Assembly (NCBI GenBank): GCA_016934985.1
Contig: JAFGRU010000019.1
Coordinates: forward strand, 1 to 64,000
DNA length: 64,000 nt
Origin: Deltaproteobacteria bacterium
Lineage (GTDB): Bacteria > Desulfobacterota > Desulfuromonadia > Desulfuromonadales > JAAYDE01
Reading direction: 5' to 3'
Below are positions 1 through 64,000 of this stretch, piece by piece. Each line of letters begins with the position of its first letter. Positions within the stretch are counted from its first letter, which is position 1. The notes under the pieces are model-generated. The model was not told the origin of the DNA, did no database searches, and saw nothing but the letters and a program-made list of their open reading frames with translations. The translations under genes and the position numbers were made by a program.

Positions 1-1
1 A

Positions 2-151
2 GAAAAGTTGGGAAAGTGGTGCAGAGGTATTGGAAAGGAAAGCTGGGGACTTAAGCTTTTCTGCCGCGCAGCGGCTTACTTGAACCAGCCGATCAACCGG
101 AGCGATTTTCACGGGGCGTTTCTCGAAAAGGTCTCTGCCAGTTTTAGCTGA
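2..151 (+). CDS. Possible C-terminal end of a gene cut by the window start
   Basis: The second reading frame is open from the first base to a TGA at 149-151, giving 49 residues that end in NQPINRSDFHGAFLEKVSAS-F-S. I do not recognise the family. The composition is protein-like (mixed charged and hydrophobic residues), but the stretch is too short to prove coding. About 50 bases separate the stop from the repeat array at 199. It could be the tail of an upstream gene or a chance open frame. Confidence 0.3.
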   Translation, partial: EKLGKWCRGIGKESWGLKLFCRAAAYLNQPINRSDFHGAFLEKVSASFS

Positions 152-198
152 GCAACGCGCCCGGTTATCGCAACGTTGAGGGTGTAGGAAAACCCTGT

Positions 199-334
199 AA
201 CCGGCAAAGGGGTCAACCGGCAAAGGGGTCAAGTCTCCGTTTGACTCTTGGAGTTTATTCTGGTAAATCTTCTGAACCGGCAAAGGGGTCAAGTCTCCGT
301 TTGACTCTTGGAGTTTATTCTGGTAAATCTTCTG
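199..334 (+). repeat. Tandem 60-base repeats upstream of the RAYT gene
   Basis: Two perfect 60-base copies lie at 215-274 and 275-334, and the first 16 bases of a third copy lie at 199-214. Each unit begins AACCGGCAAAGGGGTC and contains AAGTCTCCGTTTGACTCTTG, which has an internal AGTC/GACT pairing with a bulge, as in REP-type imperfect hairpins. The second copy ends one base before the transposase ATG. A reverse-complement copy of the core closes the gene at 1299-1322. Confidence 0.85.
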
Positions 335-335
335 T

Positions 336-1322
336 ATGAGCCGACCATTACGCATTGAATTTCCCGGTGCCTGGTATCATGTAATGAACCGTGGACGCCG
401 TGGTGAAGAGATTTTTGCAGGGTCCAAAGACTTTAAAGCTTTCATCGAATTACTTCAGGAAAGTGCCGAACTTTGGGCTGTAAAAATCAGTGCTTATTGC
501 TTGATGAGCAACCATTATCATCTGTTGCTTCAGACCCCCCTCGGAAATCTTTCGCGCTATATGCGTCATTTGAACGGGGTGTACACCCAACGCTACAACC
601 GCGCCCATAACTGCGACGGAACCTTGTTCCGGGGTCGTTACAAAGCCATTTTAGTTGAGGAAGACCCCTATTTGCTGGAACTTGTCCGGTATATCCATCG
701 CAACCCCTTGCGCGCAGGAATGGTTGAGAAGCTGGATCAATACCAATGGAGCAGTCATGCCGGTTACCTCTCTCGTTCAGCAAGGTGGGATTGGCTTCAT
801 AAAGATTTCATCCTGTCCATGTTCGCGACCCCTCAAAAAAAACGCAATGAACTATATCGTGATTTTGTGGCACAGCCAGACTCCGAAAATATTCTTGATG
901 TTTTCGAGAGAAAGAAATGGCCCGGCATTATCGGCCGGAGTGAATTCATTGATTGGGCAAAAAATAATTTTTTCACGGAGAAAGTCCATAAGCAAGTTCC
1001 GGATTCCGCTCAACTTGCCCCGGATATTGGCGCAATAAAAAGCGCGGTTTGCCGATATTATGGCGTGGCTGAAGAAAGCCTGATGCACTCCGTGCGGGGG
1101 ATGGTGAACGAGCCGAGAAATGTGGCGATATACCTGACCCGGGCCTTGTGCCGCAAGGATTTGGCGCAAATAAGTGCCGCATACGGGATGCGAGGGTACA
1201 GCTCCGCAAGCAGTGTTTTTGAGCGGATAAACAAAAGGCTGGATGAAGACCAGGCTTTAAGAAAGTGCATTTCTGAAATAAAAGAACGCATTATACACTG
1301 CAAGAGTCAAACGGAGACTTGA
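336..1322 (+). CDS. REP-associated tyrosine (HUH, Y1) transposase with a DnaA-like C-terminal domain
   Basis: The first about 150 residues are a Y1 transposase domain of the IS200/RAYT type: the metal-binding HUH pair is H60-Y-H62 in SNHYHLLL, and the probable nucleophile is Y119 in VRYIHRNPLRAG. Family members nick single-stranded REP hairpins. Residues about 235-310 resemble the DNA-binding C-terminal domain of DnaA (RNVAIYLTRALCRKDLAQIS, then SSASSVFERINKRL), as in one RAYT subfamily. The gene lies between inverted copies of a REP-like core; its last codons and stop are part of the downstream copy. No Shine-Dalgarno sequence precedes the ATG, which directly follows the repeat. The frame is intact, so it may be active. 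Confidence 0.88.
   Translation: MSRPLRIEFPGAWYHVMNRGRRGEEIFAGSKDFKAFIELLQESAELWAVKISAYCLMSNHYHLLLQTPLGNLSRYMRHLNGVYTQRYNRAHNCDGTLFRGRYKAILVEEDPYLLELVRYIHRNPLRAGMVEKLDQYQWSSHAGYLSRSARWDWLHKDFILSMFATPQKKRNELYRDFVAQPDSENILDVFERKKWPGIIGRSEFIDWAKNNFFTEKVHKQVPDSAQLAPDIGAIKSAVCRYYGVAEESLMHSVRGMVNEPRNVAIYLTRALCRKDLAQISAAYGMRGYSSASSVFERINKRLDEDQALRKCISEIKERIIHCKSQTET
1299..1322 (-). repeat. Inverted copy of the REP-like core at the end of the RAYT gene
   Basis: Bases 1301-1320 are the exact reverse complement of AAGTCTCCGTTTGACTCTTG found at 231-250 and 291-310, and the match continues for two more bases. The copy encodes the last residues of the transposase (SQTET) and its stop. The gene is therefore bracketed by inverted repeats, as expected for a RAYT and its target sequence. 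Confidence 0.8.
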
Positions 1323-1618
1323 TCCGTTTTTCAGACCCCTTCTTTTATGCTCATGTCACCGGAGCCAAAGGCGCGCTACTGGGCAAAACATCTTGGCTTG
1401 ACACAAAAGACCAAATAAGTTATTCCGAATTTATCAGCCGGGACGACGATGAAATAAATCGAACCATCCGTAAAGCCACCAAAACCGGTCGACCTTTTGG
1501 ATCGGATATTTTTTTTGAAAAAATGGAATTAATGCTTGGTCAACCGTTGCGCCCCCAAAAAACCTGGACTACCACGGAAGAAATAAGGGGGGGCAAAAAA
1601 GCCCCAAAAAGGAGGTGC
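1319..1618 (+). pseudogene. Remnant C-terminus of a second RAYT transposase
   Basis: An open frame without a credible start contains DDEINRTIRKATKTGRPFGS followed by FFEKMELMLGQPLRPQK. This is the characteristic tail of another RAYT/IS200-like subfamily, which usually reads (R/K)-x-T-(R/K)-TGRPLGS...LLGRRLRP. The HUH and tyrosine parts are absent. The remnant starts where the intact RAYT unit ends, which suggests that the unit at 199-1322 inserted into or next to an older copy. The frame runs on into the next gene's start without a convincing end. Confidence 0.6.
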
Positions 1619-1619
1619 A

Positions 1620-1997
1620 ATGTCCAAACTGCCTGAAAAAGTGAGCAATGCCTGGTTTACCAGAAAAGGGCCCGTGATATTTACCACGGTTGATGAGAAG
1701 GGTATGCCCAATGCCATTTACGCCACCTGCGTGAACAAATGGGGCGAAGACAAAATTGTCATTGCGGATAACTATTTTGACAAAACACGAAAGAACATTT
1801 TGCAGGGCAGTAAAGGCTCTGTTCTTTTTATGACCGAGGCAAACAAAGCCTACCAATTAAAAGGAACCATTGAGTACCACCAAGAAGGGGAAATTTTCCA
1901 AAACATGAAAAAATGGAACCCCATCAAGCACCCTGGTAATGCTGCCGCCGTCCTCGTTGTCGAAGAGGTTTACTCCGGCGCTGAAAAACTTTTGTAA
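1620..1997 (+). CDS. Pyridoxamine 5'-phosphate oxidase-family flavin protein
   Basis: A 125-residue split-barrel protein. The fold is indicated by WFTRKGPVIFTTVDEKGMPN near the N-terminus (first strands plus the FMN phosphate loop) and by FDKTRKNILQGSKGSVLF in the middle. Small members of this family bind FMN or F420 and often act as uncharacterised reductases; the substrate cannot be read here. A strong Shine-Dalgarno sequence (AAGGAGGT, 1609-1616) sets the ATG. It is a single-gene unit that converges on the gene at 2075 across a perfect 28-base palindrome. Confidence 0.85.
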   Translation: MSKLPEKVSNAWFTRKGPVIFTTVDEKGMPNAIYATCVNKWGEDKIVIADNYFDKTRKNILQGSKGSVLFMTEANKAYQLKGTIEYHQEGEIFQNMKKWNPIKHPGNAAAVLVVEEVYSGAEKLL

Positions 1998-2019
1998 ACT
2001 GATTCATCGTCAACAATTA

Positions 2020-2047
2020 AGCGGGATGATATTAATATCATCCCGCT
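2020..2047. terminator. Perfect 14-bp-arm palindrome, bidirectional terminator
   Basis: AGCGGGATGATATT and its exact reverse complement abut with no loop bases between the arms. The hairpin is followed by TTGTT on the + strand and by a T-rich stretch on the - strand. It lies between the converging genes ending at 1997 and 2075. Confidence 0.7.
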
Positions 2048-2074
2048 TTGTTAAAGACCGTATTTTTAACAAAC

Positions 2075-3919
2075 CTATGGCTGCTTTAAAATTGTCTCAA
2101 GCAACGCTTTGGCGCTCTCCTCCGGACCTGTCCTTTCAGAACCGCTGACCCCAAGTTGAGTCCGCATCTGACCGACAAAGACATTACTGCTGAAAAACAC
2201 CTTGAAATATCGGTCAGCAATCTCATCATGAAGTTCCTGGTATTGGGGAGGACCGAAAATATTGGCAAAATACGTCCCCACAATACCGGTTGTGGTGGTC
2301 GTTCCTTTGCTCATCACCTTCCCTTCCCGGAAAACACTCAAAGCCTCTTCACAGGTATTGAACCTCTCGATGACCGGCTTGTCCGGCCCGGTCTCATCAT
2401 AATTGTTGGCATAGAGAACAAAGTCGACATCATGTCCCTTGATAATATTTTCAAAGGGGGTCACGGGAATAATGATGCGGGCATTTGTCCGGGCCGCGCT
2501 CATAATGATGGCCCCATCCAATTGGCCGAAGGCGTAGCCCGGACCAAGGTCGTCGACACGCAGAAAAGCCCCGATCTCGGTTCCGTATCCCTTGGGCCTG
2601 CCGCTGGCGGGAAGAGCAATTGAGCCCATGTCATCGGCAATAATGACAAGATCCTGGATGTATTCATCGCCGACCTTGCGAAAGGCCTCCAGGGTTTCGG
2701 ACTTCCCGGCACCGGAATCCCCGATCAACAGGATGTTGGCTTCTTTGCCGCCCTTCAATATGACCCTGACAAAGGCACCATGATAAGGGAAGCGCCCTTT
2801 TTTCATCATGATGATATTGTGCAAGGTCAGCATCATTTTTTTCAAATAGCCAAAATAACCGAACTCATCCCGCCCGGGTACGGCAGCAGTAAGAAAACCA
2901 TTATCAGCATCTTCAAAAAAAACCGTGGGGAAAGAAGCTATCTGATCAAGGCAATCTCCGGGGACACCATAGAAATAAACAGCATCCGGTTTTTTCTCAA
3001 GCTCGGAGTCATAAGCGAGAGCAAACAGGTTGCAGAGGCTAAATCCCAATTCAATGAAGACCTTGTGAAAATAGACATAGATGATCAACTCCCCGACCTT
3101 GGCCGGGTAACAAAGCCAGTCGCCAGGCTTGACGTCGAAAAGTCCGGCAGGATTTTTTTCGGTTTTTTCAAAGCTTCCCGTCCTTTTGTTCATGGGCGGG
3201 TTGAGAATCAAAGGTGGAGCGATAATCGACTGACGGATCATGGGGACCAGGGCGAAACGGGAATAAACGCCATTAAGCGGGAAAGCCGGGTGCTTCTGCG
3301 TGATAACCGTCATCTCGGCACCCGCCCGGACCTGCCTGTAAGTCCTTGGGGGATCGCCCATCAGGCTCTCCCTGATATCGCGATAAATGTTGATAATCAA
3401 GGAATTGAGTTTCTCGATATTCTCCTTGATAACCGTCCTGGGGCGCAGGTTGTGGCGGTCATTGGAAACCACCAAAAGCCGGTCGAAACGACGCCAATGC
3501 TCATAGAGAGCGTCGACAAACTGCATGAATAGACCGCTGTCCTTCAACAGCCTTTCGGCATCCTTGAGCACTGCCGGAACTTCAGAGGCTTTTAACTTCA
3601 GCAGCAGGACCAGGGTCTCGACCAAAAGGTCGCGCTCTTCAACTGGGACAGCACGTTTTTCCTTGATAACGGCACTGCTCTCCCCACCTGATTTGAGACC
3701 GTCCAAAAAGGATTTGATTCTCGAAACAAAATGCTCTTCTTCTTCTCCGAAGATGCCCAAAAGCATGGAATGATGCTGCGACAAGCCGTCAATAAAACTG
3801 TCGAGGACCTGCCGGAAATGGGGACTCCGAATAAAATCCTCGGCCGTCTCGCAAACCCTGCCGTCTGAATGAAGAACGGCGTTGTTTCCAATAAATTCAA
3901 GGGGACGACGTTCAGCCAT
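2075..3919 (-). CDS. Large protein with a PEPCK/HPr-kinase-type P-loop domain
   Basis: A 614-residue protein of unknown role. Its C-terminal third resembles the HPr kinase/PEP carboxykinase fold: YHGAFVRV (378-385), a P-loop GDSGAGKSE at 400-408 and IADD at 427-430, matching the HG, G-[ED]-SG-x-GKSE and ADD motifs of HprK. A positively charged stretch and TTTTTGIVGTYFANI follow. The first 370 residues are mainly helical and not recognised. No HPr or PTS gene is nearby, so the usual HprK role is not supported; a nucleotide-dependent kinase or a carboxykinase-like enzyme are the alternatives. AAAGGA precedes the ATG. It is a monocistronic unit. Confidence 0.6.
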   Translation of the reverse strand: MAERRPLEFIGNNAVLHSDGRVCETAEDFIRSPHFRQVLDSFIDGLSQHHSMLLGIFGEEEEHFVSRIKSFLDGLKSGGESSAVIKEKRAVPVEERDLLVETLVLLLKLKASEVPAVLKDAERLLKDSGLFMQFVDALYEHWRRFDRLLVVSNDRHNLRPRTVIKENIEKLNSLIINIYRDIRESLMGDPPRTYRQVRAGAEMTVITQKHPAFPLNGVYSRFALVPMIRQSIIAPPLILNPPMNKRTGSFEKTEKNPAGLFDVKPGDWLCYPAKVGELIIYVYFHKVFIELGFSLCNLFALAYDSELEKKPDAVYFYGVPGDCLDQIASFPTVFFEDADNGFLTAAVPGRDEFGYFGYLKKMMLTLHNIIMMKKGRFPYHGAFVRVILKGGKEANILLIGDSGAGKSETLEAFRKVGDEYIQDLVIIADDMGSIALPASGRPKGYGTEIGAFLRVDDLGPGYAFGQLDGAIIMSAARTNARIIIPVTPFENIIKGHDVDFVLYANNYDETGPDKPVIERFNTCEEALSVFREGKVMSKGTTTTTGIVGTYFANIFGPPQYQELHDEIADRYFKVFFSSNVFVGQMRTQLGVSGSERTGPEESAKALLETILKQP

Positions 3920-4090
3920 TGATTTTCCTTTCCATAAAAAAATGAAACATTAAAACCACACAACAGAGCAAATTGTTAAATTGACGCACAAAAAGCTCTA
4001 CTCTTTCTATACAGCAGCTTCTCCCCGTCGTCAAGAAACGGACTTTTCACCGCCAAAAATTCCTTAAGTGAGAACCTTACGAAGAGGGAT

Positions 4091-4115
4091 AAAAAAAGGG
4101 GCGGATAGCCGCCCC
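4091..4115 (-). terminator. Rho-independent terminator of htpG
   Basis: On the minus strand the stem GGGGCGG/CCGCCCC with a four-base loop is followed by seven T residues (complement of 4091-4097). It lies about 30 bases after the htpG stop. Confidence 0.85.
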
Positions 4116-4142
4116 CTTGTTAAAACAGCTGTTAAAGGCAAA

Positions 4143-5996
4143 CTATTCATCTATCTCGCGGCTGAGCAGTTCCAAAACCTTGTTGCTGCGTTCCAAAAAA
4201 GCCTCCATCCGCTTTTTGTCAAAGGATTTGTGGGAGAGGTAGGCAAGATCATAAATCTGATCAATGAGAAGACGCACCTCCTCTTTTTTGCCGGCCTGAT
4301 CAATGCGCACCAGGTTCTTGACCAGAGGGTTGGCAGCATTGACCAAAAAGGTGCTGTCTTTAAAAAGATCGACGTCTTTGGCCCCCATCAGGCGGGTCAG
4401 TTCCTGCATACGGCGATTCTCCTCCGGCAGCAGAATTACAGCGGGGACGGACTCGTCTTTCAGCCCCTGGACTTTGACTTGATGGCTTTTTTCAACCAGG
4501 GCTTCCTTGAATATCGCCTCGATTCTCTCGTCGTCGCTCTTCTGGTCGGGACCGGTGATAATTTTCTTTTCCTCCCCGGCCTCGATGAGGTTTTCAGTCA
4601 GTTCGGAGTCGACCCGCTTAAAGGTGACGTCCGGATTCTTCATCTCCAGATGTTGAATAAAATGACTGTCGATCAGGGCATCCAGGACGAGAACCTCCAT
4701 CTCCTGCTTCTGAAAAAGTTTCAGGTAGGTGGACTGGGCGGCTTCGTCATTGGAGTAAAATACCTTGTTTTCGTGGCTCGCTGCGGCACGATGAAGATAT
4801 TCGGGAAGAGTGGTGTAAGTCTGGCCGCCCGCGACCCGGAAAATAATCTGATCTTTGACCTTGTCGTGAAACTTGTCGTCCCTGATCATGCCGTATTTGA
4901 CAAAGGTATGAATATCATCCCATATCTTGGCATAGACCTCCTGGTCTCCTTTGGCAAGCTCGTTTACCTTTGAGGCCACGCGGCCAGCAACAACTTCGCG
5001 AATTTTTCTAACCTGGGGTTCATTTTGAAGATAACTGCGCGAAACATTCAAGGGCAGGTCCGGTGCATCAATACAGCCCTGCAGGGGCGTCAGAAACTCT
5101 GGAATCAGTTCGGGACAGTTGTCAGTGACAAAGACCTGATTGCAGAAGAGTTTAATATGTGATTTGGAAACGTCAAATTCCGTATTCAACTTGGGAAAAT
5201 AAAGGATACCCTTGAGGTTGAACGGGAAATCAATATTGAGGTGGATCCAGAAAAGGGGCTCTTCGGCAAACGGATAGAGCTTGGTATAAAAGGTCTTGTA
5301 ATCCTCTACGCTGACTTCACTGGGAGTCTTGGCCCAAAGCGGGTTGCGGTCGTTGACCTGGTCCCCGGCCAGGCGGATCGGATGGGGCAGAAAATTACAA
5401 TATTTTTTGAGAATTTCGCGAATTTTAACAGGATCAAGAAACTCCTTTTCATCATCGGCCAGATAAAGGATGATCTCGGTGCCGCGATCCTTCTTGCCGG
5501 TTTCCTCGAGCTCGTAGGCGGTTGAGCCGTCACAGCTCCAGTGCACCCCCTTTGCCCCGTCCTGGTAGGAAAGGGTGCGAATCTCAACCTTATTTGCCAC
5601 CATGAAGGTCGAATAAAAACCAAGGCCGAAATGGCCGATGATCTGGCTGGCGTCTTCAAGATTCTTGAATTTTTGTACGAACTCCTCTGCCGAGGAAAAG
5701 GCGACCTGATTGATATAACGCCTTACCTCGTCAGCGGTCATGCCGATACCATTGTCCTTGACAGTCAAAGTGCCCTGGTCTTTATCGACCGTGATGTCGA
5801 CACCGTAATCATCCAGCAGTTTGAGCTGTTCCACCACATTGATATGCTGGAGCTTGTTTATAGCGTCTATGGCATTGGAAACCAGTTCCCTTAGAAAGAT
5901 GTCCTTATCGCTATAAAGCCATTTTTTAATGATCGGAAAAATATTCTCGGTGCTGATAGAAATGTTGCCTTTTTCAATGCCTGCCTGATCCGTCAT
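4143..5996 (-). CDS. htpG: Chaperone HtpG (bacterial Hsp90)
   Basis: ATP-dependent dimeric cytoplasmic chaperone of 617 residues, close to the usual family length. The N-terminal GHKL ATPase shows FLRELVSNAIDAI (residues 34-46, catalytic Glu and Mg-binding Asn), DNGIGM (81-86) and GHFGLGFYS (121-129). The middle domain contains NVSRSYLQNEPQVRKI with the conserved Arg, and a C-terminal dimerisation region follows. There is no MEEVD tail, as expected in bacteria. It stands alone with its own terminator; no heat-shock promoter or CIRCE element was recognised upstream. Confidence 0.97.
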   Translation of the reverse strand: MTDQAGIEKGNISISTENIFPIIKKWLYSDKDIFLRELVSNAIDAINKLQHINVVEQLKLLDDYGVDITVDKDQGTLTVKDNGIGMTADEVRRYINQVAFSSAEEFVQKFKNLEDASQIIGHFGLGFYSTFMVANKVEIRTLSYQDGAKGVHWSCDGSTAYELEETGKKDRGTEIILYLADDEKEFLDPVKIREILKKYCNFLPHPIRLAGDQVNDRNPLWAKTPSEVSVEDYKTFYTKLYPFAEEPLFWIHLNIDFPFNLKGILYFPKLNTEFDVSKSHIKLFCNQVFVTDNCPELIPEFLTPLQGCIDAPDLPLNVSRSYLQNEPQVRKIREVVAGRVASKVNELAKGDQEVYAKIWDDIHTFVKYGMIRDDKFHDKVKDQIIFRVAGGQTYTTLPEYLHRAAASHENKVFYSNDEAAQSTYLKLFQKQEMEVLVLDALIDSHFIQHLEMKNPDVTFKRVDSELTENLIEAGEEKKIITGPDQKSDDERIEAIFKEALVEKSHQVKVQGLKDESVPAVILLPEENRRMQELTRLMGAKDVDLFKDSTFLVNAANPLVKNLVRIDQAGKKEEVRLLIDQIYDLAYLSHKSFDKKRMEAFLERSNKVLELLSREIDE

Positions 5997-6149
5997 GGTT
6001 CCCTTTTTCCTCCTGCGTTGTATCTGTTCGCCACATGGACATCATGGCCCTTAGAAAACCCGCCATGAAGTCATCTGCCTAAAAAGTTTCTGAGATAATA
6101 ACTCGACGCCTCATAAATAGTCACCCAAAAGGGATTTGTCAAGGCGCGC

Positions 6150-6187
6150 AAAAAAGCCGTTGTTCCAACCCAACTGGAATAACGGCT
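6150..6187 (-). terminator. Rho-independent terminator of the FKBP gene
   Basis: On the minus strand AGCCGTTATTCCA pairs with TGGAACAACGGCT (one mismatch) around a seven-base loop, followed by a run of five to six T residues. Confidence 0.85.
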
Positions 6188-6201
6188 CTTAAAATCTGCT
6201 A

Positions 6202-6903
6202 TCAGTTAACTTTCAGAAGTTCAACATCAAAAATCAAAGCGGAGTTGGGCAGAATGACCGGCGGCCGACCCCGCTCACCATAGGCAAGATGAGGAGGAAT
6301 AAACAGCCGCCACTTGGCGCCCTCTTTCATCAACTGAAGAGCTTCGGTCCAGCCGGCAATGACGCCGCCGACCTTGAAGGTAGCAGGCTGACCACGTTTA
6401 ACTGAGCTGTCGAACTCCTGGCCGTCCAGCAGGGTACCCTGATAGTGAACCGTGACCGTGTCGTCCTTGCCCGGGCTGTTGCCGGTTCCTTTTTTTTCAA
6501 TTTTGTACTGAAGGCCGCTGGCCAGAGTCACAACCCCTTTTTCCTTCTTGTTTGCAGCGAAAAAAGCTTCACTCTCTTCCAGATTTTTTTTGCCCATGGC
6601 CTCGAGTTTGGCCAGATGTTTCTTTTCGAGTTCAGCCCGCAAGGTCTCCATGGCGGTACGCATTTCTTCGTCGGTCAACAGGGGAGCGGAACCTTTCAGC
6701 CCATCGTTCAATCCTTGCAGAAAAACGTCGTTCTGGATTTCGATGCCCTGGGATTGAAAACCCCGGCCGATGTTGAGACCCAGGGCGTAACTGGTCTGAG
6801 CTTCGATGCCCTCGGGCTTTTTTGCTTCTTCGGCTATGCCTGATGCAGCGGCAATTAACCAAAAAACCATAAAACCCATTGAGAAAATAGCTGTTTTTTT
6901 CAT
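6202..6903 (-). CDS. FKBP-type peptidyl-prolyl isomerase, Mip/FkpA-like, exported
   Basis: A 233-residue periplasmic proline isomerase and probable folding chaperone. Residues 1-24 form a signal peptide (hydrophobic segment ending ASG-IA). Residues about 33-125 form the helical dimerisation domain of Mip/FkpA/FklB proteins (TSYALGLNIGRGF... and the long helix ETLRAELEKKHLAKLEAMGKK). Residues about 140-232 are the FKBP catalytic domain with VHYQGTLLDGQEFDSS, GVIAGWTEAL and PPHLAYGERG. It is a single gene between two terminator regions. Confidence 0.93.
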   Translation of the reverse strand: MKKTAIFSMGFMVFWLIAAASGIAEEAKKPEGIEAQTSYALGLNIGRGFQSQGIEIQNDVFLQGLNDGLKGSAPLLTDEEMRTAMETLRAELEKKHLAKLEAMGKKNLEESEAFFAANKKEKGVVTLASGLQYKIEKKGTGNSPGKDDTVTVHYQGTLLDGQEFDSSVKRGQPATFKVGGVIAGWTEALQLMKEGAKWRLFIPPHLAYGERGRPPVILPNSALIFDVELLKVN

Positions 6904-7106
6904 TCAATGTCCTTTCTGCGCTTGAGACACTATGGAATCGATCCTATTTTCTTATCCTGCACACATAACATGTTTAGGGTTGAAATTCCATATCAATTAA
7001 AATTTTAAAAAATGTAAGATGAAAATCCTGTCAATCATGGTACTTTTATTGGGGTCAGCATTTCAAATCTCACCCCACGGTCGCTAATCATAAACCGGAG
7101 GTTCTC

Positions 7107-7727
7107 ATGAAAAGCCATATGACCAAAGTAAAATTTCCCCTGGTTGTTTTTATTCCGATGTTATTTCTCCTTTCATGCACCGGAATTGGCAAAACACCAC
7201 AGCACCTTGCCGCCTCCCTGGAAACAACACCCCTCAAGACATTGGCAATATATCCCGTTTCCTACACCGCAAGGTACGCCGAACCCCTTGATGTGCGGCT
7301 AAGCCGGATAATTCTGCGCGCTACAGAAAAACAGCTTCAAGCCAGGGGCTATGACACCCTTATCCTCAGCAATGAACTCTTGCCCGCCAGCGACAAGGTT
7401 GATACCCTCGCCCTTGAGCCCACCGATATTACAGCCGGCCTGGCTGAAGGGGTTGACGGTGTCGTGGTAATCCGGGTCCTTTCCCATTTTGGCATCGACA
7501 TCACGGAACGGACTCCCGACACCCCGGGGCCTGCCATTACCATCAATGCCACAGCCAGGCTGATTTCGGTTCAAAATCCCGAGGAGTTGTGGCGGGACAA
7601 AGGGATGGGAAGAAGCTATTCACAAAGCCTCTTCCTGAGACGAACCCAATTTCTCGTCAACCTCAACGAGGCCGTTCGCTCTTTGACGGACAATCTTTTT
7701 CACACCTTCCCGGACAGAAGCAACTGA
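7107..7727 (+). CDS. Lipoprotein of unknown function, paralogue of the gene at 28272
   Basis: A 206-residue lipoprotein: the signal peptide ends in the lipobox LLSC with Cys24 as the acylation site. The mature part has TLAIYPVSY, a middle region with AEGVDGVVVIRVLSHFG, and INATARLI...ELWRDKGMGR. The same pattern recurs in the protein encoded at 28272. The layout resembles outer-membrane lipoproteins of the GNA1162/LPP20 kind that act in envelope assembly, but I cannot assign a family with certainty. GGAGG at 7096-7101 supports the ATG. The metallo-hydrolase gene follows 41 bases downstream, so the two may be cotranscribed. Confidence 0.7.
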   Translation: MKSHMTKVKFPLVVFIPMLFLLSCTGIGKTPQHLAASLETTPLKTLAIYPVSYTARYAEPLDVRLSRIILRATEKQLQARGYDTLILSNELLPASDKVDTLALEPTDITAGLAEGVDGVVVIRVLSHFGIDITERTPDTPGPAITINATARLISVQNPEELWRDKGMGRSYSQSLFLRRTQFLVNLNEAVRSLTDNLFHTFPDRSN

Positions 7728-7768
7728 TTTTTATTCGAAAAAAAGAAGTTGACAGGAAATGAGCTCCC

Positions 7769-8599
7769 ATGTCTGAAATCACCATTCTCTGCGAAAATTC
7801 CGTTGGTCGCCGTGGCAGCGCCGAACACGGCTTCTCCGCCCTGGTCGAAACCCCCGAAGGCAACATTCTTTTCGACACCGGGGCCGGAAAGTTTCTGATC
7901 GACAACGCCCTGGAGTTTGGCAAAGACCTGCGTTCCATTGAAAAAATCGTCCTGAGCCACGGTCACGATGACCATGCCGGCGGTCTGGCAAAAATTCTTG
8001 CATTGAAAGGAAAGGTCGACATCCATGCCCATCCCGAGGTCTTCCGCGACCGCTGGCTGATAAAAAAGGATAGTGATCATCGCACGTTCAAAGGGATTCC
8101 TTTCAAAAAGGCCTTTCTTTCCTCGCTCGGGGCCAACTTCATTGTCAACCGTGATTTTCAGGAGATTCTTCCGGGTGTTTTTTTGACCGGCGAAGTGCCG
8201 CGCATCACCACCTTTGAACAGCCTGATGAAAATCAGAAATACTGGGACGGCAGCAATTACGCTACCGACCCTTTCCCGGACGACCAATCACTGATTGTGC
8301 GATCCGACAAGGGTTTGACTATCATCTTCGGCTGTGCCCACGCCGGCATGATCAATATTATTCATCATGCCATGGCGAAGACCGGGATCAAGCATATTCA
8401 CGCCTTGATCGGCGGTACTCATTTGGGTTTTCTCGGCCCCGAGCGCATGGCGGCCTCCATTGCCGAACTGCAAAATTTTTCAATAAGCCACCTTGCCTGC
8501 TCCCATTGTACCGGCTTCGAGGGTGCCTTTTCCCTGCATCAGACATTCGGGGAACGCTTTCACTACGGCAACGTCGGCTTTTCCCTGGATATGGGGTAA
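7769..8599 (+). CDS. Metallo-beta-lactamase-fold hydrolase
   Basis: A 276-residue MBL-fold protein. The dinuclear metal site is seen in SHGHDDHAGGL (about residues 63-73), with further ligands likely in GCAHAGMINI and ALIGGTHLGF. The N-terminus ILCENSVGRRGSAEHGFSAL and the arrangement resemble the group annotated as dihydropterin-methyl-aminobenzene phosphate synthase homologues in archaea and anaerobes; the real substrate is not shown. It is cytoplasmic. A bidirectional terminator follows at 8631. Confidence 0.85.
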   Translation: MSEITILCENSVGRRGSAEHGFSALVETPEGNILFDTGAGKFLIDNALEFGKDLRSIEKIVLSHGHDDHAGGLAKILALKGKVDIHAHPEVFRDRWLIKKDSDHRTFKGIPFKKAFLSSLGANFIVNRDFQEILPGVFLTGEVPRITTFEQPDENQKYWDGSNYATDPFPDDQSLIVRSDKGLTIIFGCAHAGMINIIHHAMAKTGIKHIHALIGGTHLGFLGPERMAASIAELQNFSISHLACSHCTGFEGAFSLHQTFGERFHYGNVGFSLDMG

Positions 8600-8630
8600 A
8601 AAAATTTCCAACTTTATCCCCCAAAACACC

Positions 8631-8656
8631 AAAAGCCACCTGTGAAGGTGGCTTTT
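8631..8656. terminator. Bidirectional terminator between converging genes
   Basis: AAAAGCCACC (8631-8640) and GGTGGCTTTT (8647-8656) form a perfect 10-bp stem around TGTGAA, with a T-run on each strand. Confidence 0.9.
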
Positions 8657-8682
8657 GAAAAATCATCAGTTAAAAAAATCTC

Positions 8683-9567
8683 TCAGCTTTCCGCTTTTTG
8701 AATCAGGTTGCGGGCAATGCCGCATATGGCTTTGGCAGTCTCGGTGTCTGGATAGGCAACGACATAAGGGGTGCCGTCATCCCCTGATTTAACCAAGGCC
8801 GGGTCAATGGGGATCCGCCCGAGGAAAGGGACTTTCATCTCTTCCGCCATCACCTGTCCTCCACCGCTCTTGAAAATATCAACCATTTCACCGCAATGAG
8901 GACAGACAAAACCACTCATGTTTTCGATCACGCCGAGAACCGGCATTTTCAACTCTTCACAAAAGGTCAGGGACTTTTTGACGTCAAGAACAGCGACATC
9001 CTGGGGGGTGGTCACAATAACGGCCATGGTGCCGGAGCCCATGAGCTGTAATACCGCGAGGGGCTCGTCTCCGGTTCCAGGCGGGCAGTCGACAACCAGG
9101 TAATCGAGTTCTCCCCAGGCGACGTCGCGAATGAACTGCTGAATCAGAAGGTTTTTTTTGGGGCCCCGCAAAATAATGGCTTTTTTCTCCTGAGGGATAA
9201 GAAAACCCGTGGACATGACCCTCAATTCATTGCACATGACAGGAAGAATCTGCTCCTCGACGGCCCGGGGCTTGGCATCTTCAACCCCAAGCATTTTGGG
9301 GATGCTCGGGCCATGGATATCGACATCCAACAGCCCCACTCTTTTTCCCTCATTTACCAGGGCAAGAGCGAGATTGACTGCTGTAGAACTTTTTCCGACC
9401 CCACCTTTCCCCGACATCACCACAAGTTTGTTTTTAATGGACCCCAGTCTCCGGTCCATAAGCTGCCGATTGCGACGCTCCTGCTCATTTTCACACGGCT
9501 TCGTGCCGGCAGACGAACAGGATGCTTTATGTGAACAGCTGTCACAGGTCGTTTGAGTTTTTTCCAT
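8683..9567 (-). CDS. Mrp/NBP35-family Fe-S cluster carrier ATPase
   Basis: A 294-residue P-loop protein that binds and transfers Fe-S clusters in the cytoplasm. The deviant Walker A is GKGGVGKSS in the first 70 residues; the switch motifs DVDIHGPS and DCPPGTGD follow; the cluster-binding CPHCGE lies near the C-terminus. The N-terminus has four cysteines (TCDSCSHKASCSSAGTKPC), resembling the ferredoxin-like extension of NBP35 rather than short Mrp/ApbC proteins. I chose the ATG at 9567 because GGGAGG stands eight bases upstream; an open frame 51 codons longer has no such support. It is single on this strand. Confidence 0.92.
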   Translation of the reverse strand: MEKTQTTCDSCSHKASCSSAGTKPCENEQERRNRQLMDRRLGSIKNKLVVMSGKGGVGKSSTAVNLALALVNEGKRVGLLDVDIHGPSIPKMLGVEDAKPRAVEEQILPVMCNELRVMSTGFLIPQEKKAIILRGPKKNLLIQQFIRDVAWGELDYLVVDCPPGTGDEPLAVLQLMGSGTMAVIVTTPQDVAVLDVKKSLTFCEELKMPVLGVIENMSGFVCPHCGEMVDIFKSGGGQVMAEEMKVPFLGRIPIDPALVKSGDDGTPYVVAYPDTETAKAICGIARNLIQKAES

Positions 9568-9829
9568 CGTCTTTTCCTCCCAGGATTTCGGCCCCAAGGT
9601 GGTCGGCCGCATCACTCGATAAGCGTTTAACCACAGCCACACAGGATAATCCCAGGCAAAATACTTTGTCAAACAATTTTCAGCCGTCAACCGGGAAGGG
9701 CTTTTTAAGCTTTTCCTCATAGCTGAAAAGTTTAAACTGCAATTTCATGGAGCTTTGGGCAAGGAACAAACCAGAATAAAATGAATGGATTGAGGTCGGA
9801 ACGCGGATAGAGACTGCCTGCCCATTTTA

Positions 9830-10234
9830 TCAGGCCGACTCCAGGCGCCGATAAACCCCCTCAACTTTTTCTTCCAGCTCGGGGAAGTTGAAAGGTTTGC
9901 TGACATAATCATCGGCGCCGGCCTGAAGGGCCAGGATGCGGTCTTTTTTCTGCACCTTCGCGGTCATGGTGATAACGAAACTGTCAGCGGTGAGAGGATC
10001 CTTCTTGAGAATGCGGGTAACCTCAAGACCATCTATCTCTCCCGGCATCATGATATCGAGAAGAATAACTTCCGGGCGTTCCCGGCGAGCCACGGCAATG
10101 GCCTCTTCGCCGCTTCCCGCCCGGAAAAATCTCCGACCGTCCTTGTTCAGGACAATCTCAAGAAGCTTTTGGACTTCCGTATGGTCGTCAACAATGAGAA
10201 TTTTCTGGCAAGAATTTTCAACCAGTCGTTCCAT
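9830..10234 (-). CDS. Single-domain response regulator (CheY-like receiver)
   Basis: About 134 residues, entirely a receiver domain: acidic pair in ILIVDDHTEV, phosphorylation Asp in VILLDIMMPGE, Thr in VITMTAK and Lys in DDYVSKPFNFPE. All key residues are present, so it should be phosphorylatable. There is no output domain, which suggests a phosphorelay or protein-interaction role. The start is either the ATG at 10234 or a TTG two codons upstream; GGGA nearby does not settle it. No kinase gene is adjacent; the GAF-ANTAR gene upstream on the same strand is 226 bases away. Confidence 0.9.
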   Translation of the reverse strand: MERLVENSCQKILIVDDHTEVQKLLEIVLNKDGRRFFRAGSGEEAIAVARRERPEVILLDIMMPGEIDGLEVTRILKKDPLTADSFVITMTAKVQKKDRILALQAGADDYVSKPFNFPELEEKVEGVYRRLESA

Positions 10235-10460
10235 AAGCAAAATCCCAGGAATTGAGCTTTATGATCAATCGGATTGCCGCATTCACACCATTTTAATATA
10301 GATTTTCCTCAAGGCAAGGAAATGCTGTCCGATTCATTTTTAATTCAAACGACTCGGGCTTTGTATGGAGAGTTGGTGGGGGAAATTTTATTTACCCAAT
10401 GAAAGGGCCATGAATGGTCTTTTTTTCTCCAAAGAAATTTGTGCACAGGTTTGCAGAGGT

Positions 10461-11219
10461 TCATTTCATCTGCAGAAACAAAGGTTTCAGATCAGACAAC
10501 TTCACCTGCTGGGTCAAGACGATGGCCTCGGCAATGACCCTCATGCTTTTCCGGGTATTCATACTGAATTTTCTTAATCTGGAATAGGCGTCCTTTTCGG
10601 TGAGGCCCTCCTGTTCCATAAGAATTTTTTTGGCTGTTTCAATAGTTTTTCTCGCCTCGAGCTCATCCTTGATAACCTGACTTTCGACAACCAACCTGAA
10701 GTTTTCAATAACCACGGCAGCCTGGTTGGCGATGGACTGGATCACCCTCTCCTCATTTTTTGAAAACCGGTGGGGTCTGGAGGTGTAACAGTTGAGGACA
10801 CCTATAACCTCACCCTTGACGGTCAAAGGGACACTCAACAGAGAACACAGTTTTTCCTTTTTGGCTATTTCTTTATTGTAGTATTGATTGCTCTCACGGA
10901 CATCCAGCACACTGATGGTCTGGCCGGTTTTAGCCACTTTTCCGGAAATTCCGGTCCCGACCTTTATGTTCTCTTTTTTGTTATACTCCTCACTGATTGA
11001 TTGGGTAGCTTTAACCAGCAACTCGTTTTTGGACTCGTCAAGCAGCATCAGAGAGCAGATCTTCGATCCGAACAGTTCGGCTGTTATCGTTACGATAAAC
11101 TTCAAAATATCGTCGAGATACAAATCCGACGTGATCGCCTCACTGATTCTGGTGAGCGCCGTCAACAACTTTTCTTCATCGACTAATTCCGAATCGCTGA
11201 AAATTTCCTTGTTTTCCAT
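10461..11219 (-). CDS. GAF-ANTAR protein, probable transcription antiterminator
   Basis: A 252-residue cytoplasmic regulator. Residues about 25-175 form a GAF sensor domain (LDDILKFIVTITAELFGS..., VPLTVKGEVIGVLNCY). Residues about 188-236 are an ANTAR domain (EARKTIETAKKILMEQ, then KDAYSRLRKFSMNTRKSM), an RNA-binding helical unit that binds paired hexaloop hairpins and prevents terminator formation. It lies divergent from gdhA, whose leader holds such hairpins and a terminator (11562-11618), so gdhA is the likely target. The ligand of the GAF domain is not known. Confidence 0.9.
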   Translation of the reverse strand: MENKEIFSDSELVDEEKLLTALTRISEAITSDLYLDDILKFIVTITAELFGSKICSLMLLDESKNELLVKATQSISEEYNKKENIKVGTGISGKVAKTGQTISVLDVRESNQYYNKEIAKKEKLCSLLSVPLTVKGEVIGVLNCYTSRPHRFSKNEERVIQSIANQAAVVIENFRLVVESQVIKDELEARKTIETAKKILMEQEGLTEKDAYSRLRKFSMNTRKSMRVIAEAIVLTQQVKLSDLKPLFLQMK

Positions 11220-11535
11220 GGATTACCTGTCAATTTTTCTTCTGGAGGCTATTCCAGGGGTGGGTCCTAAACCCATCCTGGTCGATGTATTCTTTCGGGG
11301 GTTTCACCCCGCTGATGCAGTGTAAATATAGGGGAATATATTATATTTATCAAGGGTTAGAATAATAACGACCATTCAGTTTTTAACGAATCCCTTTTTT
11401 CATTGTCAGGATTGGCATTGGCCTCCAAAACTGGGGGAAACGATGCGAGGGCCACCAACATGCGAAATTGTTTTTTCACCATGAGCCCTCTTCAGAAGAA
11501 AATCCCTTGACAAACAATATAATTATTTGTAAATT
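11220..11535 (+). promoter_or_regulatory. Region between the ANTAR gene and the gdhA leader, with a likely gdhA promoter
   Basis: No gene is seen in 11220-11506. At 11507-11512 there is TTGACA, and 17 bases later TAAATT (11530-11535), a fair sigma-70 promoter that would start a transcript near 11542, just before the hairpins at 11562. A TATAAT at 11684-11689, after the leader terminator, could be a second start that bypasses it, but no good -35 element matches. Confidence 0.5.
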
Positions 11536-11561
11536 TCAACCCCGCAAAATCAAAAAAAGAA

Positions 11562-11618
11562 ATGCACAATGGCGTGCATCGCTGTGACAAAGATGTCCTT
11601 ACTGGACATCTTTTTTTT
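11562..11618 (+). promoter_or_regulatory. ANTAR-type leader: paired hexaloop hairpins overlapping a terminator before gdhA
   Basis: Hairpin P1 is ATGCAC (11562-11567), loop AATGGC, GTGCAT (11574-11579). P2 is GAC (11586-11588), loop AAAGAT, GTC (11595-11597). Both loops are six bases long with A first and G fourth, the published ANTAR target pattern. The 3' side of P2 lies inside the 5' arm of a terminator: AGATGTCC (11591-11598) pairs with GGACATCT (11604-11611), followed by eight T. P2 and the terminator exclude each other. P2 is only three base pairs, its weak point. Confidence 0.65.
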
Positions 11619-11796
11619 GTTTAAAGGACATTCATTTTGCCACCAAATGAATCACGCCCAATTCGGGACAAACAGGTTTGGATTATAATCTAAAAAAGTA
11701 AATTTCAGCAAAGATCAGTTTTTACAATCAGCCAACTGCAATTCGTCGTTTCCCCTGGCCGGGGAACAGAAAAACCCCCAAAGAAGGAGTTAAAAA

Positions 11797-13137
11797 ATGA
11801 AAAAGAAAATTGAAGATTTTCTGGCATCAGTCGTTCGCAAAAACCCCGCCGAACTCGAATTCCACCAGGCAGTACGCGAAGTGGTCGAGTCGGTCATGCC
11901 CTTCATCGAGGATAATCCCAAATATGACGAAGCCAGAATCCTAAAACGCATTGTCGAACCCGAAAGAGTCATCATGTTCCGTGTCCCCTGGGCAACGGAC
12001 AAAGGAGAAATCAAGGTCAATCGCGGGTTCAGAATTGAAATGAACAGCGCTCTCGGCCCCTACAAGGGCGGCCTCCGCTTCCATCCCAGCGTAAACCTGG
12101 GTATTTTGAAGTTTCTTGCTTTTGAACAAGTTTTCAAAAACAGCCTTACAACCCTCCCGATGGGCGGCGGCAAGGGCGGTTCCGACTTTGACCCGAAGGG
12201 TAAATCCGACAATGAAGTGATGCGATTCTGCCAAAGCTTCATGACCGAACTGCAGCGCCACATTGGCCCTGACACAGATGTACCTGCCGGCGATATCGGC
12301 GTTGGCGGCCGCGAAATCGGCTATCTTTTCGGCCAGTACAAAAGAATCCGCAATGAGTTCACCGGCGTCCTTACCGGGAAAGGCCTCAACTGGGGCGGCA
12401 GCCTGATCAGGCCCGAAGCGACAGGCTATGGCTGCGTCTACTTTGTGGAAGAAATGTTGAAAGAAAAAGGCGATTCCTTGCGCAAGAAAACCTGCGCGGT
12501 TTCCGGTTCGGGCAACGTCGCTCAATATACGGTTGAAAAATTGAACCAGCTCGGCGCCAAGGTTGTCACCCTCTCTGACTCACAGGGCTATATTTACGAC
12601 GAAAACGGCATCGATGAAGAAAAACTCGATTTTGTTTTCGAACTCAAAAACATCAAACGCGGCCGCATCAAGGAATACGCCGATAAATTCAAATGCCAGT
12701 ACTTTGAAGGAAAGCGTCCCTGGGGAGTCAAGTGCGACGCCGCTTTCCCGAGCGCGACCCAAAATGAAATCGATGAGGACGATGCCCGGCAACTGGTTGA
12801 AAACGGGTGTATTGCCGTTGGCGAAGGTGCGAACATGCCGACCACGCCCGAAGGCGTCGATGTTTTTCTGGGAGCCAAAATCCTTTATGGCCCCGGCAAG
12901 GCTGCCAATGCGGGCGGCGTTGCAACCTCAGGCCTGGAGATGAGCCAGAACAGCATGCGCCTGTCATGGCCGAGAGAAGAAGTTGATTCCAGACTCCATG
13001 AAATCATGGTCGCCATCCACAAAAATTGTATTCAGTACGGAAGAGAAGCCGATGGCTATATCAACTACGTAAAAGGGGCCAACATCGCCGGTTTCATCCG
13101 GGTAGCCGATTCCATGATGAACCAGGGATTGGTATAA
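11797..13137 (+). CDS. gdhA: NADP-type glutamate dehydrogenase (hexameric class I)
   Basis: Converts 2-oxoglutarate and ammonium to glutamate in the cytoplasm. The 446 residues match the usual size. The catalytic lysine is K126 in LPMGGGKGGSDFDP, the substrate Lys is in GPYKGGLRF (about residue 90), and the Rossmann motif VSGSGNVAQYT is at about 235. AAGGAG lies before the ATG. It is preceded by a long leader with a terminator that an ANTAR protein probably controls, and followed by a strong terminator, so it is monocistronic. It is a main ammonium-assimilation step at high ammonium. Confidence 0.96.
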   Translation: MKKKIEDFLASVVRKNPAELEFHQAVREVVESVMPFIEDNPKYDEARILKRIVEPERVIMFRVPWATDKGEIKVNRGFRIEMNSALGPYKGGLRFHPSVNLGILKFLAFEQVFKNSLTTLPMGGGKGGSDFDPKGKSDNEVMRFCQSFMTELQRHIGPDTDVPAGDIGVGGREIGYLFGQYKRIRNEFTGVLTGKGLNWGGSLIRPEATGYGCVYFVEEMLKEKGDSLRKKTCAVSGSGNVAQYTVEKLNQLGAKVVTLSDSQGYIYDENGIDEEKLDFVFELKNIKRGRIKEYADKFKCQYFEGKRPWGVKCDAAFPSATQNEIDEDDARQLVENGCIAVGEGANMPTTPEGVDVFLGAKILYGPGKAANAGGVATSGLEMSQNSMRLSWPREEVDSRLHEIMVAIHKNCIQYGREADGYINYVKGANIAGFIRVADSMMNQGLV

Positions 13138-13255
13138 GATATTCAATGTTGCAGGCTGTCATTCGCTTTTCCGCCAGGATAAAAGAAATCCAATTTCAAG
13201 CCGGTTGGTCAAGCAATAGATCAGCAATTTAAAGTAAAAATTTTTTCTTCTATTT

Positions 13256-13289
13256 AAAAAGGGAAAATCCAAATGGATTTTCCCTTTTT
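13256..13289 (+). terminator. Terminator of gdhA
   Basis: AAAAAGGGAAAATCC (13256-13270) pairs perfectly with GGATTTTCCCTTTTT (13275-13289) around AAAT. It could act in both directions. The rest of 13138-13441 holds no recognisable feature. Confidence 0.9.
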
Positions 13290-13441
13290 ACTTGCCAACT
13301 CCAGCATTCCATACTTTCTGCCAAATTAAAGCACCCAAAAGCCTCCGCAAAGCATTAAAGTTTTTACAGCGACGCCGGTATGTTATATTATCTTTTCAGT
13401 TTTTATAATAAACGTAATTCAGGCAGATTAGGGAAAGGTCT

Positions 13442-14170
13442 ATGCTCGATCTGGCACCAATACAGATATTTTTCCTTCTCATTGGAATCGGACTGGTTTT
13501 TTCCGGGGTGTCCATGGTTTTTTTCAAGGCTTTTCCGGAAAAACGTTCCAACCATTTAAAGGACATAGCCTTCCAGCTCGGCTTTTCCTTCAGGGAAAAA
13601 GGAGACGGTTCTATCACCAGAGATTTTAATACCCTGCCCTTTTTCCATTCATGCAAAAACGGTTTGGAAGAAAATGTCATGACCAAAGGCATGGGGGAAG
13701 CCTTTGTCGCTATTCTTGACTTTACCCGTGCCCTCCAGGAAGATGATTTGCCCAAAGAAAGCGACGAGGAGCAAAAAATAACCCAAACCCAGACTCTTAT
13801 CTGCTTTAAAAGCAACCACCTCGACCTCCCTCAATTTCTTATCCAACCGGACCGCTATTTCGATCTTCTTTACGCCAGATACCTGGAAGAGATTTTCAAC
13901 TTGCAATGTATTGAATGTCAAACTTTTCCCGTTTTTTCGCAATATTTTAAGGTTTACGGGAAAAACGATTCCAAAATCAGGAAAATCATCCAGAACTCAG
14001 GGATCAATCACCTGTGCGAAAAGGAAAAAGACCTTTGCATTGAGGGCAATGGCAACAACCTGCTTGTCTATCGCTTCCAAAAACAGATGGCGCCCCAGGA
14101 AACGGAACTTTTTTTCGATCTGGCACACCAGGTTCATAACATTCTTGAATATGGGAACTGGACCTTATAA
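13442..14170 (+). CDS. Membrane-anchored protein of unknown function
   Basis: A 242-residue protein with one N-terminal membrane segment (about residues 8-30, IFFLLIGIGLVFSGVSMVFF) followed by a soluble, probably cytoplasmic domain. The soluble part has FSQYFKVYGKNDSKIRKII and a C-terminal block EGNGNNLLVYRFQ. I do not recognise a named family. It stands alone between the gdhA terminator and a converging small membrane-protein gene, with AAAGG upstream of the ATG. Confidence 0.7.
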   Translation: MLDLAPIQIFFLLIGIGLVFSGVSMVFFKAFPEKRSNHLKDIAFQLGFSFREKGDGSITRDFNTLPFFHSCKNGLEENVMTKGMGEAFVAILDFTRALQEDDLPKESDEEQKITQTQTLICFKSNHLDLPQFLIQPDRYFDLLYARYLEEIFNLQCIECQTFPVFSQYFKVYGKNDSKIRKIIQNSGINHLCEKEKDLCIEGNGNNLLVYRFQKQMAPQETELFFDLAHQVHNILEYGNWTL

Positions 14171-14230
14171 CCGTTTCCATCCGAGGCTTCAAATGCTCAC
14201 TTGAGGAGCGGTTTATTTTCCGCCGCGGCC

Positions 14231-14545
14231 TTAATAACGTTCATAACGCAAACGTTCTTCGGCCTTCAATCCCAAAACCACTCCCAAGGCCGCCATTATA
14301 ATCCCAGTGACCAGCACCACATTGCCTTCCCCGCGATTCCATAGAACAATTCCAAGAGCCACACAGGGTACCCCAAAACCGAAAAATAAAACCATAAGCC
14401 ACTTTTTTGACAACCAGACCTTATTGGCCTTTTCGTTTTTCCCGATTTTTAAGTAGGTAATGAGCGAAACCACCGCAGAAGAGAAAAAGATCAACGAAAA
14501 AATAATATAACCGGCGTGCAGCAATACGACAATAACACTGTCCAT
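14231..14545 (-). CDS. Small integral membrane protein
   Basis: A 104-residue protein with three predicted membrane segments (about residues 4-30, 47-66 and 74-92) and a charged C-terminus KAEERLRYERY. No catalytic motif is seen. The segment arrangement and hydrophobicity support a real membrane protein; its role is unknown. It converges with the gene at 13442. Confidence 0.6.
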   Translation of the reverse strand: MDSVIVVLLHAGYIIFSLIFFSSAVVSLITYLKIGKNEKANKVWLSKKWLMVLFFGFGVPCVALGIVLWNRGEGNVVLVTGIIMAALGVVLGLKAEERLRYERY

Positions 14546-14835
14546 CCTTCATCCCTTTCCAATTTCTATCGATAAAAACGTTAAATTAGACTCCCTCAGC
14601 CGGCCTTTTTACAGGCGCTTGCGCAATTCTATCATGGGAAAACCGATCCCTGGTCAAGCCGACCAGTTTTCTCCAGGGGGTTTGTTATTATATCCCGTCA
14701 ATCCCCTACAATTATATTAAAAATGTAATTTTTCTTTCCAAATTCTTGAACATACGTAACTTTTTATAATTTGGTGGAGAATTTGCACAAAAGGTGTTTT
14801 TTACCCATATTCCCGACAAACACACGAAGAAGAAA

Positions 14836-16611
14836 ATGTTTTTCAAAAAAATCCCCTTTTTGTCTCTAACCACCCTGCTGATAAGTTCAATCGCCCAACT
14901 GCCGAACTTCTCCTCCCAATGTCTCGCAGAAATTGCAATTTTTGATCACCCTCATGTCCTCCAGACCGATTCCGGCCCGGTACTGAATCCCAATAACTTT
15001 CTGGTAGCCGTAGCCGGACCAGACCAATTGGCGGATGAAAAAAGCAAGGTTTTCCTTGACGCCTCCAATTCCTGGCCACTCAATGTCGCGACCTCCCTGG
15101 TTTTCTGGAAGCAGTTGGAAGGCCCGCCGGTTCAACTCTCCAACCCTGAAGACGTCCGGCCTTTTTTCATTACCCCGGAAGTCGGCCCGGAAGGGGCGGC
15201 CCTTGTTTTTGAATTGACCCTGGCCACGGATGACGTTACCACTAAAGACACCTGTGTCGTAAATGTCAGCTGGGGGAATATTCAACCCACGGCCGATGCC
15301 GGCGAGGATATGCTCGTCAAACAGGGGGATCAGGTTTTTCTTGACGGTTCAGGTTCATTGGACGCGGACGGAGAAAAAGAGGAATTACATTACCAGTGGC
15401 GCCAGACCAGCGGCCCGAGTGTGGTTCTATCTGATGCTACCACGATCAAACCTTCATTCATTGCCCCCTATACACTGCATCCCGCGGATACTTTGACCTT
15501 CGACCTGGATGTTACTGATAAAGGGGGCCTCAAGGCAAACGATTCGATTATTGTCAACGTTTCCTGGGAACAGCCCGTTTTAGAGGCTGACGCCGGTCCG
15601 GACAAGGTTGCTGACGAAGGTTCCAGAATCGTTCTCGATGCCTCCAAATCTTTATCCCAGCCGGAAAAAATCAGTAGATACTTCTGGACCCAGCTTCAAG
15701 GCCCGCCTGTGACCCTTTCCGATCCCACAGCGGTCAGGCCGATCTTTTTGACGCCTTCGGTCAAAAATTTCGAGACGGCCAATCTGGTGTTTGAACTGAC
15801 CATAACCAGCGAATCAGGCTTAATGGCCACCAGCAAAACCCATATCAGGATTGACGACAACTGGTTCACTTCTTTTTCTCAGGAAGCTTTTGTCGTGCCT
15901 CTCAAAACCAAGGGCATAGGCTTCGAGGTCGAGAGAGGAGGACGTATTGTCGATCTCTCCCCATCGCGCCCCCCCACTGATTTTAAGGTTCGGGACCAGG
16001 ATATCCCTTACGGGCTTTTCGACATAAAGATCCGTACTTACAAGCCCGGGGGTGAGGCTCCACTTAAAGTTTATTTTCCGGACCCTGTGCCCGAGGATTA
16101 CCAATGGTTCAAGTGCGGCAAGGGAACCGGGGGAACTCCTGTACCGATTTCCGCAGTTGTCGATCCGGAAAGGACAACCTTCACCATTTTCCTTCGGGAT
16201 GGGGACGCCAGCGATGAGGACGGCATACAAAACAGCCTGATAAGGGACCCTTCCGGGCTCGGCGGCCCTTCCATTTTTCTGGGCAACACCCTTAGCAAAA
16301 GCAGGAAGTTTCAGCCCAATTCAGCAAACCCCGAAAACTCACCCATTGAAGGGTTCGGCGGAAGAGCCGATTTCAGCCCAAAAAAATTATTGGCTTTGAT
16401 TTTTGGAAGGTTCACCGATTTCTCCGGTCCATCCAACAGCCACAACCCCGAGGTCAATAACCTTTCCACATCCAGTGAAGGATGGAAGTGGCTTTCCCTG
16501 CAGTTCGGCCCGGCTTTGCCCCTCATGCTGCTTGGAATTATCGGCTTTATCAGTATCGTATTTCTGAAAAAAATTATCGGGGCTTTGGTTTCCCACAAGG
16601 ACAATCCATAA
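14836..16611 (+). CDS. Surface protein with three PKD-like domains and a choice-of-anchor U domain
   Basis: A probable cell-surface protein of 591 residues. A signal peptide begins MFFKKIPFLSLTTLLISS. Three PKD/cadherin-like beta-sandwich repeats follow, each starting with A-x-AG-x-D and containing F/VLDAS or LDGS and VNVSW or equivalent. Next is a module with IPYGLFDIKI, KVYFPDPVPEDYQWFK and LRDGDASDEDG, the pattern of the choice-of-anchor U domain. A membrane helix (ALPLMLLGIIGFISIVFL) with a basic tail ends it. I prefer the ATG at 14836, which puts the positive n-region first; a GTG at 14794 behind GGTGGAG is also possible. A tethered adhesive or scaffold role is inferred. Confidence 0.8.
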   Translation: MFFKKIPFLSLTTLLISSIAQLPNFSSQCLAEIAIFDHPHVLQTDSGPVLNPNNFLVAVAGPDQLADEKSKVFLDASNSWPLNVATSLVFWKQLEGPPVQLSNPEDVRPFFITPEVGPEGAALVFELTLATDDVTTKDTCVVNVSWGNIQPTADAGEDMLVKQGDQVFLDGSGSLDADGEKEELHYQWRQTSGPSVVLSDATTIKPSFIAPYTLHPADTLTFDLDVTDKGGLKANDSIIVNVSWEQPVLEADAGPDKVADEGSRIVLDASKSLSQPEKISRYFWTQLQGPPVTLSDPTAVRPIFLTPSVKNFETANLVFELTITSESGLMATSKTHIRIDDNWFTSFSQEAFVVPLKTKGIGFEVERGGRIVDLSPSRPPTDFKVRDQDIPYGLFDIKIRTYKPGGEAPLKVYFPDPVPEDYQWFKCGKGTGGTPVPISAVVDPERTTFTIFLRDGDASDEDGIQNSLIRDPSGLGGPSIFLGNTLSKSRKFQPNSANPENSPIEGFGGRADFSPKKLLALIFGRFTDFSGPSNSHNPEVNNLSTSSEGWKWLSLQFGPALPLMLLGIIGFISIVFLKKIIGALVSHKDNP

Positions 16612-16613
16612 AA

Positions 16614-17945
16614 CTAAGTATTTATTAAGTCCTCTCCCATGCCCTGGATCACGACAGCCTCCCCTGTCAGCTCACCTCCCGCAATCCTGTCGATCCGAAC
16701 CTGAACAGACTGCCTTTCAACCTCTCGACAGCAGGGAAACACCACCTTGAGATAATTGGGTGCCAGGCCCCTGCACATTCGCTCCCCGTTTTTTCCTTCA
16801 ACTATCACCTCAAGAGTTTTTCCTATATACCTGTTCATATATTGTTTTTCCTTAGCTTCTCCGAGACACCGCAAACGGGCCGCCCGTTCTTTGATCACAC
16901 CAACCGGAACCTGCTGCGAAAATCCGGCGGCTTCTGTTCCGGGCCGGACACTGAAGGGAAACACATGCAAAAAACTGAGGGGAAGGCTGTCGATGAAATC
17001 CAGGGTGTTTTGAAACTCCTGTTCCGTCTCGCCTGGGAAACCGGTAATGACGTCAATTCCGATAGCAACGTCCGCCACCCTGGAATTTATCCTCACAACC
17101 AGGTCTTGAAAAAACGTGCAGCTATAAGGCCTGCGCATGCGCTCCAGAATGCGGTCGTTCCCGGACTGCAGGGGGATATGAAAATGGGGGCAGAGTTTAC
17201 CTGAGGCCGCCATCAGGTCGATGAGGCGTTCGCTAATCTCATTGGGCTCAATGGAGCCGATGCGCAATCTCCTGATGTCGCTGTTGCGCTCAATTTCGGC
17301 AACCAGGTCGGTAAAAGTGACTGACGGAGAGAGGTCTAAACCGTAATGCCCAAGATGAATGCCGGTAAGAACAATCTCCTCAAAACCCTCCCGCGTCAGG
17401 GAGTCAACTTTTTCCATAATGGTCTTTAGCGGCAGCGAACGACTCCTGCCTCGGACATAGGGGATTATGCAGTAGGAGCAAAAAGCATTGCAACCATTCT
17501 GAACCTGGAGGAAAGCGCGGCTGCGACTGGTACGGGAGGCCGCTGGAACAGTCATGGGACGGCTTGCGCTGCAGATATCGGAGACCTGAACCCGCTGTTC
17601 AGGCGTCTCCTTTTGTAAAAATTTCCCGAGGTCGTGTTTTTCCTCGTTTCCCAGCACCAAAGCTACGCCAGGATATTTTTCAAAAGCCTCGGGCTGCAAC
17701 TGGGCATAACAGCCGGTAACAACGATCCTGGCCTGGGGATTGAGCCGATGACAGCGGCGAATCAGATTGCGGGACTGGGAGTCGGTTGCCGCAGTAACGG
17801 TACAGGTGTTAACGATCATCAAATCGGCACCCTGATCAAAGGGGACAATCTCGTAACCGCAGGAAACCAGAGTTTTCTCCATTACCGAGGATTCAAACTG
17901 GTTGGTTTTACACCCTAAGGTCATAATCGCCGCGGTTTTTCTCAT
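16614..17945 (-). CDS. mtaB: tRNA (t6A37) methylthiotransferase MtaB
   Basis: A radical-SAM methylthiotransferase that converts t6A to ms2t6A at tRNA position 37. The N-terminal MTTase domain has the cluster cysteines in LGCKTNQ, VNTCTVTA and VTGCYAQL. The radical-SAM motif CNAFCSYC is at about residue 157, followed by IIPYVRGRSRS. A C-terminal TRAM-like domain follows. The ATG at 17945 overlaps the mnmA stop (ATGA) with GGAGG nine bases upstream; an ATG three codons earlier touches that GGAGG and is less likely. It is the last gene of the cysE-isc operon, where it would use Fe-S clusters built by its neighbours. Confidence 0.94.
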   Translation of the reverse strand: MRKTAAIMTLGCKTNQFESSVMEKTLVSCGYEIVPFDQGADLMIVNTCTVTAATDSQSRNLIRRCHRLNPQARIVVTGCYAQLQPEAFEKYPGVALVLGNEEKHDLGKFLQKETPEQRVQVSDICSASRPMTVPAASRTSRSRAFLQVQNGCNAFCSYCIIPYVRGRSRSLPLKTIMEKVDSLTREGFEEIVLTGIHLGHYGLDLSPSVTFTDLVAEIERNSDIRRLRIGSIEPNEISERLIDLMAASGKLCPHFHIPLQSGNDRILERMRRPYSCTFFQDLVVRINSRVADVAIGIDVITGFPGETEQEFQNTLDFIDSLPLSFLHVFPFSVRPGTEAAGFSQQVPVGVIKERAARLRCLGEAKEKQYMNRYIGKTLEVIVEGKNGERMCRGLAPNYLKVVFPCCREVERQSVQVRIDRIAGGELTGEAVVIQGMGEDLINT

Positions 17946-19018
17946 ACAATCCATCCTCCACCGGCCACCAGATCATCCTGGTAAAAGACAGCCGCCTGGC
18001 CGGGAGTCACCCCCTCTTGTGCCTGATCGAAGACGACTTCCGCGGAACCATCGTTCCCCGGCGTAACCAGGGCCGGCGCTTCGCGGTGGCGATAGCGGAT
18101 GCGGCATCGGCATCTGAACGGCTCATTATGTGAACGGATAAGCCAATTGACGTCCCGGACCTTGAGCGCCCCAACGGCCAGGTGCCTCTTCTCACCGACA
18201 ATCACCCGGTTGGCTGCGGCATTGATGCCGAGAACGAAAAGAGGCTCGGCCCAAGCAATGCCTAATCCTTTGCGCTGGCCGATGGTATATCGCCAGGTTC
18301 CCTGATGGCGCCCCAACACCTTACCGGAGGCATGGACAATATCTCCTTCAACCGGCCCAACCCCGGATTCCGCTTCCAGGTAGGCGACGTAATCCTGCTG
18401 GGGAATAAAACAGATATCCTGGCTTTCCTCCCGTTGCGAAACGGGCAAAGCCATGGCTTCTGCCCGTTTCCGCACCTGATCCTTGGTCAGGAAACCAAGT
18501 GGGAATACGGTCCTGGCCAGTTGCGACTGCTGCAGGGCGAATAAAAAGTAACTCTGATCCTTCTTTTGGTCGACGCCCTTGTGCAAAAGATAGCGATCGG
18601 CCTGGAACCGGATCAAGGCATAATGGCCGGTGGCAAAAACATCCGCCCCAAGTTTAACGGCTGTTTCCTGAAGCAGCCCGAATTTGACGAAACGGTTGCA
18701 TACCACACAGGGGTTAGGGGTTCGGCCTGCCAGATACTCTCGCAAAAAGGGCTCAATCACCAAATCACGGAAATCTTTTTCAAGCATGACGGTATGCAAA
18801 GGGATATGAAGAAAGTCTGCGACTTTACGGGCTTCCCGGATAACCTTGGAACATGAGGCATCTTCACATAGTTCGCCCCCGGCCGGAACCGCCTCCGGAA
18901 CAACGGCCATGGTCAAGGCCTCAACCTCAAACCCTTGTTCAATCAGCAAGGCCGCAGAGACCGCGGAATCAACGCCTCCGCTAAGAGCTACAATCGCCTT
19001 TTTCTTTAACCGGGACAT
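17942..19018 (-). CDS. mnmA: tRNA-specific 2-thiouridylase MnmA
   Basis: Thiolates U34 of Lys, Glu and Gln tRNAs with sulfur relayed from a cysteine desulfurase. The 358 residues fit the family. The PP-loop SGGVDSAVSA is at about 14-23; the catalytic cysteines lie in NPCVVCNRFVKF (about 108) and SQDICFIPQ (about 207); the ATGHYA motif is near 130. It lies downstream of iscS and iscU on the same strand and is translationally coupled to mtaB, which places tRNA sulfur chemistry next to its sulfur donor. Confidence 0.96.
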   Translation of the reverse strand: MSRLKKKAIVALSGGVDSAVSAALLIEQGFEVEALTMAVVPEAVPAGGELCEDASCSKVIREARKVADFLHIPLHTVMLEKDFRDLVIEPFLREYLAGRTPNPCVVCNRFVKFGLLQETAVKLGADVFATGHYALIRFQADRYLLHKGVDQKKDQSYFLFALQQSQLARTVFPLGFLTKDQVRKRAEAMALPVSQREESQDICFIPQQDYVAYLEAESGVGPVEGDIVHASGKVLGRHQGTWRYTIGQRKGLGIAWAEPLFVLGINAAANRVIVGEKRHLAVGALKVRDVNWLIRSHNEPFRCRCRIRYRHREAPALVTPGNDGSAEVVFDQAQEGVTPGQAAVFYQDDLVAGGGWIV

Positions 19019-19056
19019 ACCTCATTCACCTTTTCAAACCAGATGCCCAATAAAAA

Positions 19057-19080
19057 AGGAGGACTTTCAACAGCCCTCCT
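19057..19080 (-). terminator. Terminator or attenuator after iscU
   Basis: On the minus strand AGGAGGGCT pairs with AGTCCTCCT (one mismatch) around a six-base loop, followed by six T residues. It lies between iscU and mnmA, so part of the transcription probably stops before the tRNA genes. Confidence 0.7.
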
Positions 19081-19107
19081 GCAAAACAAGACATTAGGAA
19101 AACAGGG

Positions 19108-19476
19108 CTATTTTTTCTCCTGCAGATAATCGTTTATAGCCTTATGGAGCCCGTCGGCGGCAAGACAGGAACAGTGCATCTTTTCCGGAGGCAGGCCATC
19201 CAGCGCCTGAGCCACAGCCTCGTTGGTCAGGTCCAGGGCTTCCTGCAAGGTTTTGCCCCGCACCATTTCCGTCATCATGGAAGAACTTGCGATAGCTGCC
19301 GCGCAGCCAAAGGTCTTAAAGCGGATGTCTTTGATGATATCGTCCTCAATCTTGAGAAAAACTTTAATGGTGTCGCCGCAATGCGAGCTGCCGAATTCTC
19401 CGATGGCATCAGGAACTTCCATTTCCCCGACATTACGAGGGTTGGAAAAATGGTCCATGACCTTATCCGAATACAT
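19108..19476 (-). CDS. iscU: IscU/NifU-type Fe-S cluster scaffold
   Basis: A 122-residue scaffold on which clusters are assembled from sulfur supplied by IscS. The three conserved ligands are C33 (SHCGD), C58 (FKTFGCAA) and C102 (EKMHCSCLAADG); the Asp after the first Cys is present. There is an extra cysteine, C104, where many IscU proteins have Val. No LPPVK motif for HscA is visible (LPPEK stands in its place), and no hscA or hscB is nearby, so it may belong to the NifU-like group that works without them. AAGGAG sets the ATG. Confidence 0.93.
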   Translation of the reverse strand: MYSDKVMDHFSNPRNVGEMEVPDAIGEFGSSHCGDTIKVFLKIEDDIIKDIRFKTFGCAAAIASSSMMTEMVRGKTLQEALDLTNEAVAQALDGLPPEKMHCSCLAADGLHKAINDYLQEKK

Positions 19477-19505
19477 AGCAATTACTCCTTTTCAATATGA
19501 AATAA

Positions 19506-19529
19506 CCCCGGCTTCCGCACAAGCCGGGG
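19506..19529 (-). terminator. GC-rich hairpin between iscS and iscU
   Basis: CCCCGGCTT (19506-19514) and AAGCCGGGG (19521-19529) form a perfect 9-bp stem with a six-base loop. On the minus strand only TTATTT follows, so it may be a leaky terminator or a processing or stability element that sets the iscU to iscS ratio. Confidence 0.6.
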
Positions 19530-19550
19530 AAAAACCGACAAATGATTGTT

Positions 19551-20729
19551 TTAAAGAGCCGCACCTGAAGTGTTTTGATAAAAAGGACTCATATCCCGAA
19601 GTTTTTGAACAATGGGAGGCAACACTTGAAGAACATAATCAATGTCTGCCTCGCTGGTATCCCGTCCCAAGCTGAAACGAACGCTCGACTGGCCCAGCAT
19701 GGGATCAACCCCCATGGCCTCCAAAACGTGAGACATGCCAAATGAGCCGGAAGTACAGGCGGACCCGGATGAGGCTGCAATGCCCTGCATGTCAAGATGA
19801 AGCAGCAACCCCTCCCCTTCGATGTAAGCAAAGCTGATATTGAGGGTACCCGGCAGACGGTACTGCGGATGTCCATTCAGCTTGACATCGGGAACCGCCG
19901 CCATAAGCCCCTGCTGCAATCTGTCCCGCAATACAGCGACCCTTTTCTGGAAATCATCCAACTCTCCGCCGGCAAGTTCACAGGCCCGACCGAGACCGAC
20001 AATCCCAGGGACATTGTGGGTTCCTCCGCGCCTGTTGCGTTCTTGATGCCCGCCGTGAATCAATGGCGTTAGAGGATTCCCTTTGCGTACGTAAAGAGCG
20101 CCGACACCCTTGGGCGCTTCGATCTTGTGACCGGAAATGGTTAATAGGTCAACCCCGGCCTGCTGAACGTCCACAGGCACTTTCCCGACAGCCTGAACCG
20201 CATCGGAAAGAAACCGAACCTTGTGCCGTCGAGCAATGCGGCCAATCTCTTCAATAGGGAACAACACTCCCGTTTCGTTATTGCCCCACATTACTGCAAT
20301 CAGAATGGTGCGCTCTGTAATAGCCTGCTCCAGCTCTTCAAGATCTAGAAGTCCGTCTTCGTCAACCGCCAGGTAGGTAACCTGAACACCCTGTTTTTCA
20401 AGGGCTCGGCAGGTCGTCAACACGGCGGGATGTTCAACCGCCGTCGTGATGATGTGATTGCCCTTCTCTTTAAGTGCCTCAACTGTTCCCTTTATCGCAA
20501 AATTGTTGCCCTCGCTGCCGCAACTGGTAAAAACGATTTCAGCAGGGGAACAGTTTATCAGGCCGGCCACCTGTTGGCGGGCTTTCTCGATATGGGAACT
20601 CACGGCCCTTCCGGCCCAATGAAGGCTGGAAGGATTACCAAATTCGCTGCTGAAAAAAGGGAGCATGGTTTCAAGCACCTCAGCTCTTACTGAGGTAGTG
20701 GCATTGTTGTCAAGATAGATTTTTTTCAC
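19551..20729 (-). CDS. iscS: Cysteine desulfurase (NifS/IscS class)
   Basis: A PLP enzyme that takes sulfur from cysteine for clusters and tRNA thiolation. In 392 residues: N-terminal YLDNNATT, the substrate His in TTAVEHPAVL (H100), the PLP lysine K202 in ISGHKIEAPKG, and the mobile-loop persulfide Cys325 in SSGSACTSG. The loop length suits the NifS/IscS group I. The start is GTG, with GAGG upstream. It lies 24 bases after iscR and upstream of iscU; the NifS-like sequence and missing Hsc genes suggest a simplified Isc/Nif system for general use. Confidence 0.94.
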   Translation of the reverse strand: MKKIYLDNNATTSVRAEVLETMLPFFSSEFGNPSSLHWAGRAVSSHIEKARQQVAGLINCSPAEIVFTSCGSEGNNFAIKGTVEALKEKGNHIITTAVEHPAVLTTCRALEKQGVQVTYLAVDEDGLLDLEELEQAITERTILIAVMWGNNETGVLFPIEEIGRIARRHKVRFLSDAVQAVGKVPVDVQQAGVDLLTISGHKIEAPKGVGALYVRKGNPLTPLIHGGHQERNRRGGTHNVPGIVGLGRACELAGGELDDFQKRVAVLRDRLQQGLMAAVPDVKLNGHPQYRLPGTLNISFAYIEGEGLLLHLDMQGIAASSGSACTSGSFGMSHVLEAMGVDPMLGQSSVRFSLGRDTSEADIDYVLQVLPPIVQKLRDMSPFYQNTSGAAL

Positions 20730-20753
20730 GCGGTTGTCCTCGTCGCCTGTCCG

Positions 20754-21206
20754 TCAGGCCTTTCCCACGGACAGCTTTTCATGGGTGGTCATTTTTTTTC
20801 TGGCTTCCTGAATCAGCTCCTCCAGGGTAATGGAGGCAAGAAAATTTCTTATACGTTCACCCAGGCCCTGCCAGATATTTCGGGTTACACATTTTTCAAA
20901 ACATCCACATTCGCCATTTTTCTCCATGCAGGAGACGGGAACCAGTGTTTCCTCGACACTGTCAATGATCTCGTCAACACGTATGTCACAAGCATCCCTG
21001 GCCAGGACATAGCCGCCGCCCGGACCGCGTACACTCTTGACAATTTGGTTCCTCCGCAACATCGCAAATAACTGCTCCAGATAATTAAGGGAAAGATCTT
21101 CCTTTTTGGCGATATCCTTAATGGAAACCGGCTTCCCTTCCTCGTAGAGAAGGGCCAGACTGACCATGGCCCTGACGGCGTACTGGGCTTTGGTAGATAA
21201 TCTCAT
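20754..21206 (-). CDS. iscR: Rrf2-family regulator, IscR-like
   Basis: A 150-residue winged-helix repressor that probably senses Fe-S status and controls its own operon. The N-terminal winged helix is [20 protein letters not shown]..., with recognition helix and wing in [11 protein letters not shown]. Cluster-ligand cysteines C93, C100, C102 and C106 lie in [15 protein letters not shown], spaced nearly as in IscR but with one extra Cys. Its start overlaps the cysE stop (ATGA at 21203-21206), so it is made together with CysE. Confidence 0.92.
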
Positions 21207-21949
21207 TCCTCATTTTCCCCTTCCGCCTGTTTTTCTTTTCCAGCCCCGCGGAGAGTCTCCAGTTCGCGGCTCAATTCTTTGACCTTCCTTTCAAGAGAGA
21301 CAACCTGGTCAAAGAGACAGGATATGGCCTTGGCCTGCGGGTCGGGGAGTTTTCCATGCTCAAGATCGGCCCTGGCCTGACCCACCGGGCCCGCCGGACC
21401 AGCTGAATAAACCACCCGTCCGGGCACACCGACAACCGACGAGTTGGGCGGGACCTCCTTGATAACAACGGAATTGGCCCCGATCCTGGAATTGGCACCA
21501 ACAGTAAACGGCCCAAGAACCTTGGCCCCTGCTCCAACCACGACATTGTTCTCCAATGTGGGATGGCGTTTCTCCTTTGCCCAGGAAGTTCCTCCCAGGG
21601 TTACACCATGATAAAGGGTGCAGTTTTCTCCTATCTCAGCCGTTTCGCCGATGACCACTCCCATGCCGTGATCAATAAAAAAGCCTTTGCCGATACTGGC
21701 GCCGGGATGAATCTCAATACCGGTTAAAAAGCGTCCCAGATGGGAGGTGAAACGGGCCAGGAAAAAATGCTTTCTTTTCCAGAGAGCATGCCCCAAACGG
21801 TAAAAACAGATGGCATGAAAACCGGGATAACAGAAAAGAATCTCCGGTATGCTGCGAACCGCAGGATCACGATCGAAAACCGCCCGTATATCTTCTTTAA
21901 TTGTTTTAAACAATATCCCCGCTCCAGGGTAGCAATCCCTCACCCGCAT
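21203..21949 (-). CDS. cysE: Serine O-acetyltransferase (CysE, left-handed beta helix)
   Basis: Makes O-acetylserine, the precursor of cysteine. Hexapeptide repeats occupy residues about 85-190 ([62 protein letters not shown]). The catalytic DHG (about 95) is present, as is the C-terminal VPGRVV. The long helical tail after residue 200 is unusual. The ATG at 21949 has no Shine-Dalgarno sequence; a TTG at 21913 with GGAGCGGGG upstream gives [13 protein letters not shown], a more typical family start. It is the first gene of the operon that continues into iscR and iscS. Confidence 0.95.
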
Positions 21950-21972
21950 AATTGAAAGATTTTAGAAAAGAT

Positions 21973-22001
21973 TGGTTATCATACCTGAGTATTTTTGTCA
22001 A
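21973..22001 (-). promoter_or_regulatory. Promoter of the cysE-isc operon with a possible Rrf2 operator
   Basis: On the minus strand TTGACA (complement of 21996-22001) is followed after 17 bases by TAACCA (complement of 21973-21978). Within the spacer lies the imperfect palindrome ATACTCAGGTAT (21981-21992), similar to Rrf2-family half-sites. Binding by IscR would block the promoter. The rest of 22002-22333, upstream of the next gene, is AT-rich and I see no other feature in it. Confidence 0.45.
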
Positions 22002-22333
22002 TTATTCCCAGCCAAAAATTTCGTTTTGAGAATCGTAAATACCGTCTAATCCCTGTCGGATGTTTGACTTTTTTTATAACAATAATCATTCTTTTCTTTG
22101 CCTTTTAAACCATGAAAAAACATGAGAAATTTATTCAAAGACTTTATTATCAATAATTCCAATATGTTATGACCTTCGTAATTTTTAACTAAAGATTCCC
22201 AAAAAATAACCGAAAAGGTAGCCAAGGGATTTCAGAGAAAAAATATCCTGGTACCCTCTTTGCTCAATAAAGCAACACCCTGATTTTTTAAAGATAATTT
22301 TCTTTTTCAAAATATTTGATACGGAGGCCACAA

Positions 22334-23329
22334 ATGGTTAGAGCATTGATTGTCGGAAATATCCGCAGCAAACAAAAAAACTTTGCAACGTTTCTGGACC
22401 AGACAGCCATGTTCGGTGAGTCTTACTTTTGCCACAATCTCCAGGAAATGACTGAATTTCTCACCAAACGCTCTGTAGATGTCATTTTCACCCTCGACTC
22501 CAGCCTGAATTTCACGACCCCCGATATCTTCACCGCGCTGAAACAAAAGGAAGAATGGAGCGACATCCCGATTTTCCTTTTCAGCGAACAGGTCACCCCC
22601 GAAGACCGCATCCGCGCTCTGGGGATGGGCGCTGCGGATTTCTTTTCAGGACAAAGCCTGCCCATGGAAATAAGTGCCGTTACCCAGTTTCACGTCACTA
22701 AAAAACATCGTATTGAAAAACTCCGCCTTACCCAGGAGGCCCTGTTCAAACGTGCGACTACAGACCCGTTAACCGGCTTACACACTTATGATTACTTCAA
22801 ATCTGTTATCGAAGAGAGGGAAAAGGCAGAGATAGGCGGAGCAAACCTATACGCCGTACTGGCCATTAAACCTGATCACTTTGATTCAATTGGTGAGACT
22901 TTGGGCCAGGCCTTTTCCCAGAAAATGCTGAAATCGCTCGGTGAGGTATTGAAAAAGATCTGTCGCAGGGGAGATCCCCTCTGCAGGTTGGACGATAACA
23001 CTTTCGGCCTTCTTTTCCCTCATGCCAATGAGCAGCAAGCCTTTGCCGCAGCAGAGAGAATCCGCAAAAAAATTGTCGGCCAGCCCATGGATTATCCGCT
23101 GACAATCAGCATCGGCATTTCATTAAAGCGCGGAAACCGCGACAACATCGCCGACAAAACCGTTAATGAGGCATGCCTGGCTGTTAAATCAGCCGCCGCT
23201 AAAGGCCATAACCGCTCTGAACTTTATCGCGGTAATTTGGCCAAACCCCAAAAAACTATTCTGCCGTTTCAGCCGGGCAATATTGCGGTCCCCGCTTCCC
23301 AGGCCAGCGCGGCTTATGCATCGTTGTAG
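22334..23329 (+). CDS. Receiver-like plus degenerate GGDEF domain protein
   Basis: A 331-residue cytoplasmic protein. Residues 1-125 have the fold pattern of a response-regulator receiver (IFLFSEQVTPEDRIRALGMG) but lack the usual acidic pair. Residues about 145-300 are a GGDEF domain (TTDPLTGLHTYDYF, then KICRRGDPLCRLDDNTFGLL). The signature GGDEF is replaced by LDDNTF, so diguanylate cyclase activity is unlikely; nucleotide sensing or protein interaction is inferred. GGAGG at 22323-22327 supports the ATG at 22334. It is monocistronic. Confidence 0.85.
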   Translation: MVRALIVGNIRSKQKNFATFLDQTAMFGESYFCHNLQEMTEFLTKRSVDVIFTLDSSLNFTTPDIFTALKQKEEWSDIPIFLFSEQVTPEDRIRALGMGAADFFSGQSLPMEISAVTQFHVTKKHRIEKLRLTQEALFKRATTDPLTGLHTYDYFKSVIEEREKAEIGGANLYAVLAIKPDHFDSIGETLGQAFSQKMLKSLGEVLKKICRRGDPLCRLDDNTFGLLFPHANEQQAFAAAERIRKKIVGQPMDYPLTISIGISLKRGNRDNIADKTVNEACLAVKSAAAKGHNRSELYRGNLAKPQKTILPFQPGNIAVPASQASAAYASL

Positions 23330-23381
23330 GATATTACCCGGTGCTGTGGGATAGGAACAGAAAAAGAGGTTAAATGCTCGG

Positions 23382-23398
23382 CCAGGTCAATGACCTGG
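23382..23398. terminator. Short palindrome between converging genes
   Basis: CCAGGTCA and TGACCTGG form a perfect 8-bp stem with a one-base centre. No clear T-run follows, so its termination strength is uncertain. Confidence 0.35.
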
Positions 23399-23436
23399 TT
23401 AATGTTCCATCACAAGTCACGAATCCAGTTAGTAGT

Positions 23437-23940
23437 TTAAATTTCCCTAAGGACCACCTCTTCCAAGCCTTTGCGCTCTTTCCTCTCCTGGTGGTGTCCG
23501 GGATGACCCAGGGCAACAACAGCCATCAGGTCATTTCCTTCCGGCACCTCCAGGAGAATTCTTGCCTTTTCGGCATTCTTGAGAATTTCCCCAAGCCAGA
23601 CCCCTCCCAGCCCCAGGCCATGAGCGGCCAGAAGAATATTTTGAATGCAGGCTCCTATGGCTTGATAATCCTTGGTCTCATGGTAAACCAGGCTTCTGTC
23701 TAAAAATACCGCCAAACATACCGGTGCATCCCGGATGATCCGCGAATATCTGGTCAATTCCGCAAGCCTTATTCGAACCCCCTCATTCCTGATTATCACG
23801 AATTTCCAGGGTTGATTGTTCAGCCCTGAAGGCGCCATGACTGCCGCATTGAGAATTTTCCGGATCAGATCGGAAGCGATCTCTTCCGAGGTAAAATGAC
23901 GCACACTCTGACGGGACAACAATCCTTCCAATAACTCCAT
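23437..23940 (-). CDS. Nitroreductase-family FMN protein
   Basis: A 167-residue flavoprotein of the nitroreductase superfamily. FMN-phosphate contacts are seen in SRQSVRHF (about 9-16) and the C-terminal VVALGHPG; PSGLNNQPWKFVI (about 37-49) matches the conserved NxQPW segment; GLGLGGVWLGEI is near residue 110. Small members of this type (about 170 residues) act on various electron acceptors; the substrate is not known. GGGAGGGTG upstream fixes the start. It is followed on the same operon side by mutM upstream (41 bases), perhaps cotranscribed. Confidence 0.9.
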   Translation of the reverse strand: MELLEGLLSRQSVRHFTSEEIASDLIRKILNAAVMAPSGLNNQPWKFVIIRNEGVRIRLAELTRYSRIIRDAPVCLAVFLDRSLVYHETKDYQAIGACIQNILLAAHGLGLGGVWLGEILKNAEKARILLEVPEGNDLMAVVALGHPGHHQERKERKGLEEVVLREI

Positions 23941-23981
23941 GACATCACCCTCCCTTAGGGAAAAAAGTCACAGCTTAGTGA

Positions 23982-24797
23982 TCACCTCTGGCAATTTGAA
24001 CAAAAAAAGGTCGAGCGTTGACCGATTTTAACGGTAGAGATCCTTTGCCCGCATTGTGGGCAGGGCTCCCCTCCTTTGCCGTAAACATTTAATTGGATGG
24101 AAAAATAACCGGGGCGCCCTTCGCCATCATAAAAGTCGCGAAAGCTTGTTCCACCAGCATCAATGGCCCTGGCGAGAACCCGACGGATATTTTCGGCCAA
24201 CAGGTCAAAATTCTTTTTTGTTACTTGCCCTGCAGCACACGTGGGGCGGATGCCGCTCAAAAAAAGAGCCTCGTTGGCATAAATATTCCCGACCCCGGCA
24301 ATGAACCGCTGATCCATGATGAAAATTTTTACCGCCACCTTTTTCCCTCGAGCCGCATTAAAAAGATAAGAACCGTCTACCCGTTTTGAAAAAGGTTCGG
24401 GGCCAATTCCTGAGAAAAAGGGGCTTTTAAAAGGGCTGTCGTGAAAAAAAATAATCCCGCCAAATTTACGGGGATCGCGAAAACGTAACCGGGAGCCGTC
24501 ATCAAACACAAGATCGAAATGGTCATGTTTGCCAGGTGGGCAACCAGGAGCAACGCAGCGCAGGGTCCCCGTCATTCCCATGTGCAGAACAAGCCAGTTT
24601 CTGGAAAAGCGAAAAATCAAAAATTTTGCCCGCCGTTCAACGTTCACCACCTGTTGACCGGTGAGGCGAGCCAGTTCTCCAACCCCAACGGACCAGCGCA
24701 ATCGGGTCGAACGAAGAAAGGCCCAACGCACCTTTTTTCCGACAACCAGGGGCTTTATCCCTTTGCGGATAGTTTCAACTTCAGGTAACTCAGGCAT
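23982..24797 (-). CDS. mutM: Formamidopyrimidine-DNA glycosylase MutM
   Basis: Removes oxidised purines such as 8-oxoguanine and cleaves the resulting site. The 271 residues begin MPELPEVET, giving the catalytic Pro2 and Glu3. Lys at about 57 in VERRAKFLIF, the H2TH region around FIAGVGNIYANEALF, and a C-terminal zinc finger (CPQCG...FFCSNCQ) complete the set. It sits between a nitroreductase and a permease gene; close spacing to the former (41 bases) suggests cotranscription. Confidence 0.96.
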   Translation of the reverse strand: MPELPEVETIRKGIKPLVVGKKVRWAFLRSTRLRWSVGVGELARLTGQQVVNVERRAKFLIFRFSRNWLVLHMGMTGTLRCVAPGCPPGKHDHFDLVFDDGSRLRFRDPRKFGGIIFFHDSPFKSPFFSGIGPEPFSKRVDGSYLFNAARGKKVAVKIFIMDQRFIAGVGNIYANEALFLSGIRPTCAAGQVTKKNFDLLAENIRRVLARAIDAGGTSFRDFYDGEGRPGYFSIQLNVYGKGGEPCPQCGQRISTVKIGQRSTFFCSNCQR

Positions 24798-24831
24798 GAG
24801 GTCACGGGAACATTTTGCAGGGCGGTTAAAT

Positions 24832-25704
24832 CTAGCGGTTCAACCTGGGATCGAGAGCATCGCGAATCCCCTCGCCGAGAAGATTGTAGCCCAGTACCGT
24901 AAGGAGAATAGCCAGGCCGGGGAAAACGGAAAGCCACCAGGCCGAACCGAGAGTCTGTTTACCGACAATCAGCATATTGCCCCAGGAAGGAGTAGGCGGC
25001 TGCACCCCGATACCAAGAAAAGAGAGCGCACTTTCGGTCAGAATAGCGCCTGCCACCCCAAGGGTGGCGGCAACCAGCACAGGAGACAGGGCATTGGGTA
25101 GAATATGACGAAAAATAATCCGCATATCGAAGGCGCCAAGGGCTTGAGCAGCATAAACAAAATCCCGCTCACGCAGGGAAAGGAATTCAGCCCGAACGAG
25201 GCGTGCGACACCCATCCAGCCGGTAAGGCCGATAATGATCATGATGTTCCAGATGGATGGCTCGAGAAAAGCGATGACAGCGAGAATCAGGAAAAAGGTC
25301 GGAAAGCAGAGCATTATATCGACAAAACGCATAATAATCGAATCGACCCATAAGCCGTAAAAGCCGGCAAGGGCTCCCAGAATTACGCCAATGATAGTGG
25401 CAATACCGACGGAAACAAAGCCGACCAGCAGTGATATGCGGGCACCATAAAGAATTCGGGTAAAAACGTCGCGCCCGAGGTCATCGGTCCCCAACGGATA
25501 GCTTAAACAGGGCGAGATAAGACGCTGAGAAATATCTATGGCGGCTGGATCTTTCCCAGTAAAAGGGGCCAGAAGCGCAAAGAGGAACATCAGCAAAACG
25601 ATCCCGGCACCTGCAAGAGCCAGGTGGTTGTTTCTAATCTGCCCCCACAACCCTGCTCTACCTGAAGAAGCAATCTGAGTCATGTCCAAAGTGTTCATTG
25701 CCAT
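24832..25704 (-). CDS. ABC-type peptide/nickel transporter permease, DppC/OppC-like, orphan
   Basis: An inner-membrane permease with six membrane segments. The N-terminal domain of the OppC group (LAPFTGKDPAAIDISQRLIS) is followed by LGTDDLGRDVFTRILYGAR and the ATPase-contact motif EFLSLRERDFVYAAQALGA. The end LGEGIRDALDPRL is typical. Normally it pairs with a DppB permease, a binding protein and ATPases; none lies in the window. The chosen ATG at 25704 gives 290 residues, the usual length; a longer open frame exists. A terminator-like hairpin separates it from galE, so it probably has its own promoter. Confidence 0.88.
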   Translation of the reverse strand: MAMNTLDMTQIASSGRAGLWGQIRNNHLALAGAGIVLLMFLFALLAPFTGKDPAAIDISQRLISPCLSYPLGTDDLGRDVFTRILYGARISLLVGFVSVGIATIIGVILGALAGFYGLWVDSIIMRFVDIMLCFPTFFLILAVIAFLEPSIWNIMIIIGLTGWMGVARLVRAEFLSLRERDFVYAAQALGAFDMRIIFRHILPNALSPVLVAATLGVAGAILTESALSFLGIGVQPPTPSWGNMLIVGKQTLGSAWWLSVFPGLAILLTVLGYNLLGEGIRDALDPRLNR

Positions 25705-25831
25705 ACCGCATTTTCTGAAAATTTGGTATTCAAAATAACTACACTCTGAGATTAAAACAAAATCCAGCCAAAAATACAATTGCCGCCAAAAAAAAGCCCC
25801 TCATTTCAGGACATAGAAAACCATTTAACGA

Positions 25832-25860
25832 AAAAAACGCCCAAAGAATGGACGTTTTTT
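25832..25860. terminator. Bidirectional terminator in the galE-permease gap
   Basis: AAAAAACGCCC and GGACGTTTTTT pair with one mismatch around a short loop, with T-runs on both strands. It lies in the 375-base gap 25705-26079, in which I see no convincing gene, and would stop transcripts leaving galE. Confidence 0.7.
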
Positions 25861-26079
25861 AAGAGACTGCTATTGTGTATGGCCTCACACCGCCAATTCG
25901 AAGGGAAGAATGAACCCATCCGTCCAACTCAACGATCAATATCCGTACCCCATATTTCCATTCAAGGGGTGTGGCGAATCCTGGAGGATGAACCATTACC
26001 AATTATTACTTTCCAACGTCTCCCATATTGCCAAATCGATGCTTCTTTCAAGGCCGGCACATCCCGGTTATCTTATTTG

Positions 26080-27111
<1,032 letters not shown>

Positions 27112-27233
27112 TTAGGGATGGCAATCAAACTAAAAATGTCACGGAAAGGCTTGTTTGTCGCTTAAATTTTTAAATTTTGGAAGTTTTCAAAAAAGAAAAA
27201 AGCTAAGCCAACGGTGAAAGGTCGGAAAGCTTT

Positions 27234-27941
27234 TCAACACTTATTCTTTTGAAGAAACAGCTGAATAGCTGCTATATCCGCCTCGGGAATAGCGGTGAAA
27301 CATATCCCCATTCCCGCCGGCAAATGTGTCGATTTCATCCATTCCGGATGATTGGTCCAGGCAACCTTTCCCTGGCAACGAACAACCGTTTCACTTTCAG
27401 GAAGCAAAAATCTCAGGCTTATATCTTTTTCCGCCGGGAGGAATACTTCGGTCCGGATAAACATCCCCCCTGTATTCAAATCAACAATGGTCCCGGACTG
27501 AATGTCATCCCCTTCCGGTCCCCAGTGAACCGGAATGGAAACCCGGCATCTTGGAGAGGCCCTGCCAACAATATGAAGAAGACGGCAGGCCATAGAAATA
27601 AAGGCCCAGTTGTCGATTGGGCGGGTTATGACATTTTCGCAACCAACCTCCTGACATTTTGCCCGATCTGTTGGCGAATTGTCACACACCAGAATAACCG
27701 GGAGAAGACAGAGAAAGGGATCTCTTTTGATTCTCCGAAAGCACTCATCTCCACCAAGTTCATTCATATCAAGGGATAAAACGGCAAGAACCGGGGCCTC
27801 TTCCTCAATGACCTGAAACGCCTCCGAACCGTGCAGGACCTTTTTCAAAATATAGTCTTCACGTTTAAAAAAAGAATCTTCAAACGTTTTAACCAGTTCA
27901 GGGTCGTCACTGAGGACGATTTTCTGCTCGATTATTTCCAT
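27234..27941 (-). CDS. Receiver-like plus PilZ domain protein
   Basis: A 235-residue c-di-GMP effector candidate. Residues 1-120 form a receiver-like domain in which the usual lysine is replaced (ENVITRPID) and the phosphorylation site is not standard (SLDMNELGG). Residues about 128-230 are a PilZ domain: RASPRCRV supplies the RxxxR motif and DLNTGGMFI the (D/N)xSxxG motif with Asn for Ser. Family members bind c-di-GMP and control motility or surface traits. GGAAAG precedes the ATG. It stands alone. Confidence 0.85.
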   Translation of the reverse strand: MEIIEQKIVLSDDPELVKTFEDSFFKREDYILKKVLHGSEAFQVIEEEAPVLAVLSLDMNELGGDECFRRIKRDPFLCLLPVILVCDNSPTDRAKCQEVGCENVITRPIDNWAFISMACRLLHIVGRASPRCRVSIPVHWGPEGDDIQSGTIVDLNTGGMFIRTEVFLPAEKDISLRFLLPESETVVRCQGKVAWTNHPEWMKSTHLPAGMGICFTAIPEADIAAIQLFLQKNKC

Positions 27942-28271
27942 GACTTTCCAACAAGGTCAATAAAAGGGAGTGTCCGGAACAAAATAACTCTGATAGGTCC
28001 GTTTCAAAGTTGATCTTCGAGCAAGAAAAATGCCATTGATCTTGGCAATGTTTATGATAGGATGCTTCGTTTGATGCAAGCTTTATCTTTACTACAATAA
28101 GATAACAAAAACGCGGAAAACAGCAAATTAAACCGCCAAATCAAGACATGGCGTTGGGTATTTCCGCATTTCAAAAGCTGTCAATGCCAGCACCCGACCC
28201 GCAAAAAAAGTTAATTGAGGTATAATTTTAGAAAGAAGCCGATCAACGCCATGGATGGCCGGGAGAGTGCC
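27942..28271. other. Divergent intergenic region with a small inverted repeat
   Basis: This 330-base stretch separates the PilZ gene from the lipoprotein gene. It has no credible frame. TGCCA (28031-28035) and TGGCA (28043-28047), spaced by seven bases, form a possible operator, and it is otherwise AT-rich. Confidence 0.35.
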
Positions 28272-28913
28272 ATGAAATACCTTTCAAAAACCAGCGGCTT
28301 TTTGTTTGTAAGTTTTACAATATTTGCCCTGAGCGCCTGTTCCTACCCAAATGGAAGCAAGCCGCTTCTCCAAGGATTCGACGCTGCTAAAATCCAAACT
28401 ATCGCCCTTTTCCCTGTTACCTACGACCAAGCCTACACCCCACCCCTGCCACAAGACCTGAATGGCATGGATCTAAGTGAAATTATCAGTCGAAAAATTC
28501 AAAATAATCTGGCAGAAAAAGGATATACAGTTCAACCGATTGCCTTTCCGGCCGAAGTCGAAGCAGACCCTTTATCAGGACCTTTAAAAATTTCCCCTTT
28601 AACACTGGCAGAAAATTGTAGCTGTAAAACCGACGGCCTGATGCAAATCCACGTCACATTTCATTTCGGAATCAACCCAATTGAACGGTCCCATGATGAA
28701 AATTTTTCAAGCCAGATATACCTGAATGCCACAGCCCGTCTGATTGATAAAGCCAATTCTATCGAACTCTGGCGAGGACAAGGGAGAGCACGACCATACC
28801 AAAGCCCGGATTTTTACCAACGCCTGAGATACGCTGTCAATAGCCTGGTCAAAGGGCTGTTGGAAAACTTTCCATCCCGCTCATCCCAGGGCGCTCCACA
28901 GGCGATTAATTAA
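28272..28913 (+). CDS. Lipoprotein of unknown function, paralogue of the gene at 7107
   Basis: A 213-residue lipoprotein with lipobox LSAC (Cys23). It shares with the product of 7107 the blocks IQTIALFPVTY, IHVTFHFGI and LNATARLIDKANSIELWRGQG. Two genes 20 kb apart thus encode the same fold. GGGAG at 28261-28265 selects the ATG at 28272; an ATG seven codons earlier lacks one. It is probably anchored in the outer or inner membrane facing the periplasm. The role is unknown; an envelope-assembly accessory of the GNA1162 kind is a guess. Confidence 0.7.
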   Translation: MKYLSKTSGFLFVSFTIFALSACSYPNGSKPLLQGFDAAKIQTIALFPVTYDQAYTPPLPQDLNGMDLSEIISRKIQNNLAEKGYTVQPIAFPAEVEADPLSGPLKISPLTLAENCSCKTDGLMQIHVTFHFGINPIERSHDENFSSQIYLNATARLIDKANSIELWRGQGRARPYQSPDFYQRLRYAVNSLVKGLLENFPSRSSQGAPQAIN

Positions 28914-29003
28914 AAACACCTCTGAGTTCACACAATCCCTGAGCTACTGTAGAAATGCCTTTTTTTCCCTTTTTCAAAGCTTTATTTTTGCCGGCATTCG
29001 CGT

Positions 29004-29480
29004 CTAAATGCAATCATAGCCAACTTTATCCATATACAAACGTATGCGCTTGGCATGATCCTTATCGTGACGATTCAGTTCCTTAAAAATCAGGTCAATT
29101 CTAGAAGAACCCTGGCTTTCAACATAATTTTGGAAATGAAGCTCTCCGGCAAAATTTTCGATTTCCAAACCAATTTCAAAGGCAGCTTTTCGGGTTGGCG
29201 GATTTTCTTCAAATTCCCGAAGCCAGGACAGCACTTTTTGATTGGCCACCTTTAAGCCTTCCATATTCATATCCACCAACGAGGCGGGAAAATAATTCCC
29301 GGTTGTAAAATATTCCAAACCACTTCGAATTAGAGCCGCATGGTTTTTTTCTTCCAAAGCCAATAACCACCAGAATTCCGCGTCTTCCGGAAACATGGAA
29401 TGAAACAATGTATATAATTTGCCAATATTCCATTCAAGATAGATAGCCTCTTCAATTAGCTTTAAGAAAGGGTCTGCCAT
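29004..29480 (-). CDS. Ferritin-like (rubrerythrin-type) diiron protein
   Basis: A 158-residue four-helix protein. Metal-ligand patterns of the ferritin-like fold are seen: a Glu in EEAIYLEW, EEKNHAALI (ExxH), ENFAGELHF, and a final helix RHDKDHAKRIRLYM. There is no rubredoxin domain. Relatives reduce peroxide or store iron in anaerobes, but the function here is open. The ATG at 29480 follows AAGGAAAG. It stands alone between two intergenic gaps. Confidence 0.8.
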   Translation of the reverse strand: MADPFLKLIEEAIYLEWNIGKLYTLFHSMFPEDAEFWWLLALEEKNHAALIRSGLEYFTTGNYFPASLVDMNMEGLKVANQKVLSWLREFEENPPTRKAAFEIGLEIENFAGELHFQNYVESQGSSRIDLIFKELNRHDKDHAKRIRLYMDKVGYDCI

Positions 29481-29718
29481 GCTCTTTCCTTTTTCCAAAA
29501 GGGTAGTATTTTTTAGCCGAAAAGGTCCCTGAATATTTTCAATCCCTACTTGGACTAGTTCACTTAACAGCTAAATATTTGTCAAATTAATAAAACCCGG
29601 GAGGTCCAGATCCTGGCAAAGAGTCTCAATGTAGACTTCTTCACGCCTCCCCCTCACACATTGACAAGGCTCTTTTAAAAGAAATATCTGAATAGCAGGT
29701 GACCTTTTGGCTTCCGGG

Positions 29719-30459
29719 TCAATAAATGCCTTGGTAAGGCAACCGAAAACCAGCAGCCGAAAAAAGGTTGATCATGGTGATAAAATCAAAAACCGGCCGA
29801 TCGGTCGCTTTTTGAACGGCATGGGCGTAGGGTGGCAGGCTTGAACATTCAAGCAGAATAGGACCGATCGCCGGGTCTTCTTTTAACATCATTGTTGCTG
29901 CAGTAACCACTTCACGCTCAATTTCGTCTGGCACCAACACCCCGGTTTCATCCAGAATAGGTGCCCGAAAATACGGCTGGGACTCCATGCCGCATACGAC
30001 CACCCGGCTGCGTTCTTTCAGACCGGAAAGGTTGAGCAGATCATCCGTCAAGCACTTTTTATTAGCCGTGATGATACCTATTTTGCGCTCCCGGGGGAAG
30101 ATCTGTTCCAACATTGGAATTTGCAGAAGACTGGAAAGGAGGACCGGCACATCAACAGCTTCAGCGACCGCCTTTTGAAAGCGAAGCATAAAACCGCAGT
30201 CGCTTGCAATGGCGCGTACCCCAGCATGCGCAAGCTGCCGGGCCTCATAAACCACCTTTTCAGCAAGGCTCTCATCTCCCTCATTCAACACTTTTTTAAC
30301 CGTGGCGCCAGGTACGGTACGGAAAAGCACCGGAAAAGGATAAGTCGAAGCATTGCCAACATCTCCAGGAATAAATGGTGCTTTGGTGTCGATCATTAAA
30401 ATACCGACGGCAAAACCATAAACATCTGCCTTGGGGCGAATCCTATATTCTCTAGCCAT
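29719..30459 (-). CDS. Aspartate/glutamate/hydantoin racemase-family protein
   Basis: A 246-residue protein of the Asp/Glu racemase superfamily. The two expected cysteine sites are in ASDCGFML (about 89) and LLECSSLPPY (about 204), with GIITANKKC between them. These enzymes racemise or isomerise with a two-cysteine mechanism; the substrate cannot be assigned. The gene stands upstream of tRNA-Thr on the same strand (131 bases), with no partner enzymes beside it. Confidence 0.8.
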   Translation of the reverse strand: MAREYRIRPKADVYGFAVGILMIDTKAPFIPGDVGNASTYPFPVLFRTVPGATVKKVLNEGDESLAEKVVYEARQLAHAGVRAIASDCGFMLRFQKAVAEAVDVPVLLSSLLQIPMLEQIFPRERKIGIITANKKCLTDDLLNLSGLKERSRVVVCGMESQPYFRAPILDETGVLVPDEIEREVVTAATMMLKEDPAIGPILLECSSLPPYAHAVQKATDRPVFDFITMINLFSAAGFRLPYQGIY

Positions 30460-30550
30460 TTTCCAGCCCTTTTAAATCGGCGCAAGCACATTAAATGTAA
30501 TTTGATAAAAATTTCCGTTCATTGTAGCGGCCGGCAATCCCTGCAAATGG

Positions 30551-30584
30551 AAAAAGGGAGCCGTCTTTTACTGCTCCCCTTTTT
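30551..30584 (-). terminator. Terminator after tRNA-Thr
   Basis: AAAAAGGGAGC pairs with GCTCCCCTTTTT (one bulged C) around a loop, with a T-run on the minus strand just after the tRNA 3' end. Confidence 0.75.
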
Positions 30585-30586
30585 AA

Positions 30587-30662
<76 letters not shown>

Positions 30663-30804
30663 AATAAAAATTAATTTTTTAATTTCGGATAATTAGCACA
30701 AAGTCCCGTGCTTTTCAATTAATTTCCCATCTAATTTTTCCAGGTATTTTGAATTATAACAGCAAAGAAAAAATCATAGGGCCGGAGAAAACTGAAGGAA
30801 GACC

Positions 30805-31266
30805 CTACCAGCAATTATATGGATGTTGCGCTAAATAAAGATTAAAATAGCGCTTGTCTCCCGTCACCTCTTTTCCAACCCAGGGTGGAAGGTCGACAAC
30901 CGCGTCCTCGGACTCAAGTTCGACTTCGGCAAGAATCAGTCCCTTGTTAAGTCCATGAAACTCGTCAATATCCCAGGTATGCCCCCTGAATTCAATTTTA
31001 TAGCGGGTCTTTTCAATGACGGCGGCTTTACACAATTTCAGCAATTGTCGGGCATCATCAGGGGGAACAGGATATTCAAATTCAAGGCGGCTGATTCCCC
31101 GGGTGTTGCCCTTGACAGTCAGAAAAGCTCGGTCTCCACTTAAACGTATTCTCACACTGCAACCAGGATCGATGCATAAATACCCCTGAAACAGTGAGTT
31201 TCCTGGCTCAGAAGAACGCCATTGCTCACCAATGACCAGAAACTTTCGTTCTATTTCCACCGCCAT
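30805..31266 (-). CDS. CYTH-domain protein
   Basis: A 153-residue protein with the defining EIERKFLV near the N-terminus (residues 4-11) and alternating charged strands (VRIRLSGD, AFLTVKGN, KTRYKIEF, LILAEVELESE) of the CYTH/triphosphate tunnel fold. Such proteins hydrolyse inorganic triphosphate or act as class IV adenylate cyclases; which one cannot be told here. AGGAG upstream fixes the ATG. It is divergent from sfsA. Confidence 0.9.
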   Translation of the reverse strand: MAVEIERKFLVIGEQWRSSEPGNSLFQGYLCIDPGCSVRIRLSGDRAFLTVKGNTRGISRLEFEYPVPPDDARQLLKLCKAAVIEKTRYKIEFRGHTWDIDEFHGLNKGLILAEVELESEDAVVDLPPWVGKEVTGDKRYFNLYLAQHPYNCW

Positions 31267-31742
31267 GGTCCAGTTCTCCTGGAATTTCAGGGGATGAATT
31301 CCCTGAAAAAAATTCTGAAATGTTTTTCAACCTGCCCTCTGATAAAGATATTACCCAGAAGGACACGCTTAGAAGCAAATTGTTGCCGATGCCAAAATAA
31401 TAATTTTGTTCAAGCATCTAAAGCCGGCCGCTAAAAAGGATGGACCATGTTTCATTAAATTCCTTTATTCTTAAAAATTTGTCAAGCATTGCCAAAGTTT
31501 GCCGAATCAAAGTCAGCACCAGAAACACAGTTGCAACCCCCTTCTTGCCGATTTTATATTTGGCATATCACATTTTGCCAGATAGACCAAAGACTCAGGA
31601 TATTTCGCAAAACTCCCCGTATTGACTCCCGCGCATAGGTTTTTTTCGCTGTTGGAAATTGCCCGTTATTGATTTTCCAACCGGGAAAAGGATAACCTGT
31701 TTTCTAGCCCAACTCAAAAAATCCACTCAAAGGAAAGCATTT
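31267..31742. other. Divergent intergenic region, CYTH gene to sfsA
   Basis: A 476-base region holding the upstream sequences of two divergent genes. I see no convincing RNA, repeat or small gene in it, apart from the open extension of the sfsA frame back to 31659, which lacks a ribosome binding site. Confidence 0.4.
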
Positions 31743-32450
31743 TTGAAAATTCTTCCGCCTTTGCTTGAAGGCAAATTGATCAGGCGTTATAAGCGCTTTC
31801 TCACCGATGTGATACTTGCGGATGGCACCCTTGTAACGGCCCACACCCCTAACACGGGCAGCATGATGGAATGTGCCATTCCCGGTTATCGTGTGATCCT
31901 TTCGCGCAGTGATAACCCAAAGCGCAAACTCCCCTATACCCTGGAAAGGATTGAAGTCAACGGCCACTGGGTAGATACCCATACCCACCGCGCCAATCGG
32001 GTCGTCGAAGAGGGATTACGCAAGGGACTGATTGCGGAATTCAGAAACTACACCCTTTCACCGGAATTTTCTTACGGTCAAAGCCGATTTGATTTCCTCC
32101 TGACCAAAGGTGAGGAAAAAATCCTTCTGGAAGTAAAAAACGTCACTCTCACCTTGAATTCCGATGTAGCCCGCTTCCCCGACGCGGTAACAACCCGCGG
32201 CCAAAAACATTTGAAAGAATTGCTCGCGGCCCGGTCAGACGGTTATCGCGGGGTGATATTTTTCCTGGTTCAGAGAAGGGAAGCACGCTCATTTCAACCG
32301 GCCGATAATATTGATCCCGTTTATGGAGAACTTCTACGTCAGGCTGTTCAGGGAGGGGTTGAGGCCCTGGCTTACAAAACAAGGGTGACACCAACGGAAA
32401 CCGTCCTGGATGAACGGATTCCCGTCATTTTGGGTGAGGCCAGAGCCTGA
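31743..32450 (+). CDS. sfsA: SfsA family protein
   Basis: A 235-residue protein (235 codons plus stop) with an OB-like N-terminus and a nuclease-like C-terminal domain. It begins MKILPPLLEGKLIRRYKRFL, the usual SfsA start, from a TTG with AAAGGAAAG nine bases upstream; the longer frame from 31659 is unlikely. HTPNTGSMMECAIPGYRVIL, LEVKNVTL and FPDAVTTRGQKHLKEL are family signatures; the last two resemble PD-(D/E)xK nuclease residues. SfsA was named for sugar fermentation stimulation; its exact role is unsettled. Confidence 0.95.
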   Translation: MKILPPLLEGKLIRRYKRFLTDVILADGTLVTAHTPNTGSMMECAIPGYRVILSRSDNPKRKLPYTLERIEVNGHWVDTHTHRANRVVEEGLRKGLIAEFRNYTLSPEFSYGQSRFDFLLTKGEEKILLEVKNVTLTLNSDVARFPDAVTTRGQKHLKELLAARSDGYRGVIFFLVQRREARSFQPADNIDPVYGELLRQAVQGGVEALAYKTRVTPTETVLDERIPVILGEARA

Positions 32451-32558
32451 CAAAATACAATTTTAAAAAACCTTTGGGAAAATGGCAGGTGCGACCCGGG
32501 CTTTCAACTCTCACAAATGATTTTTTTGCGCAGGGCCATGCCCTCGCATGATGAGCAA

Positions 32559-33194
32559 TCACTCCAAAATCAGGTTGGGAAGTTCGTCGGTATCATCACT
32601 TTTAACCGGAAAATTCTCTTCCAGCAGATCACCGCAACGGCGAACGGCCGCCACAAGGGCTTCCCAAGTTCGACCTTCATGAATGCCTCCGGTAACCGTC
32701 CTGACGATTTCCTCCCAGGTATGCGGCGGGACCACTTCGTTGATGCCCCGGTCGGCGAGAACATGAACGCGTTTTTCAAAAAGGGATATAAGGATAAGAA
32801 TGCCGGTTTCGTCGCGCGTGTGGTGAAGACCTCGCTCGATAAAAGAAACCAGGGCCTTTTCCTCGACCTCCTCGCCAATTTCCGTGGAAGAGATAAGACC
32901 TCTTTTTAACGCCGGCCAGCCACGAATGAGAAATTTAAAGGGGAAATAAGCCAACAGGAATGTGGGCAGAAATACCCAGATGGATTCACCGCCAAAAGCC
33001 CAACTCAGGAAAATCCCCGTTGCCAGGGAGAATAACCCGGAACCAATGATTTCGGCCCGGGGATAACCGTAAGACTGATCCACCACCATGGGAACGATTT
33101 CGCCGCTGGTTCGGCTTTCCGCTTCCCTGACGGCGGCTTCGATCCGCTCTTTCTCTTCTGTCGAAAAAAAACTTGCTGCTTTCAATCGGGCCAT
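32559..33194 (-). CDS. TPM-domain membrane protein
   Basis: About 211 residues with the TPM (Tpm/YgcG) domain that often accompanies LemA: FFSTEEKERIEAAVREAE at the start, then SRTSGEIVPMVVDQS and two membrane segments (about residues 55-95). The C-terminal half carries FEKRVHVLADRGINEVVPP and WEEIV. I prefer the ATG at 33194 because the typical family start (MARLKAASFFS) follows it; a frame starting at 33293 is open but has no clear ribosome site. It follows the other TPM gene and lemA on the same strand. Confidence 0.8.
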   Translation of the reverse strand: MARLKAASFFSTEEKERIEAAVREAESRTSGEIVPMVVDQSYGYPRAEIIGSGLFSLATGIFLSWAFGGESIWVFLPTFLLAYFPFKFLIRGWPALKRGLISSTEIGEEVEEKALVSFIERGLHHTRDETGILILISLFEKRVHVLADRGINEVVPPHTWEEIVRTVTGGIHEGRTWEALVAAVRRCGDLLEENFPVKSDDTDELPNLILE

Positions 33195-33377
33195 AACCAC
33201 CGTCCCCATTTCCTGAAAACCTGGTAACTGTTCAGCACTTGGACTCGTGTCACCCCTGGAAAGGGCATCTGCAGCCCGGATGGGCTCATGCATCCTTTAA
33301 TGGGTGATGCGTGGCCTCGTGCCAACGAGCTGAATAATTACAAAACCTGTATGTCGTGCCGATTCCCGGCCAACGAA

Positions 33378-34118
33378 TCACCAGCCACCCGAGGCACCGC
33401 CACCGCCGAAACCGCCACCGCCACCGGAAAACCCGCCGCCGAAGCCTCCTCCACCACCACTCCCTCCGAAAGGTCCGCCGATCCAGAACATGCCGCTGCG
33501 CCGGTATCCCCGGCCGCGATGCCCCATGGCGGTGAACCTGAGAAGAGACGGCCCCAAAAAGAGGAGAAGGGCCAGTGCTCCCCAGGGGCTACGCCGTTTT
33601 TTCCCGGTTGTGGTGCGACCGTCCCCCTTGTACTCGCCACGCACGGCACTGCCTATGGCACTGACCCCGGCAATAATACCGCCATCAAAGTTGCCTTGAC
33701 GAAAATAGGGGGAAATCTCATTATCGACGATGCGTCCCGCCAAAAGGTCGGTCAGTTTTCCTTCCAGGCCGTAGCCTGCCTCAATGCGGATTTTGCGGTC
33801 ATCCCTGGCCACTAGCAGGAGAACACCGTTATCCTTTTCCTTTTGCCCAAGCCCCCAGGCCTCAGCAACACGAATGGAATACTCCTCCAATGCCTCTCCA
33901 TCAAGTGAAGGAATAGTCAAAACGGAAATCTGGGTGGAATCGGTACGTTCAAACTCCCGCAAAAAATTTTCCAGCTTGAGCTCCACATCGGGGGATATCA
34001 TATCTGCCCGGTCGTTAACGTACCCGGTCAACTGCGGGACGTCCAGGGCCAAACTAATCCCGGCGGATAGACAAACCAGTAAGGACAAAAATATGAGTAA
34101 TGTTTTTTTCATTGTCAA
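33378..34118 (-). CDS. TPM-domain protein with a glycine-rich tail (YgcG-like)
   Basis: An exported or membrane-anchored protein of 246 residues. A signal peptide (about 1-24) precedes the TPM domain ([16 protein letters not shown]..., [36 protein letters not shown]). A membrane segment (about 185-200) and a tail made almost only of Gly, Ser and Phe follow. The start overlaps the lemA stop by ATGA at 34115-34118. Its C-terminal repeats are encoded by CCACC-rich sequence, so the length may vary between strains. Confidence 0.9.
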
Positions 34119-34714
34119 AACTGAACTTTGGGCGCCTGGGCCGCTCCGGTTTCGGCTTTGAAAGGTTCCTTGCGTTCGAGATGGAGAAGTAACTTGTTGG
34201 TCAGATTATTGGGGAAAGTCCTGATCGAGCTGTTGAAAATCCGTACGGAATCGTTATAACGCTGCCTGGCCACATTGATACGGTTTTCCGTGCCTTCAAG
34301 CTGATGCTGAAGATCACGAAAATTCTGGCTGGCTTTCAGGTCGGGATAGTTTTCCGCCACGACCAGAAGCCGGGACAAAGCGGACGACATCTGTCCTTGC
34401 GCGGCCACATATTTCTCCACGGCAGCGGCATCTCCAAGATTTTCGGGTGAAATTTTTATCTGTCCCACCCGGGCCCGGGCATCGGTAACTGCCTGCAGGG
34501 TTTCTTTTTCATGGGATGCATAAGCCTTGACCGTCTCAACCAGGTTGGGGATCAGATCGGCACGACGCTGATAGGTCGCTTCAACATCACCCCAGGCGGC
34601 TATGACCGCCTCTTCGTTGCGCTGGATCTCATTGTAACCGCATCCGGAAAGAGAAAAAAGCAGGATCATAAGAACAATGATACGATGTTTGGTGCTGAAG
34701 ATTTTCTGAAGCAT
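34115..34714 (-). CDS. lemA: LemA family protein
   Basis: A 199-residue protein with an N-terminal membrane or lipoprotein segment ([10 protein letters not shown]) followed by an all-helical LemA domain: [21 protein letters not shown] (19 residues shown in part), [34 protein letters not shown] and [19 protein letters not shown]. It is the first gene of a lemA-TPM-TPM unit. The group's function is unknown; an envelope role is often proposed. Confidence 0.93.
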
Positions 34715-35064
34715 AGGAAATCCCCCTAATGAAAATGTCGGATAATCGACCAGAAACTAATAGAGTAGTTTTACAAAATTCCCTTTATTCAATGTTATGG
34801 ATGGTTACTTATACCACATAATGCCTGGCCGGGAAATAACCCTGAGAAATTTAGCCCGAACCTTCAGTGCCCATAATGAAATAATTCTGAAAGTAGTCCA
34901 ACCGCCTACCTCTTTTGCCAAGATATTTTCAGTATAAAAACAGTGTCCCCTCTGCTCATTAACCCGGCTAGTAATCCTGTCACCAAACCTTGACCTTTGA
35001 CACCTTTCCTTGGTTTGTATATTGCAAATTCTTTTAAGACACCCCTTCTTTTCGGAGAATCAAT
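34715..35064. other. Divergent region between lemA and the binding-protein gene
   Basis: A 350-base intergenic stretch. TTGACA at 34997-35002 and TATATT at 35018-35023 are spaced by 15 bases and could be a weak promoter for the + strand pair at 35065. Nothing else is recognisable. Confidence 0.35.
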
Positions 35065-35844
35065 TTGAAAAAAATAGCGTTTTTTCTTCTGGTATTCTTC
35101 CTTCTAACAACTGGTTGCAACCGCCAGGAACAAGCAACGGATAAACCGGGCAAAGAACTCCTCGTCTATTGCGGCATCACCATGATCAAACCCATGGCCG
35201 AAATAGGCACTATGATCGAGAAGCAGGAAGGGTGCAAAATCACCATCACCAAAGGAGGTTCGGGCAACCTCCTTAAGGCCATACGGGCCAATATGGTTGG
35301 CGATCTCTACCTTCCCGGCTCTGACTCCTATATCGAAACCAGCAAAAAAGAGGGTCTGGTCACGGAAACGGTATATGTCGGACAGAACAAAGCGGTCATG
35401 ATGGTGCGCAAGAATAATCCAAAAGGAATCTCTCCCGATCTTACCAACCTGCTGCGCAAGGACCTCTATGTCGCTGTCGGGAACCCCAATAGCGGCAGCA
35501 TCGGCCGAGAAACAAAAAAGGTGCTCGAACGGAAAAACATTTTTGACGGGGTTATTGACAACGCCAGGATTTTGACAACTGACTCAAAAAATCTAATTAA
35601 TGTTTTAAAGGATGAAAAAGCCGATCTGGTCATCAATTGGTACGCCACCGCCACTTGGCCGGAAAACCAGCCGTATGTGGATGTCCTTCCCATCGCGGAT
35701 AAATACGCTACGCCAAAAAAACTGGTCATTGGCCTTCTAAAAACCTCCCGTTACCCTGAAATCGCCCGCAAATTTATGGCCCTTGCCGCCAGCAAAAAGG
35801 GCCAGGACATTTTTCAAAAATACGGTCTCTACAATGTCCCCTAA
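35065..35844 (+). CDS. Periplasmic oxyanion-type binding lipoprotein (ModA-like), sensor partner
   Basis: A 259-residue substrate-binding protein. The lipoprotein signal ends in LTTGC (Cys18). Features of the ModA/Wtp class are YCGITMIKPMAEIGTM, TKGGSGNLLKAI, YLPGSDSYI and VGNPNSGSIG. It probably binds an oxyanion such as molybdate or tungstate, but specificity is not read. The start is TTG with CGGAG upstream. Its stop overlaps the kinase gene at 35834 by 11 bases and no permease or ATPase is present, so it likely serves as a ligand sensor for the kinase. Confidence 0.85.
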   Translation: MKKIAFFLLVFFLLTTGCNRQEQATDKPGKELLVYCGITMIKPMAEIGTMIEKQEGCKITITKGGSGNLLKAIRANMVGDLYLPGSDSYIETSKKEGLVTETVYVGQNKAVMMVRKNNPKGISPDLTNLLRKDLYVAVGNPNSGSIGRETKKVLERKNIFDGVIDNARILTTDSKNLINVLKDEKADLVINWYATATWPENQPYVDVLPIADKYATPKKLVIGLLKTSRYPEIARKFMALAASKKGQDIFQKYGLYNVP

Positions 35845-38800
35845 GGGCAATTCAGCTTTTTTTAATATTTTCCGCGAACCGGTCCGCAGGAAGCTTATTT
35901 TTCTTACCCTGATATTCCTGTTGGTTTGCGGCATACTCTTGAGCACCGGGGAATATCTCCGCCTGCAGGATAACAGTTTTCATAAGGCCCTGGATAACGA
36001 GGTTGCCCGAAATAGTATTGGTAAAATTCTCAACAAAAAACTTCTGGTCATTGAAAATAAAATCTTCCGACTTTCCCTGGCGGAGGACAGCCGGGACCTG
36101 GTTGTTCTGAAAAATGATATTACTGAGAATCTGACAGACATCCAAAAGGCTCTCAAGGTCCTTCAAGACGGCGGCAGTTTTGCCGACGATGTTCCGGTAA
36201 ATATGAACGAAATCGACGAAATCACCGAGGCCTTAAAATATTCCCGTCCCGCCAACTCAGGTTATAACATTGAAGTTATCAACCTCACTCCAAAAGTCAT
36301 GGATATAGAGGAACTTGCAGACAGCCTCTATAAAAAGGTCAGCCATAAACTAGCCGAAAAAAAGAGTGAAATCTGGAAACTCCAGGATAGAAATATCAGA
36401 ATATTGACAAAGCAGCTTGAAACGGTTTTTCAGCGATCTTTTGAAAACGTTAATAAAATATTTTATGATTCCAACCTGGAACTTCAAAATCTTAAAAAAA
36501 ACTGGGAAACGGAAACCGGGGATTTGTTGTTAATCAGAAACTTTGGAATTTTTTTCATCGTTATCGTAGGCCTGGGTTTGTTTCTACACACCGGCCGCCA
36601 GATCGGAGCCATCCTCCAACAGCGAACCGCTTTTGCAAAAAAACTGGAAAAAAGCCGTCAAACCCTTGAGACCATTCTGGAAACCACTCCTGTGGGCATA
36701 GCTATCCTAGGTAAAAATCGCGAAATCCGCATGGTAAATCAGTCAATTCTCCGCCTACTCGGCATCGATGACCAAAAAGACATATTGGGACAACATTGTT
36801 TTGGCTTTCTTTGTGCCCAACACGCAACCGGCTGCCCTTTGGAGGAATTTCATAACGGGGTCTTTAACCGCGAAGTCACCCTGAAAAACCAAACAGGTCA
36901 CCCGGTTCCCACCATTAAAAGCGCAATACCTATCGAACTGGCAGGCGAGGAAGTCATTCTTGAAGCCTTCATTGATATTTCGGAGCGACAAAAAGCCGAA
37001 CTGGCCCTGCACCGGGAAAGCTCCAAACTTGGAGCCATGATATCCGGCATGGAAGAAGGCATCGTCTTTGTGGATCGCTTCGAACAAGTGGTGAAAGTCA
37101 ATCGTTATTACCGTGAACTGGTCTCGCCGCAAGCGGATGCTATTGTCGATCTCGATATTTTCAAGCTGTTTCCTGTAAACCAACATCTTACCCTGAAACA
37201 AGTTTTGAAAGATTTCAAAACATCGGTCCATACACAGCCATTTGTCTTTCAGCTCGACAATTATTACGGCATGGACAGCATCATTCGTCTGCAACCGATT
37301 TATCTCACTGAAAAATACCAGGAATATGACGGTCTTGTAATTAACGTTGTAGATGTATCCGAACTGACAGAGGCCCGCCGGGTAGCCGAAAGGTCCCTTC
37401 GTTCGAAAGCCCATTTCCTGGCCAACATGAGTCACGAAATCAGGACCCCTCTCAACGGCATTCTCGGCATGGCAGAGCTTCTGACAGGCACCTGCCTGTC
37501 ACCGGAGCAAAAACATTTTGCCACCACCATCCAGAATTCGGGGGAAGCCCTGCTTACCATACTTAACGACATCCTGGACTTTTCAAAAATTGAGGCTGGG
37601 AAAATAACGCTTGAAGAGATAAGTTTTAATCTTGGGAAGGCGGTTGAAGAAGGCGTGGAGTTGCTTGCTAAACAAGCCCACGAAAAAAACCTGGAACTGG
37701 CCCTGCAAATTCCCGCTGATACCTATATCCAGGTCAAAGGGGACCCTCATCGCTTTCGTCAGATATTAACCAACCTGATCAGTAATGCCATCAAGTTTAC
37801 CAACGAAGGGGAAATTATTGTCCGAGTAACCGGCCGATCTCTCGAAAACCGTAAGCGTCTTTTCCGGTTTTCGGTCGCCGATACCGGTATTGGCATAGAT
37901 CCGGAGCAAAAAAATTATCTTTTTAAACATTTTACTCAGGCAGATAATTCGACCACTCGCCGTTTTGGGGGTACAGGACTGGGCCTGAGCATTTCCAGGC
38001 AACTTGTTGAACTGATGGGCGGTAGCTTGCACTTCGAAAGCAACCTTGATGAAGGGTCCACCTTTTGGTTCGAGCTCCCCTTGTCGGAAGAGCCCAATGC
38101 TTCACCTCTGGAACTGTCCATTCCCAATTTTCCACATATTAAGGCCCTTCTGGTGGAAAACCATAAGCCGAGCCGTTTAATCATTGAAAAACAGTTGGCG
38201 ACGTTTGGAATTGACGTTCAATCAATCCCGTTTCTGGACGGAATTCAAGACATTCTGAATGGAACGGCACCGGGCGACTTGTTTGACATGGTCCTTATCG
38301 ATCTGAACTTTCCGGACCTGAAAGAGCTTGATGTTATCAGTGCCATGGCCAAAAACTGGCCATCGGACCCGGCCCGAATCGTTGCATTGGCACCTCTGGG
38401 CAGCTTTAACAAAAACCTTCATTCGCAGGGAAAACATATTGATGCCGTTTTATCCAAACCCATTAGATGCCAGGAACTGATCGATTGTCTGACTACCCTT
38501 CTTGCCCCACGTCCTGATAATCGAAAAGACATAATTGCTCCTGTAACTCAAGAGGGTTTCAAGCAACCCCTCAACCTGCGGATTTTGGTGGTTGAAGACA
38601 ATCCGGTCAACCAAAAGGTAACCATAGGGATGTTGAATTCTCTAGGCTGCCAGACCAAATTGGCTGAAAATGGCCAGGAAGCAGTGGAAATATTCAAACT
38701 CGACGATTTTGACCTGGTACTCATGGATTGCCACATGCCTGTGATGGATGGCTATAATGCAACAGCGGAAATTCGTCGTTTTGAAACTCGGGCTAGCGGC

Positions 38801-38947
38801 AAAATGACACCGGTGATTGCCCTGACTGCCGATACCCTGACAGATGGTTTGGAAAAAGCACGCCAGGCCAACATGGATGGTTTTCTCAGCAAGCCCTTTA
38901 GCCGTGCCGACCTAAGGGAAACACTTGTCCAATTTTCCGGAAAGTGA
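35834..38947 (+). CDS. Hybrid sensor histidine kinase with PAS domains and two receivers
   Basis: An inner-membrane signalling protein of 1037 residues. Two membrane segments (near residues 20-40 and 235-260) enclose a helical periplasmic region. Two PAS-like domains follow; the first has a cysteine set (HCFGFLCAQHATGCPLE). HisKA has SHEIRTPLNG (His about 534); the ATPase has NLISNAIKF, DTGIGI and GGTGLGL. Receiver 1 is degenerate (VENHKPSR in place of the acidic pair). Receiver 2 is complete (VVEDNPVNQ, LMDCHMPVMDG, LSKPFS). It overlaps the binding-protein gene, which suggests a TorT/TorS-like receptor pair. Confidence 0.93.
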   Translation: MSPKGNSAFFNIFREPVRRKLIFLTLIFLLVCGILLSTGEYLRLQDNSFHKALDNEVARNSIGKILNKKLLVIENKIFRLSLAEDSRDLVVLKNDITENLTDIQKALKVLQDGGSFADDVPVNMNEIDEITEALKYSRPANSGYNIEVINLTPKVMDIEELADSLYKKVSHKLAEKKSEIWKLQDRNIRILTKQLETVFQRSFENVNKIFYDSNLELQNLKKNWETETGDLLLIRNFGIFFIVIVGLGLFLHTGRQIGAILQQRTAFAKKLEKSRQTLETILETTPVGIAILGKNREIRMVNQSILRLLGIDDQKDILGQHCFGFLCAQHATGCPLEEFHNGVFNREVTLKNQTGHPVPTIKSAIPIELAGEEVILEAFIDISERQKAELALHRESSKLGAMISGMEEGIVFVDRFEQVVKVNRYYRELVSPQADAIVDLDIFKLFPVNQHLTLKQVLKDFKTSVHTQPFVFQLDNYYGMDSIIRLQPIYLTEKYQEYDGLVINVVDVSELTEARRVAERSLRSKAHFLANMSHEIRTPLNGILGMAELLTGTCLSPEQKHFATTIQNSGEALLTILNDILDFSKIEAGKITLEEISFNLGKAVEEGVELLAKQAHEKNLELALQIPADTYIQVKGDPHRFRQILTNLISNAIKFTNEGEIIVRVTGRSLENRKRLFRFSVADTGIGIDPEQKNYLFKHFTQADNSTTRRFGGTGLGLSISRQLVELMGGSLHFESNLDEGSTFWFELPLSEEPNASPLELSIPNFPHIKALLVENHKPSRLIIEKQLATFGIDVQSIPFLDGIQDILNGTAPGDLFDMVLIDLNFPDLKELDVISAMAKNWPSDPARIVALAPLGSFNKNLHSQGKHIDAVLSKPIRCQELIDCLTTLLAPRPDNRKDIIAPVTQEGFKQPLNLRILVVEDNPVNQKVTIGMLNSLGCQTKLAENGQEAVEIFKLDDFDLVLMDCHMPVMDGYNATAEIRRFETRASGKMTPVIALTADTLTDGLEKARQANMDGFLSKPFSRADLRETLVQFSGK

Positions 38948-39141
38948 TAGCAACCAGAACCTGTAACGCAACTAATTGCAGGTAGTCGTGTTATTAAATT
39001 CTTAAAAAATTATTTGGATTGAGAAAATACCCCTTATTTCCAACCAAACATCAAAGGCGGTGGTGAATACCTTCCGCCATTGATGCTCTTATACCTGCCT
39101 CAGCTACCCAAATCAGAACCGGAAATCCCGTCAGTCCCAAG

Positions 39142-39462
39142 TCAAACTTGTACCATCGGTGCCTTCTCAATTTCATCCTCTGAGTGGAACATCCAGTCTT
39201 TTTTCTTTTTTTTGAAATAAAAGGTTACGGGATTTATTTCTTTCAACTGGTCTAATGTCAACAGCGGCGGTCCGTTGCCCTCGTTAACAATGCTTTCTCG
39301 CAAATCGGAATCCTGGCACACTAAGATTTTAGCTATTTTTTCTGCTTCCACAGGGGTGCCAGCTTTCACGAACCGGGTGGCTAAAAAACCAAACTTCCCA
39401 ACATCCCCGCTAATATTAAGAAGGTAATTCTCTCCCTTAATTACAACTCTATAGTATTTCAT
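39142..39462 (-). CDS. Conserved-looking hypothetical protein
   Basis: A 106-residue soluble protein starting MKYYRVVIKGENYLL, with RFVKAGTPVEAEKIAKILV and a C-terminal acidic tail. I have no family name for it; the compact alternating pattern suggests a small alpha/beta domain. The ATG at 39462 is preferred to a GTG at 39480 because it starts at the beta-strand; neither has a strong ribosome site. Confidence 0.55.
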   Translation of the reverse strand: MKYYRVVIKGENYLLNISGDVGKFGFLATRFVKAGTPVEAEKIAKILVCQDSDLRESIVNEGNGPPLLTLDQLKEINPVTFYFKKKKKDWMFHSEDEIEKAPMVQV

Positions 39463-39549
39463 GATTTTTCTTTCGCTCACTCACGGGCCAGACGATGGCA
39501 AGGGTTATAGCAACCGCCTTATAGCTGAAGCACTTGAACTCCTTATTAT

Positions 39550-40404
39550 TCAACGCACGTTCAGCCCTATACGCTCCCAACGAACGGTGCCCTCTTCCGC
39601 ATCCCAGGACCAATAAAGGTTTTTGACAATTCCTTTTATCCGGCTACTTTCAACGAATCCCCAAAAACGGCTGTCAAAACTCTTGTCACGGTTATCACCC
39701 ATTACAAAATAGGCAGAATCAGGAACGGTTACAGGCCCGAAATTATCTCTTGGGCTTAGATTTGCCGGCAAAATTTTAGAATCTTTGTAAATAGCAAAAG
39801 GTTCTTTGATTTCTTGGCCATTGATTAACAGAACCTTTTCTCGCAACGCCACCCGGTCTCCGCCAACCCCTATAACCCTTTTAACAAAATCCTGGTGCGG
39901 CTTTTTTGAAAATTTAAAAACGATAAAATTGCCTCGCCGGGGCGCTCTTGAGGAGGGACGGCGATCAACCAGAATACGATCCCCGACCAACAAGGTCGGC
40001 TCGTTACTGCCGGTCGGAATACTATAAGCCTGAATATAATTTTTTTTAATAAAACCGGATATCTGGATATTAATAATACCAATGAAGACAATAATACCGA
40101 GATAATAAAAGATTTTATTATATTTTTTGGGTTGGAAATGGCTTTCATGTTTTCTGGCGTTCAATACTGCATCCAGAAAAGAGCCAACGTAATAGAAAAA
40201 GGCCACCATGGCCGCAAAACCGAGAATCCAGGGCAAATCTTCGCCTTGGCCACAGAAATAGTAAACAACTGGCCAGTAAATGAGCGGAAAAACCAAAAGG
40301 GCCAAACCTTTCCGCCCCTGGCCATTGTATATCTGACCCATACCGGGTTCAAAAATACTGAACAACCCGGCCAGCCACCATTTTCTAGGCTTATTCTCAA
40401 TCAA
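39550..40404 (-). CDS. lepB: Signal peptidase I with an N-terminal membrane extension
   Basis: Removes signal peptides of exported proteins. In 284 residues: an N-terminal domain with about four membrane segments (to residue 115; FEPGMGQIYNGQGRKGLALL resembles the small DUF5683/TM2-like module), then the peptidase. The catalytic Ser133 is in SIPTGSNEPTLLVGD and the Lys175 in DFVKRVIGVGGD; VMGDNRDKSFDSRFWG is the box E region. The residue after the catalytic Ser is Asn, usually Met. The gene is next to the left edge of the Mu-like element. Confidence 0.93.
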   Translation of the reverse strand: MIENKPRKWWLAGLFSIFEPGMGQIYNGQGRKGLALLVFPLIYWPVVYYFCGQGEDLPWILGFAAMVAFFYYVGSFLDAVLNARKHESHFQPKKYNKIFYYLGIIVFIGIINIQISGFIKKNYIQAYSIPTGSNEPTLLVGDRILVDRRPSSRAPRRGNFIVFKFSKKPHQDFVKRVIGVGGDRVALREKVLLINGQEIKEPFAIYKDSKILPANLSPRDNFGPVTVPDSAYFVMGDNRDKSFDSRFWGFVESSRIKGIVKNLYWSWDAEEGTVRWERIGLNVR

Positions 40405-40531
40405 AACACAGTACCAATGTTTAAAAGCATTCCGTTTTCAAACAGGATGGCTACGAGTGACCGGAAACCGTAAAAATTTGTTTTCTCATTATTTGTTGTT
40501 GCATCTTTTTCGCATTCTGTAATTGTCATGG

Positions 40532-40583
40532 TGGGTATCACTAGCGGCGCGCGATAAGTTTTGGACCAAAATCGCGATAAGTT
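40532..40583 (+). repeat. Left-edge transposase-binding repeats of the Mu-like element
   Basis: Two copies of CGCGATAAGTT at 40550-40560 and 40573-40583, 23 bases apart, point inward. The proposed end is the TG at 40532, 19 bases before the first GCGATAA. This resembles the Mu R1-R2 pair. The host sequence just outside is the lepB upstream region. Confidence 0.6.
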
Positions 40584-40641
40584 AGGCTATTTTTCGTCTT
40601 GATAATGTCAAAGATATTTTGAAATAAGCTTAATTGGAAGG

Positions 40642-40668
40642 AAAAAAGGGGGCTTTTGCCCCTTTTTT
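40642..40668. terminator. Strong bidirectional terminator inside the left edge of the element
   Basis: AAAAAAGGGGGC and GCCCCTTTTTTT pair around TTTT, with T-runs in both directions. It would stop the late transcript of the element before lepB. Confidence 0.9.
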
Positions 40669-40711
40669 TGTTGATGGTTTTTGGTAAGTTTGTGGGCCAG
40701 AAAAAACGGTT

Positions 40712-40885
40712 TTAGTTGGCAGAATTCTTCCTATATGAAGTGCCTGAAGGTGATCTTCTGGAATCACCATAGAGAATGAATGTAAGGGTCTTGCTGATCA
40801 ATTGGTAAAACAAAAAGAAACTACCGAACCATGCCACCACAAAAAGGAGCGTAAGAATCGAAAAGATTAAGGTCGTTGCATCCAT
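40712..40885 (-). CDS. Small single-pass membrane protein at the distal end of the element
   Basis: A 57-residue frame (ATG at 40885, TAA at 40712-40714). Residues about 5-40 are strongly hydrophobic (TLIFSILTLLFVV..., FFLFYQL), followed by a basic, Ser-rich tail. Size and topology would fit a holin or a membrane accessory, but no sequence match can be claimed. There is no clear Shine-Dalgarno sequence. It lies between the last coupled gene and the terminator at 40642, in the place where Mu-type phages keep accessory genes. Confidence 0.5.
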   Translation of the reverse strand: MDATTLIFSILTLLFVVAWFGSFFLFYQLISKTLTFILYGDSRRSPSGTSYRKNSAN

Positions 40886-40949
40886 AATTTTCAGTTTACA
40901 GCAAATCCACCGAATTCAACAATAAGGTATTTTCTGCCACCTTTTAGGC

Positions 40950-41552
40950 TTAACAGGCTTTTTTCTCTTCCCTGACCCTATCGGCCACTTGTTTAATATA
41001 CTGTTTTGCCCTATTAAGGTCAGCGCTAAACCCCATTTTTTTCAACTCTGCCACCGTCCGCTTAAGGTTGGGTTTTTCCATGGTCTGAAAAAGCTCAAAC
41101 ATCGGCTTGACCCATTCGGGAAGAGCATTATTCCACGACTCTGCCGGAGTCAAAGACGCCAATTCCCCGTTGTATTCGGAATGCCACCTGTAAAGCGTCG
41201 AAGCCGCAACAATAGCAGGTTTTTCAGGTTTAGATCTGATGTTTGCGATCCTGATATTTTCAGCGACATCCTTAGAAATTTCGCCTTTCTTAACAAGCCT
41301 TTCAAAAAGAATCGCGGCTGAAAAAAATCCCATGGTGCCGTCCTGAAGGGATTCGACCTCTTTTAACAGCAAAAGCCTAGCTTCGGCAACGGATTTTTGC
41401 CTTTGCGTCAAGGTTTTTGAAGTGACTGGGCTATCCAGCATTTCCATGTTTTGCAACACCAAGTCAATATCAGCTTGCCGATCCTGCTGGGCTTTTAACC
41501 TCACCTGCCGAAGCTTTCCTTTCAGGTTTTTTAACCTCGCGTCAGCATTCAT
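40950..41552 (-). CDS. Protein resembling the N-terminal DNA-binding region of MuA-type transposases
   Basis: About 200 residues. The first 75 are helical and charged. Residues about 75-130 read ARLLLLKEVESLQ... and ASTLYRWHSEYNGELASL, a helix-turn-helix like that before the MuA catalytic core. Residues about 140-190 (ALPEWVKPMFELFQTMEKPN, then a second helical set) match the next DNA-binding subdomain. No DDE catalytic domain follows. The real transposase at 49384 has its own such region, so this is an extra, free-standing copy. The ATG overlaps the tape-measure stop (TGATG). Confidence 0.55.
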   Translation of the reverse strand: MNADARLKNLKGKLRQVRLKAQQDRQADIDLVLQNMEMLDSPVTSKTLTQRQKSVAEARLLLLKEVESLQDGTMGFFSAAILFERLVKKGEISKDVAENIRIANIRSKPEKPAIVAASTLYRWHSEYNGELASLTPAESWNNALPEWVKPMFELFQTMEKPNLKRTVAELKKMGFSADLNRAKQYIKQVADRVREEKKAC

Positions 41553-43264
41553 CAAAATTCCCCCCTCTGTCCGCCGTTCACCCTGGTGTTCATATCGTTG
41601 GTTTCGACCACGACTTTATTTTCCTTGTCAATTCGCATGTTGATTTCAATCGGGGCTCTATCGGTGACGGCAGGGCCTGTTTCGTCCGGAAAGAGCCTAT
41701 CCATAAGATGCTCATCCGATTCATTCCCCAGCGCTTTGTGGGCAAGACTTGCCGCCCCAAGAGCAGCTGCTAAAACCCCAAGAGGTCCAGCCAGGCTCAA
41801 CAGAAGGGAGCCTATTCGGCTGATACCGGACAGAGATCCGGCTGTACCGGCTCCGCCTCTGACCGTTCCTGGCGTACTATAAGTTCCAGGTTTGCCCATT
41901 CCCATATCCAGCAAGCTCATGCGGCTGTTGACAACATAGACAGGAACAGGGCCGCCACCGGCACCAAGTGGGCCGCCAAGGCCCCCACCTTTGCCGCCTT
42001 TACCACGGAAAATCCCGATAAGGTCTTTGATCCCACCCACAAATTTAGACCCCGCCATGACACCCCCAAGACCGAGAAGTGCCCAGAGCCCACCCTTGGT
42101 AATTACCGGATGGTTGTTCAGGGTTGTCAATGCCTTGGTGAACAGATCGATAGGACCGGCCAGATTCTCATTGGCAAAGTCGGAAAGCTGATTCCGCATG
42201 TCCTGAATCCTCGACGCCGTCTGTTCCGACCAGAATGCAAAATCTTTCATGATCATGGCACCGCTGCCGCCAACCCCGGCCAACTCCTTCCATTCGCGAA
42301 AATCACCAAATTTTCTGAATGAATTGGCAAGGGGCTCGATAGCCTTGATTGACTCTTCACCAAAAATCTTTCTCAGCTTGGTGGTGTCGCCGTTGGTTCT
42401 ACGAATCACCTCCTGAAGAACAACGTCGAAATTTTTCAAAACGGCCCGGCCTTCCTTGTTGCTTTTTTCGACATCAAAAATGATAAAGCCACCGGTCTCG
42501 GTTCTAACCTTTTTCCAATTGCTCAGCAGGTCGGCAATGGTACGTTCAACGGCGGTTGTAGCCTGCTCGGCATTGCCTGCACCGCGCCGGGCTATCTGTA
42601 AAAACGCCCCGAATTCCCTTATGCCAGCCTCACCCTGAACGCCAAAACTGGCGGCAGAGGAAAGCAGCCGCTCAAAGTGTCTCGACATGTTTTGCAGGGT
42701 AAATGAACCTTTTTTCCCCTGGGCGGCCAGAATATCAAAAACTTTGAGTACCTGATCCTCGGTAACGCCCATTTTTTCCTGGAGGTTTGAAACCGTGGCC
42801 CCGACATCCGCCATGGACGCACCTGTGGCCGAGGAGATCATTCCCATCTGCTTTACCGAACGGATGGCAAACTTAAAATTGCCCGTGCGTTCGACAATGG
42901 CGTCAATTCCGGCAAGTAGTTCGGTGGGGGCGGGCATGCCGGGCGTTGAGGCGATATCGAAAAGCTCTTTCTTGAGAGAAAACATCTCTTTTCTGCTCAG
43001 ACCGGCCTGGATCGCCAGGCGTGCCAGGCGGGAGTCAATATCGATAACCGAGCGCCCGGCCATCATCAGGGCAGCCCCACTGACCAAGGTGTTTATTCCC
43101 GTCATATATCTGTTACTGACTGTCTCGATTGTTTTCCCGATTTTCGTAAAGGTGCCGATGGCTCTGCGGCCGTAAGTCTGAATAGATCTGCTCGATCGGT
43201 TCAAAGTCCTTTCAAGGCCTCTTGAATCACCGGACAGGATGATGCCGACTTCAATTTTTGACAT
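41552..43264 (-). CDS. Phage tail tape measure protein, short
   Basis: A 570-residue protein of the TP901-type tape-measure group: N-terminal GDSRGLERTLNRSSRSIQTY, then GAALMMAGRSVIDIDSRL, long alternating helices, a hydrophobic Gly-rich middle (about 395-510, GGLWALLGLGGVMAGSKF) and a charged tail. It sets tail length in phages; at 570 residues the tail would be short. It follows the chaperone G/GT genes as in most tailed phages and is followed by a coupled DNA-binding gene. Confidence 0.85.
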   Translation of the reverse strand: MSKIEVGIILSGDSRGLERTLNRSSRSIQTYGRRAIGTFTKIGKTIETVSNRYMTGINTLVSGAALMMAGRSVIDIDSRLARLAIQAGLSRKEMFSLKKELFDIASTPGMPAPTELLAGIDAIVERTGNFKFAIRSVKQMGMISSATGASMADVGATVSNLQEKMGVTEDQVLKVFDILAAQGKKGSFTLQNMSRHFERLLSSAASFGVQGEAGIREFGAFLQIARRGAGNAEQATTAVERTIADLLSNWKKVRTETGGFIIFDVEKSNKEGRAVLKNFDVVLQEVIRRTNGDTTKLRKIFGEESIKAIEPLANSFRKFGDFREWKELAGVGGSGAMIMKDFAFWSEQTASRIQDMRNQLSDFANENLAGPIDLFTKALTTLNNHPVITKGGLWALLGLGGVMAGSKFVGGIKDLIGIFRGKGGKGGGLGGPLGAGGGPVPVYVVNSRMSLLDMGMGKPGTYSTPGTVRGGAGTAGSLSGISRIGSLLLSLAGPLGVLAAALGAASLAHKALGNESDEHLMDRLFPDETGPAVTDRAPIEINMRIDKENKVVVETNDMNTRVNGGQRGEF

Positions 43265-43267
43265 AAC

Positions 43268-43881
43268 TTATGCCTCTTTTTTTCTTCGTCTGACTTTTTG
43301 TTTTTTGCCCTTCTTTTCCCCCGAAAATTGTTCCAGGTCATCCCGGTCGAGCATATCCATGGCTAAGATGAAGAGCCACTGTCCTTCTGTGAGGGCGGTA
43401 GCCGGGAGACCAAAAAGGCTATTAGCTTTCTCGCTGTGGTGATATTTGAAACGCTCCCAAGGGTCTGAGGATTTTTTTTTACATCTTCGATCAGGCTTCC
43501 AATTTCCTGCTCGGTCATATCCTCGGTCCTGGGGGAACACTCCATTTCAAAAGCTGTATATTCATCCACCAGGGCGTCTTTTTCCTGGCGATTCAAGAGC
43601 CCCCGAAATTCACTGGCCGAGCTGGCGATTCCATTGGCCGGTTCTTCCGGATCGCGCAGAGCCCGAAACAGAATCTGCGTGGTCTTTTCATCCTCGTAAG
43701 CGTCGATGGTGGTCATGCCGGGCTCAATTTCAGCCTTTTTAAAATGACGCTCAGCGGCAAAATGTGCCTCCTGGAGTTCGGCGTTGGATAATACCCGTAA
43801 AGTCACTTCCTGATCCGTCCCCGGAAAGGGAATGTTTTTGGTGTTTTTTATTCCGGCTTTCAGTCGCTCCAACAGGCTCAT
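43268..43881 (-). CDS. Tail assembly chaperone, frameshifted long form (GT)
   Basis: A -1 shift at the A9 run (43472-43480) would join the first about 134 residues of the chaperone at 43363 to the frame ending at 43268, giving about 203 residues. The added part reads WERFKYHHSEKANSLFGLPA and ends in a basic tail (KKGKKQKVRRRKKEA). The stop lies three bases before the tape-measure ATG, exactly the arrangement of the lambda G/GT pair. The shift itself is inferred from the sequence. Confidence 0.65.
43363..43881 (-). CDS. Tail assembly chaperone, short form (G)
   Basis: A 172-residue protein beginning MSLLERLKAGIKNTKNIPFP with LRVLSNAELQEAHFAAERHF and ALRDPEEP, typical of small phage tail chaperones. 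AAAGGAG eight bases upstream selects the ATG at 43881, whose first bases overlap the previous gene's stop (ATGA). It contains the A9 slippery run in codons for VKKNP, and an overlapping -1 frame extends to 43268. Confidence 0.7.
   Translation of the reverse strand: MSLLERLKAGIKNTKNIPFPGTDQEVTLRVLSNAELQEAHFAAERHFKKAEIEPGMTTIDAYEDEKTTQILFRALRDPEEPANGIASSASEFRGLLNRQEKDALVDEYTAFEMECSPRTEDMTEQEIGSLIEDVKKNPQTLGSVSNITTARKLIAFLVSRLPPSQKDSGSSS
43472..43480 (-). promoter_or_regulatory. Slippery A9 run for -1 ribosomal frameshifting
   Basis: On the minus strand the sequence is GTA-AAA-AAA-AAT in the zero frame, containing the A-AAA-AAA heptamer. Slipping one base back moves ribosomes into the frame that stays open to 43268. 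No downstream pseudoknot was worked out. Confidence 0.65.
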
Positions 43882-44096
43882 ATCAACACTCCTTTCAAAC
43901 AGTCCAGAATCCGGCAAGATTCATCCAACCTTGCCGGAACCCGGCAGGGTCTCGCCATAGATGCCAGGAGTTGAAAACTCTTGCGGATTTTTCTCCCTTT
44001 GTTTCCCAGGGCCTCCACCCTGGCCGTGACCGCCGCTCCGGATCTGCCGAGTTCCCTTAGGTGTGAGGTGGCGTTTTTTGAAAATTCCAAATTCAT
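43878..44096 (-). CDS. Small hypothetical protein of the element
   Basis: A 72-residue basic protein (MNLEFSKNATSHLRELGRSG...), with AGGGG before the ATG and an ATGA overlap with the next gene. I do not recognise it. It takes the place where head-tail connector or tail genes would be expected. Confidence 0.55.
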   Translation of the reverse strand: MNLEFSKNATSHLRELGRSGAAVTARVEALGNKGRKIRKSFQLLASMARPCRVPARLDESCRILDCLKGVLI

Positions 44097-44122
44097 CTTT
44101 TTCCCCTCTGTAAAATCAAAGA

Positions 44123-44183
44123 ACCCGCTCAGCCCTTTTCTGTGCCCACAGGTGCAGCCTGTGAGCCTGGGGCCTGAGCGGGT
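44123..44183 (-). terminator. Two-part hairpin after the capsid gene
   Basis: ACCCGCTCAG (44123-44132) and CTGAGCGGGT (44174-44183) pair perfectly; inside, CACAGG and CCTGTG form a second stem with loop TGCAG. On the minus strand a T-containing stretch (TTCTTTGATTTTA) follows. A strong pause or partial terminator between the capsid and tail genes is likely. Confidence 0.6.
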
Positions 44184-44199
44184 CATTTGAACATGAGCG

Positions 44200-46326
44200 T
44201 TACGACGCTACAACAGCCTTGTAGGCTCCCCGATAATCGGCAATTTCGCACTCATATTCATGGCGAATTTTGTACTGCATCTTATCGGCCACGAACATCT
44301 GGCCGATGGCGGGGTTGTCAGCCACGAACATTTCCGGTTCCTGCTGACCGTTGAGATAAGCCAGCTCCAGAATCTCTACCTCGGCCGGGTCGGCGAACAT
44401 CATCCAGTCGTCGGCGTCGGTCATGAAGGGGCATTCGATCAACCCTTCAGGGTCGAAATACTTGAACATGGTGTTCCCTTCAGAGATAGATACGGCCTGC
44501 GGGTTGAAATCGTTGACGTTTTTGACAATGCCATAAAGTTCTGAAGGAAAGGCTATCGTCACAGGCCTCAGCATCAGGCGTTCTCCGCTCTCGGGCTCGG
44601 TCTGCTGGGCAAACGCCGTTTTTGCCGCCAGGGCCGAGGTGATGCCGTAGGCCGTGCTGCCGAGGTTGCCGTGATCGTCATGAAATACCGCTACGTCGTC
44701 GCCTTTGTAGGTTGCGTTATTGATGAACTTGCCCCAGCAGCGCTTGGCCAGGGTCCGGCGGGCGGCGCGGGGAAGGCGGCTGATGACTCTCTGGAGGGCG
44801 CGAACGTCGTCATTAAGGATCATCTTGCGGGTGACGGTGATGATGCCCCCTTTCTGGTTAAGGGCGTAATCGATCCTTTCATCGCCGACCTCGGCCAGGT
44901 CCGGGTAATCTTCAGTTTCCGGGTCCACGTCCGGCAGATCACCATAGTAGCCGATCCGCACCGATTCCAGGGTTTTGAAATCCTTGGCATTGCGGATGTT
45001 GGGGCCGACAAGGCGCGAAACACCATAATCGGGAATTTCTTTGTAGTCCATGACCAGCCTGCGGTAAAGCGAGTTTCCCAATATATAGGAAAACGTTGCC
45101 GATCCGTAGGCCGCCTGCATCCGTTGGGTCTGATCGGGATCGAGGAAGCCCCGGACCTCGGCGTCTCCGGTCATCTCGGCATAAGCCGCCCGCAAGGACT
45201 TAAAAGGGGTGATATCGGCGAACTTGTCCTGGACCTGGACCCCGAAAAGCATGTCCACCGCTGCCTGGAATTTTTCCGAGCTTTCGCGAACTATCCGCAC
45301 GTCCCCGGAGCCCACCACACCACCGCTCCCCGTCATCTTGTCCAGGGTTTCCTTTTCCAGCCGGATGGCGGCCTGCAAGTCATCGACTTCGAACAGCTTG
45401 CCGCCGAACTGGACTTTAAGTTTGTCCTGGATCGCGGCGGGCAGCTTGCTTCCGGCCAACTCGGTCTGAAGCAAGGTAGTACACATCATTTTCTGCATCT
45501 TCTGCATATCTGTCCCGGCTTGTGCTCCTGTTTCCTGTTCCATTACCTGGTCCTTTCTGGCGCCAGCTTCAGCGGCGGCCATTCTGATGAATTTACCGTT
45601 ATTGGTCGGTTCGTAGACTACATCGACCTCGACATGGGTGATCTTGACCGGCTCCCTTACTTTTTTCCCGTTGATGGTTTTGGTTGCGGCCGTTCCCGTA
45701 ACGTCCAGAGAGAGCCCGAAGAGGTCGGGTTTCCCCTGCTTGTGGCTGTCCACAAGCCCGTCACGCAACCACTTGGCCGACTTGAGAATGACCAGATCGG
45801 CCTCAATCGCCTTGCCGGTATCCGTGGTGTTCCTGAGCCAGCCGACAATCTCCCGGACCGATTTTCCAAACGTTTTGTTCCCGGCCTGATGCTGGGATTC
45901 GTTCAGGGCGAAAACCCTTGCGCCCTCCATCATGGGCAAGGCTGCCACCAGAGGTTCGCGGGGCCAATTGATACGGCCGTCTTTCCCGAGGCCATACTGA
46001 TTGACCTGCACCCGCCAGACATAACCGAATTCGTCATCCGCCGGTTGCCCAGCGGCCGCCATGATGCGGATGGCCGCCTGCATGGGGATATAATCCACCT
46101 GCCGCTGCACGGGGGCGGCCACACCCAGAATCACCTGGCCGTCATCCCCTAGGGAATAGGACCGCTGATAAAGGCCGTCTTTTTTCCCGGCCGAACCTTC
46201 CATTTCGTAAATCACCGAATCGGGATACAGCTCGACCAGGTAAACGTGTTTGTCCGGCCCGTGATTCACGGCCGACTCCAGGGCCTGGCGAACCAGCTGC
46301 CGGATCTGTTCGAAACTTAACGCCAT
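44200..46326 (-). CDS. Fused prohead protease and major capsid protein
   Basis: A 708-residue structural polyprotein. The N-terminal about 290 residues look like a phage prohead protease (VRQALESAVNHG..., LKSAKWLRDGLVDSHKQGKP, ITHVEVDVVYEP). A scaffold-like charged stretch follows. From about 345 on it resembles the Mu-type major head subunit: LFGVQVQDKFADITPFKSLRA, EVRGFLDPDQ, GGIITVTRKMILNDDVRALQ, DNPAIGQMFVADK. Processing would release the capsid subunit. AAGGGGG precedes the ATG. It is the only head gene found. Confidence 0.8.
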   Translation of the reverse strand: MALSFEQIRQLVRQALESAVNHGPDKHVYLVELYPDSVIYEMEGSAGKKDGLYQRSYSLGDDGQVILGVAAPVQRQVDYIPMQAAIRIMAAAGQPADDEFGYVWRVQVNQYGLGKDGRINWPREPLVAALPMMEGARVFALNESQHQAGNKTFGKSVREIVGWLRNTTDTGKAIEADLVILKSAKWLRDGLVDSHKQGKPDLFGLSLDVTGTAATKTINGKKVREPVKITHVEVDVVYEPTNNGKFIRMAAAEAGARKDQVMEQETGAQAGTDMQKMQKMMCTTLLQTELAGSKLPAAIQDKLKVQFGGKLFEVDDLQAAIRLEKETLDKMTGSGGVVGSGDVRIVRESSEKFQAAVDMLFGVQVQDKFADITPFKSLRAAYAEMTGDAEVRGFLDPDQTQRMQAAYGSATFSYILGNSLYRRLVMDYKEIPDYGVSRLVGPNIRNAKDFKTLESVRIGYYGDLPDVDPETEDYPDLAEVGDERIDYALNQKGGIITVTRKMILNDDVRALQRVISRLPRAARRTLAKRCWGKFINNATYKGDDVAVFHDDHGNLGSTAYGITSALAAKTAFAQQTEPESGERLMLRPVTIAFPSELYGIVKNVNDFNPQAVSISEGNTMFKYFDPEGLIECPFMTDADDWMMFADPAEVEILELAYLNGQQEPEMFVADNPAIGQMFVADKMQYKIRHEYECEIADYRGAYKAVVAS

Positions 46327-46341
46327 AGCCAGCCCCCTTTA

Positions 46342-46533
46342 TTAGTCTTTCCTGGGGACGGTGTACTTGCGGCCGTCGGCGGTTACCAGGACGATAGTAT
46401 CCCCTTTTTCCTGCCAGTCGAGCACATCCCTGGGCTCCAGGTCCCTTTCCTTAGGTTCGTGCACAACCTTCGGCTTTCCGTAATGAAATTTAAGGCCCTT
46501 CAGATACTTCTCATCGATCATTTTTTTAGTCAT
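46342..46533 (-). CDS. Small acidic-basic hypothetical protein before the capsid gene
   Basis: A 63-residue protein starting MTKKMIDEKYLKGLKFHYGK and ending in ADGRKYTVPRKD, with AAGGAGA nine bases upstream. It is the first gene after the Mor region and 15 bases ahead of the capsid fusion. Function not known. Confidence 0.6.
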   Translation of the reverse strand: MTKKMIDEKYLKGLKFHYGKPKVVHEPKERDLEPRDVLDWQEKGDTIVLVTADGRKYTVPRKD

Positions 46534-46579
46534 GTTCAGGTCTCCTTCTTTGGTTGGGGTGAAAATCTTCGCGTGTTCC

Positions 46580-46598
46580 GATCGCAATGTTTTCGATC
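46580..46598. promoter_or_regulatory. Candidate Mor operator, GATCG-N9-CGATC dyad
   Basis: An inverted repeat with perfect five-base arms and nine bases between them, 47 bases before the small gene that opens the late operon. Mor of phage Mu binds a dyad next to its promoter, so this is a plausible target; spacing to a -10 element was not settled. Confidence 0.4.
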
Positions 46599-46601
46599 AA
46601 A

Positions 46602-46757
46602 TCATAAAAGGGCCAAGGTTAGCGGCGCGTAGCCGGGGTCTCCCTTGGCCGGTGCCCCTGGCAGACCATATCGAGGCAGATTTCGCCTTCCCCAGGAGGA
46701 AATTGGGGGAGACGCCGGCGGCGGCCCTATGGTCCGCCTGTCTCGGACCGCCGCCGG
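46602..46757 (-). terminator. Two GC-rich hairpins between mor and the late genes
   Basis: GGCCAAGG (46611-46618) pairs with CCTTGGCC (46643-46650) and, on the minus strand, is followed by CTTTTAT. A second stem is CCGGCGGCGG (46715-46724) with CCGCCGCCGG (46748-46757), which competes with GGTCCG/CGGACC. They would end early transcription just after mor. Confidence 0.55.
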
Positions 46758-46773
46758 TTACGCACTTTAACTG

Positions 46774-47130
46774 TCAAGACTGAAACACACCCGTCTTGAC
46801 CCTGGCCGGTTTTGCCCTGAGAGCCAGACGGGCGCTGTTAATAATTGTGTAAAAATGCCGATAAGAAATATCGTATTTCCGGCAGATTTTATCTTTGTTG
46901 TACCCATTGAATTCCTCAAATATTTCCCGGTCCCGGACGCTCTGCTCGAACTTACATGCCTTGGGCACATAGATGGACACGCCGCCCCAGTGGTTGCGAA
47001 AGAACTCCGCCACTTCGCAGCCGATTTCAACGGCCTGTTTTTCATCCATTCCTCTTTTGATCAAAAGCTGGGTGTTCTGAGCCGCGATGTCGGCAAGAAA
47101 TTCTGGGTACTTCCTCATAATTTTTTCCAT
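46774..47130 (-). CDS. Mor-family transcription activator
   Basis: A 118-residue activator. The Mor signature is seen: ANTAR-unrelated N-terminal dimer region (MDEKQAVEIGCEVAEFFRNH), WGGVSIYVPKA, then a C-terminal helix-turn-helix (EEFNGYNKDKICRKYDISYRHF). In Mu, Mor turns on middle genes and C turns on late genes; there is no C here, so this protein may activate the late genes directly. AAGGAG stands ten bases before the ATG. Confidence 0.88.
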   Translation of the reverse strand: MEKIMRKYPEFLADIAAQNTQLLIKRGMDEKQAVEIGCEVAEFFRNHWGGVSIYVPKACKFEQSVRDREIFEEFNGYNKDKICRKYDISYRHFYTIINSARLALRAKPARVKTGVFQS

Positions 47131-47144
47131 TGTTGAAATGCTCC

Positions 47145-47375
47145 TTAAGAACGGCTTTTCAAGTCGGACAGGGCGCTTTGCAGGTCCTCGGCAAGCGTCA
47201 TCATCTCGGCCTGAATCGTTTGGGCCATGGATATGATGTAGGGAAAGTGCTCGTTCTCATCGTCGGTCCCGGCCGCTGTCGATAGGTTGTAAAGTGAAAA
47301 AAGGGCGTTCAATTCGAATAACTTGTAAATAAGGGCATCTGTCTTGTTCCTCGCGCTCTCCTCTGTCTTTTTCAT
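47145..47375 (-). CDS. Small helical hypothetical protein
   Basis: A 76-residue protein beginning MKKTEESARNKTDALIYKLF, helical and acidic, with a GGGGGC ribosome site. Its start overlaps the previous gene's stop (ATGA at 47372-47375). It may be an early-region helper; no family is recognised. Confidence 0.55.
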   Translation of the reverse strand: MKKTEESARNKTDALIYKLFELNALFSLYNLSTAAGTDDENEHFPYIISMAQTIQAEMMTLAEDLQSALSDLKSRS

Positions 47376-47650
47376 GCCGGTGCCCCCTTGTCCAGAATCC
47401 GGTCGAAGGCCACCGATACTTTTTCTTGCAGTTCGGCAACCCCATTTCGCAGGTGCCTGAAAGTCAACACCCAATCCGGCTTATCGCCATAGTTCTGGTG
47501 GTCACTCTCATGATGTGCAGCGCACTCAAAAGCCACCAGCAGGTTTTCGTATTTGTCTAACTCAATTCCGACATTTCCAAGCTCCTCATCGAGGAAATTC
47601 CTCCACTCCACCCGCTTTGACTCTTTTTTTGCTTTTTTTTCGTTACCCAC
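47372..47650 (-). CDS. Small hypothetical protein
   Basis: A 92-residue helical protein (GNEKKAKKESKRVEWRNFLD..., HLRNGVAELQEKVSV). The GTG at 47650 follows GAGGAG; a TTG further upstream is possible. It is coupled to the next gene by ATGA. Unrecognised. Confidence 0.55.
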   Translation of the reverse strand: MGNEKKAKKESKRVEWRNFLDEELGNVGIELDKYENLLVAFECAAHHESDHQNYGDKPDWVLTFRHLRNGVAELQEKVSVAFDRILDKGAPA

Positions 47651-47712
47651 GCCTCTCTCCTCTTTCAAACCAAGTTTATAAACTGTTTATAAACGCCCAC
47701 AGTGGGCCTAAA

Positions 47713-47976
47713 CTAAAACCTGCCCCTCATGATATAGGTCTCAAACAGATCGCTTCTCAGGGGCCATTCATAGCAATATTTGTCTTCCTCCCGGCGTGGC
47801 CAGTCCGATACCAAACCCATGGGCCTGTAACCGCTCTGGTCCGGCTGCATGTCCCGCCATCCGCACAGCAGGCAGCGAACCACGACAAACCGCCCATCCT
47901 CCCGGTAGGTTTCGGTGAAAAAATCCAGATTCGGATGCTTCGCTCCGCAGTGTTTGCATCGCATACCTTTAACCAC
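47713..47976 (-). CDS. Zinc-ribbon protein
   Basis: An 87-residue protein with CKHCG near the start and CLLCG at about 35, a four-Cys zinc ribbon, and aromatic-rich C-terminus. The start is a GTG at 47976 (overlapping gemA) or an ATG at 47964. A DNA-binding or transcription-related role is plausible but unproven. Confidence 0.6.
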   Translation of the reverse strand: MVKGMRCKHCGAKHPNLDFFTETYREDGRFVVVRCLLCGWRDMQPDQSGYRPMGLVSDWPRREEDKYCYEWPLRSDLFETYIMRGRF

Positions 47977-48445
47977 GGCCTTCCTGCGACCGGGAGTGCA
48001 TATTTTTCAATGCGGTGATCACCACGGAAACCTTCTCGCTGGTAAGAAACCGCAGGTCGGAAACACCGGCCATGCGAGAAACAAAATGGCGCAATGCCTT
48101 GGTCTGATCCCCTTCCGGCGCTTTGGAAACCTTTTGCCAGAGCCCCACGATGTAATCCAGCTGGGCCGGTGTGGCGTATCCAGCCCGTTCCTTGAGCCCC
48201 TGGCTCCTGTGTCCCTTCCGCTTTTTTTTCCAGACGTCCATGGCAATGGCTTTGGCCTTAAGCCGGTCCGCAAACAGAACGGCCTGGGGCAGGGTCAGAT
48301 CCTTGGACGATTCGACCTTGAAGCTTTCATAGAGCGCCGCCCGGTACTGGTCATCGCTCATGTTCATTGAACTTTTGAGGGTGTGAATCAGCTTGATCAT
48401 CTGGGGTGTCACCGCTTTGCGTACTTGTTTTCCTCCGTTTCTCAT
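47969..48445 (-). CDS. GemA-like regulatory protein (Mu gp16 family)
   Basis: A 158-residue early protein. The family pattern is seen in QMIKLIHTLKSSMNMSDDQY, ATPAQLDYIVGLWQKVS and ALRHFVSRMAGVSDLRFL. In Mu, GemA affects host gene expression and DNA topology. AGGAGG seven bases before the ATG at 48445 settles the start. It lies between the MuB gene and mor, its usual place. Confidence 0.85.
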   Translation of the reverse strand: MRNGGKQVRKAVTPQMIKLIHTLKSSMNMSDDQYRAALYESFKVESSKDLTLPQAVLFADRLKAKAIAMDVWKKKRKGHRSQGLKERAGYATPAQLDYIVGLWQKVSKAPEGDQTKALRHFVSRMAGVSDLRFLTSEKVSVVITALKNMHSRSQEGRG

Positions 48446-48496
48446 GATCGGCCTCCTGATCCTTTTCAACCACGACGCATCAAAACCTTAAAGCTT

Positions 48497-49387
48497 CTAA
48501 CCCGCTGCCTGTGCGGCAGGCGGTTGGGCTTCCCCGTTCCTTTTGCTCAGGACGGAACGGACCGCCTCGCTCATATCTTTTTTGGCGGGTGGGCCCACCT
48601 TTCGGGCGGGAAGGGTTCTTTTCTGGGTCTTGTTTTCACAGATATCTTCCGCCTCGACTCTTTCCCGCCCAGCTGCCAAGGCCCGCCCCATGGAGTTGAT
48701 CAGAAGCTGCTGAAGGTCGAGAAAGTTTGACGCCCCCGGCTGCCGGGCCACCTCGGCCGCAGCTTCATCCGAGAACACAGCGCCGACCGTCATTTGCAGG
48801 TAATGCCCGGCTTCCTTCTCCGAAAGACCGTGCATCGAAACGCTGTCCGTCCTGAGCCTCACCTCCGCAACACCCGGTTTGTTGGTGGGGTCTGACTGCC
48901 CCACCAAAATCACGCTGAACAGCTTGCTTTTCCCCAACCAGTCCAGTTCCCGCAGGGTCTTCAGCGAGCGCAGGGTCTGGCCGTGAAGGCGGTGCGCCTC
49001 CTCGATCACCAGAACCACCTCCTGCTTGCGGGATGCGTCTCCCACGGTCCGGCGCAGTTGCTCGGTGCGGACCACCTTGCCGCGCCGGGGCGGATCGTCG
49101 CCCAGGGCGTAGATCATTTCCTGCTCGATGTCGCTGATCAGCAGCCTTTCTTTGTCGGCCGGGCGTACCATGACAAGCCTGGCATTCAGTGCGTCGAGGG
49201 CCGCCTTGACCGCTTCGGACTTGCCGATGCCCCGCTCTCCGATAATCGACACCATGGCCCTGGACCTGACAGCCAGGCCGATAATGCGCCTGATCCGGAT
49301 CTGGTCCGCCGTCTCGAATGCCGGGCCGTCAAACGGATCTTGACAAAAGCCGAAATTGACCAGCACTTCCAGTTTGGATAATTTCAT
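48497..49387 (-). CDS. MuB-like AAA+ ATPase, transposition target selector
   Basis: A 296-residue ATPase. Walker A is GERGIGKSE (50-58), Walker B VVLVIEEAH (about 123-131), and a sensor-like VILVGQSDP follows. It activates the transposase and brings target DNA, giving target immunity. The start overlaps the transposase stop (ATGA at 49384-49387). The last about 40 residues are basic and Pro/Ala-rich, maybe for DNA contact. Confidence 0.92.
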   Translation of the reverse strand: MKLSKLEVLVNFGFCQDPFDGPAFETADQIRIRRIIGLAVRSRAMVSIIGERGIGKSEAVKAALDALNARLVMVRPADKERLLISDIEQEMIYALGDDPPRRGKVVRTEQLRRTVGDASRKQEVVLVIEEAHRLHGQTLRSLKTLRELDWLGKSKLFSVILVGQSDPTNKPGVAEVRLRTDSVSMHGLSEKEAGHYLQMTVGAVFSDEAAAEVARQPGASNFLDLQQLLINSMGRALAAGRERVEAEDICENKTQKRTLPARKVGPPAKKDMSEAVRSVLSKRNGEAQPPAAQAAG

Positions 49388-50994
49388 TGGGCTGTCCTTT
49401 CATTTTTAAAAGCCTTAAGGTCTTCGGCCAAACCTGAAACACACTTCCTGGATAAGCCGTTATCCAAAATGAGTTTTTCAATATCTTTCCGACCATCTTT
49501 CGCCAGCAAAGGGGCACCGAGAATGGCAGTCAATGCCTCCATAGCCGCCTGTAACGAGGGATAGGCATCCCCCACGTCAAAGGGGTTTTCGATCTCACGG
49601 GTTTCCTTGATTCTGGTCGGGAAGGGTGTCACCTTGCCCTGGTCCTTGGTTTCCTGATAAAGGGTGTTGTGTAAACCTCCCAGGGTTGCGGCCTCTTTGA
49701 CCGCTTTTTGGTGAGGGGTCTCGGGCGCGGAATGGAAGGTGTCTAGGGGCAGCGGGGTAAAGTCCTCGACTTCGTATTTCTGCCCGGTTTTCTTGTCCTC
49801 GACAATAATCTTCTCGTTGTCGAAAACACCTTCGTATACATAAACCTTGGCGCAGTGCAGACCCTTGACCTCGTATATTTTGCCGCCAAGGGAAAGACTA
49901 CCATCCTGACCAACCGTGCGGTCATAACGCCGAACAACCCCACGGATGGCATTTTCCGACAGAGCCACTGCGCCGCCATGTTCGGTAATACTCTTACGCC
50001 AGGCATCCATTCGGGATATTTTCTTTTGAAACCTGTGGGGCCGGGCGTTGTATTCCTGCTGATAAATCAGAAAGCGCCGTTGTAGTTCGCTGAGGGTTAT
50101 TTCGAAGTCCTTCCAGTCCGATTCGGCAAAAAAGGTCAGCTCGAAACGCTGCCACATGGTTCGCCAGGGCCGTTCAATTTTGCCGTGGGCGTCTTTTTCC
50201 CTCGGGACGCTCGGCTCGATTTTGATTCCCAGTCCTTCTTCTTCGCTAAACCAGGATTGAGCCACCTTGCCTTTCATCATCGGGCCGTGATCGCCCTTAA
50301 TCCTTTCCGGCAGGCCGAAAAAGAGTGATTCATCCTTTTTACTCCAGGCCCAGGAGAGAAAATCGAGGTTATCCGAAAGGGATTCTCCATCAGCAACGAC
50401 ATATCGGGCGGCATGAACGCCGCTATAATCGTCGGCCACTCCGTAAATCCAGGGGCGAAGCCGGTCAACTTTTACAGGTTTGTTTTTGTACCCCTTTGAT
50501 CCGGCGAAAAGCTTGAGCAGGTAATCCCCGCCGGGAAGGTCGTCATCAACATAAAAGCAGTTAGAACTTGACGCATCGACATGATGCAGTTGATTGGCCC
50601 ACTGGGCCTGAAATCGGCTAATTCGCCGTTTCCGCTGGTTTAGCCCCAGATCCTGGATAACCCGGTTGAATGTGGCTACGGAAACTTCCGCAAAGTTGGG
50701 ATCAATCAACCGATTTTGAATGGCCAACTGAATGGCTTGATCGGTGGAGATCTCCCCCTTGTCTACTGGCGGGCGTTTTTTGATCAGGGCGACCTTCCGG
50801 GCGGCATCTTCGATACCTGGGGTCAGATAATCACCCTTTTTGCGCTTGCGATCAGTAGACAAGGCCCGGTAGATCGTCTGGTAACTATATCCGGTGAGCT
50901 TGGCCCACTTTTCCACCACCTTGGAGCGGTATCCGTAAGGGGCGCTTTCCCATTCCCGGACGATCTGGTTTTCGATTTCAGGCCGGAGATTCAC
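49384..50994 (-). CDS. MuA-like DDE transposase
   Basis: A 536-residue transposase. N-terminal helix-turn-helix units are YSYQTIYRAL and VSVATFNRVIQDLGL. The RNase H-fold core has the acids D about 140 (LHHVDASS), D about 235 (IKGDHGPMMKG) and E about 274 (HGKIERPWRTMWQ). A beta-barrel domain (KIYEVKGLHCAKVYVYEGVF) and a C-terminal helical tail for MuB contact follow. It is shorter than MuA (663). The GTG at 50994 has GGGAG nine bases upstream. The terminal repeats at 40550 and 55829-55977 are its probable binding sites. Confidence 0.93.
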   Translation of the reverse strand: MNLRPEIENQIVREWESAPYGYRSKVVEKWAKLTGYSYQTIYRALSTDRKRKKGDYLTPGIEDAARKVALIKKRPPVDKGEISTDQAIQLAIQNRLIDPNFAEVSVATFNRVIQDLGLNQRKRRISRFQAQWANQLHHVDASSSNCFYVDDDLPGGDYLLKLFAGSKGYKNKPVKVDRLRPWIYGVADDYSGVHAARYVVADGESLSDNLDFLSWAWSKKDESLFFGLPERIKGDHGPMMKGKVAQSWFSEEEGLGIKIEPSVPREKDAHGKIERPWRTMWQRFELTFFAESDWKDFEITLSELQRRFLIYQQEYNARPHRFQKKISRMDAWRKSITEHGGAVALSENAIRGVVRRYDRTVGQDGSLSLGGKIYEVKGLHCAKVYVYEGVFDNEKIIVEDKKTGQKYEVEDFTPLPLDTFHSAPETPHQKAVKEAATLGGLHNTLYQETKDQGKVTPFPTRIKETREIENPFDVGDAYPSLQAAMEALTAILGAPLLAKDGRKDIEKLILDNGLSRKCVSGLAEDLKAFKNERTAQ

Positions 50995-50999
50995 TAGGG

Positions 51000-51917
51000 C
51001 TACTCCCAAAATGGTAAGAATTCTTGGATCGATTCCTTTAAATCGATCAACTCGGCTCCGGCTTCTTCAATCAAGCTGTAGATCTGGCATTGCAGATGCC
51101 GGTCGTTCTTTAGTTGCTCATTTTTCTCCGCGCAAATAAACCGGCGGCAGAGATTGCCAAAGACCAGGCCGGCATCTTTGATTTCCTGTATTTGCTCCAG
51201 ATACCAGGTGTCATCTTTCTCATCTGGAACAAACGCTTCCAGATCTTTAACCCTTTTAACCAGGCTGCCTTTTTCTATCTTCAGGTTCTCGATTTCAGCT
51301 TCTTTGTCACGCGCCTGACGCTTTTTTTCCGCATCGGCTTTCTTTTTAAACTCTTCCTTCTCCCTCTGGTGAGCCTCCTTCATATTTTCAATCAGGGCCT
51401 CTATTTCATCTTTGTTTTCTGGAAGAAGGGGCACTCTGGTGTCACCAACGACCAGACACCCATCTTCAATTTCGGACAAATTGTCCGAAATTGATTTGCA
51501 TAACCACCTAATTTTATTGAAATTCATCCCCTCTAAAACAGGTAAATCGGACATTTTGTCTGAAACCGCCTCGTGTAATGGACGCAAATCGTTAATGATA
51601 CGATCAACGTTTCGAGCCGACTCCCCTATGGATGCGCAGAATTGCTCCCAGGTCATCGCGAACTTTTTACGGTGAGCTTTGCGCTCTTTCAGTCTGCGCA
51701 AAGCGGTATATTTAAGCAGCTGATTGCTAACTTGGTCGAATTCGATTTTTTTGAGCATCCCAAAGACTTGAGCCTCTTCTCTGATCGCCGGGATCTCCGC
51801 CTTTATGGTTTCAAGATCGGACTCGACTTCGGCCAGTTTCATTTTGTCCACCTCATGTTCGAAACTCAGGTCCGATTTTTCCAATTGTTGCTGTGAATTC
51901 TTATTGGTTGTCGCCAT
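51000..51917 (-). CDS. Coiled-coil early protein of unknown function
   Basis: A 305-residue protein with long charged helices. It has TWEQFCASIGESARNVDRII near residue 95, which resembles a helix-turn-helix of plasmid or phage KilA/DUF3102-like factors, and a coiled coil (about 185-230). The ATG at 51917 has AAAGGAAAAG upstream; a longer frame is not supported. It lies directly before the transposase gene. Function unknown. Confidence 0.65.
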   Translation of the reverse strand: MATTNKNSQQQLEKSDLSFEHEVDKMKLAEVESDLETIKAEIPAIREEAQVFGMLKKIEFDQVSNQLLKYTALRRLKERKAHRKKFAMTWEQFCASIGESARNVDRIINDLRPLHEAVSDKMSDLPVLEGMNFNKIRWLCKSISDNLSEIEDGCLVVGDTRVPLLPENKDEIEALIENMKEAHQREKEEFKKKADAEKKRQARDKEAEIENLKIEKGSLVKRVKDLEAFVPDEKDDTWYLEQIQEIKDAGLVFGNLCRRFICAEKNEQLKNDRHLQCQIYSLIEEAGAELIDLKESIQEFLPFWE

Positions 51918-51948
51918 GTCTTTTCCTTTAGGTTGATCAGTTCGTTCT

Positions 51949-52107
51949 TCAGATTGAATCTTTTTCAAGAGGTTCCCCAGAACTTGCCAGCAGAACAAAG
52001 CCTCCAAACAAAACCAGACCGGCAAGGTTGGCCCATGGAAACCATTCCCCCTCAGATCCGGCCAAGGCCAGGCCGAAAAAAATTAATGCCCCTAAAATCC
52101 ACCTCAT
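51949..52107 (-). CDS. Small two-pass membrane protein in the early operon
   Basis: A 52-residue frame: residues 1-17 and 28-42 are hydrophobic with a short polar link (SEGEWFPWAN). The ATG overlaps the stop of the previous gene (ATGA at 52104-52107), which is strong evidence of real translation. Role unknown. Confidence 0.6.
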   Translation of the reverse strand: MRWILGALIFFGLALAGSEGEWFPWANLAGLVLFGGFVLLASSGEPLEKDSI

Positions 52108-52622
52108 TTTTCAAGCTCCCTTACAAGCCGCAGCCCGTACCTTTCAAAAATTTTTTGAATATCTTTAAAATTTTCCTCTATCGCCTGTTCAAACATGAAA
52201 ACACCTTCAGTCCCTTGCTCGCCTATTTTGCGCCTTACCAAGTACTCCATCCGATCAGCCGTAGATCCGGAGACACCGAACCTGTGTTTTACCCAGGCCA
52301 ATATAGGCCGCTCTTTGGAGCCTTTACCTCCTGGTGGCCATTTCCCAGGGCGTCGGCCTTTTTCAACAGCAAGACCGTATATTGAGTCAGTTGCGACCAC
52401 TCCCTTTACGGCTGGCGTTCCCTTTTCAATTATGTCTTTCTGGATGGTGCTCATCAGGCCGCCCTTGGCACCACTAGCTCCTTGCGGGGTACGTACTTTT
52501 ACCTCCCTTAGCAACCGGGAAACAGCTTCTTCCATGGCGGCATCCAGGTTTTTATTCACTGCCTCCGGAGCAGTTCCTTTGGCTAACGCTCCTGAAACAT
52601 CCACTCTCGCAAAGCACCTCAT
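52104..52622 (-). CDS. HK97-gp10-like (tail completion/minor structural) protein
   Basis: A 172-residue protein with AVSRLLREVKVRTPQGASG, YGLAVEKGRRPGKWPPGG and FMFEQAIEENFKDIQKIFE, resembling the HK97 gp10 head-tail/tail completion group (TP-x-x-TG...YA-x-x-x-E-x-G). Such genes normally sit beside the tail genes, but here it lies in the early transposition operon. ATGA overlaps couple it to both neighbours. Confidence 0.5.
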   Translation of the reverse strand: MRCFARVDVSGALAKGTAPEAVNKNLDAAMEEAVSRLLREVKVRTPQGASGAKGGLMSTIQKDIIEKGTPAVKGVVATDSIYGLAVEKGRRPGKWPPGGKGSKERPILAWVKHRFGVSGSTADRMEYLVRRKIGEQGTEGVFMFEQAIEENFKDIQKIFERYGLRLVRELEK

Positions 52623-53068
52623 TTTTCCTTCACCCTCCCAATTAAACAGATACGGTTTAAAAGGTTTTTAGCCTGCTCAAGCTGTCGCTCATGTTTATCC
52701 AGGATGGCCCGTAATTCTTTGGCAAAACGCTTAAAGTTTCCGTGATCCATAGCGGAAAGAAAGGTAACGCCGGTTAGCCCTTTTTCTGGCTGGGAGCCCA
52801 AGCAGTTATCGTCACCGCATTCGAAGTACTCCAGAAATCTAATGTAAATACCTTCAGCTCCTTCCTGGTCGATCTGCTCCAGGTAAAGTTGGGCTTTTTC
52901 TTCCTGATCTTCGCCAGAAAACTCAACTTGAAAATCTACTCTAATGCCGCCGATCACAGTAATGTGATTGAGTAAAATCACACCCTGATCAGGGTTAAGT
53001 TCCTGGACAACCAGCAACTGATGGCCGTTGCCACCAACATTGAAAACTTTGGCAAATCTGTCGATCAT
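52619..53068 (-). CDS. Hypothetical early protein
   Basis: A 149-residue soluble acidic protein (FNVGGNGHQLLVVQEL..., DDNCLGSQPEKGLTGVTFL). I do not recognise a family. The start overlaps the stop of a small zinc-ribbon gene and its stop overlaps the next start. Confidence 0.6.
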   Translation of the reverse strand: MIDRFAKVFNVGGNGHQLLVVQELNPDQGVILLNHITVIGGIRVDFQVEFSGEDQEEKAQLYLEQIDQEGAEGIYIRFLEYFECGDDNCLGSQPEKGLTGVTFLSAMDHGNFKRFAKELRAILDKHERQLEQAKNLLNRICLIGRVKEK

Positions 53069-53235
53069 CTTGATCCCTTCTCAAGTTGTTTTCGGCAGCG
53101 CTGGCAGGTCACTTCCTGTGGATCTGTTGTTCCACGATAAGCAGGCCGTTTTTTCGAGCTCCCAATTGAACCAATCATGCAAGCCGGAAGAATTGTTTTC
53201 TCCGGGTTCAAAGCAGCATTGAAATGGACTTTCAT
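53065..53235 (-). CDS. Small CxxC protein in the early operon
   Basis: A 56-residue basic protein with TCQRCRKQLEKG near the C-terminus and a single Cys at 19. The ATG overlaps the previous stop (ATGA at 53232-53235) and its stop overlaps the next ATG. A half zinc ribbon or Fe-S/Zn site is possible. Confidence 0.6.
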   Translation of the reverse strand: MKVHFNAALNPEKTILPACMIGSIGSSKKRPAYRGTTDPQEVTCQRCRKQLEKGSR

Positions 53236-53765
53236 TGCCTACCCCCTTTCAACTCGTTCCGTAACCGCCGCAGTTCATCCATTCCTTTTTCAATTTTCCC
53301 GAGGTTCAGCAGTCGTATCTCTTCAGCCGTGGCTACTTGCCCACCAGCCGCAGCAATAATAGTGGCAGCCGGTTCCATACTTTTTGTGACATCTTGGAGG
53401 GCAAACGCGAAATAGAGCGGAATAGCGTGCTCGATTGGAGAAGAAAGATATTTGTTGAGTTGGTGAATTGTTAATGGCCTGCGGCAGGTTGGTGGATCCG
53501 CCTCTGCACCCGCCTCGGTTCGACCGAAGAATAGATTGATGGCGTCCACTACTTGTGCCCTGGACAAACCAGATGCTCGAATCGATTGTTTTATTACTGA
53601 TGCCACTTCGATACACAATTCGAATTCAGATTCCGGTTCAATACGAGGTTTTGTCTGGGAAATGGATTTGGTCAGTTCAATCCTTTCTTCTATGTAGGAA
53701 TCAATCTGGGCCGAAAAATCCAAAGACATCTGACTGTCGGAAATTTTTTGATTTTTTTTCGCCAT
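53232..53765 (-). CDS. Hypothetical early protein, Mu-like phage type
   Basis: A 177-residue protein. The middle has ELCIEVASVIKQSIRASGLS, a helix-turn-helix-like stretch, and LTIHQLNKYLSSPIEHAIPL; the tail is charged. Similar proteins lie next to Ner in Mu-like phages, but I cannot name the function. GGGAG stands before the ATG at 53765. Confidence 0.6.
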   Translation of the reverse strand: MAKKNQKISDSQMSLDFSAQIDSYIEERIELTKSISQTKPRIEPESEFELCIEVASVIKQSIRASGLSRAQVVDAINLFFGRTEAGAEADPPTCRRPLTIHQLNKYLSSPIEHAIPLYFAFALQDVTKSMEPAATIIAAAGGQVATAEEIRLLNLGKIEKGMDELRRLRNELKGGRQ

Positions 53766-53820
53766 TGCTCCCACCTTGTTACGGGTTTTAACTTTTTGAT
53801 TGGCTAATCTTTCCCGCCTT

Positions 53821-54120
53821 TTAGCCGTTGTTTTGACTCAACCGCTTTGGTACAGTTAAGAAACCCCTTGACCTTAATGGGTGACCAGAGCTGTCATAAC
53901 GTGAGGGCCATATCCGGGAAGGATGAACGCCAAGGATATCGCCGACAATGGCCTCCATGGGTGACCAAGGCACTCTTAGTACTTCGCTTGGAGAATTGAT
54001 ACGGTAACCGTACTCCCTTGCAATTCTGGAAAAAGTGTAGTTTTTCTTGGCTAAAGCGGCTTTTATGTCTGCTGGATGCCAATCTTTTTGAATTATTTTT
54101 TTATTGGCTGTTGTGATCAA
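53821..54120 (-). CDS. Ner-like regulator (SfsB/Nlp family)
   Basis: A 99-residue DNA-binding protein: DWHPADIKAALAKKNYTFSR, EVLRVPWSPMEAIVGDILGV and HPSRIWPSRYD form the Ner/Nlp pattern. In Mu, Ner turns down the early and repressor promoters. The start is TTG with AGGGGG six bases upstream. It is the first gene of the leftward early operon. Confidence 0.9.
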   Translation of the reverse strand: MITTANKKIIQKDWHPADIKAALAKKNYTFSRIAREYGYRINSPSEVLRVPWSPMEAIVGDILGVHPSRIWPSRYDSSGHPLRSRGFLTVPKRLSQNNG

Positions 54121-54171
54121 TCGTGCCCCCTAACCGGCCATGTCTTTGAAATAAACAAATTTGAAACTTCA

Positions 54172-54223
54172 ATTTTGGGAATTTTATCCCAATTTTGAGT
54201 ATTTATCAACTCATTTTTGGGAA
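54172..54223. promoter_or_regulatory. Operator repeats between ner and the repressor
   Basis: Three copies of the TTTTGGGA motif: + strand at about 54173-54180 and 54214-54221, and minus strand at 54188-54195 (as TCCCAATTT). They lie over the divergent start region, the expected place for the repressor and Ner to bind. Confidence 0.6.
54181..54209 (-). promoter_or_regulatory. Early leftward promoter of the element
   Basis: On the minus strand TTGATA (complement of 54204-54209) and TAAAAT (complement of 54181-54186) are spaced by 17 bases, a good sigma-70 promoter with an operator copy in its spacer. The transcript would begin near 54174 and include the ner-muA-muB genes. Confidence 0.65.
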
Positions 54224-54243
54224 TTGCTTCACGTGAGGGTTTT

Positions 54244-55266
54244 ATGCGTGCTGAAGGGTTAGAAGGGATAGGAGATAGGGTTCGCGAATTAAGAGGAGAA
54301 ATGTCTCTTGAGGAAGCTGCACCAATTTTTGGTGTTAGCAAAAGCACTTTAGCAAGGTATGAACAAGGGGCAAGCTATCCGGATGCTGAATTTATATACA
54401 AATTACAGTCAAAAAGCGGTATTAGTCCGCTATGGTTAATATCTGGAATTGGGGATCCATTCCTTCATGAGGAAGTATGTGGATTTAAAGAACCTCCTAT
54501 AAAGTTAAACCCTAAAATTTATGAAAAGCGGCAAAAAATAAAAGAAAAAATTGACAAGGAATTTTTTATTCGTGTGGTTTTTGTAGTGGAAAATCTTTTA
54601 AGAGAAAAAAAGATCGAAATCCCTCTTTATCAGAAACTCCAAATCTACATTTATGTCTACGAAAAATGTCTTTCAAACAAAAGACATATTGATGAAGAGA
54701 TGATGAGGGAAGTAATTGCCATAGCGGCTCCTAACTCCTTTCTTTTGTATGAAGACAAGACCATAATTGATTTAGTGGAGCGTATTTTGCGTATTTACAA
54801 CCACGCTCCTTCCCGCCTAAAAGAAAGGAAGCGGGATGATTTATGGCAAGCTTTGGTCGAAAAATTTGATGCCTCTGGCTACCTGTTGCCAATCAGTCAA
54901 AAAGACCAGGTAATCCAGTGGCTTCATCAAAAACTTGAAGAAGTGAAACAAATGGAAGGCGTTAAAGATAAAGATGAGATTTTTGATATACATGACGATG
55001 ATGAAATAATGTCTCTAATTTTTAGCATTATGACCGCCCAGGGGGGCGAAGACGAAAGAAAAAGAGCAAAGGCAGCTGACGCTTTATGGGATGCATTAGG
55101 GAAGGATTTTGGTGATCCGGATCTTTTATTTCCAATTGGCCGCCGAGGCGAGGTGGTAAAATGGCTTCAAGAAAAATTACGAGAACTAAAGACTGAAAAG
55201 GTGGATAAAAAACTCAAAGACACGAAGGTTGTGAAAGATGGGGAAGAAGGGCCTGGATGGTTTTGA
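54244..55266 (+). CDS. XRE-type repressor of the element
   Basis: A 340-residue protein with an N-terminal XRE helix-turn-helix (GIGDRVRELRGEMSLEEAAP, FGVSKSTLARYEQG), followed by a helical domain without an S24 self-cleavage site. So it would not respond to RecA like LexA/CI. A repeated element (DLWQALVEKFDASG...LPIS and ALWDALGKDFGDPDLLFPIG, each followed by a GEVVKWL- or DQVIQWL-type helix) suggests two related C-terminal copies. The ATG at 54244 has GTGAGGG upstream. The gene is AT-rich compared with its neighbours, which suggests a separate origin. Confidence 0.85.
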   Translation: MRAEGLEGIGDRVRELRGEMSLEEAAPIFGVSKSTLARYEQGASYPDAEFIYKLQSKSGISPLWLISGIGDPFLHEEVCGFKEPPIKLNPKIYEKRQKIKEKIDKEFFIRVVFVVENLLREKKIEIPLYQKLQIYIYVYEKCLSNKRHIDEEMMREVIAIAAPNSFLLYEDKTIIDLVERILRIYNHAPSRLKERKRDDLWQALVEKFDASGYLLPISQKDQVIQWLHQKLEEVKQMEGVKDKDEIFDIHDDDEIMSLIFSIMTAQGGEDERKRAKAADALWDALGKDFGDPDLLFPIGRRGEVVKWLQEKLRELKTEKVDKKLKDTKVVKDGEEGPGWF

Positions 55267-55298
55267 GGTTGAACAGAAAAAGCTGAAAGAGGTCAGCG

Positions 55299-55703
55299 AT
55301 GAAGGTTTTAAAAAGTTTAGTTATCGTATTCCTTGGGCTTGCAGGAATTTATATGTTTTTATTGGAACCTGCTTTCGACAAGGTCATGCTGCCGAACACC
55401 TCCGAAGCCGTGTCTTACCAAGTGGTGAGCATGAACGATTTCAGCTTTCCAGGAAGAAAGAGGACAGAGTGGATCGTGGCCGCTGATGTCCCGTCTCCGG
55501 AAGCGATAAAACAAACAGCCACCAAGGCCGCAATAGATCTTCAGGAAAAAGATCATGCTCAGGTTGTAAGTATTTTTCTGGTCAGAAAACCCGGCGACCA
55601 GGACGGCCTTGCAAGAATGTCGTACGCTGTCGATGGGAAGGGAAATTCGGGCGAAGATAATTGGAAATGGAACTGGCTTCCTCTTCATGAAAGTGTCCGG
55701 TGA
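55299..55703 (+). CDS. Membrane-anchored or exported hypothetical protein next to the repressor
   Basis: A 134-residue protein with an N-terminal hydrophobic segment (VLKSLVIVFLGLAGIYMFLL) and a soluble part with EWIVAADVPSPEAIKQTA and VVSIFLVRKP, resembling small DUF4875-like proteins. It lies 33 bases behind the repressor in the same direction, so it would be made in the quiet state. Superinfection exclusion is a reasonable guess only. Confidence 0.6.
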   Translation: MKVLKSLVIVFLGLAGIYMFLLEPAFDKVMLPNTSEAVSYQVVSMNDFSFPGRKRTEWIVAADVPSPEAIKQTATKAAIDLQEKDHAQVVSIFLVRKPGDQDGLARMSYAVDGKGNSGEDNWKWNWLPLHESVR

Positions 55704-55828
55704 AAAACGCCTAGCTTTTCGTCGCGAAAATTGGCCGAAAATTCTCCTCAAAAAGCCCCTTCAAAAAAATCTTGAAAGTAAAGCATTTCGACCCCAACGT
55801 AAAGCATCTGTAAAGAATTGGAAATCAG

Positions 55829-55996
55829 ACTTATCGTAATTTGGGGAGAAAACTTATAACACCCCCCTAGTATCCCACCTCTGCGGGAATTCACAAAGAA
55901 CTGACTATTTTTGTATTTTTTATTGCCTTTACGAGTTTTCAGAAAAATGTGTCCACCAAAGGGCTAATAGTTATCGTATAGATAACAATCGCAACA
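55829..55996 (-). repeat. Right-edge transposase-binding repeats of the Mu-like element
   Basis: On the minus strand: ACGATAAC beginning at 55977, TTATAAGTTTT beginning at 55859 and ACGATAAGT beginning at 55837. The last two are 22 bases apart. The outermost lies 19 bases from TG (complement of CA at 55995-55996), the same distance as at the left edge. This mirrors Mu L1 and L2-L3. Confidence 0.6.
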
Positions 55997-56271
55997 AATC
56001 TGTCGAGCCCTAATTATTCCGTTGTTTTTTATATAGTTATCCGTTTAACTTTTTTATTTTCCGTCCCCTTAATCGCCATACAAAAAGCCCGAAATTTTTC
56101 TTTTCAGCCAATACCATTTTCATCAGCGCTATTTTTTGAGAAATTTTGCAAACATCAGTCCCTGTCTCGGCAGACCAACCCGCATAAGATTTTTAATAAC
56201 CAACTCTAACCAAACAGACAAAAAAGGACGATCTGATCTGATTCCCATTTCCTTTTTCCAGGGGCACACAA

Positions 56272-56307
56272 AAAAATGCCCGGACAAAAAATTGTCCGGG
56301 CATTTTT
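56272..56307. terminator. Bidirectional terminator after nrdG
   Basis: AAAAATGCCCGGACAA (56272-56287) pairs perfectly with TTGTCCGGGCATTTTT (56292-56307) with a short loop and T-runs in both directions. Confidence 0.9.
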
Positions 56308-56490
56308 AACCCTGGAAAAACCATCGGAATTCTTCCAGAAAAGACTCCAGTAAATTTAAAGTTGGAAATAATAACGAGAAACTTAAGAAATTAAGCCCTG
56401 GGAATAGGTATATTCCATTCGGAGTGCATTGAAAGGTTAACTGAAGTCAGACAAAAAAGCGGTGGAATTTTTTCTTTCAAACAACAATTT

Positions 56491-57186
56491 TCATACTCCA
56501 CGCAGGCTAACGGAATTGGCATACCGCTGTCCAATCCCAACAAATTCTTTAAGTTTGGAGTATGAATGGGGTTCTAAGTCTTGATACTTCTCTTCAAGAG
56601 CGTGGGAAGCCACAAATTGCTGCAAAACCCACAAACCGGCGCCCTTAAGTGCTTCTCCAATGGCAAGGATATCCTCGGTTTCCACTAAATTGGGTACACA
56701 GGTGGTGCGAAACTCGTACTCTATCTTCCCTTCTACAAGAATACGAATGCTTTCCAAAAGGTTATCAATCTTTACGGGCTGGTTATGAAGTTCCCCGTAA
56801 CGCTGGGGTGCGGTCTTTAAATCCATCGCAACAAAATCGACAAGGTCCCGGGAAACGAGACCCTCAAGACAACACGGAAGAAGACCATTAGTGTCAAGCT
56901 TGACTTTAAGACCCAATTTCTTTATTTCCCGGAGCAATTCTCCCAGTTCGGGATTAATTGTCGGCTCGCCACCGGAAACCACCACGCCATCGATAAACTT
57001 TCGACGCTGTTCCAGTTCACCGAGAATGAACTCCATAGGATAATCGGGATACTGATCAGGTTCGAGAACCAAACCGGGGTTATGACAAAAAGGACAGGTA
57101 AGATTGCAGCCACCCAAAAAAAGCAGAGAAGCAATCTTCCCTGGATAATCGAGGAGGCTGGTGCCCTGGAAACCTTTAATCGCCAT
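56491..57186 (-). CDS. nrdG: Anaerobic ribonucleotide reductase activating enzyme NrdG
   Basis: A radical-SAM activase that puts the glycyl radical on NrdD. In 231 residues: CNLTCPFCHNP (CxxxCxxC, about residues 27-33), SGGEPTINPEL and a helical C-terminus. Members this long belong to the NrdG2-type group. Its start overlaps the end of the small gene carrying the glycyl-radical motif by 11 bases. It is last in the nrdD operon and followed by a strong terminator. Confidence 0.93.
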   Translation of the reverse strand: MAIKGFQGTSLLDYPGKIASLLFLGGCNLTCPFCHNPGLVLEPDQYPDYPMEFILGELEQRRKFIDGVVVSGGEPTINPELGELLREIKKLGLKVKLDTNGLLPCCLEGLVSRDLVDFVAMDLKTAPQRYGELHNQPVKIDNLLESIRILVEGKIEYEFRTTCVPNLVETEDILAIGEALKGAGLWVLQQFVASHALEEKYQDLEPHSYSKLKEFVGIGQRYANSVSLRGV

Positions 57187-57334
57187 TTTCCCCCATACCC
57201 TGAGAGCTTTTCAGAACAAACTCACGGCGTTCCTGAAACTCTTCCTTCTTCCCCTTGTTCCACTGCTGAACGGGACGGAAAAAACCGCAAACCCTTGAGT
57301 AAACCTCCGTTTTTTCATTACATTTCTTTGCCAT
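57176..57334 (-). CDS. Separate glycyl-radical domain of the anaerobic ribonucleotide reductase
   Basis: A 52-residue protein with TEVYSRVCGFFRPVQQWNKG then KKEEFQERREF. The block RVCGFF-x-PVxxWNxGK is the C-terminal glycyl-radical segment of NrdD, with Gly17 as the radical site. The large subunit at 57382 ends before this segment, so the enzyme appears to be made as two chains. GGGGGAG six bases before the ATG gives it its own ribosome site. It is cotranscribed with nrdD and overlaps nrdG. Confidence 0.85.
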   Translation of the reverse strand: MAKKCNEKTEVYSRVCGFFRPVQQWNKGKKEEFQERREFVLKSSQGMGENGD

Positions 57335-57381
57335 TGATCTCCCCCGATTTAATTAAATAAGCAAAACAAATAATAAGCCGG

Positions 57382-59370
57382 TCAAGCCGCCTGCCAATCC
57401 TGGTTGTTGGGGCAGGAAAAATGTTCCCCCGGAATATAGCCATGCACCGGACAAATGGTAAATGTTGGACTGATGGTGAAATAAGGCAGATGAAAGTTTT
57501 CAGCAATACGTTTAACCAGAAGCCGGGCGCTGCGCCAATCTTCAAGACGCTCGCCAAGGAAACCATGGAATACCGTCCCCCCGGTATAAAGAGCCTGCAG
57601 AGGGTCCTGGTGGTTGAGGGCTTCAAAGATATCCTCGGTGCAGCCGACAGGCAGATGGGTGGAGTTGGTATAATAGGGTTCGCCACGCCCGGCAGTCATA
57701 ATGTCGGGGTACATTTGACGGTCTCTGCTCGCCAGACGGAAACTGGTCCCTTCACCAGGGGTCGCCTCAAGGTTAAAAAGGCTTCCGGCCTCTTCCTGGA
57801 AGATTTCAAGCTGCTTGCGCATAAAATTGAGGGTCTCGGTGGCAAGGGCGTGACCTTCCTTGGTTTCGATACCGGCACCGAGGAGGTTTTGACAAGCTTC
57901 GTTCATACCGATCAAGCCGATGGTTGAGAAATGGTTATCCCAATACTGCCCGCGCTGGGACCGAATATCACCCAGATAAAAACGACTGAAGGGATAAAGA
58001 CCGTCTTCGGTAAAACGCTCAAGCTGTTTGCGTTTGATAACCAGGGATTCAGCCGCCAGCTTCATCAGTTCTCCGATACGGCCGAAAAATTCGTCTTTAC
58101 CGTCGGAATTGTAAGCGGCGCGCGGAAGGTTCAGAGTTACCACACCGATGGAACCCGTCAGTGGGTTGGACCCGAAAAGACCGCCGCCCCGGCGCCGTAA
58201 TTCCCTGTTGTCGAGACGCAGTCGGCAGCACATGGAGCGGGCATCCTCCGGGTCCATGTCCGAGTTGATAAAATTGCTGAAATAGGGAATGCCATACTTA
58301 GCGGTCATCTCCCAGATGGGCTGGAAGCGCTGGCTGTCCCAGTCAAGTTTGGAGGTGATATTATAGGTCGGAATCGGAAAGGAAAAAATCCGCCCTGAAT
58401 AGTCCCCCTGCATCATTACCTCGCAGAAGGCACGATTGAACATATCCATCTCGACCTGGAAATCACCGTAACATTCGTCCATGAGCATGCCGCCAATGAT
58501 AACCGCTTCTTTGGCCATGTTTCCCGGCGGGGTCATGTCGAAAGTGACATTGGTGAAAGGGGTCTGAAACCCGACACGCGTCGGCACGTTCATATTGAAA
58601 ATAAACTCTTGAACCGCCTGTTTGACCTCGGAATAGCTGAGCTTGTCATAGCGGATATAAGGTGCCAGCAAAGTATCGAAGTTGGCAAAAGCCTGAGCCC
58701 CGGCCGCTTCGCCCTGCAAGGTATAGAAGAAGTTTACCGCCTGCCCCAAGGCCGTGCGAAAATGCCGGGGAGGCGCACTCTGGACCTTGCCGTAGGCACC
58801 GGCGAACCCCTTGAGAAGGAGGTCTTTGAGATCCCAACCGCAGCAGTAAACGGACAACATACCCAAGTCGTGGATATGGAAATCCCCTTGTATATGGGCA
58901 TTGGCAATGTACGATGGGTAAATTTTGTTGAGCCAGTAATTGCTGGTGATATTGGAAGCAATGTGGTTGTTAAGGCCCTGAAGCGAGTAGCCCATATTGG
59001 CGTTTTCATTGACCCGCCAGTCCTCCTGGGTGAGATAGGAGTCAATCGCTTCGATTGACTTTTTCATGAACTCGCGGGTTTCGCGCAGAGCTTCGTGTTG
59101 CTTGCGGTAGACAATATAGCACTTGGCTACCTTGGCGTGGCCGTTTTCAATAAGGCATTTTTCAACCAGGTCCTGAACATTTTCTACCGTAGGTATGCGT
59201 TCGTCCTTGGAGAAAACTTCAAGTATGCCCACCACCTGGCGGGCAATGGCCCTGGCCTTATCCATATCCTCGCCACCGACGGCGCGGACGGCCTTGATGA
59301 TGGCATCGGCAATCTTATTTTCCTCAAAAGGTACGAGTCGACCATCTCTTTTGCGGATGAACTGCAACAT
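57382..59370 (-). CDS. nrdD: Anaerobic ribonucleoside-triphosphate reductase, large chain NrdD
   Basis: Reduces NTPs to dNTPs without oxygen. In 662 residues: an ATP-cone (about 1-95, IRKRDGRLVPFEENKIADAI), then the ten-stranded barrel with TSNYWLNKIYPSYIANAHIQ, FHIHDLGMLSVYC, NVTFDMTPP and RSMCCRLRLD. It ends at CPVHGYIPGEHFSCPNNQD, the start of the zinc-binding tail; the second CxxC and the glycyl-radical segment are missing from this chain and the latter is supplied by the next gene. GGAGG is upstream. Tandem NrdR-like boxes precede it. Confidence 0.95.
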   Translation of the reverse strand: MLQFIRKRDGRLVPFEENKIADAIIKAVRAVGGEDMDKARAIARQVVGILEVFSKDERIPTVENVQDLVEKCLIENGHAKVAKCYIVYRKQHEALRETREFMKKSIEAIDSYLTQEDWRVNENANMGYSLQGLNNHIASNITSNYWLNKIYPSYIANAHIQGDFHIHDLGMLSVYCCGWDLKDLLLKGFAGAYGKVQSAPPRHFRTALGQAVNFFYTLQGEAAGAQAFANFDTLLAPYIRYDKLSYSEVKQAVQEFIFNMNVPTRVGFQTPFTNVTFDMTPPGNMAKEAVIIGGMLMDECYGDFQVEMDMFNRAFCEVMMQGDYSGRIFSFPIPTYNITSKLDWDSQRFQPIWEMTAKYGIPYFSNFINSDMDPEDARSMCCRLRLDNRELRRRGGGLFGSNPLTGSIGVVTLNLPRAAYNSDGKDEFFGRIGELMKLAAESLVIKRKQLERFTEDGLYPFSRFYLGDIRSQRGQYWDNHFSTIGLIGMNEACQNLLGAGIETKEGHALATETLNFMRKQLEIFQEEAGSLFNLEATPGEGTSFRLASRDRQMYPDIMTAGRGEPYYTNSTHLPVGCTEDIFEALNHQDPLQALYTGGTVFHGFLGERLEDWRSARLLVKRIAENFHLPYFTISPTFTICPVHGYIPGEHFSCPNNQDWQAA

Positions 59371-59475
59371 ACCGAGCCTCCATCGATAGGGAAAGTAAGG
59401 CTTTTACAATTATCCTCTATTCATCAATAATTGTTGACTACTCTAGCATATTGTTTCATAGAGTCAAGCCATAAA

Positions 59476-59522
59476 ACACTAGATATTGTTTTTGCAATTT
59501 TTGTCACCACAACATATTGTTA
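59476..59522 (-). promoter_or_regulatory. Tandem NrdR-like boxes upstream of nrdD
   Basis: ACACTAGATATTGTTT (59476-59491) and CCACAACATATTGTTA (59507-59522) both fit the acaCwAtATaTwGtgt consensus and are exactly 31 bases apart (three helical turns), as expected for NrdR. A half-copy ATATTGTT is at 59448. They lie 106-152 bases before the nrdD start and also upstream of nikR on the other strand. Confidence 0.65.
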
Positions 59523-59637
59523 ATAATCTGTTGGCAGACTGTGGATAACCAGGGGATTAATTGTGCATGGTAATTAACTTGATTTGTTAAATCCCCTATG
59601 TTAAAGGAAAAACATCAACTTAATAATGAGAGGTGCC

Positions 59638-60057
59638 ATGTCCGAGCTGACCCGATTTGGAATTTCTATTGACGACCGACTTTTAAAACTTTTCGACGAC
59701 CTTATTTCAAAAAAAGGTTATGTCAATCGTTCGGAAGCAATTCGTGACCTTATTCGTAAAGCCCTGGTGGAAGAGCAGGCCGGCAAAGAAGAAGAAGAAA
59801 TCATCGGCACAATCACCCTGGTTTACAATCACCATACACGCGAGCTTTCGGAAAACCTGACCGACCGTCAGCATTCCCACCATGATCTGGTCCTTTCCGC
59901 TCTTCATGTCCACCTTGATGCGGAAAACTGCCTGGAAGTCATTGTCGTCAAAGGCAAGGCCAAAACCGTGCGTCACCTTGCCGATGGCCTCATTGGAACC
60001 CGAGGCGTTAAACACGGCAAGCTTGTCACCACCACCACAGGGAAAGACCTGCTCTGA
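59638..60057 (+). CDS. nikR: Nickel-responsive regulator NikR
   Basis: A 139-residue ribbon-helix-helix repressor. The N-terminal DNA-binding strand is [20 protein letters not shown]; the C-terminal nickel-binding ACT-like domain has [15 protein letters not shown] and [11 protein letters not shown], which supply the His and Cys ligands. GAGAGG before the ATG at 59638. It precedes the nickel uptake operon and very likely controls it. No clear NikR dyad was identified in 60058-60203. Confidence 0.95.
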
Positions 60058-60203
60058 TTTATCCCATAAATAATAAAAAGGGTTTTAAGCAGAATTATAG
60101 GTAGCATGTTTTTTGTTTTCTTATTCATTTATTGCTATTATTAATTTTTCCTGGTACAACACTCCTGCTTTTTGGTAATTTTTTTTACTACAGGAGGATT
60201 AAC

Positions 60204-60983
60204 ATGAAAAAAATGCTGTTTCTGAATTTGTTCTCTATTTTGTTGTTTATCGCTCTGGCCGCTCCTGCCCTTGCCCACTTCGGTATGCTTATCCCTTCAG
60301 ATTCAATGGTCATGCAGCAAGACCCTAGAACGGTAAAAGTTGAAGCATCTTTCTCCCATCCTTTTGAAAGGGTTGGGATGACCCTGGAAAAACCCAAGGT
60401 ATTGGGTGTTTTTGTTAACGGAGAAAAAACCAGCCTCTTGAATCAGCTCTCAGAAACTAAAATTATGGATCAGAAATCCTGGTCCCTTGATTTTCCTGTC
60501 AAAAGACCTGGCGTTTATCAGTTTTTCATGGAGCCCCAGCCCTACTGGGAGCCTGCGGAAGACTGCTTTATCATCCATTATACAAAAACTTTTGTCGGCG
60601 CCTTCGGGGATGAAGAAGGTTGGGATGAGGAAATCGGCCTGAGAACCGAAATCATTCCTCTGACCCGCCCCATCGGGCTTTACGCCGGCAACAATTTCCA
60701 GGGAATTGTCAAACTTGACGGCAAGGCCGTGCCTTTTGCCGAAGTTGAGGTGGAATTCTACAATAGGGAAGGTTCCGCCGATACTCCCAGCGAATATATG
60801 ATCACCCAGGTGGTCAAGGCTGACGCCAACGGGGTTTTCACCTACACGCCGCCCAAAGCCGGATGGTGGGGATTTGCCGCCCTCAATACCGCGCCGGAAA
60901 AAATGACGTTTGAGGGCACGGAAAAAGATGTGGAACTTGGAGCTGTCCTGTGGGTAGAATTTGTTAGCTGGAAAACAAAGTGA
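60204..60983 (+). CDS. nikK: NikK-like periplasmic DUF4198 protein
   Basis: A 259-residue exported protein: signal peptide to about residue 23 ([15 protein letters not shown]), then a DUF4198 beta-sandwich ([51 protein letters not shown]). In nickel ECF-type systems such a protein accompanies NikMLQO and probably gathers nickel. The mature N-terminus begins with His. AGGAGG precedes the ATG. Confidence 0.82.
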
Positions 60984-61049
60984 TTTTCCCCGCGCATTAA
61001 AAAATAATTCAGCGCGACCTGTTCTTTGAATCGCACTCTAAAATATCCA

Positions 61050-61083
61050 AGGCCGAACCGGTTGCCAACAACAGGTTCGGCCT
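61050..61083 (+). other. Perfect 10-bp hairpin between nikK and nikM
   Basis: AGGCCGAACC (61050-61059) and GGTTCGGCCT (61074-61083) enclose a 14-base loop. No T-run follows, so it is more likely a processing or stability element that sets nikK and nikM levels than a full terminator. Confidence 0.55.
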
Positions 61084-61121
61084 CAACTTAATATACTTTT
61101 TTGAAGAAGTTTGAGACAACC

Positions 61122-61739
61122 ATGCACATTTCCGAAGGCGTTCTTTCCGGCCCGGTGTTGATCAGCGGGATGGCCATGGCCGCAGCTGGTACGGCTATCG
61201 GCCTGAAGAAACTCGATTTTGACCGCATCGGCCAGGCCGGCATTCTTTCCGCCTCCTTTTTTGTCGCATCCCTGGTGCATGTTCCCCTGGGCCCCTCCAA
61301 CGTCCACCTGATAATGAACGGCATGGTCGGCCTCCTTCTCGGCTGGAGTGCTTTCCCGGCGATTCTCGTCGCTTTGCTGCTCCAAGCCATTCTTTTTCAA
61401 TATGGCGGCATCACCACCCTCGGGGTCAATACCGTCATCATGGCGGTACCGGCCATCATGGGGCACTATCTTTTTCGCACCGTCGTTCGCATCAAACCCC
61501 AGGCCATCCTTCCCGCCGCTTTTATAGCAGGGCTCATGGGTGTTTTTCTGGCCGGATGCCTCGCTGCCCTGGCCCTGATATCCGCCAGCGAGAATTTTAT
61601 CGAAGCAGCCATTCTCCTTGCCACGGCTCACCTGCCGATCATGATCATTGAGGGGATTATCACAGCGTTTTGTGTCGCATTTTTAAGAAAGGTTCAACCG
61701 GGAATGATACCCGTAGCAACCGGAGAAAAGCATTCATGA
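61122..61739 (+). CDS. nikM: Nickel-specific ECF transporter subunit NikM (CbiM family)
   Basis: The substrate-specific membrane component, 205 residues, with five to six membrane segments. The N-terminus MHISEG is the defining metal-binding start of the CbiM/NikM group (His2). LGPSNVHLIMNGMVGLLLGW and LATAHLPIMIIEG are family signatures. I chose the ATG at 61122 because the metal ligands depend on the free N-terminus. Nickel rather than cobalt is inferred from nikR and the NikK/L partners. Confidence 0.92.
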   Translation: MHISEGVLSGPVLISGMAMAAAGTAIGLKKLDFDRIGQAGILSASFFVASLVHVPLGPSNVHLIMNGMVGLLLGWSAFPAILVALLLQAILFQYGGITTLGVNTVIMAVPAIMGHYLFRTVVRIKPQAILPAAFIAGLMGVFLAGCLAALALISASENFIEAAILLATAHLPIMIIEGIITAFCVAFLRKVQPGMIPVATGEKHS

Positions 61740-62338
61740 TCCATCAAAAACTAAGAATCGACCTGAAGTCTTTAACCATAACCGCCTTTGTAATTTTTAT
61801 TATTTCGTTCGCCGCTTCGGCACAGGCACATCGAGTCACCATTTTTGCCTGGGTCGACGGCGACACAATTTTCACGGAAAGTAAATTCGGCAATGGTCAG
61901 GCTGTCAAAGGTGGCAAGGTCCTGGTTTCAGATGAAGCAGGCAATCAGCTCCTGGCAGGCGAAACCGATGACAATGGTGAATTTTCTTTTGCCATCCCGC
62001 AAAAAAGCGCTTTAAAAATCGTCCTAAATGCCACTATGGGCCACCGGGCCGAATGGTATGTCCCTCTCAGTGAAATTACCGGTAAAGAAACCATTCCCCC
62101 CGAAAAAAGTGTGTCATCTGAAACCGGACCGAAATCCCAACCACCTTTAGCTGCACCTGTTTCCACCCATGATTTGGAAAACATTGTGGAAAAGGTCCTC
62201 GACCGGAAGCTCAAACCTGTAAACCGCATGCTCGCCGAAATCCAGCACCCCGGTCCCTCCTTTCGCGATATTTTTGGCGGTATCGGTTATATTTTCGGCT
62301 TGATGGGTGTCGGCGCATGGTTTCGCTATCGCAAATAG
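61736..62338 (+). CDS. nikL: NikL-like transporter accessory protein
   Basis: A 200-residue protein: signal/membrane segment (about 14-31, FVIFIISFAASAQA), a carboxypeptidase-regulatory-like beta domain (GGKVLVSDEAGNQLLAGET), a Pro-rich linker and a C-terminal membrane helix (GYIFGLMGVGAWFRY). This is the layout of NikL/NikN-type partners of NikM. Its ATG overlaps the nikM stop (61736-61739). Confidence 0.82.
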   Translation: MIHQKLRIDLKSLTITAFVIFIISFAASAQAHRVTIFAWVDGDTIFTESKFGNGQAVKGGKVLVSDEAGNQLLAGETDDNGEFSFAIPQKSALKIVLNATMGHRAEWYVPLSEITGKETIPPEKSVSSETGPKSQPPLAAPVSTHDLENIVEKVLDRKLKPVNRMLAEIQHPGPSFRDIFGGIGYIFGLMGVGAWFRYRK

Positions 62339-62428
62339 GCCCTGCCATGGTAGTAAAAGACCAATCAATGCGGCCGAACCACTAATAAAAACGACAAATT
62401 ACTTTTCAAATCAAAAACTTCAGCCCAC

Positions 62429-63190
62429 ATGATCCAGGAACCATCCATAGCCCTTGATTCTCCATTCGCCAGAATCGATCTTCGTCTCAAAATCGTCTTT
62501 ATTGTCCTCTTTTCGTTTGCCGTGGCTCTCGCCGAAAATTGGGAAACTCTTTTTTTCAGCCTTGCTGTTTCCGTGGTGATTGTCTCCCTGACCCGCCTGA
62601 CTATTTCGCAGGTCATCAAACCTCTATTTCTCGCCTTCGGGTTCATCCTTTTTTTATGGGCGATTCTGCCTTTCACCGTAACCGGCACCGCCCTCTACCA
62701 GATAGGCCCTCTGGACTTAACCCGGGAAGGACTCTTCCTCGCAGCCCTAATTTCCTTGAAATCGGCAACCATCCTTCTGGCCTTTCTGGCACTTTCTACG
62801 AGCTCTTCCATCGCCGCTATGGGACACGCCCTTCAAAACCTTGGCGTCCCGGAAAAGCTGGTTTATCTTTTCCTCTTTTGTTATCGTTATATCTTCGTCA
62901 TCGAGCAGGAATTCCGGCGCCTGGAGAAAGCGGCACGCCTTCGCTCTTTTCAGCCAGGAACCAATATTCATACTTACCGGACCTACGCTTACCTGGTCGG
63001 AATGCTTTTTCTTCGTTCCTCTCTGCGGGCGGAGCAGGTTCACAAAGCTATGGTCTGCCGTGGCTTTCATGGCCGTTTTTTCAGTCTTGAAAAGATGGCT
63101 TTTCGCCGTCAGGACGGCTGGTGGGCCGGCGCATTTTTTTTGGCATTTTTTATGGTACTAGTAATTGAATGGAACAAAAACCTGTTCTAA
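62429..63190 (+). CDS. nikQ: ECF transporter T component NikQ (CbiQ family)
   Basis: A 253-residue membrane protein that couples NikM to the ATPase. Six segments; the cytoplasmic coupling motifs are LEKAARLRSF and KAMVCRGFHG, the two Ala-Arg-Gly type motifs of the family. It overlaps nikO by 22 bases. The nikL-nikQ gap of 90 bases has no terminator. Confidence 0.92.
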   Translation: MIQEPSIALDSPFARIDLRLKIVFIVLFSFAVALAENWETLFFSLAVSVVIVSLTRLTISQVIKPLFLAFGFILFLWAILPFTVTGTALYQIGPLDLTREGLFLAALISLKSATILLAFLALSTSSSIAAMGHALQNLGVPEKLVYLFLFCYRYIFVIEQEFRRLEKAARLRSFQPGTNIHTYRTYAYLVGMLFLRSSLRAEQVHKAMVCRGFHGRFFSLEKMAFRRQDGWWAGAFFLAFFMVLVIEWNKNLF

Positions 63191-63894
63191 ATTTCAATAA
63201 CATTACTTTTTCCTATCCTGATGGACGCCCGATCCTCAAAGAGCTCAATTTCAAGCTCTTCAAAGGAGATCGCATCGGTCTGACCGGCCCCAATGGTGCG
63301 GGAAAAACCACCCTTTTCCACCTTCTGGTCGGTCTATTGAAGCCGGACGCAGGCACTTTGGAGGCCTTCGGACGGCCCCTGGAAAAAGAAAAAGATTTTG
63401 TTGCCGCCCGCAGAAAAATCGGCCTTCTGTTTCAGGATGCCGACGATCAGTTGTTCTTCCCCACGGTTCTCGAAGATGTTGCCTTCGGCCCTCTCAACCT
63501 TGGCCGTTGTGCGGAAGAGGCTAAAAAAATTGCGCTGCAGACCTTGGCCCTTCTCGGTCTTCAAGGCTTCGAGCAGCGCCTTACTCACAGACTTTCGGGG
63601 GGTGAAAAAAAGCTCGTCTCACTCGCCACTCTTCTAGCCATGGAGCCTGAGGTTCTGCTTCTTGACGAGCCAACCAACGGGCTCGACGAAAAAACCCGCC
63701 ATAATTTTCTGGATATCCTGACAAACCTGGATATCACCTATGTAGTCATCTCCCACGATTTCGATTTTCTGGATCGCGCAACCCGTTCCATCTATGCTTT
63801 AGCCCATGGCCGCATCCACACCGAGCAGAAAGTCGCTGTTCATCAGCATACCCACGCTCATGTTCACGGTAGTCTTCCACACGAACACGAGTAA
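63169..63894 (+). CDS. nikO: ECF transporter ATPase NikO with a His-rich tail
   Basis: A 241-residue ABC ATPase: Walker A GPNGAGKTT (about 38-46), Q-loop LLFQDADDQLFF, signature LSGGEKKL, Walker B VLLLDEPTNG and switch His VVISHDF. The last 17 residues (HQHTHAHVHGSLPHEHE) hold seven histidines, suiting nickel binding or storage. It uses ATP to drive uptake. Confidence 0.94.
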   Translation: MEQKPVLNFNNITFSYPDGRPILKELNFKLFKGDRIGLTGPNGAGKTTLFHLLVGLLKPDAGTLEAFGRPLEKEKDFVAARRKIGLLFQDADDQLFFPTVLEDVAFGPLNLGRCAEEAKKIALQTLALLGLQGFEQRLTHRLSGGEKKLVSLATLLAMEPEVLLLDEPTNGLDEKTRHNFLDILTNLDITYVVISHDFDFLDRATRSIYALAHGRIHTEQKVAVHQHTHAHVHGSLPHEHE

Positions 63895-63900
63895 CAGCCC

Positions 63901-64000
63901 ATGAAAAAACATGGCAAAAAATTGATCTTTTCGGCTATAATCCGTGCCATGAAAATTTATTTGACTTTGTTTTTGCTGATTTCCAGTCTTTTTCCACCCG
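63901..64000 (+). CDS. Start of an exported protein gene, cut by the window end
   Basis: An open frame from ATG at 63901 (or, better, ATG at 63949) runs off the window. From 63949 it reads a hydrophobic signal-like stretch (MKIYLTLFLLISSLFPP). No ribosome site is obvious. It may be a further nickel-operon member or a separate gene with a TATAAT at 63935-63940. Confidence 0.4.
   Translation, partial: MKKHGKKLIFSAIIRAMKIYLTLFLLISSLFPP

Follow-up and report, generated by a model that had tools for sequence, protein, structure and literature searches.

A predicted ANTAR-type antitermination leader before gdhA and its neighbouring GAF-ANTAR protein in a family of the Desulfuromonadales

The closest described systems are the eut leaders of Enterococcus faecalis and their regulator EutV/EutW, which (PMC3369931, PMC8934654) share with the element presented here two hexaloop hairpins with A at loop position 1 and G at position 4 (A1/G4), the second of which, P2, overlaps an intrinsic terminator. 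The regulator of ethanolamine use, EutV, is a response regulator that becomes phosphorylated, whereas at our locus a GAF domain stands in place of the receiver and the target is gdhA. Leader antitermination by an ANTAR protein is likewise found in NasR-nasF and AmiR-amiE, with nitrate assimilation and amidase as targets, and NasR is one-component and ligand-controlled, as the GAF-ANTAR protein here presumably is. The N-terminal region of NasR senses nitrate and that of AmiR is receiver-like, neither having this GAF domain. In Geobacter, of the same broad lineage as our host, the GnfK/GnfR system controls nitrogen-fixation genes by ANTAR antitermination, GnfR being a response regulator. The covariance search of Ramesh et al. 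(2012; PMC3369931) predicted ANTAR RNAs upstream of genes for P-II proteins, ammonium transporters, and glutamate and glutamine synthases, with glutamate synthase leaders of Desulfotomaculum reducens among them; in its main text gdhA is not named as a target, and PAS- and GAF-linked ANTAR proteins are said to be without a characterised member. Among open-access main texts our literature searches turned up no description of an ANTAR leader upstream of gdhA. The mechanism is of a known kind, ANTAR control of nitrogen genes having been predicted in that 2012 text; the regulator, the target pairing and the transfer history appear new.

The window, by which we mean the whole 64,000-nucleotide stretch of DNA that was analysed, comes from a host in the phylum Desulfobacterota, order Desulfuromonadales and family JAAYDE01. 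A first-pass annotation made from its letters had placed at 11562-11618 an antitermination leader before gdhA, paired with a divergent GAF-ANTAR gene, and had named RNA folding, an alignment of gdhA leaders in relatives and covariation in the first hairpin, P1, as checks. Our re-mapping returned the same limits for the whole element (+ strand), which lies downstream of a promoter-like site and upstream of gdhA and consists of P1, P2 and a terminator. The candidate promoter of the leader is a sigma-70-like site, TTGACA-17-TAAATT (11507..11535, + strand), and P1 starts 26 bases past its -10 hexamer. P1 (11562-11579, + strand) is ATGCAC-AATGGC-GTGCAT, with 6 bp and the hexaloop AATGGC. P2 (11586-11597, + strand), the antiterminator form, is GAC-AAAGAT-GTC, with the hexaloop AAAGAT on a weak stem of 3 bp plus a T-C mismatch, just reaching the minimum stem given for the motif in the available text of PMC3369931. 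Rereading 11540-11620 gave the annotated letters in both loops, each with A1 and G4.

The intrinsic terminator (11589-11618, + strand) consists of a 10-bp hairpin, AAAGATGTCC-TTACT-GGACATCTTT, at 11589-11613 and a T8 tract at 11611-11618. Its 5' arm (11589-11598) contains the P2 loop and the P2 3' arm, and the annotated sharing of bases between P2 and a strong T8 terminator some 180 bases before gdhA therefore holds, over 11589-11597. The gdhA ATG lies 183 bases beyond the last paired base of the terminator, and the ribosome-binding site falls outside the motif, about 170 bases further on. The stretch from the promoter-like site to the terminator contains no + strand gene, so that the leader transcript of gdhA is the only one that this terminator can end. 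The gene that would be controlled, gdhA (11797..13137, + strand), encodes a glutamate dehydrogenase of 446 aa (ELFV_dehydrog, 1e-92; ELFV_dehydrog_N, 1e-52).

The divergent gene (10461..11219, - strand) encodes the presumed antiterminator, a protein of 252 aa in which Pfam finds both annotated domains, GAF at residues 35-172 (E 2e-22) and ANTAR at 184-234 (E 2e-18), the ANTAR domain (PF03861) scoring 66.4 bits against a curated cut-off of 27.3. When the whole genome was searched with the Pfam ANTAR model, this was the only ANTAR gene found; the genome is 90% complete, so that a further one could be missing. The AlphaFold2 model (pLDDT 86) predicts a GAF domain, a long linking helix and a helical ANTAR domain. 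In a gapless alignment, 9 of the 11 RNA-contact residues of EutV are identical (R142, K143, K149, E160, Y164, R168, M172, N173 and R175) and K147 and R177 are not kept; the contacts are those of PMC8934654, where Tyr164 stacks on G4, and the two-residue numbering shift to them is a mapping made in this analysis. We found no receiver domain with a phosphorylated Asp. The N-terminal domain is a GAF, with GAF fold matches, and with the receiver so replaced the protein is not of the response-regulator type represented by EutV and GnfR. The top fold matches of this part are the PtsP GAF domains 3trc and 3ci6, at 24-26% identity and with many other GAFs scoring close, and this PtsP-like predicted fold weakly suggests a nitrogen-status ligand. 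Control is presumably ligand-sensed, as first annotated, the ground for this being the presence of the GAF domain. Within that domain, C144 is invariant in 20/20 GAF-ANTAR proteins and C55 occurs in 19/20, and redox or metal sensing is possible. On the same strand, 220 bases downstream of the GAF-ANTAR gene, a gene at 9830-10240 (-) codes for a stand-alone receiver protein of the response-regulator type.

Taking these parts together, we propose, with a probability of roughly 0.9, that the gdhA 5' leader is an ANTAR-type attenuator and the neighbouring one-component GAF-ANTAR protein its antiterminator, acquired horizontally as a cassette. Transcription would start near 11540. When the regulator is not active, the nascent RNA would fold into the terminator at 11589-11613 and stop about 180 bases before gdhA. 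When it is active, presumably as a dimer whose state depends, again presumably, on a small molecule bound to the GAF domain, the ANTAR domains would bind the hexaloop of P1 and then that of P2. With P2 held, the first bases of the terminator 5' arm would be unavailable and the polymerase would read through into gdhA, so that the direction of control would be activation.

The alignment of leaders from relatives was done in the host family, which comprises four genomes, three of them with a GAF-ANTAR gene. In one of these, G003 (the record named Deltaproteobacteria bacterium RGIG7977, from water buffalo rumen), which belongs to another genus, the GAF-ANTAR gene is also divergent from gdhA in the same layout, and the intergenic gap contains ACGCAC-AACGGC-GTGCGT, GAC-AAAGGC-GTC and a terminator. 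A third genus is represented by G001 (Desulfuromonadaceae bacterium AS09scLD_110), with two gdhA genes, each preceded by P1, P2 and a terminator, one of these leaders sitting on another contig. A further match in G001 (contig C157, L177) has no terminator-like tail and was not counted. In the fourth family genome gdhA is cut off before its start and its leader is not readable. The four readable gdhA leaders all have A1/G4 fixed in both loops, the closing C-G/A-U pairs and the P2-terminator overlap kept, and the terminator pairs intact (10/10), with TTGACA at the corresponding place before each. Compensatory changes occur among them at two terminator pairs, the fifth (A-U or G-C) and the sixth (U-A or C-G). 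Positions 5 and 6 of the P2 loop co-vary with the terminator 3' arm while A1/G4 stay fixed, as expected if positions 5 and 6 serve the terminator and A1/G4 the protein. A1/G4 is thus conserved in 4/4 leaders while the bases of P1 and of the terminator change in compensation, which is the kind of outcome that the first-pass annotation had named as support.

A covariance model free of the family was built from ten leaders, all from outside it. With this model 11562-11598 is the top match of the window (22.7 bits, E 0.0012) and also of its own genome, although at an E of only 0.067 genome-wide; the G003 leader scored 37.9 bits and the two G001 leaders, neither of them used in model building, 30.0 and 25.6 bits. 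The gdhA leaders rank first in all three family genomes that have them. Covariation in P1 and P2 was measured over 12 leaders, in which 95.8% of cells are paired. Four of the six P1 pairs have double-sided changes, and the covariation score of 0.432 was matched by 0/500 shuffles, slid versions reaching at most 0.145, so that the covariation looked for in P1 is present. The three inner P2 pairs never vary and P2 pairing accordingly gets no covariation evidence. All 15 collected leaders have GAC/GTC and A1/G4, A1/G4 having been a scan requirement for most; the fixation of the loop A and G in most phylum leaders is therefore partly built into the scan, and the G003 leader, which was located via the protein and not via the motif, is free of this. 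The models leave out L067, in which P2 was misaligned, and L023 and L025, in which P1 was.

By folding energy, the terminator (-13.4 kcal/mol, z -7.1) and the 63-nt leader (-22.9, z -4.1, with 0/200 shuffles as good) lie far beyond shuffled sequence. P1 and P2 alone (-11.2, z -1.4) do not; being unremarkable by energy, they had to be decided by comparison with relatives. In 486 kb of real sequence, most of it chosen for adjoining GAF-ANTAR genes, a scan for P1, P2 and an overlapping terminator returned 9 sites; in a shuffled copy it returned none. A chance origin of the leader is very unlikely. The scanner also reported a second site in the window, at 1756-1822, which we dropped for its weak A/U P1 and for not being found by the covariance model. 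A strict pattern search of the host's own genome gave no match, the pattern carrying constraints that the element need not satisfy. At the gathering threshold an Rfam search of the window matched only a tRNA, and the motif is thus covered by no curated family at that threshold.

As far as its sequence can tell, then, the leader has every testable feature of the ANTAR dual-hexaloop RNA class. It has two hairpins of at least 3 bp with six-base loops carrying A1 and G4, its P2 overlaps an intrinsic terminator upstream of a gene, the host encodes an ANTAR protein, and compensatory stem changes occur in relatives for P1 and the terminator, P2 not being included in these.

The same RNA and regulator recur across the phylum. 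Outside the host family no GAF-ANTAR protein was found among 136 genomes of the order, and across the phylum it is present in 100/395 genomes; in genome contigs it was found by an alignment scan where a back-translated single-protein scan found none. Many of these genes are accompanied by leaders, in most cases immediately downstream, that follow the consensus nnnCAC-AAtGGC-GTGnnn ... GAC-AAAGGC-GTC and carry a terminator. The gene that follows is most often glutamate synthase, and gdhA in G207. Searched against 297 phylum genomes, the 12-leader model had a match at E<=0.001 in 40, and 34 of these 40 have a GAF-ANTAR gene, compared with 100/395 overall, in a hand comparison of two lists whose samples overlap but differ. 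Downstream of the 29 best matches we found glutamate synthase (21), glnK (3), gdhA (1), glnA (1) and genes not identified (3). At L055/L221 GAF-ANTAR, leader and gdhA follow one another in one direction. Within the order, further matches at E<0.003 (G046, G047, G042, G005 and G130) lead into glnK-amtB, a target class already described for ANTAR RNAs. These leaders fit the Geobacter GnfK/GnfR type, whereas the order's tested gdhA genes have no such leader.

Two other arrangements were seen in these records. At L052 (G171; about 7548-8261) a GAF-ANTAR gene is divergent from two tandem glutamate synthase-like genes, and here the scanner showed no clear hexaloop leader. Hexaloop leaders also occur upstream of the GAF-ANTAR gene itself (L101 4659-4700, L097 3061-3106, L089 1659-1713, L141 191-235), which, in several distant records, suggests autoregulation.

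The hairpin could be an ordinary constitutive terminator that ends a short untranslated RNA or blocks read-in, the hexaloops being coincidental, and this would suit a terminator that is by far the strongest element beside a P1 and P2 of usual folding energy. However, each of the four gdhA leaders of the family repeats P1, the spacing, A1/G4 and the overlap of P2 with the terminator, as do sites beside GAF-ANTAR genes across the phylum, shuffled sequence holds no comparable site, and the hairpin sits within gdhA's own leader; we regard this explanation as exceedingly improbable. A slim chance is left to the view that the leader is the target of a different ANTAR protein and that the neighbouring GAF-ANTAR protein controls something else. 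ANTAR regulators can act in trans, as the G001 gdhA leader on another contig recalls, but only a single ANTAR gene was found in the host genome, with only a single clear RNA target, and the two are side by side here as in the sibling genus G003.

Sequence alone gives no direction of control, and the protein might bind the leader and lower gdhA expression, by stabilised termination or blocked ribosome access, or might act with no GAF ligand. The available text of PMC3369931 mentions ANTAR RNAs near ribosome-binding sites that may act on translation. Against this, P2 and the terminator are mutually exclusive, as they are in those eut, nas and ami antitermination systems that have been characterised, and the gdhA ribosome-binding site is far outside the motif. 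We give this version a small chance. Antitermination of gdhA by the adjacent GAF-ANTAR protein, as first annotated, is the reading that family conservation, covariation and the repeated linkage in the phylum favour.

The gdhA of the window is 63-67% identical to the other gdhA genes of the order, before which no leader RNA was found (0/28 loci), and 76-79% identical to Omnitrophota gdhA. A tree of 45 gdhA rows joins the family to Omnitrophota (99/98) and sets it outside the clade of the order's other genes (100/100). In the GAF-ANTAR tree the family is nested among seven Omnitrophota rows (99/98), including L080-L082, where gdhA comes after GAF-ANTAR and the leaders bear hexaloops. L141, a record that carries the label Clostridia, has its leader, GAF-ANTAR and gdhA all pointing the same way. 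Nearly all records are metagenome bins. These trees suggest that regulator, leader and gdhA reached the family together, as one cassette related to Omnitrophota; as Omnitrophota gdhA was sampled only from beside GAF-ANTAR genes, joint transfer is likely, not proven.

Several Omnitrophota sites vary from this arrangement. The GAF-ANTAR-gdhA gaps of L080 (5715-6020), L081 (5680-5995) and L082 (5680-6000) seem to hold two successive terminators and hexaloop-like hairpins, one P1 among them having a seven-base loop (GCAC-AAAGTGA-GTGC). The gdhA leaders at L093 (3233-3279), L133 (8515-8568) and L147 (about 7760-7860) have a good P2 and terminator and no clear P1, and are possible single-hexaloop targets. 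Other RNA sites lie before a glutamine synthetase (L077 8198-8244), an NAD/FAD-binding oxidoreductase resembling a glutamate synthase partner (L104 832-875) and a gene region toward an ammonium transporter (L104 7531-7573), the genes being judged by eye from translations. The RNA model thus reveals an apparent nitrogen-assimilation regulon in Omnitrophota.

More broadly, GAF-ANTAR proteins may be widespread, uncharacterised one-component RNA-binding nitrogen sensors that form with their leaders a portable cassette, the same hexaloop switch standing on glutamate synthase in most lineages and on gdhA in others, and the gdhA version having crossed from Omnitrophota into this Desulfuromonadales-like family and replaced the native gdhA. 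We hold the chances of this wider proposal to be about even. With one regulator, one leader and one enzyme, the locus is a compact system for questions of GAF-ANTAR sensing and one-component antitermination. Its history points to the possibility that complete units of regulator, switch and enzyme for ammonia assimilation pass from one phylum to another, and with the RNA model an apparent nitrogen regulon comes into view in little-studied groups, the Omnitrophota among them.
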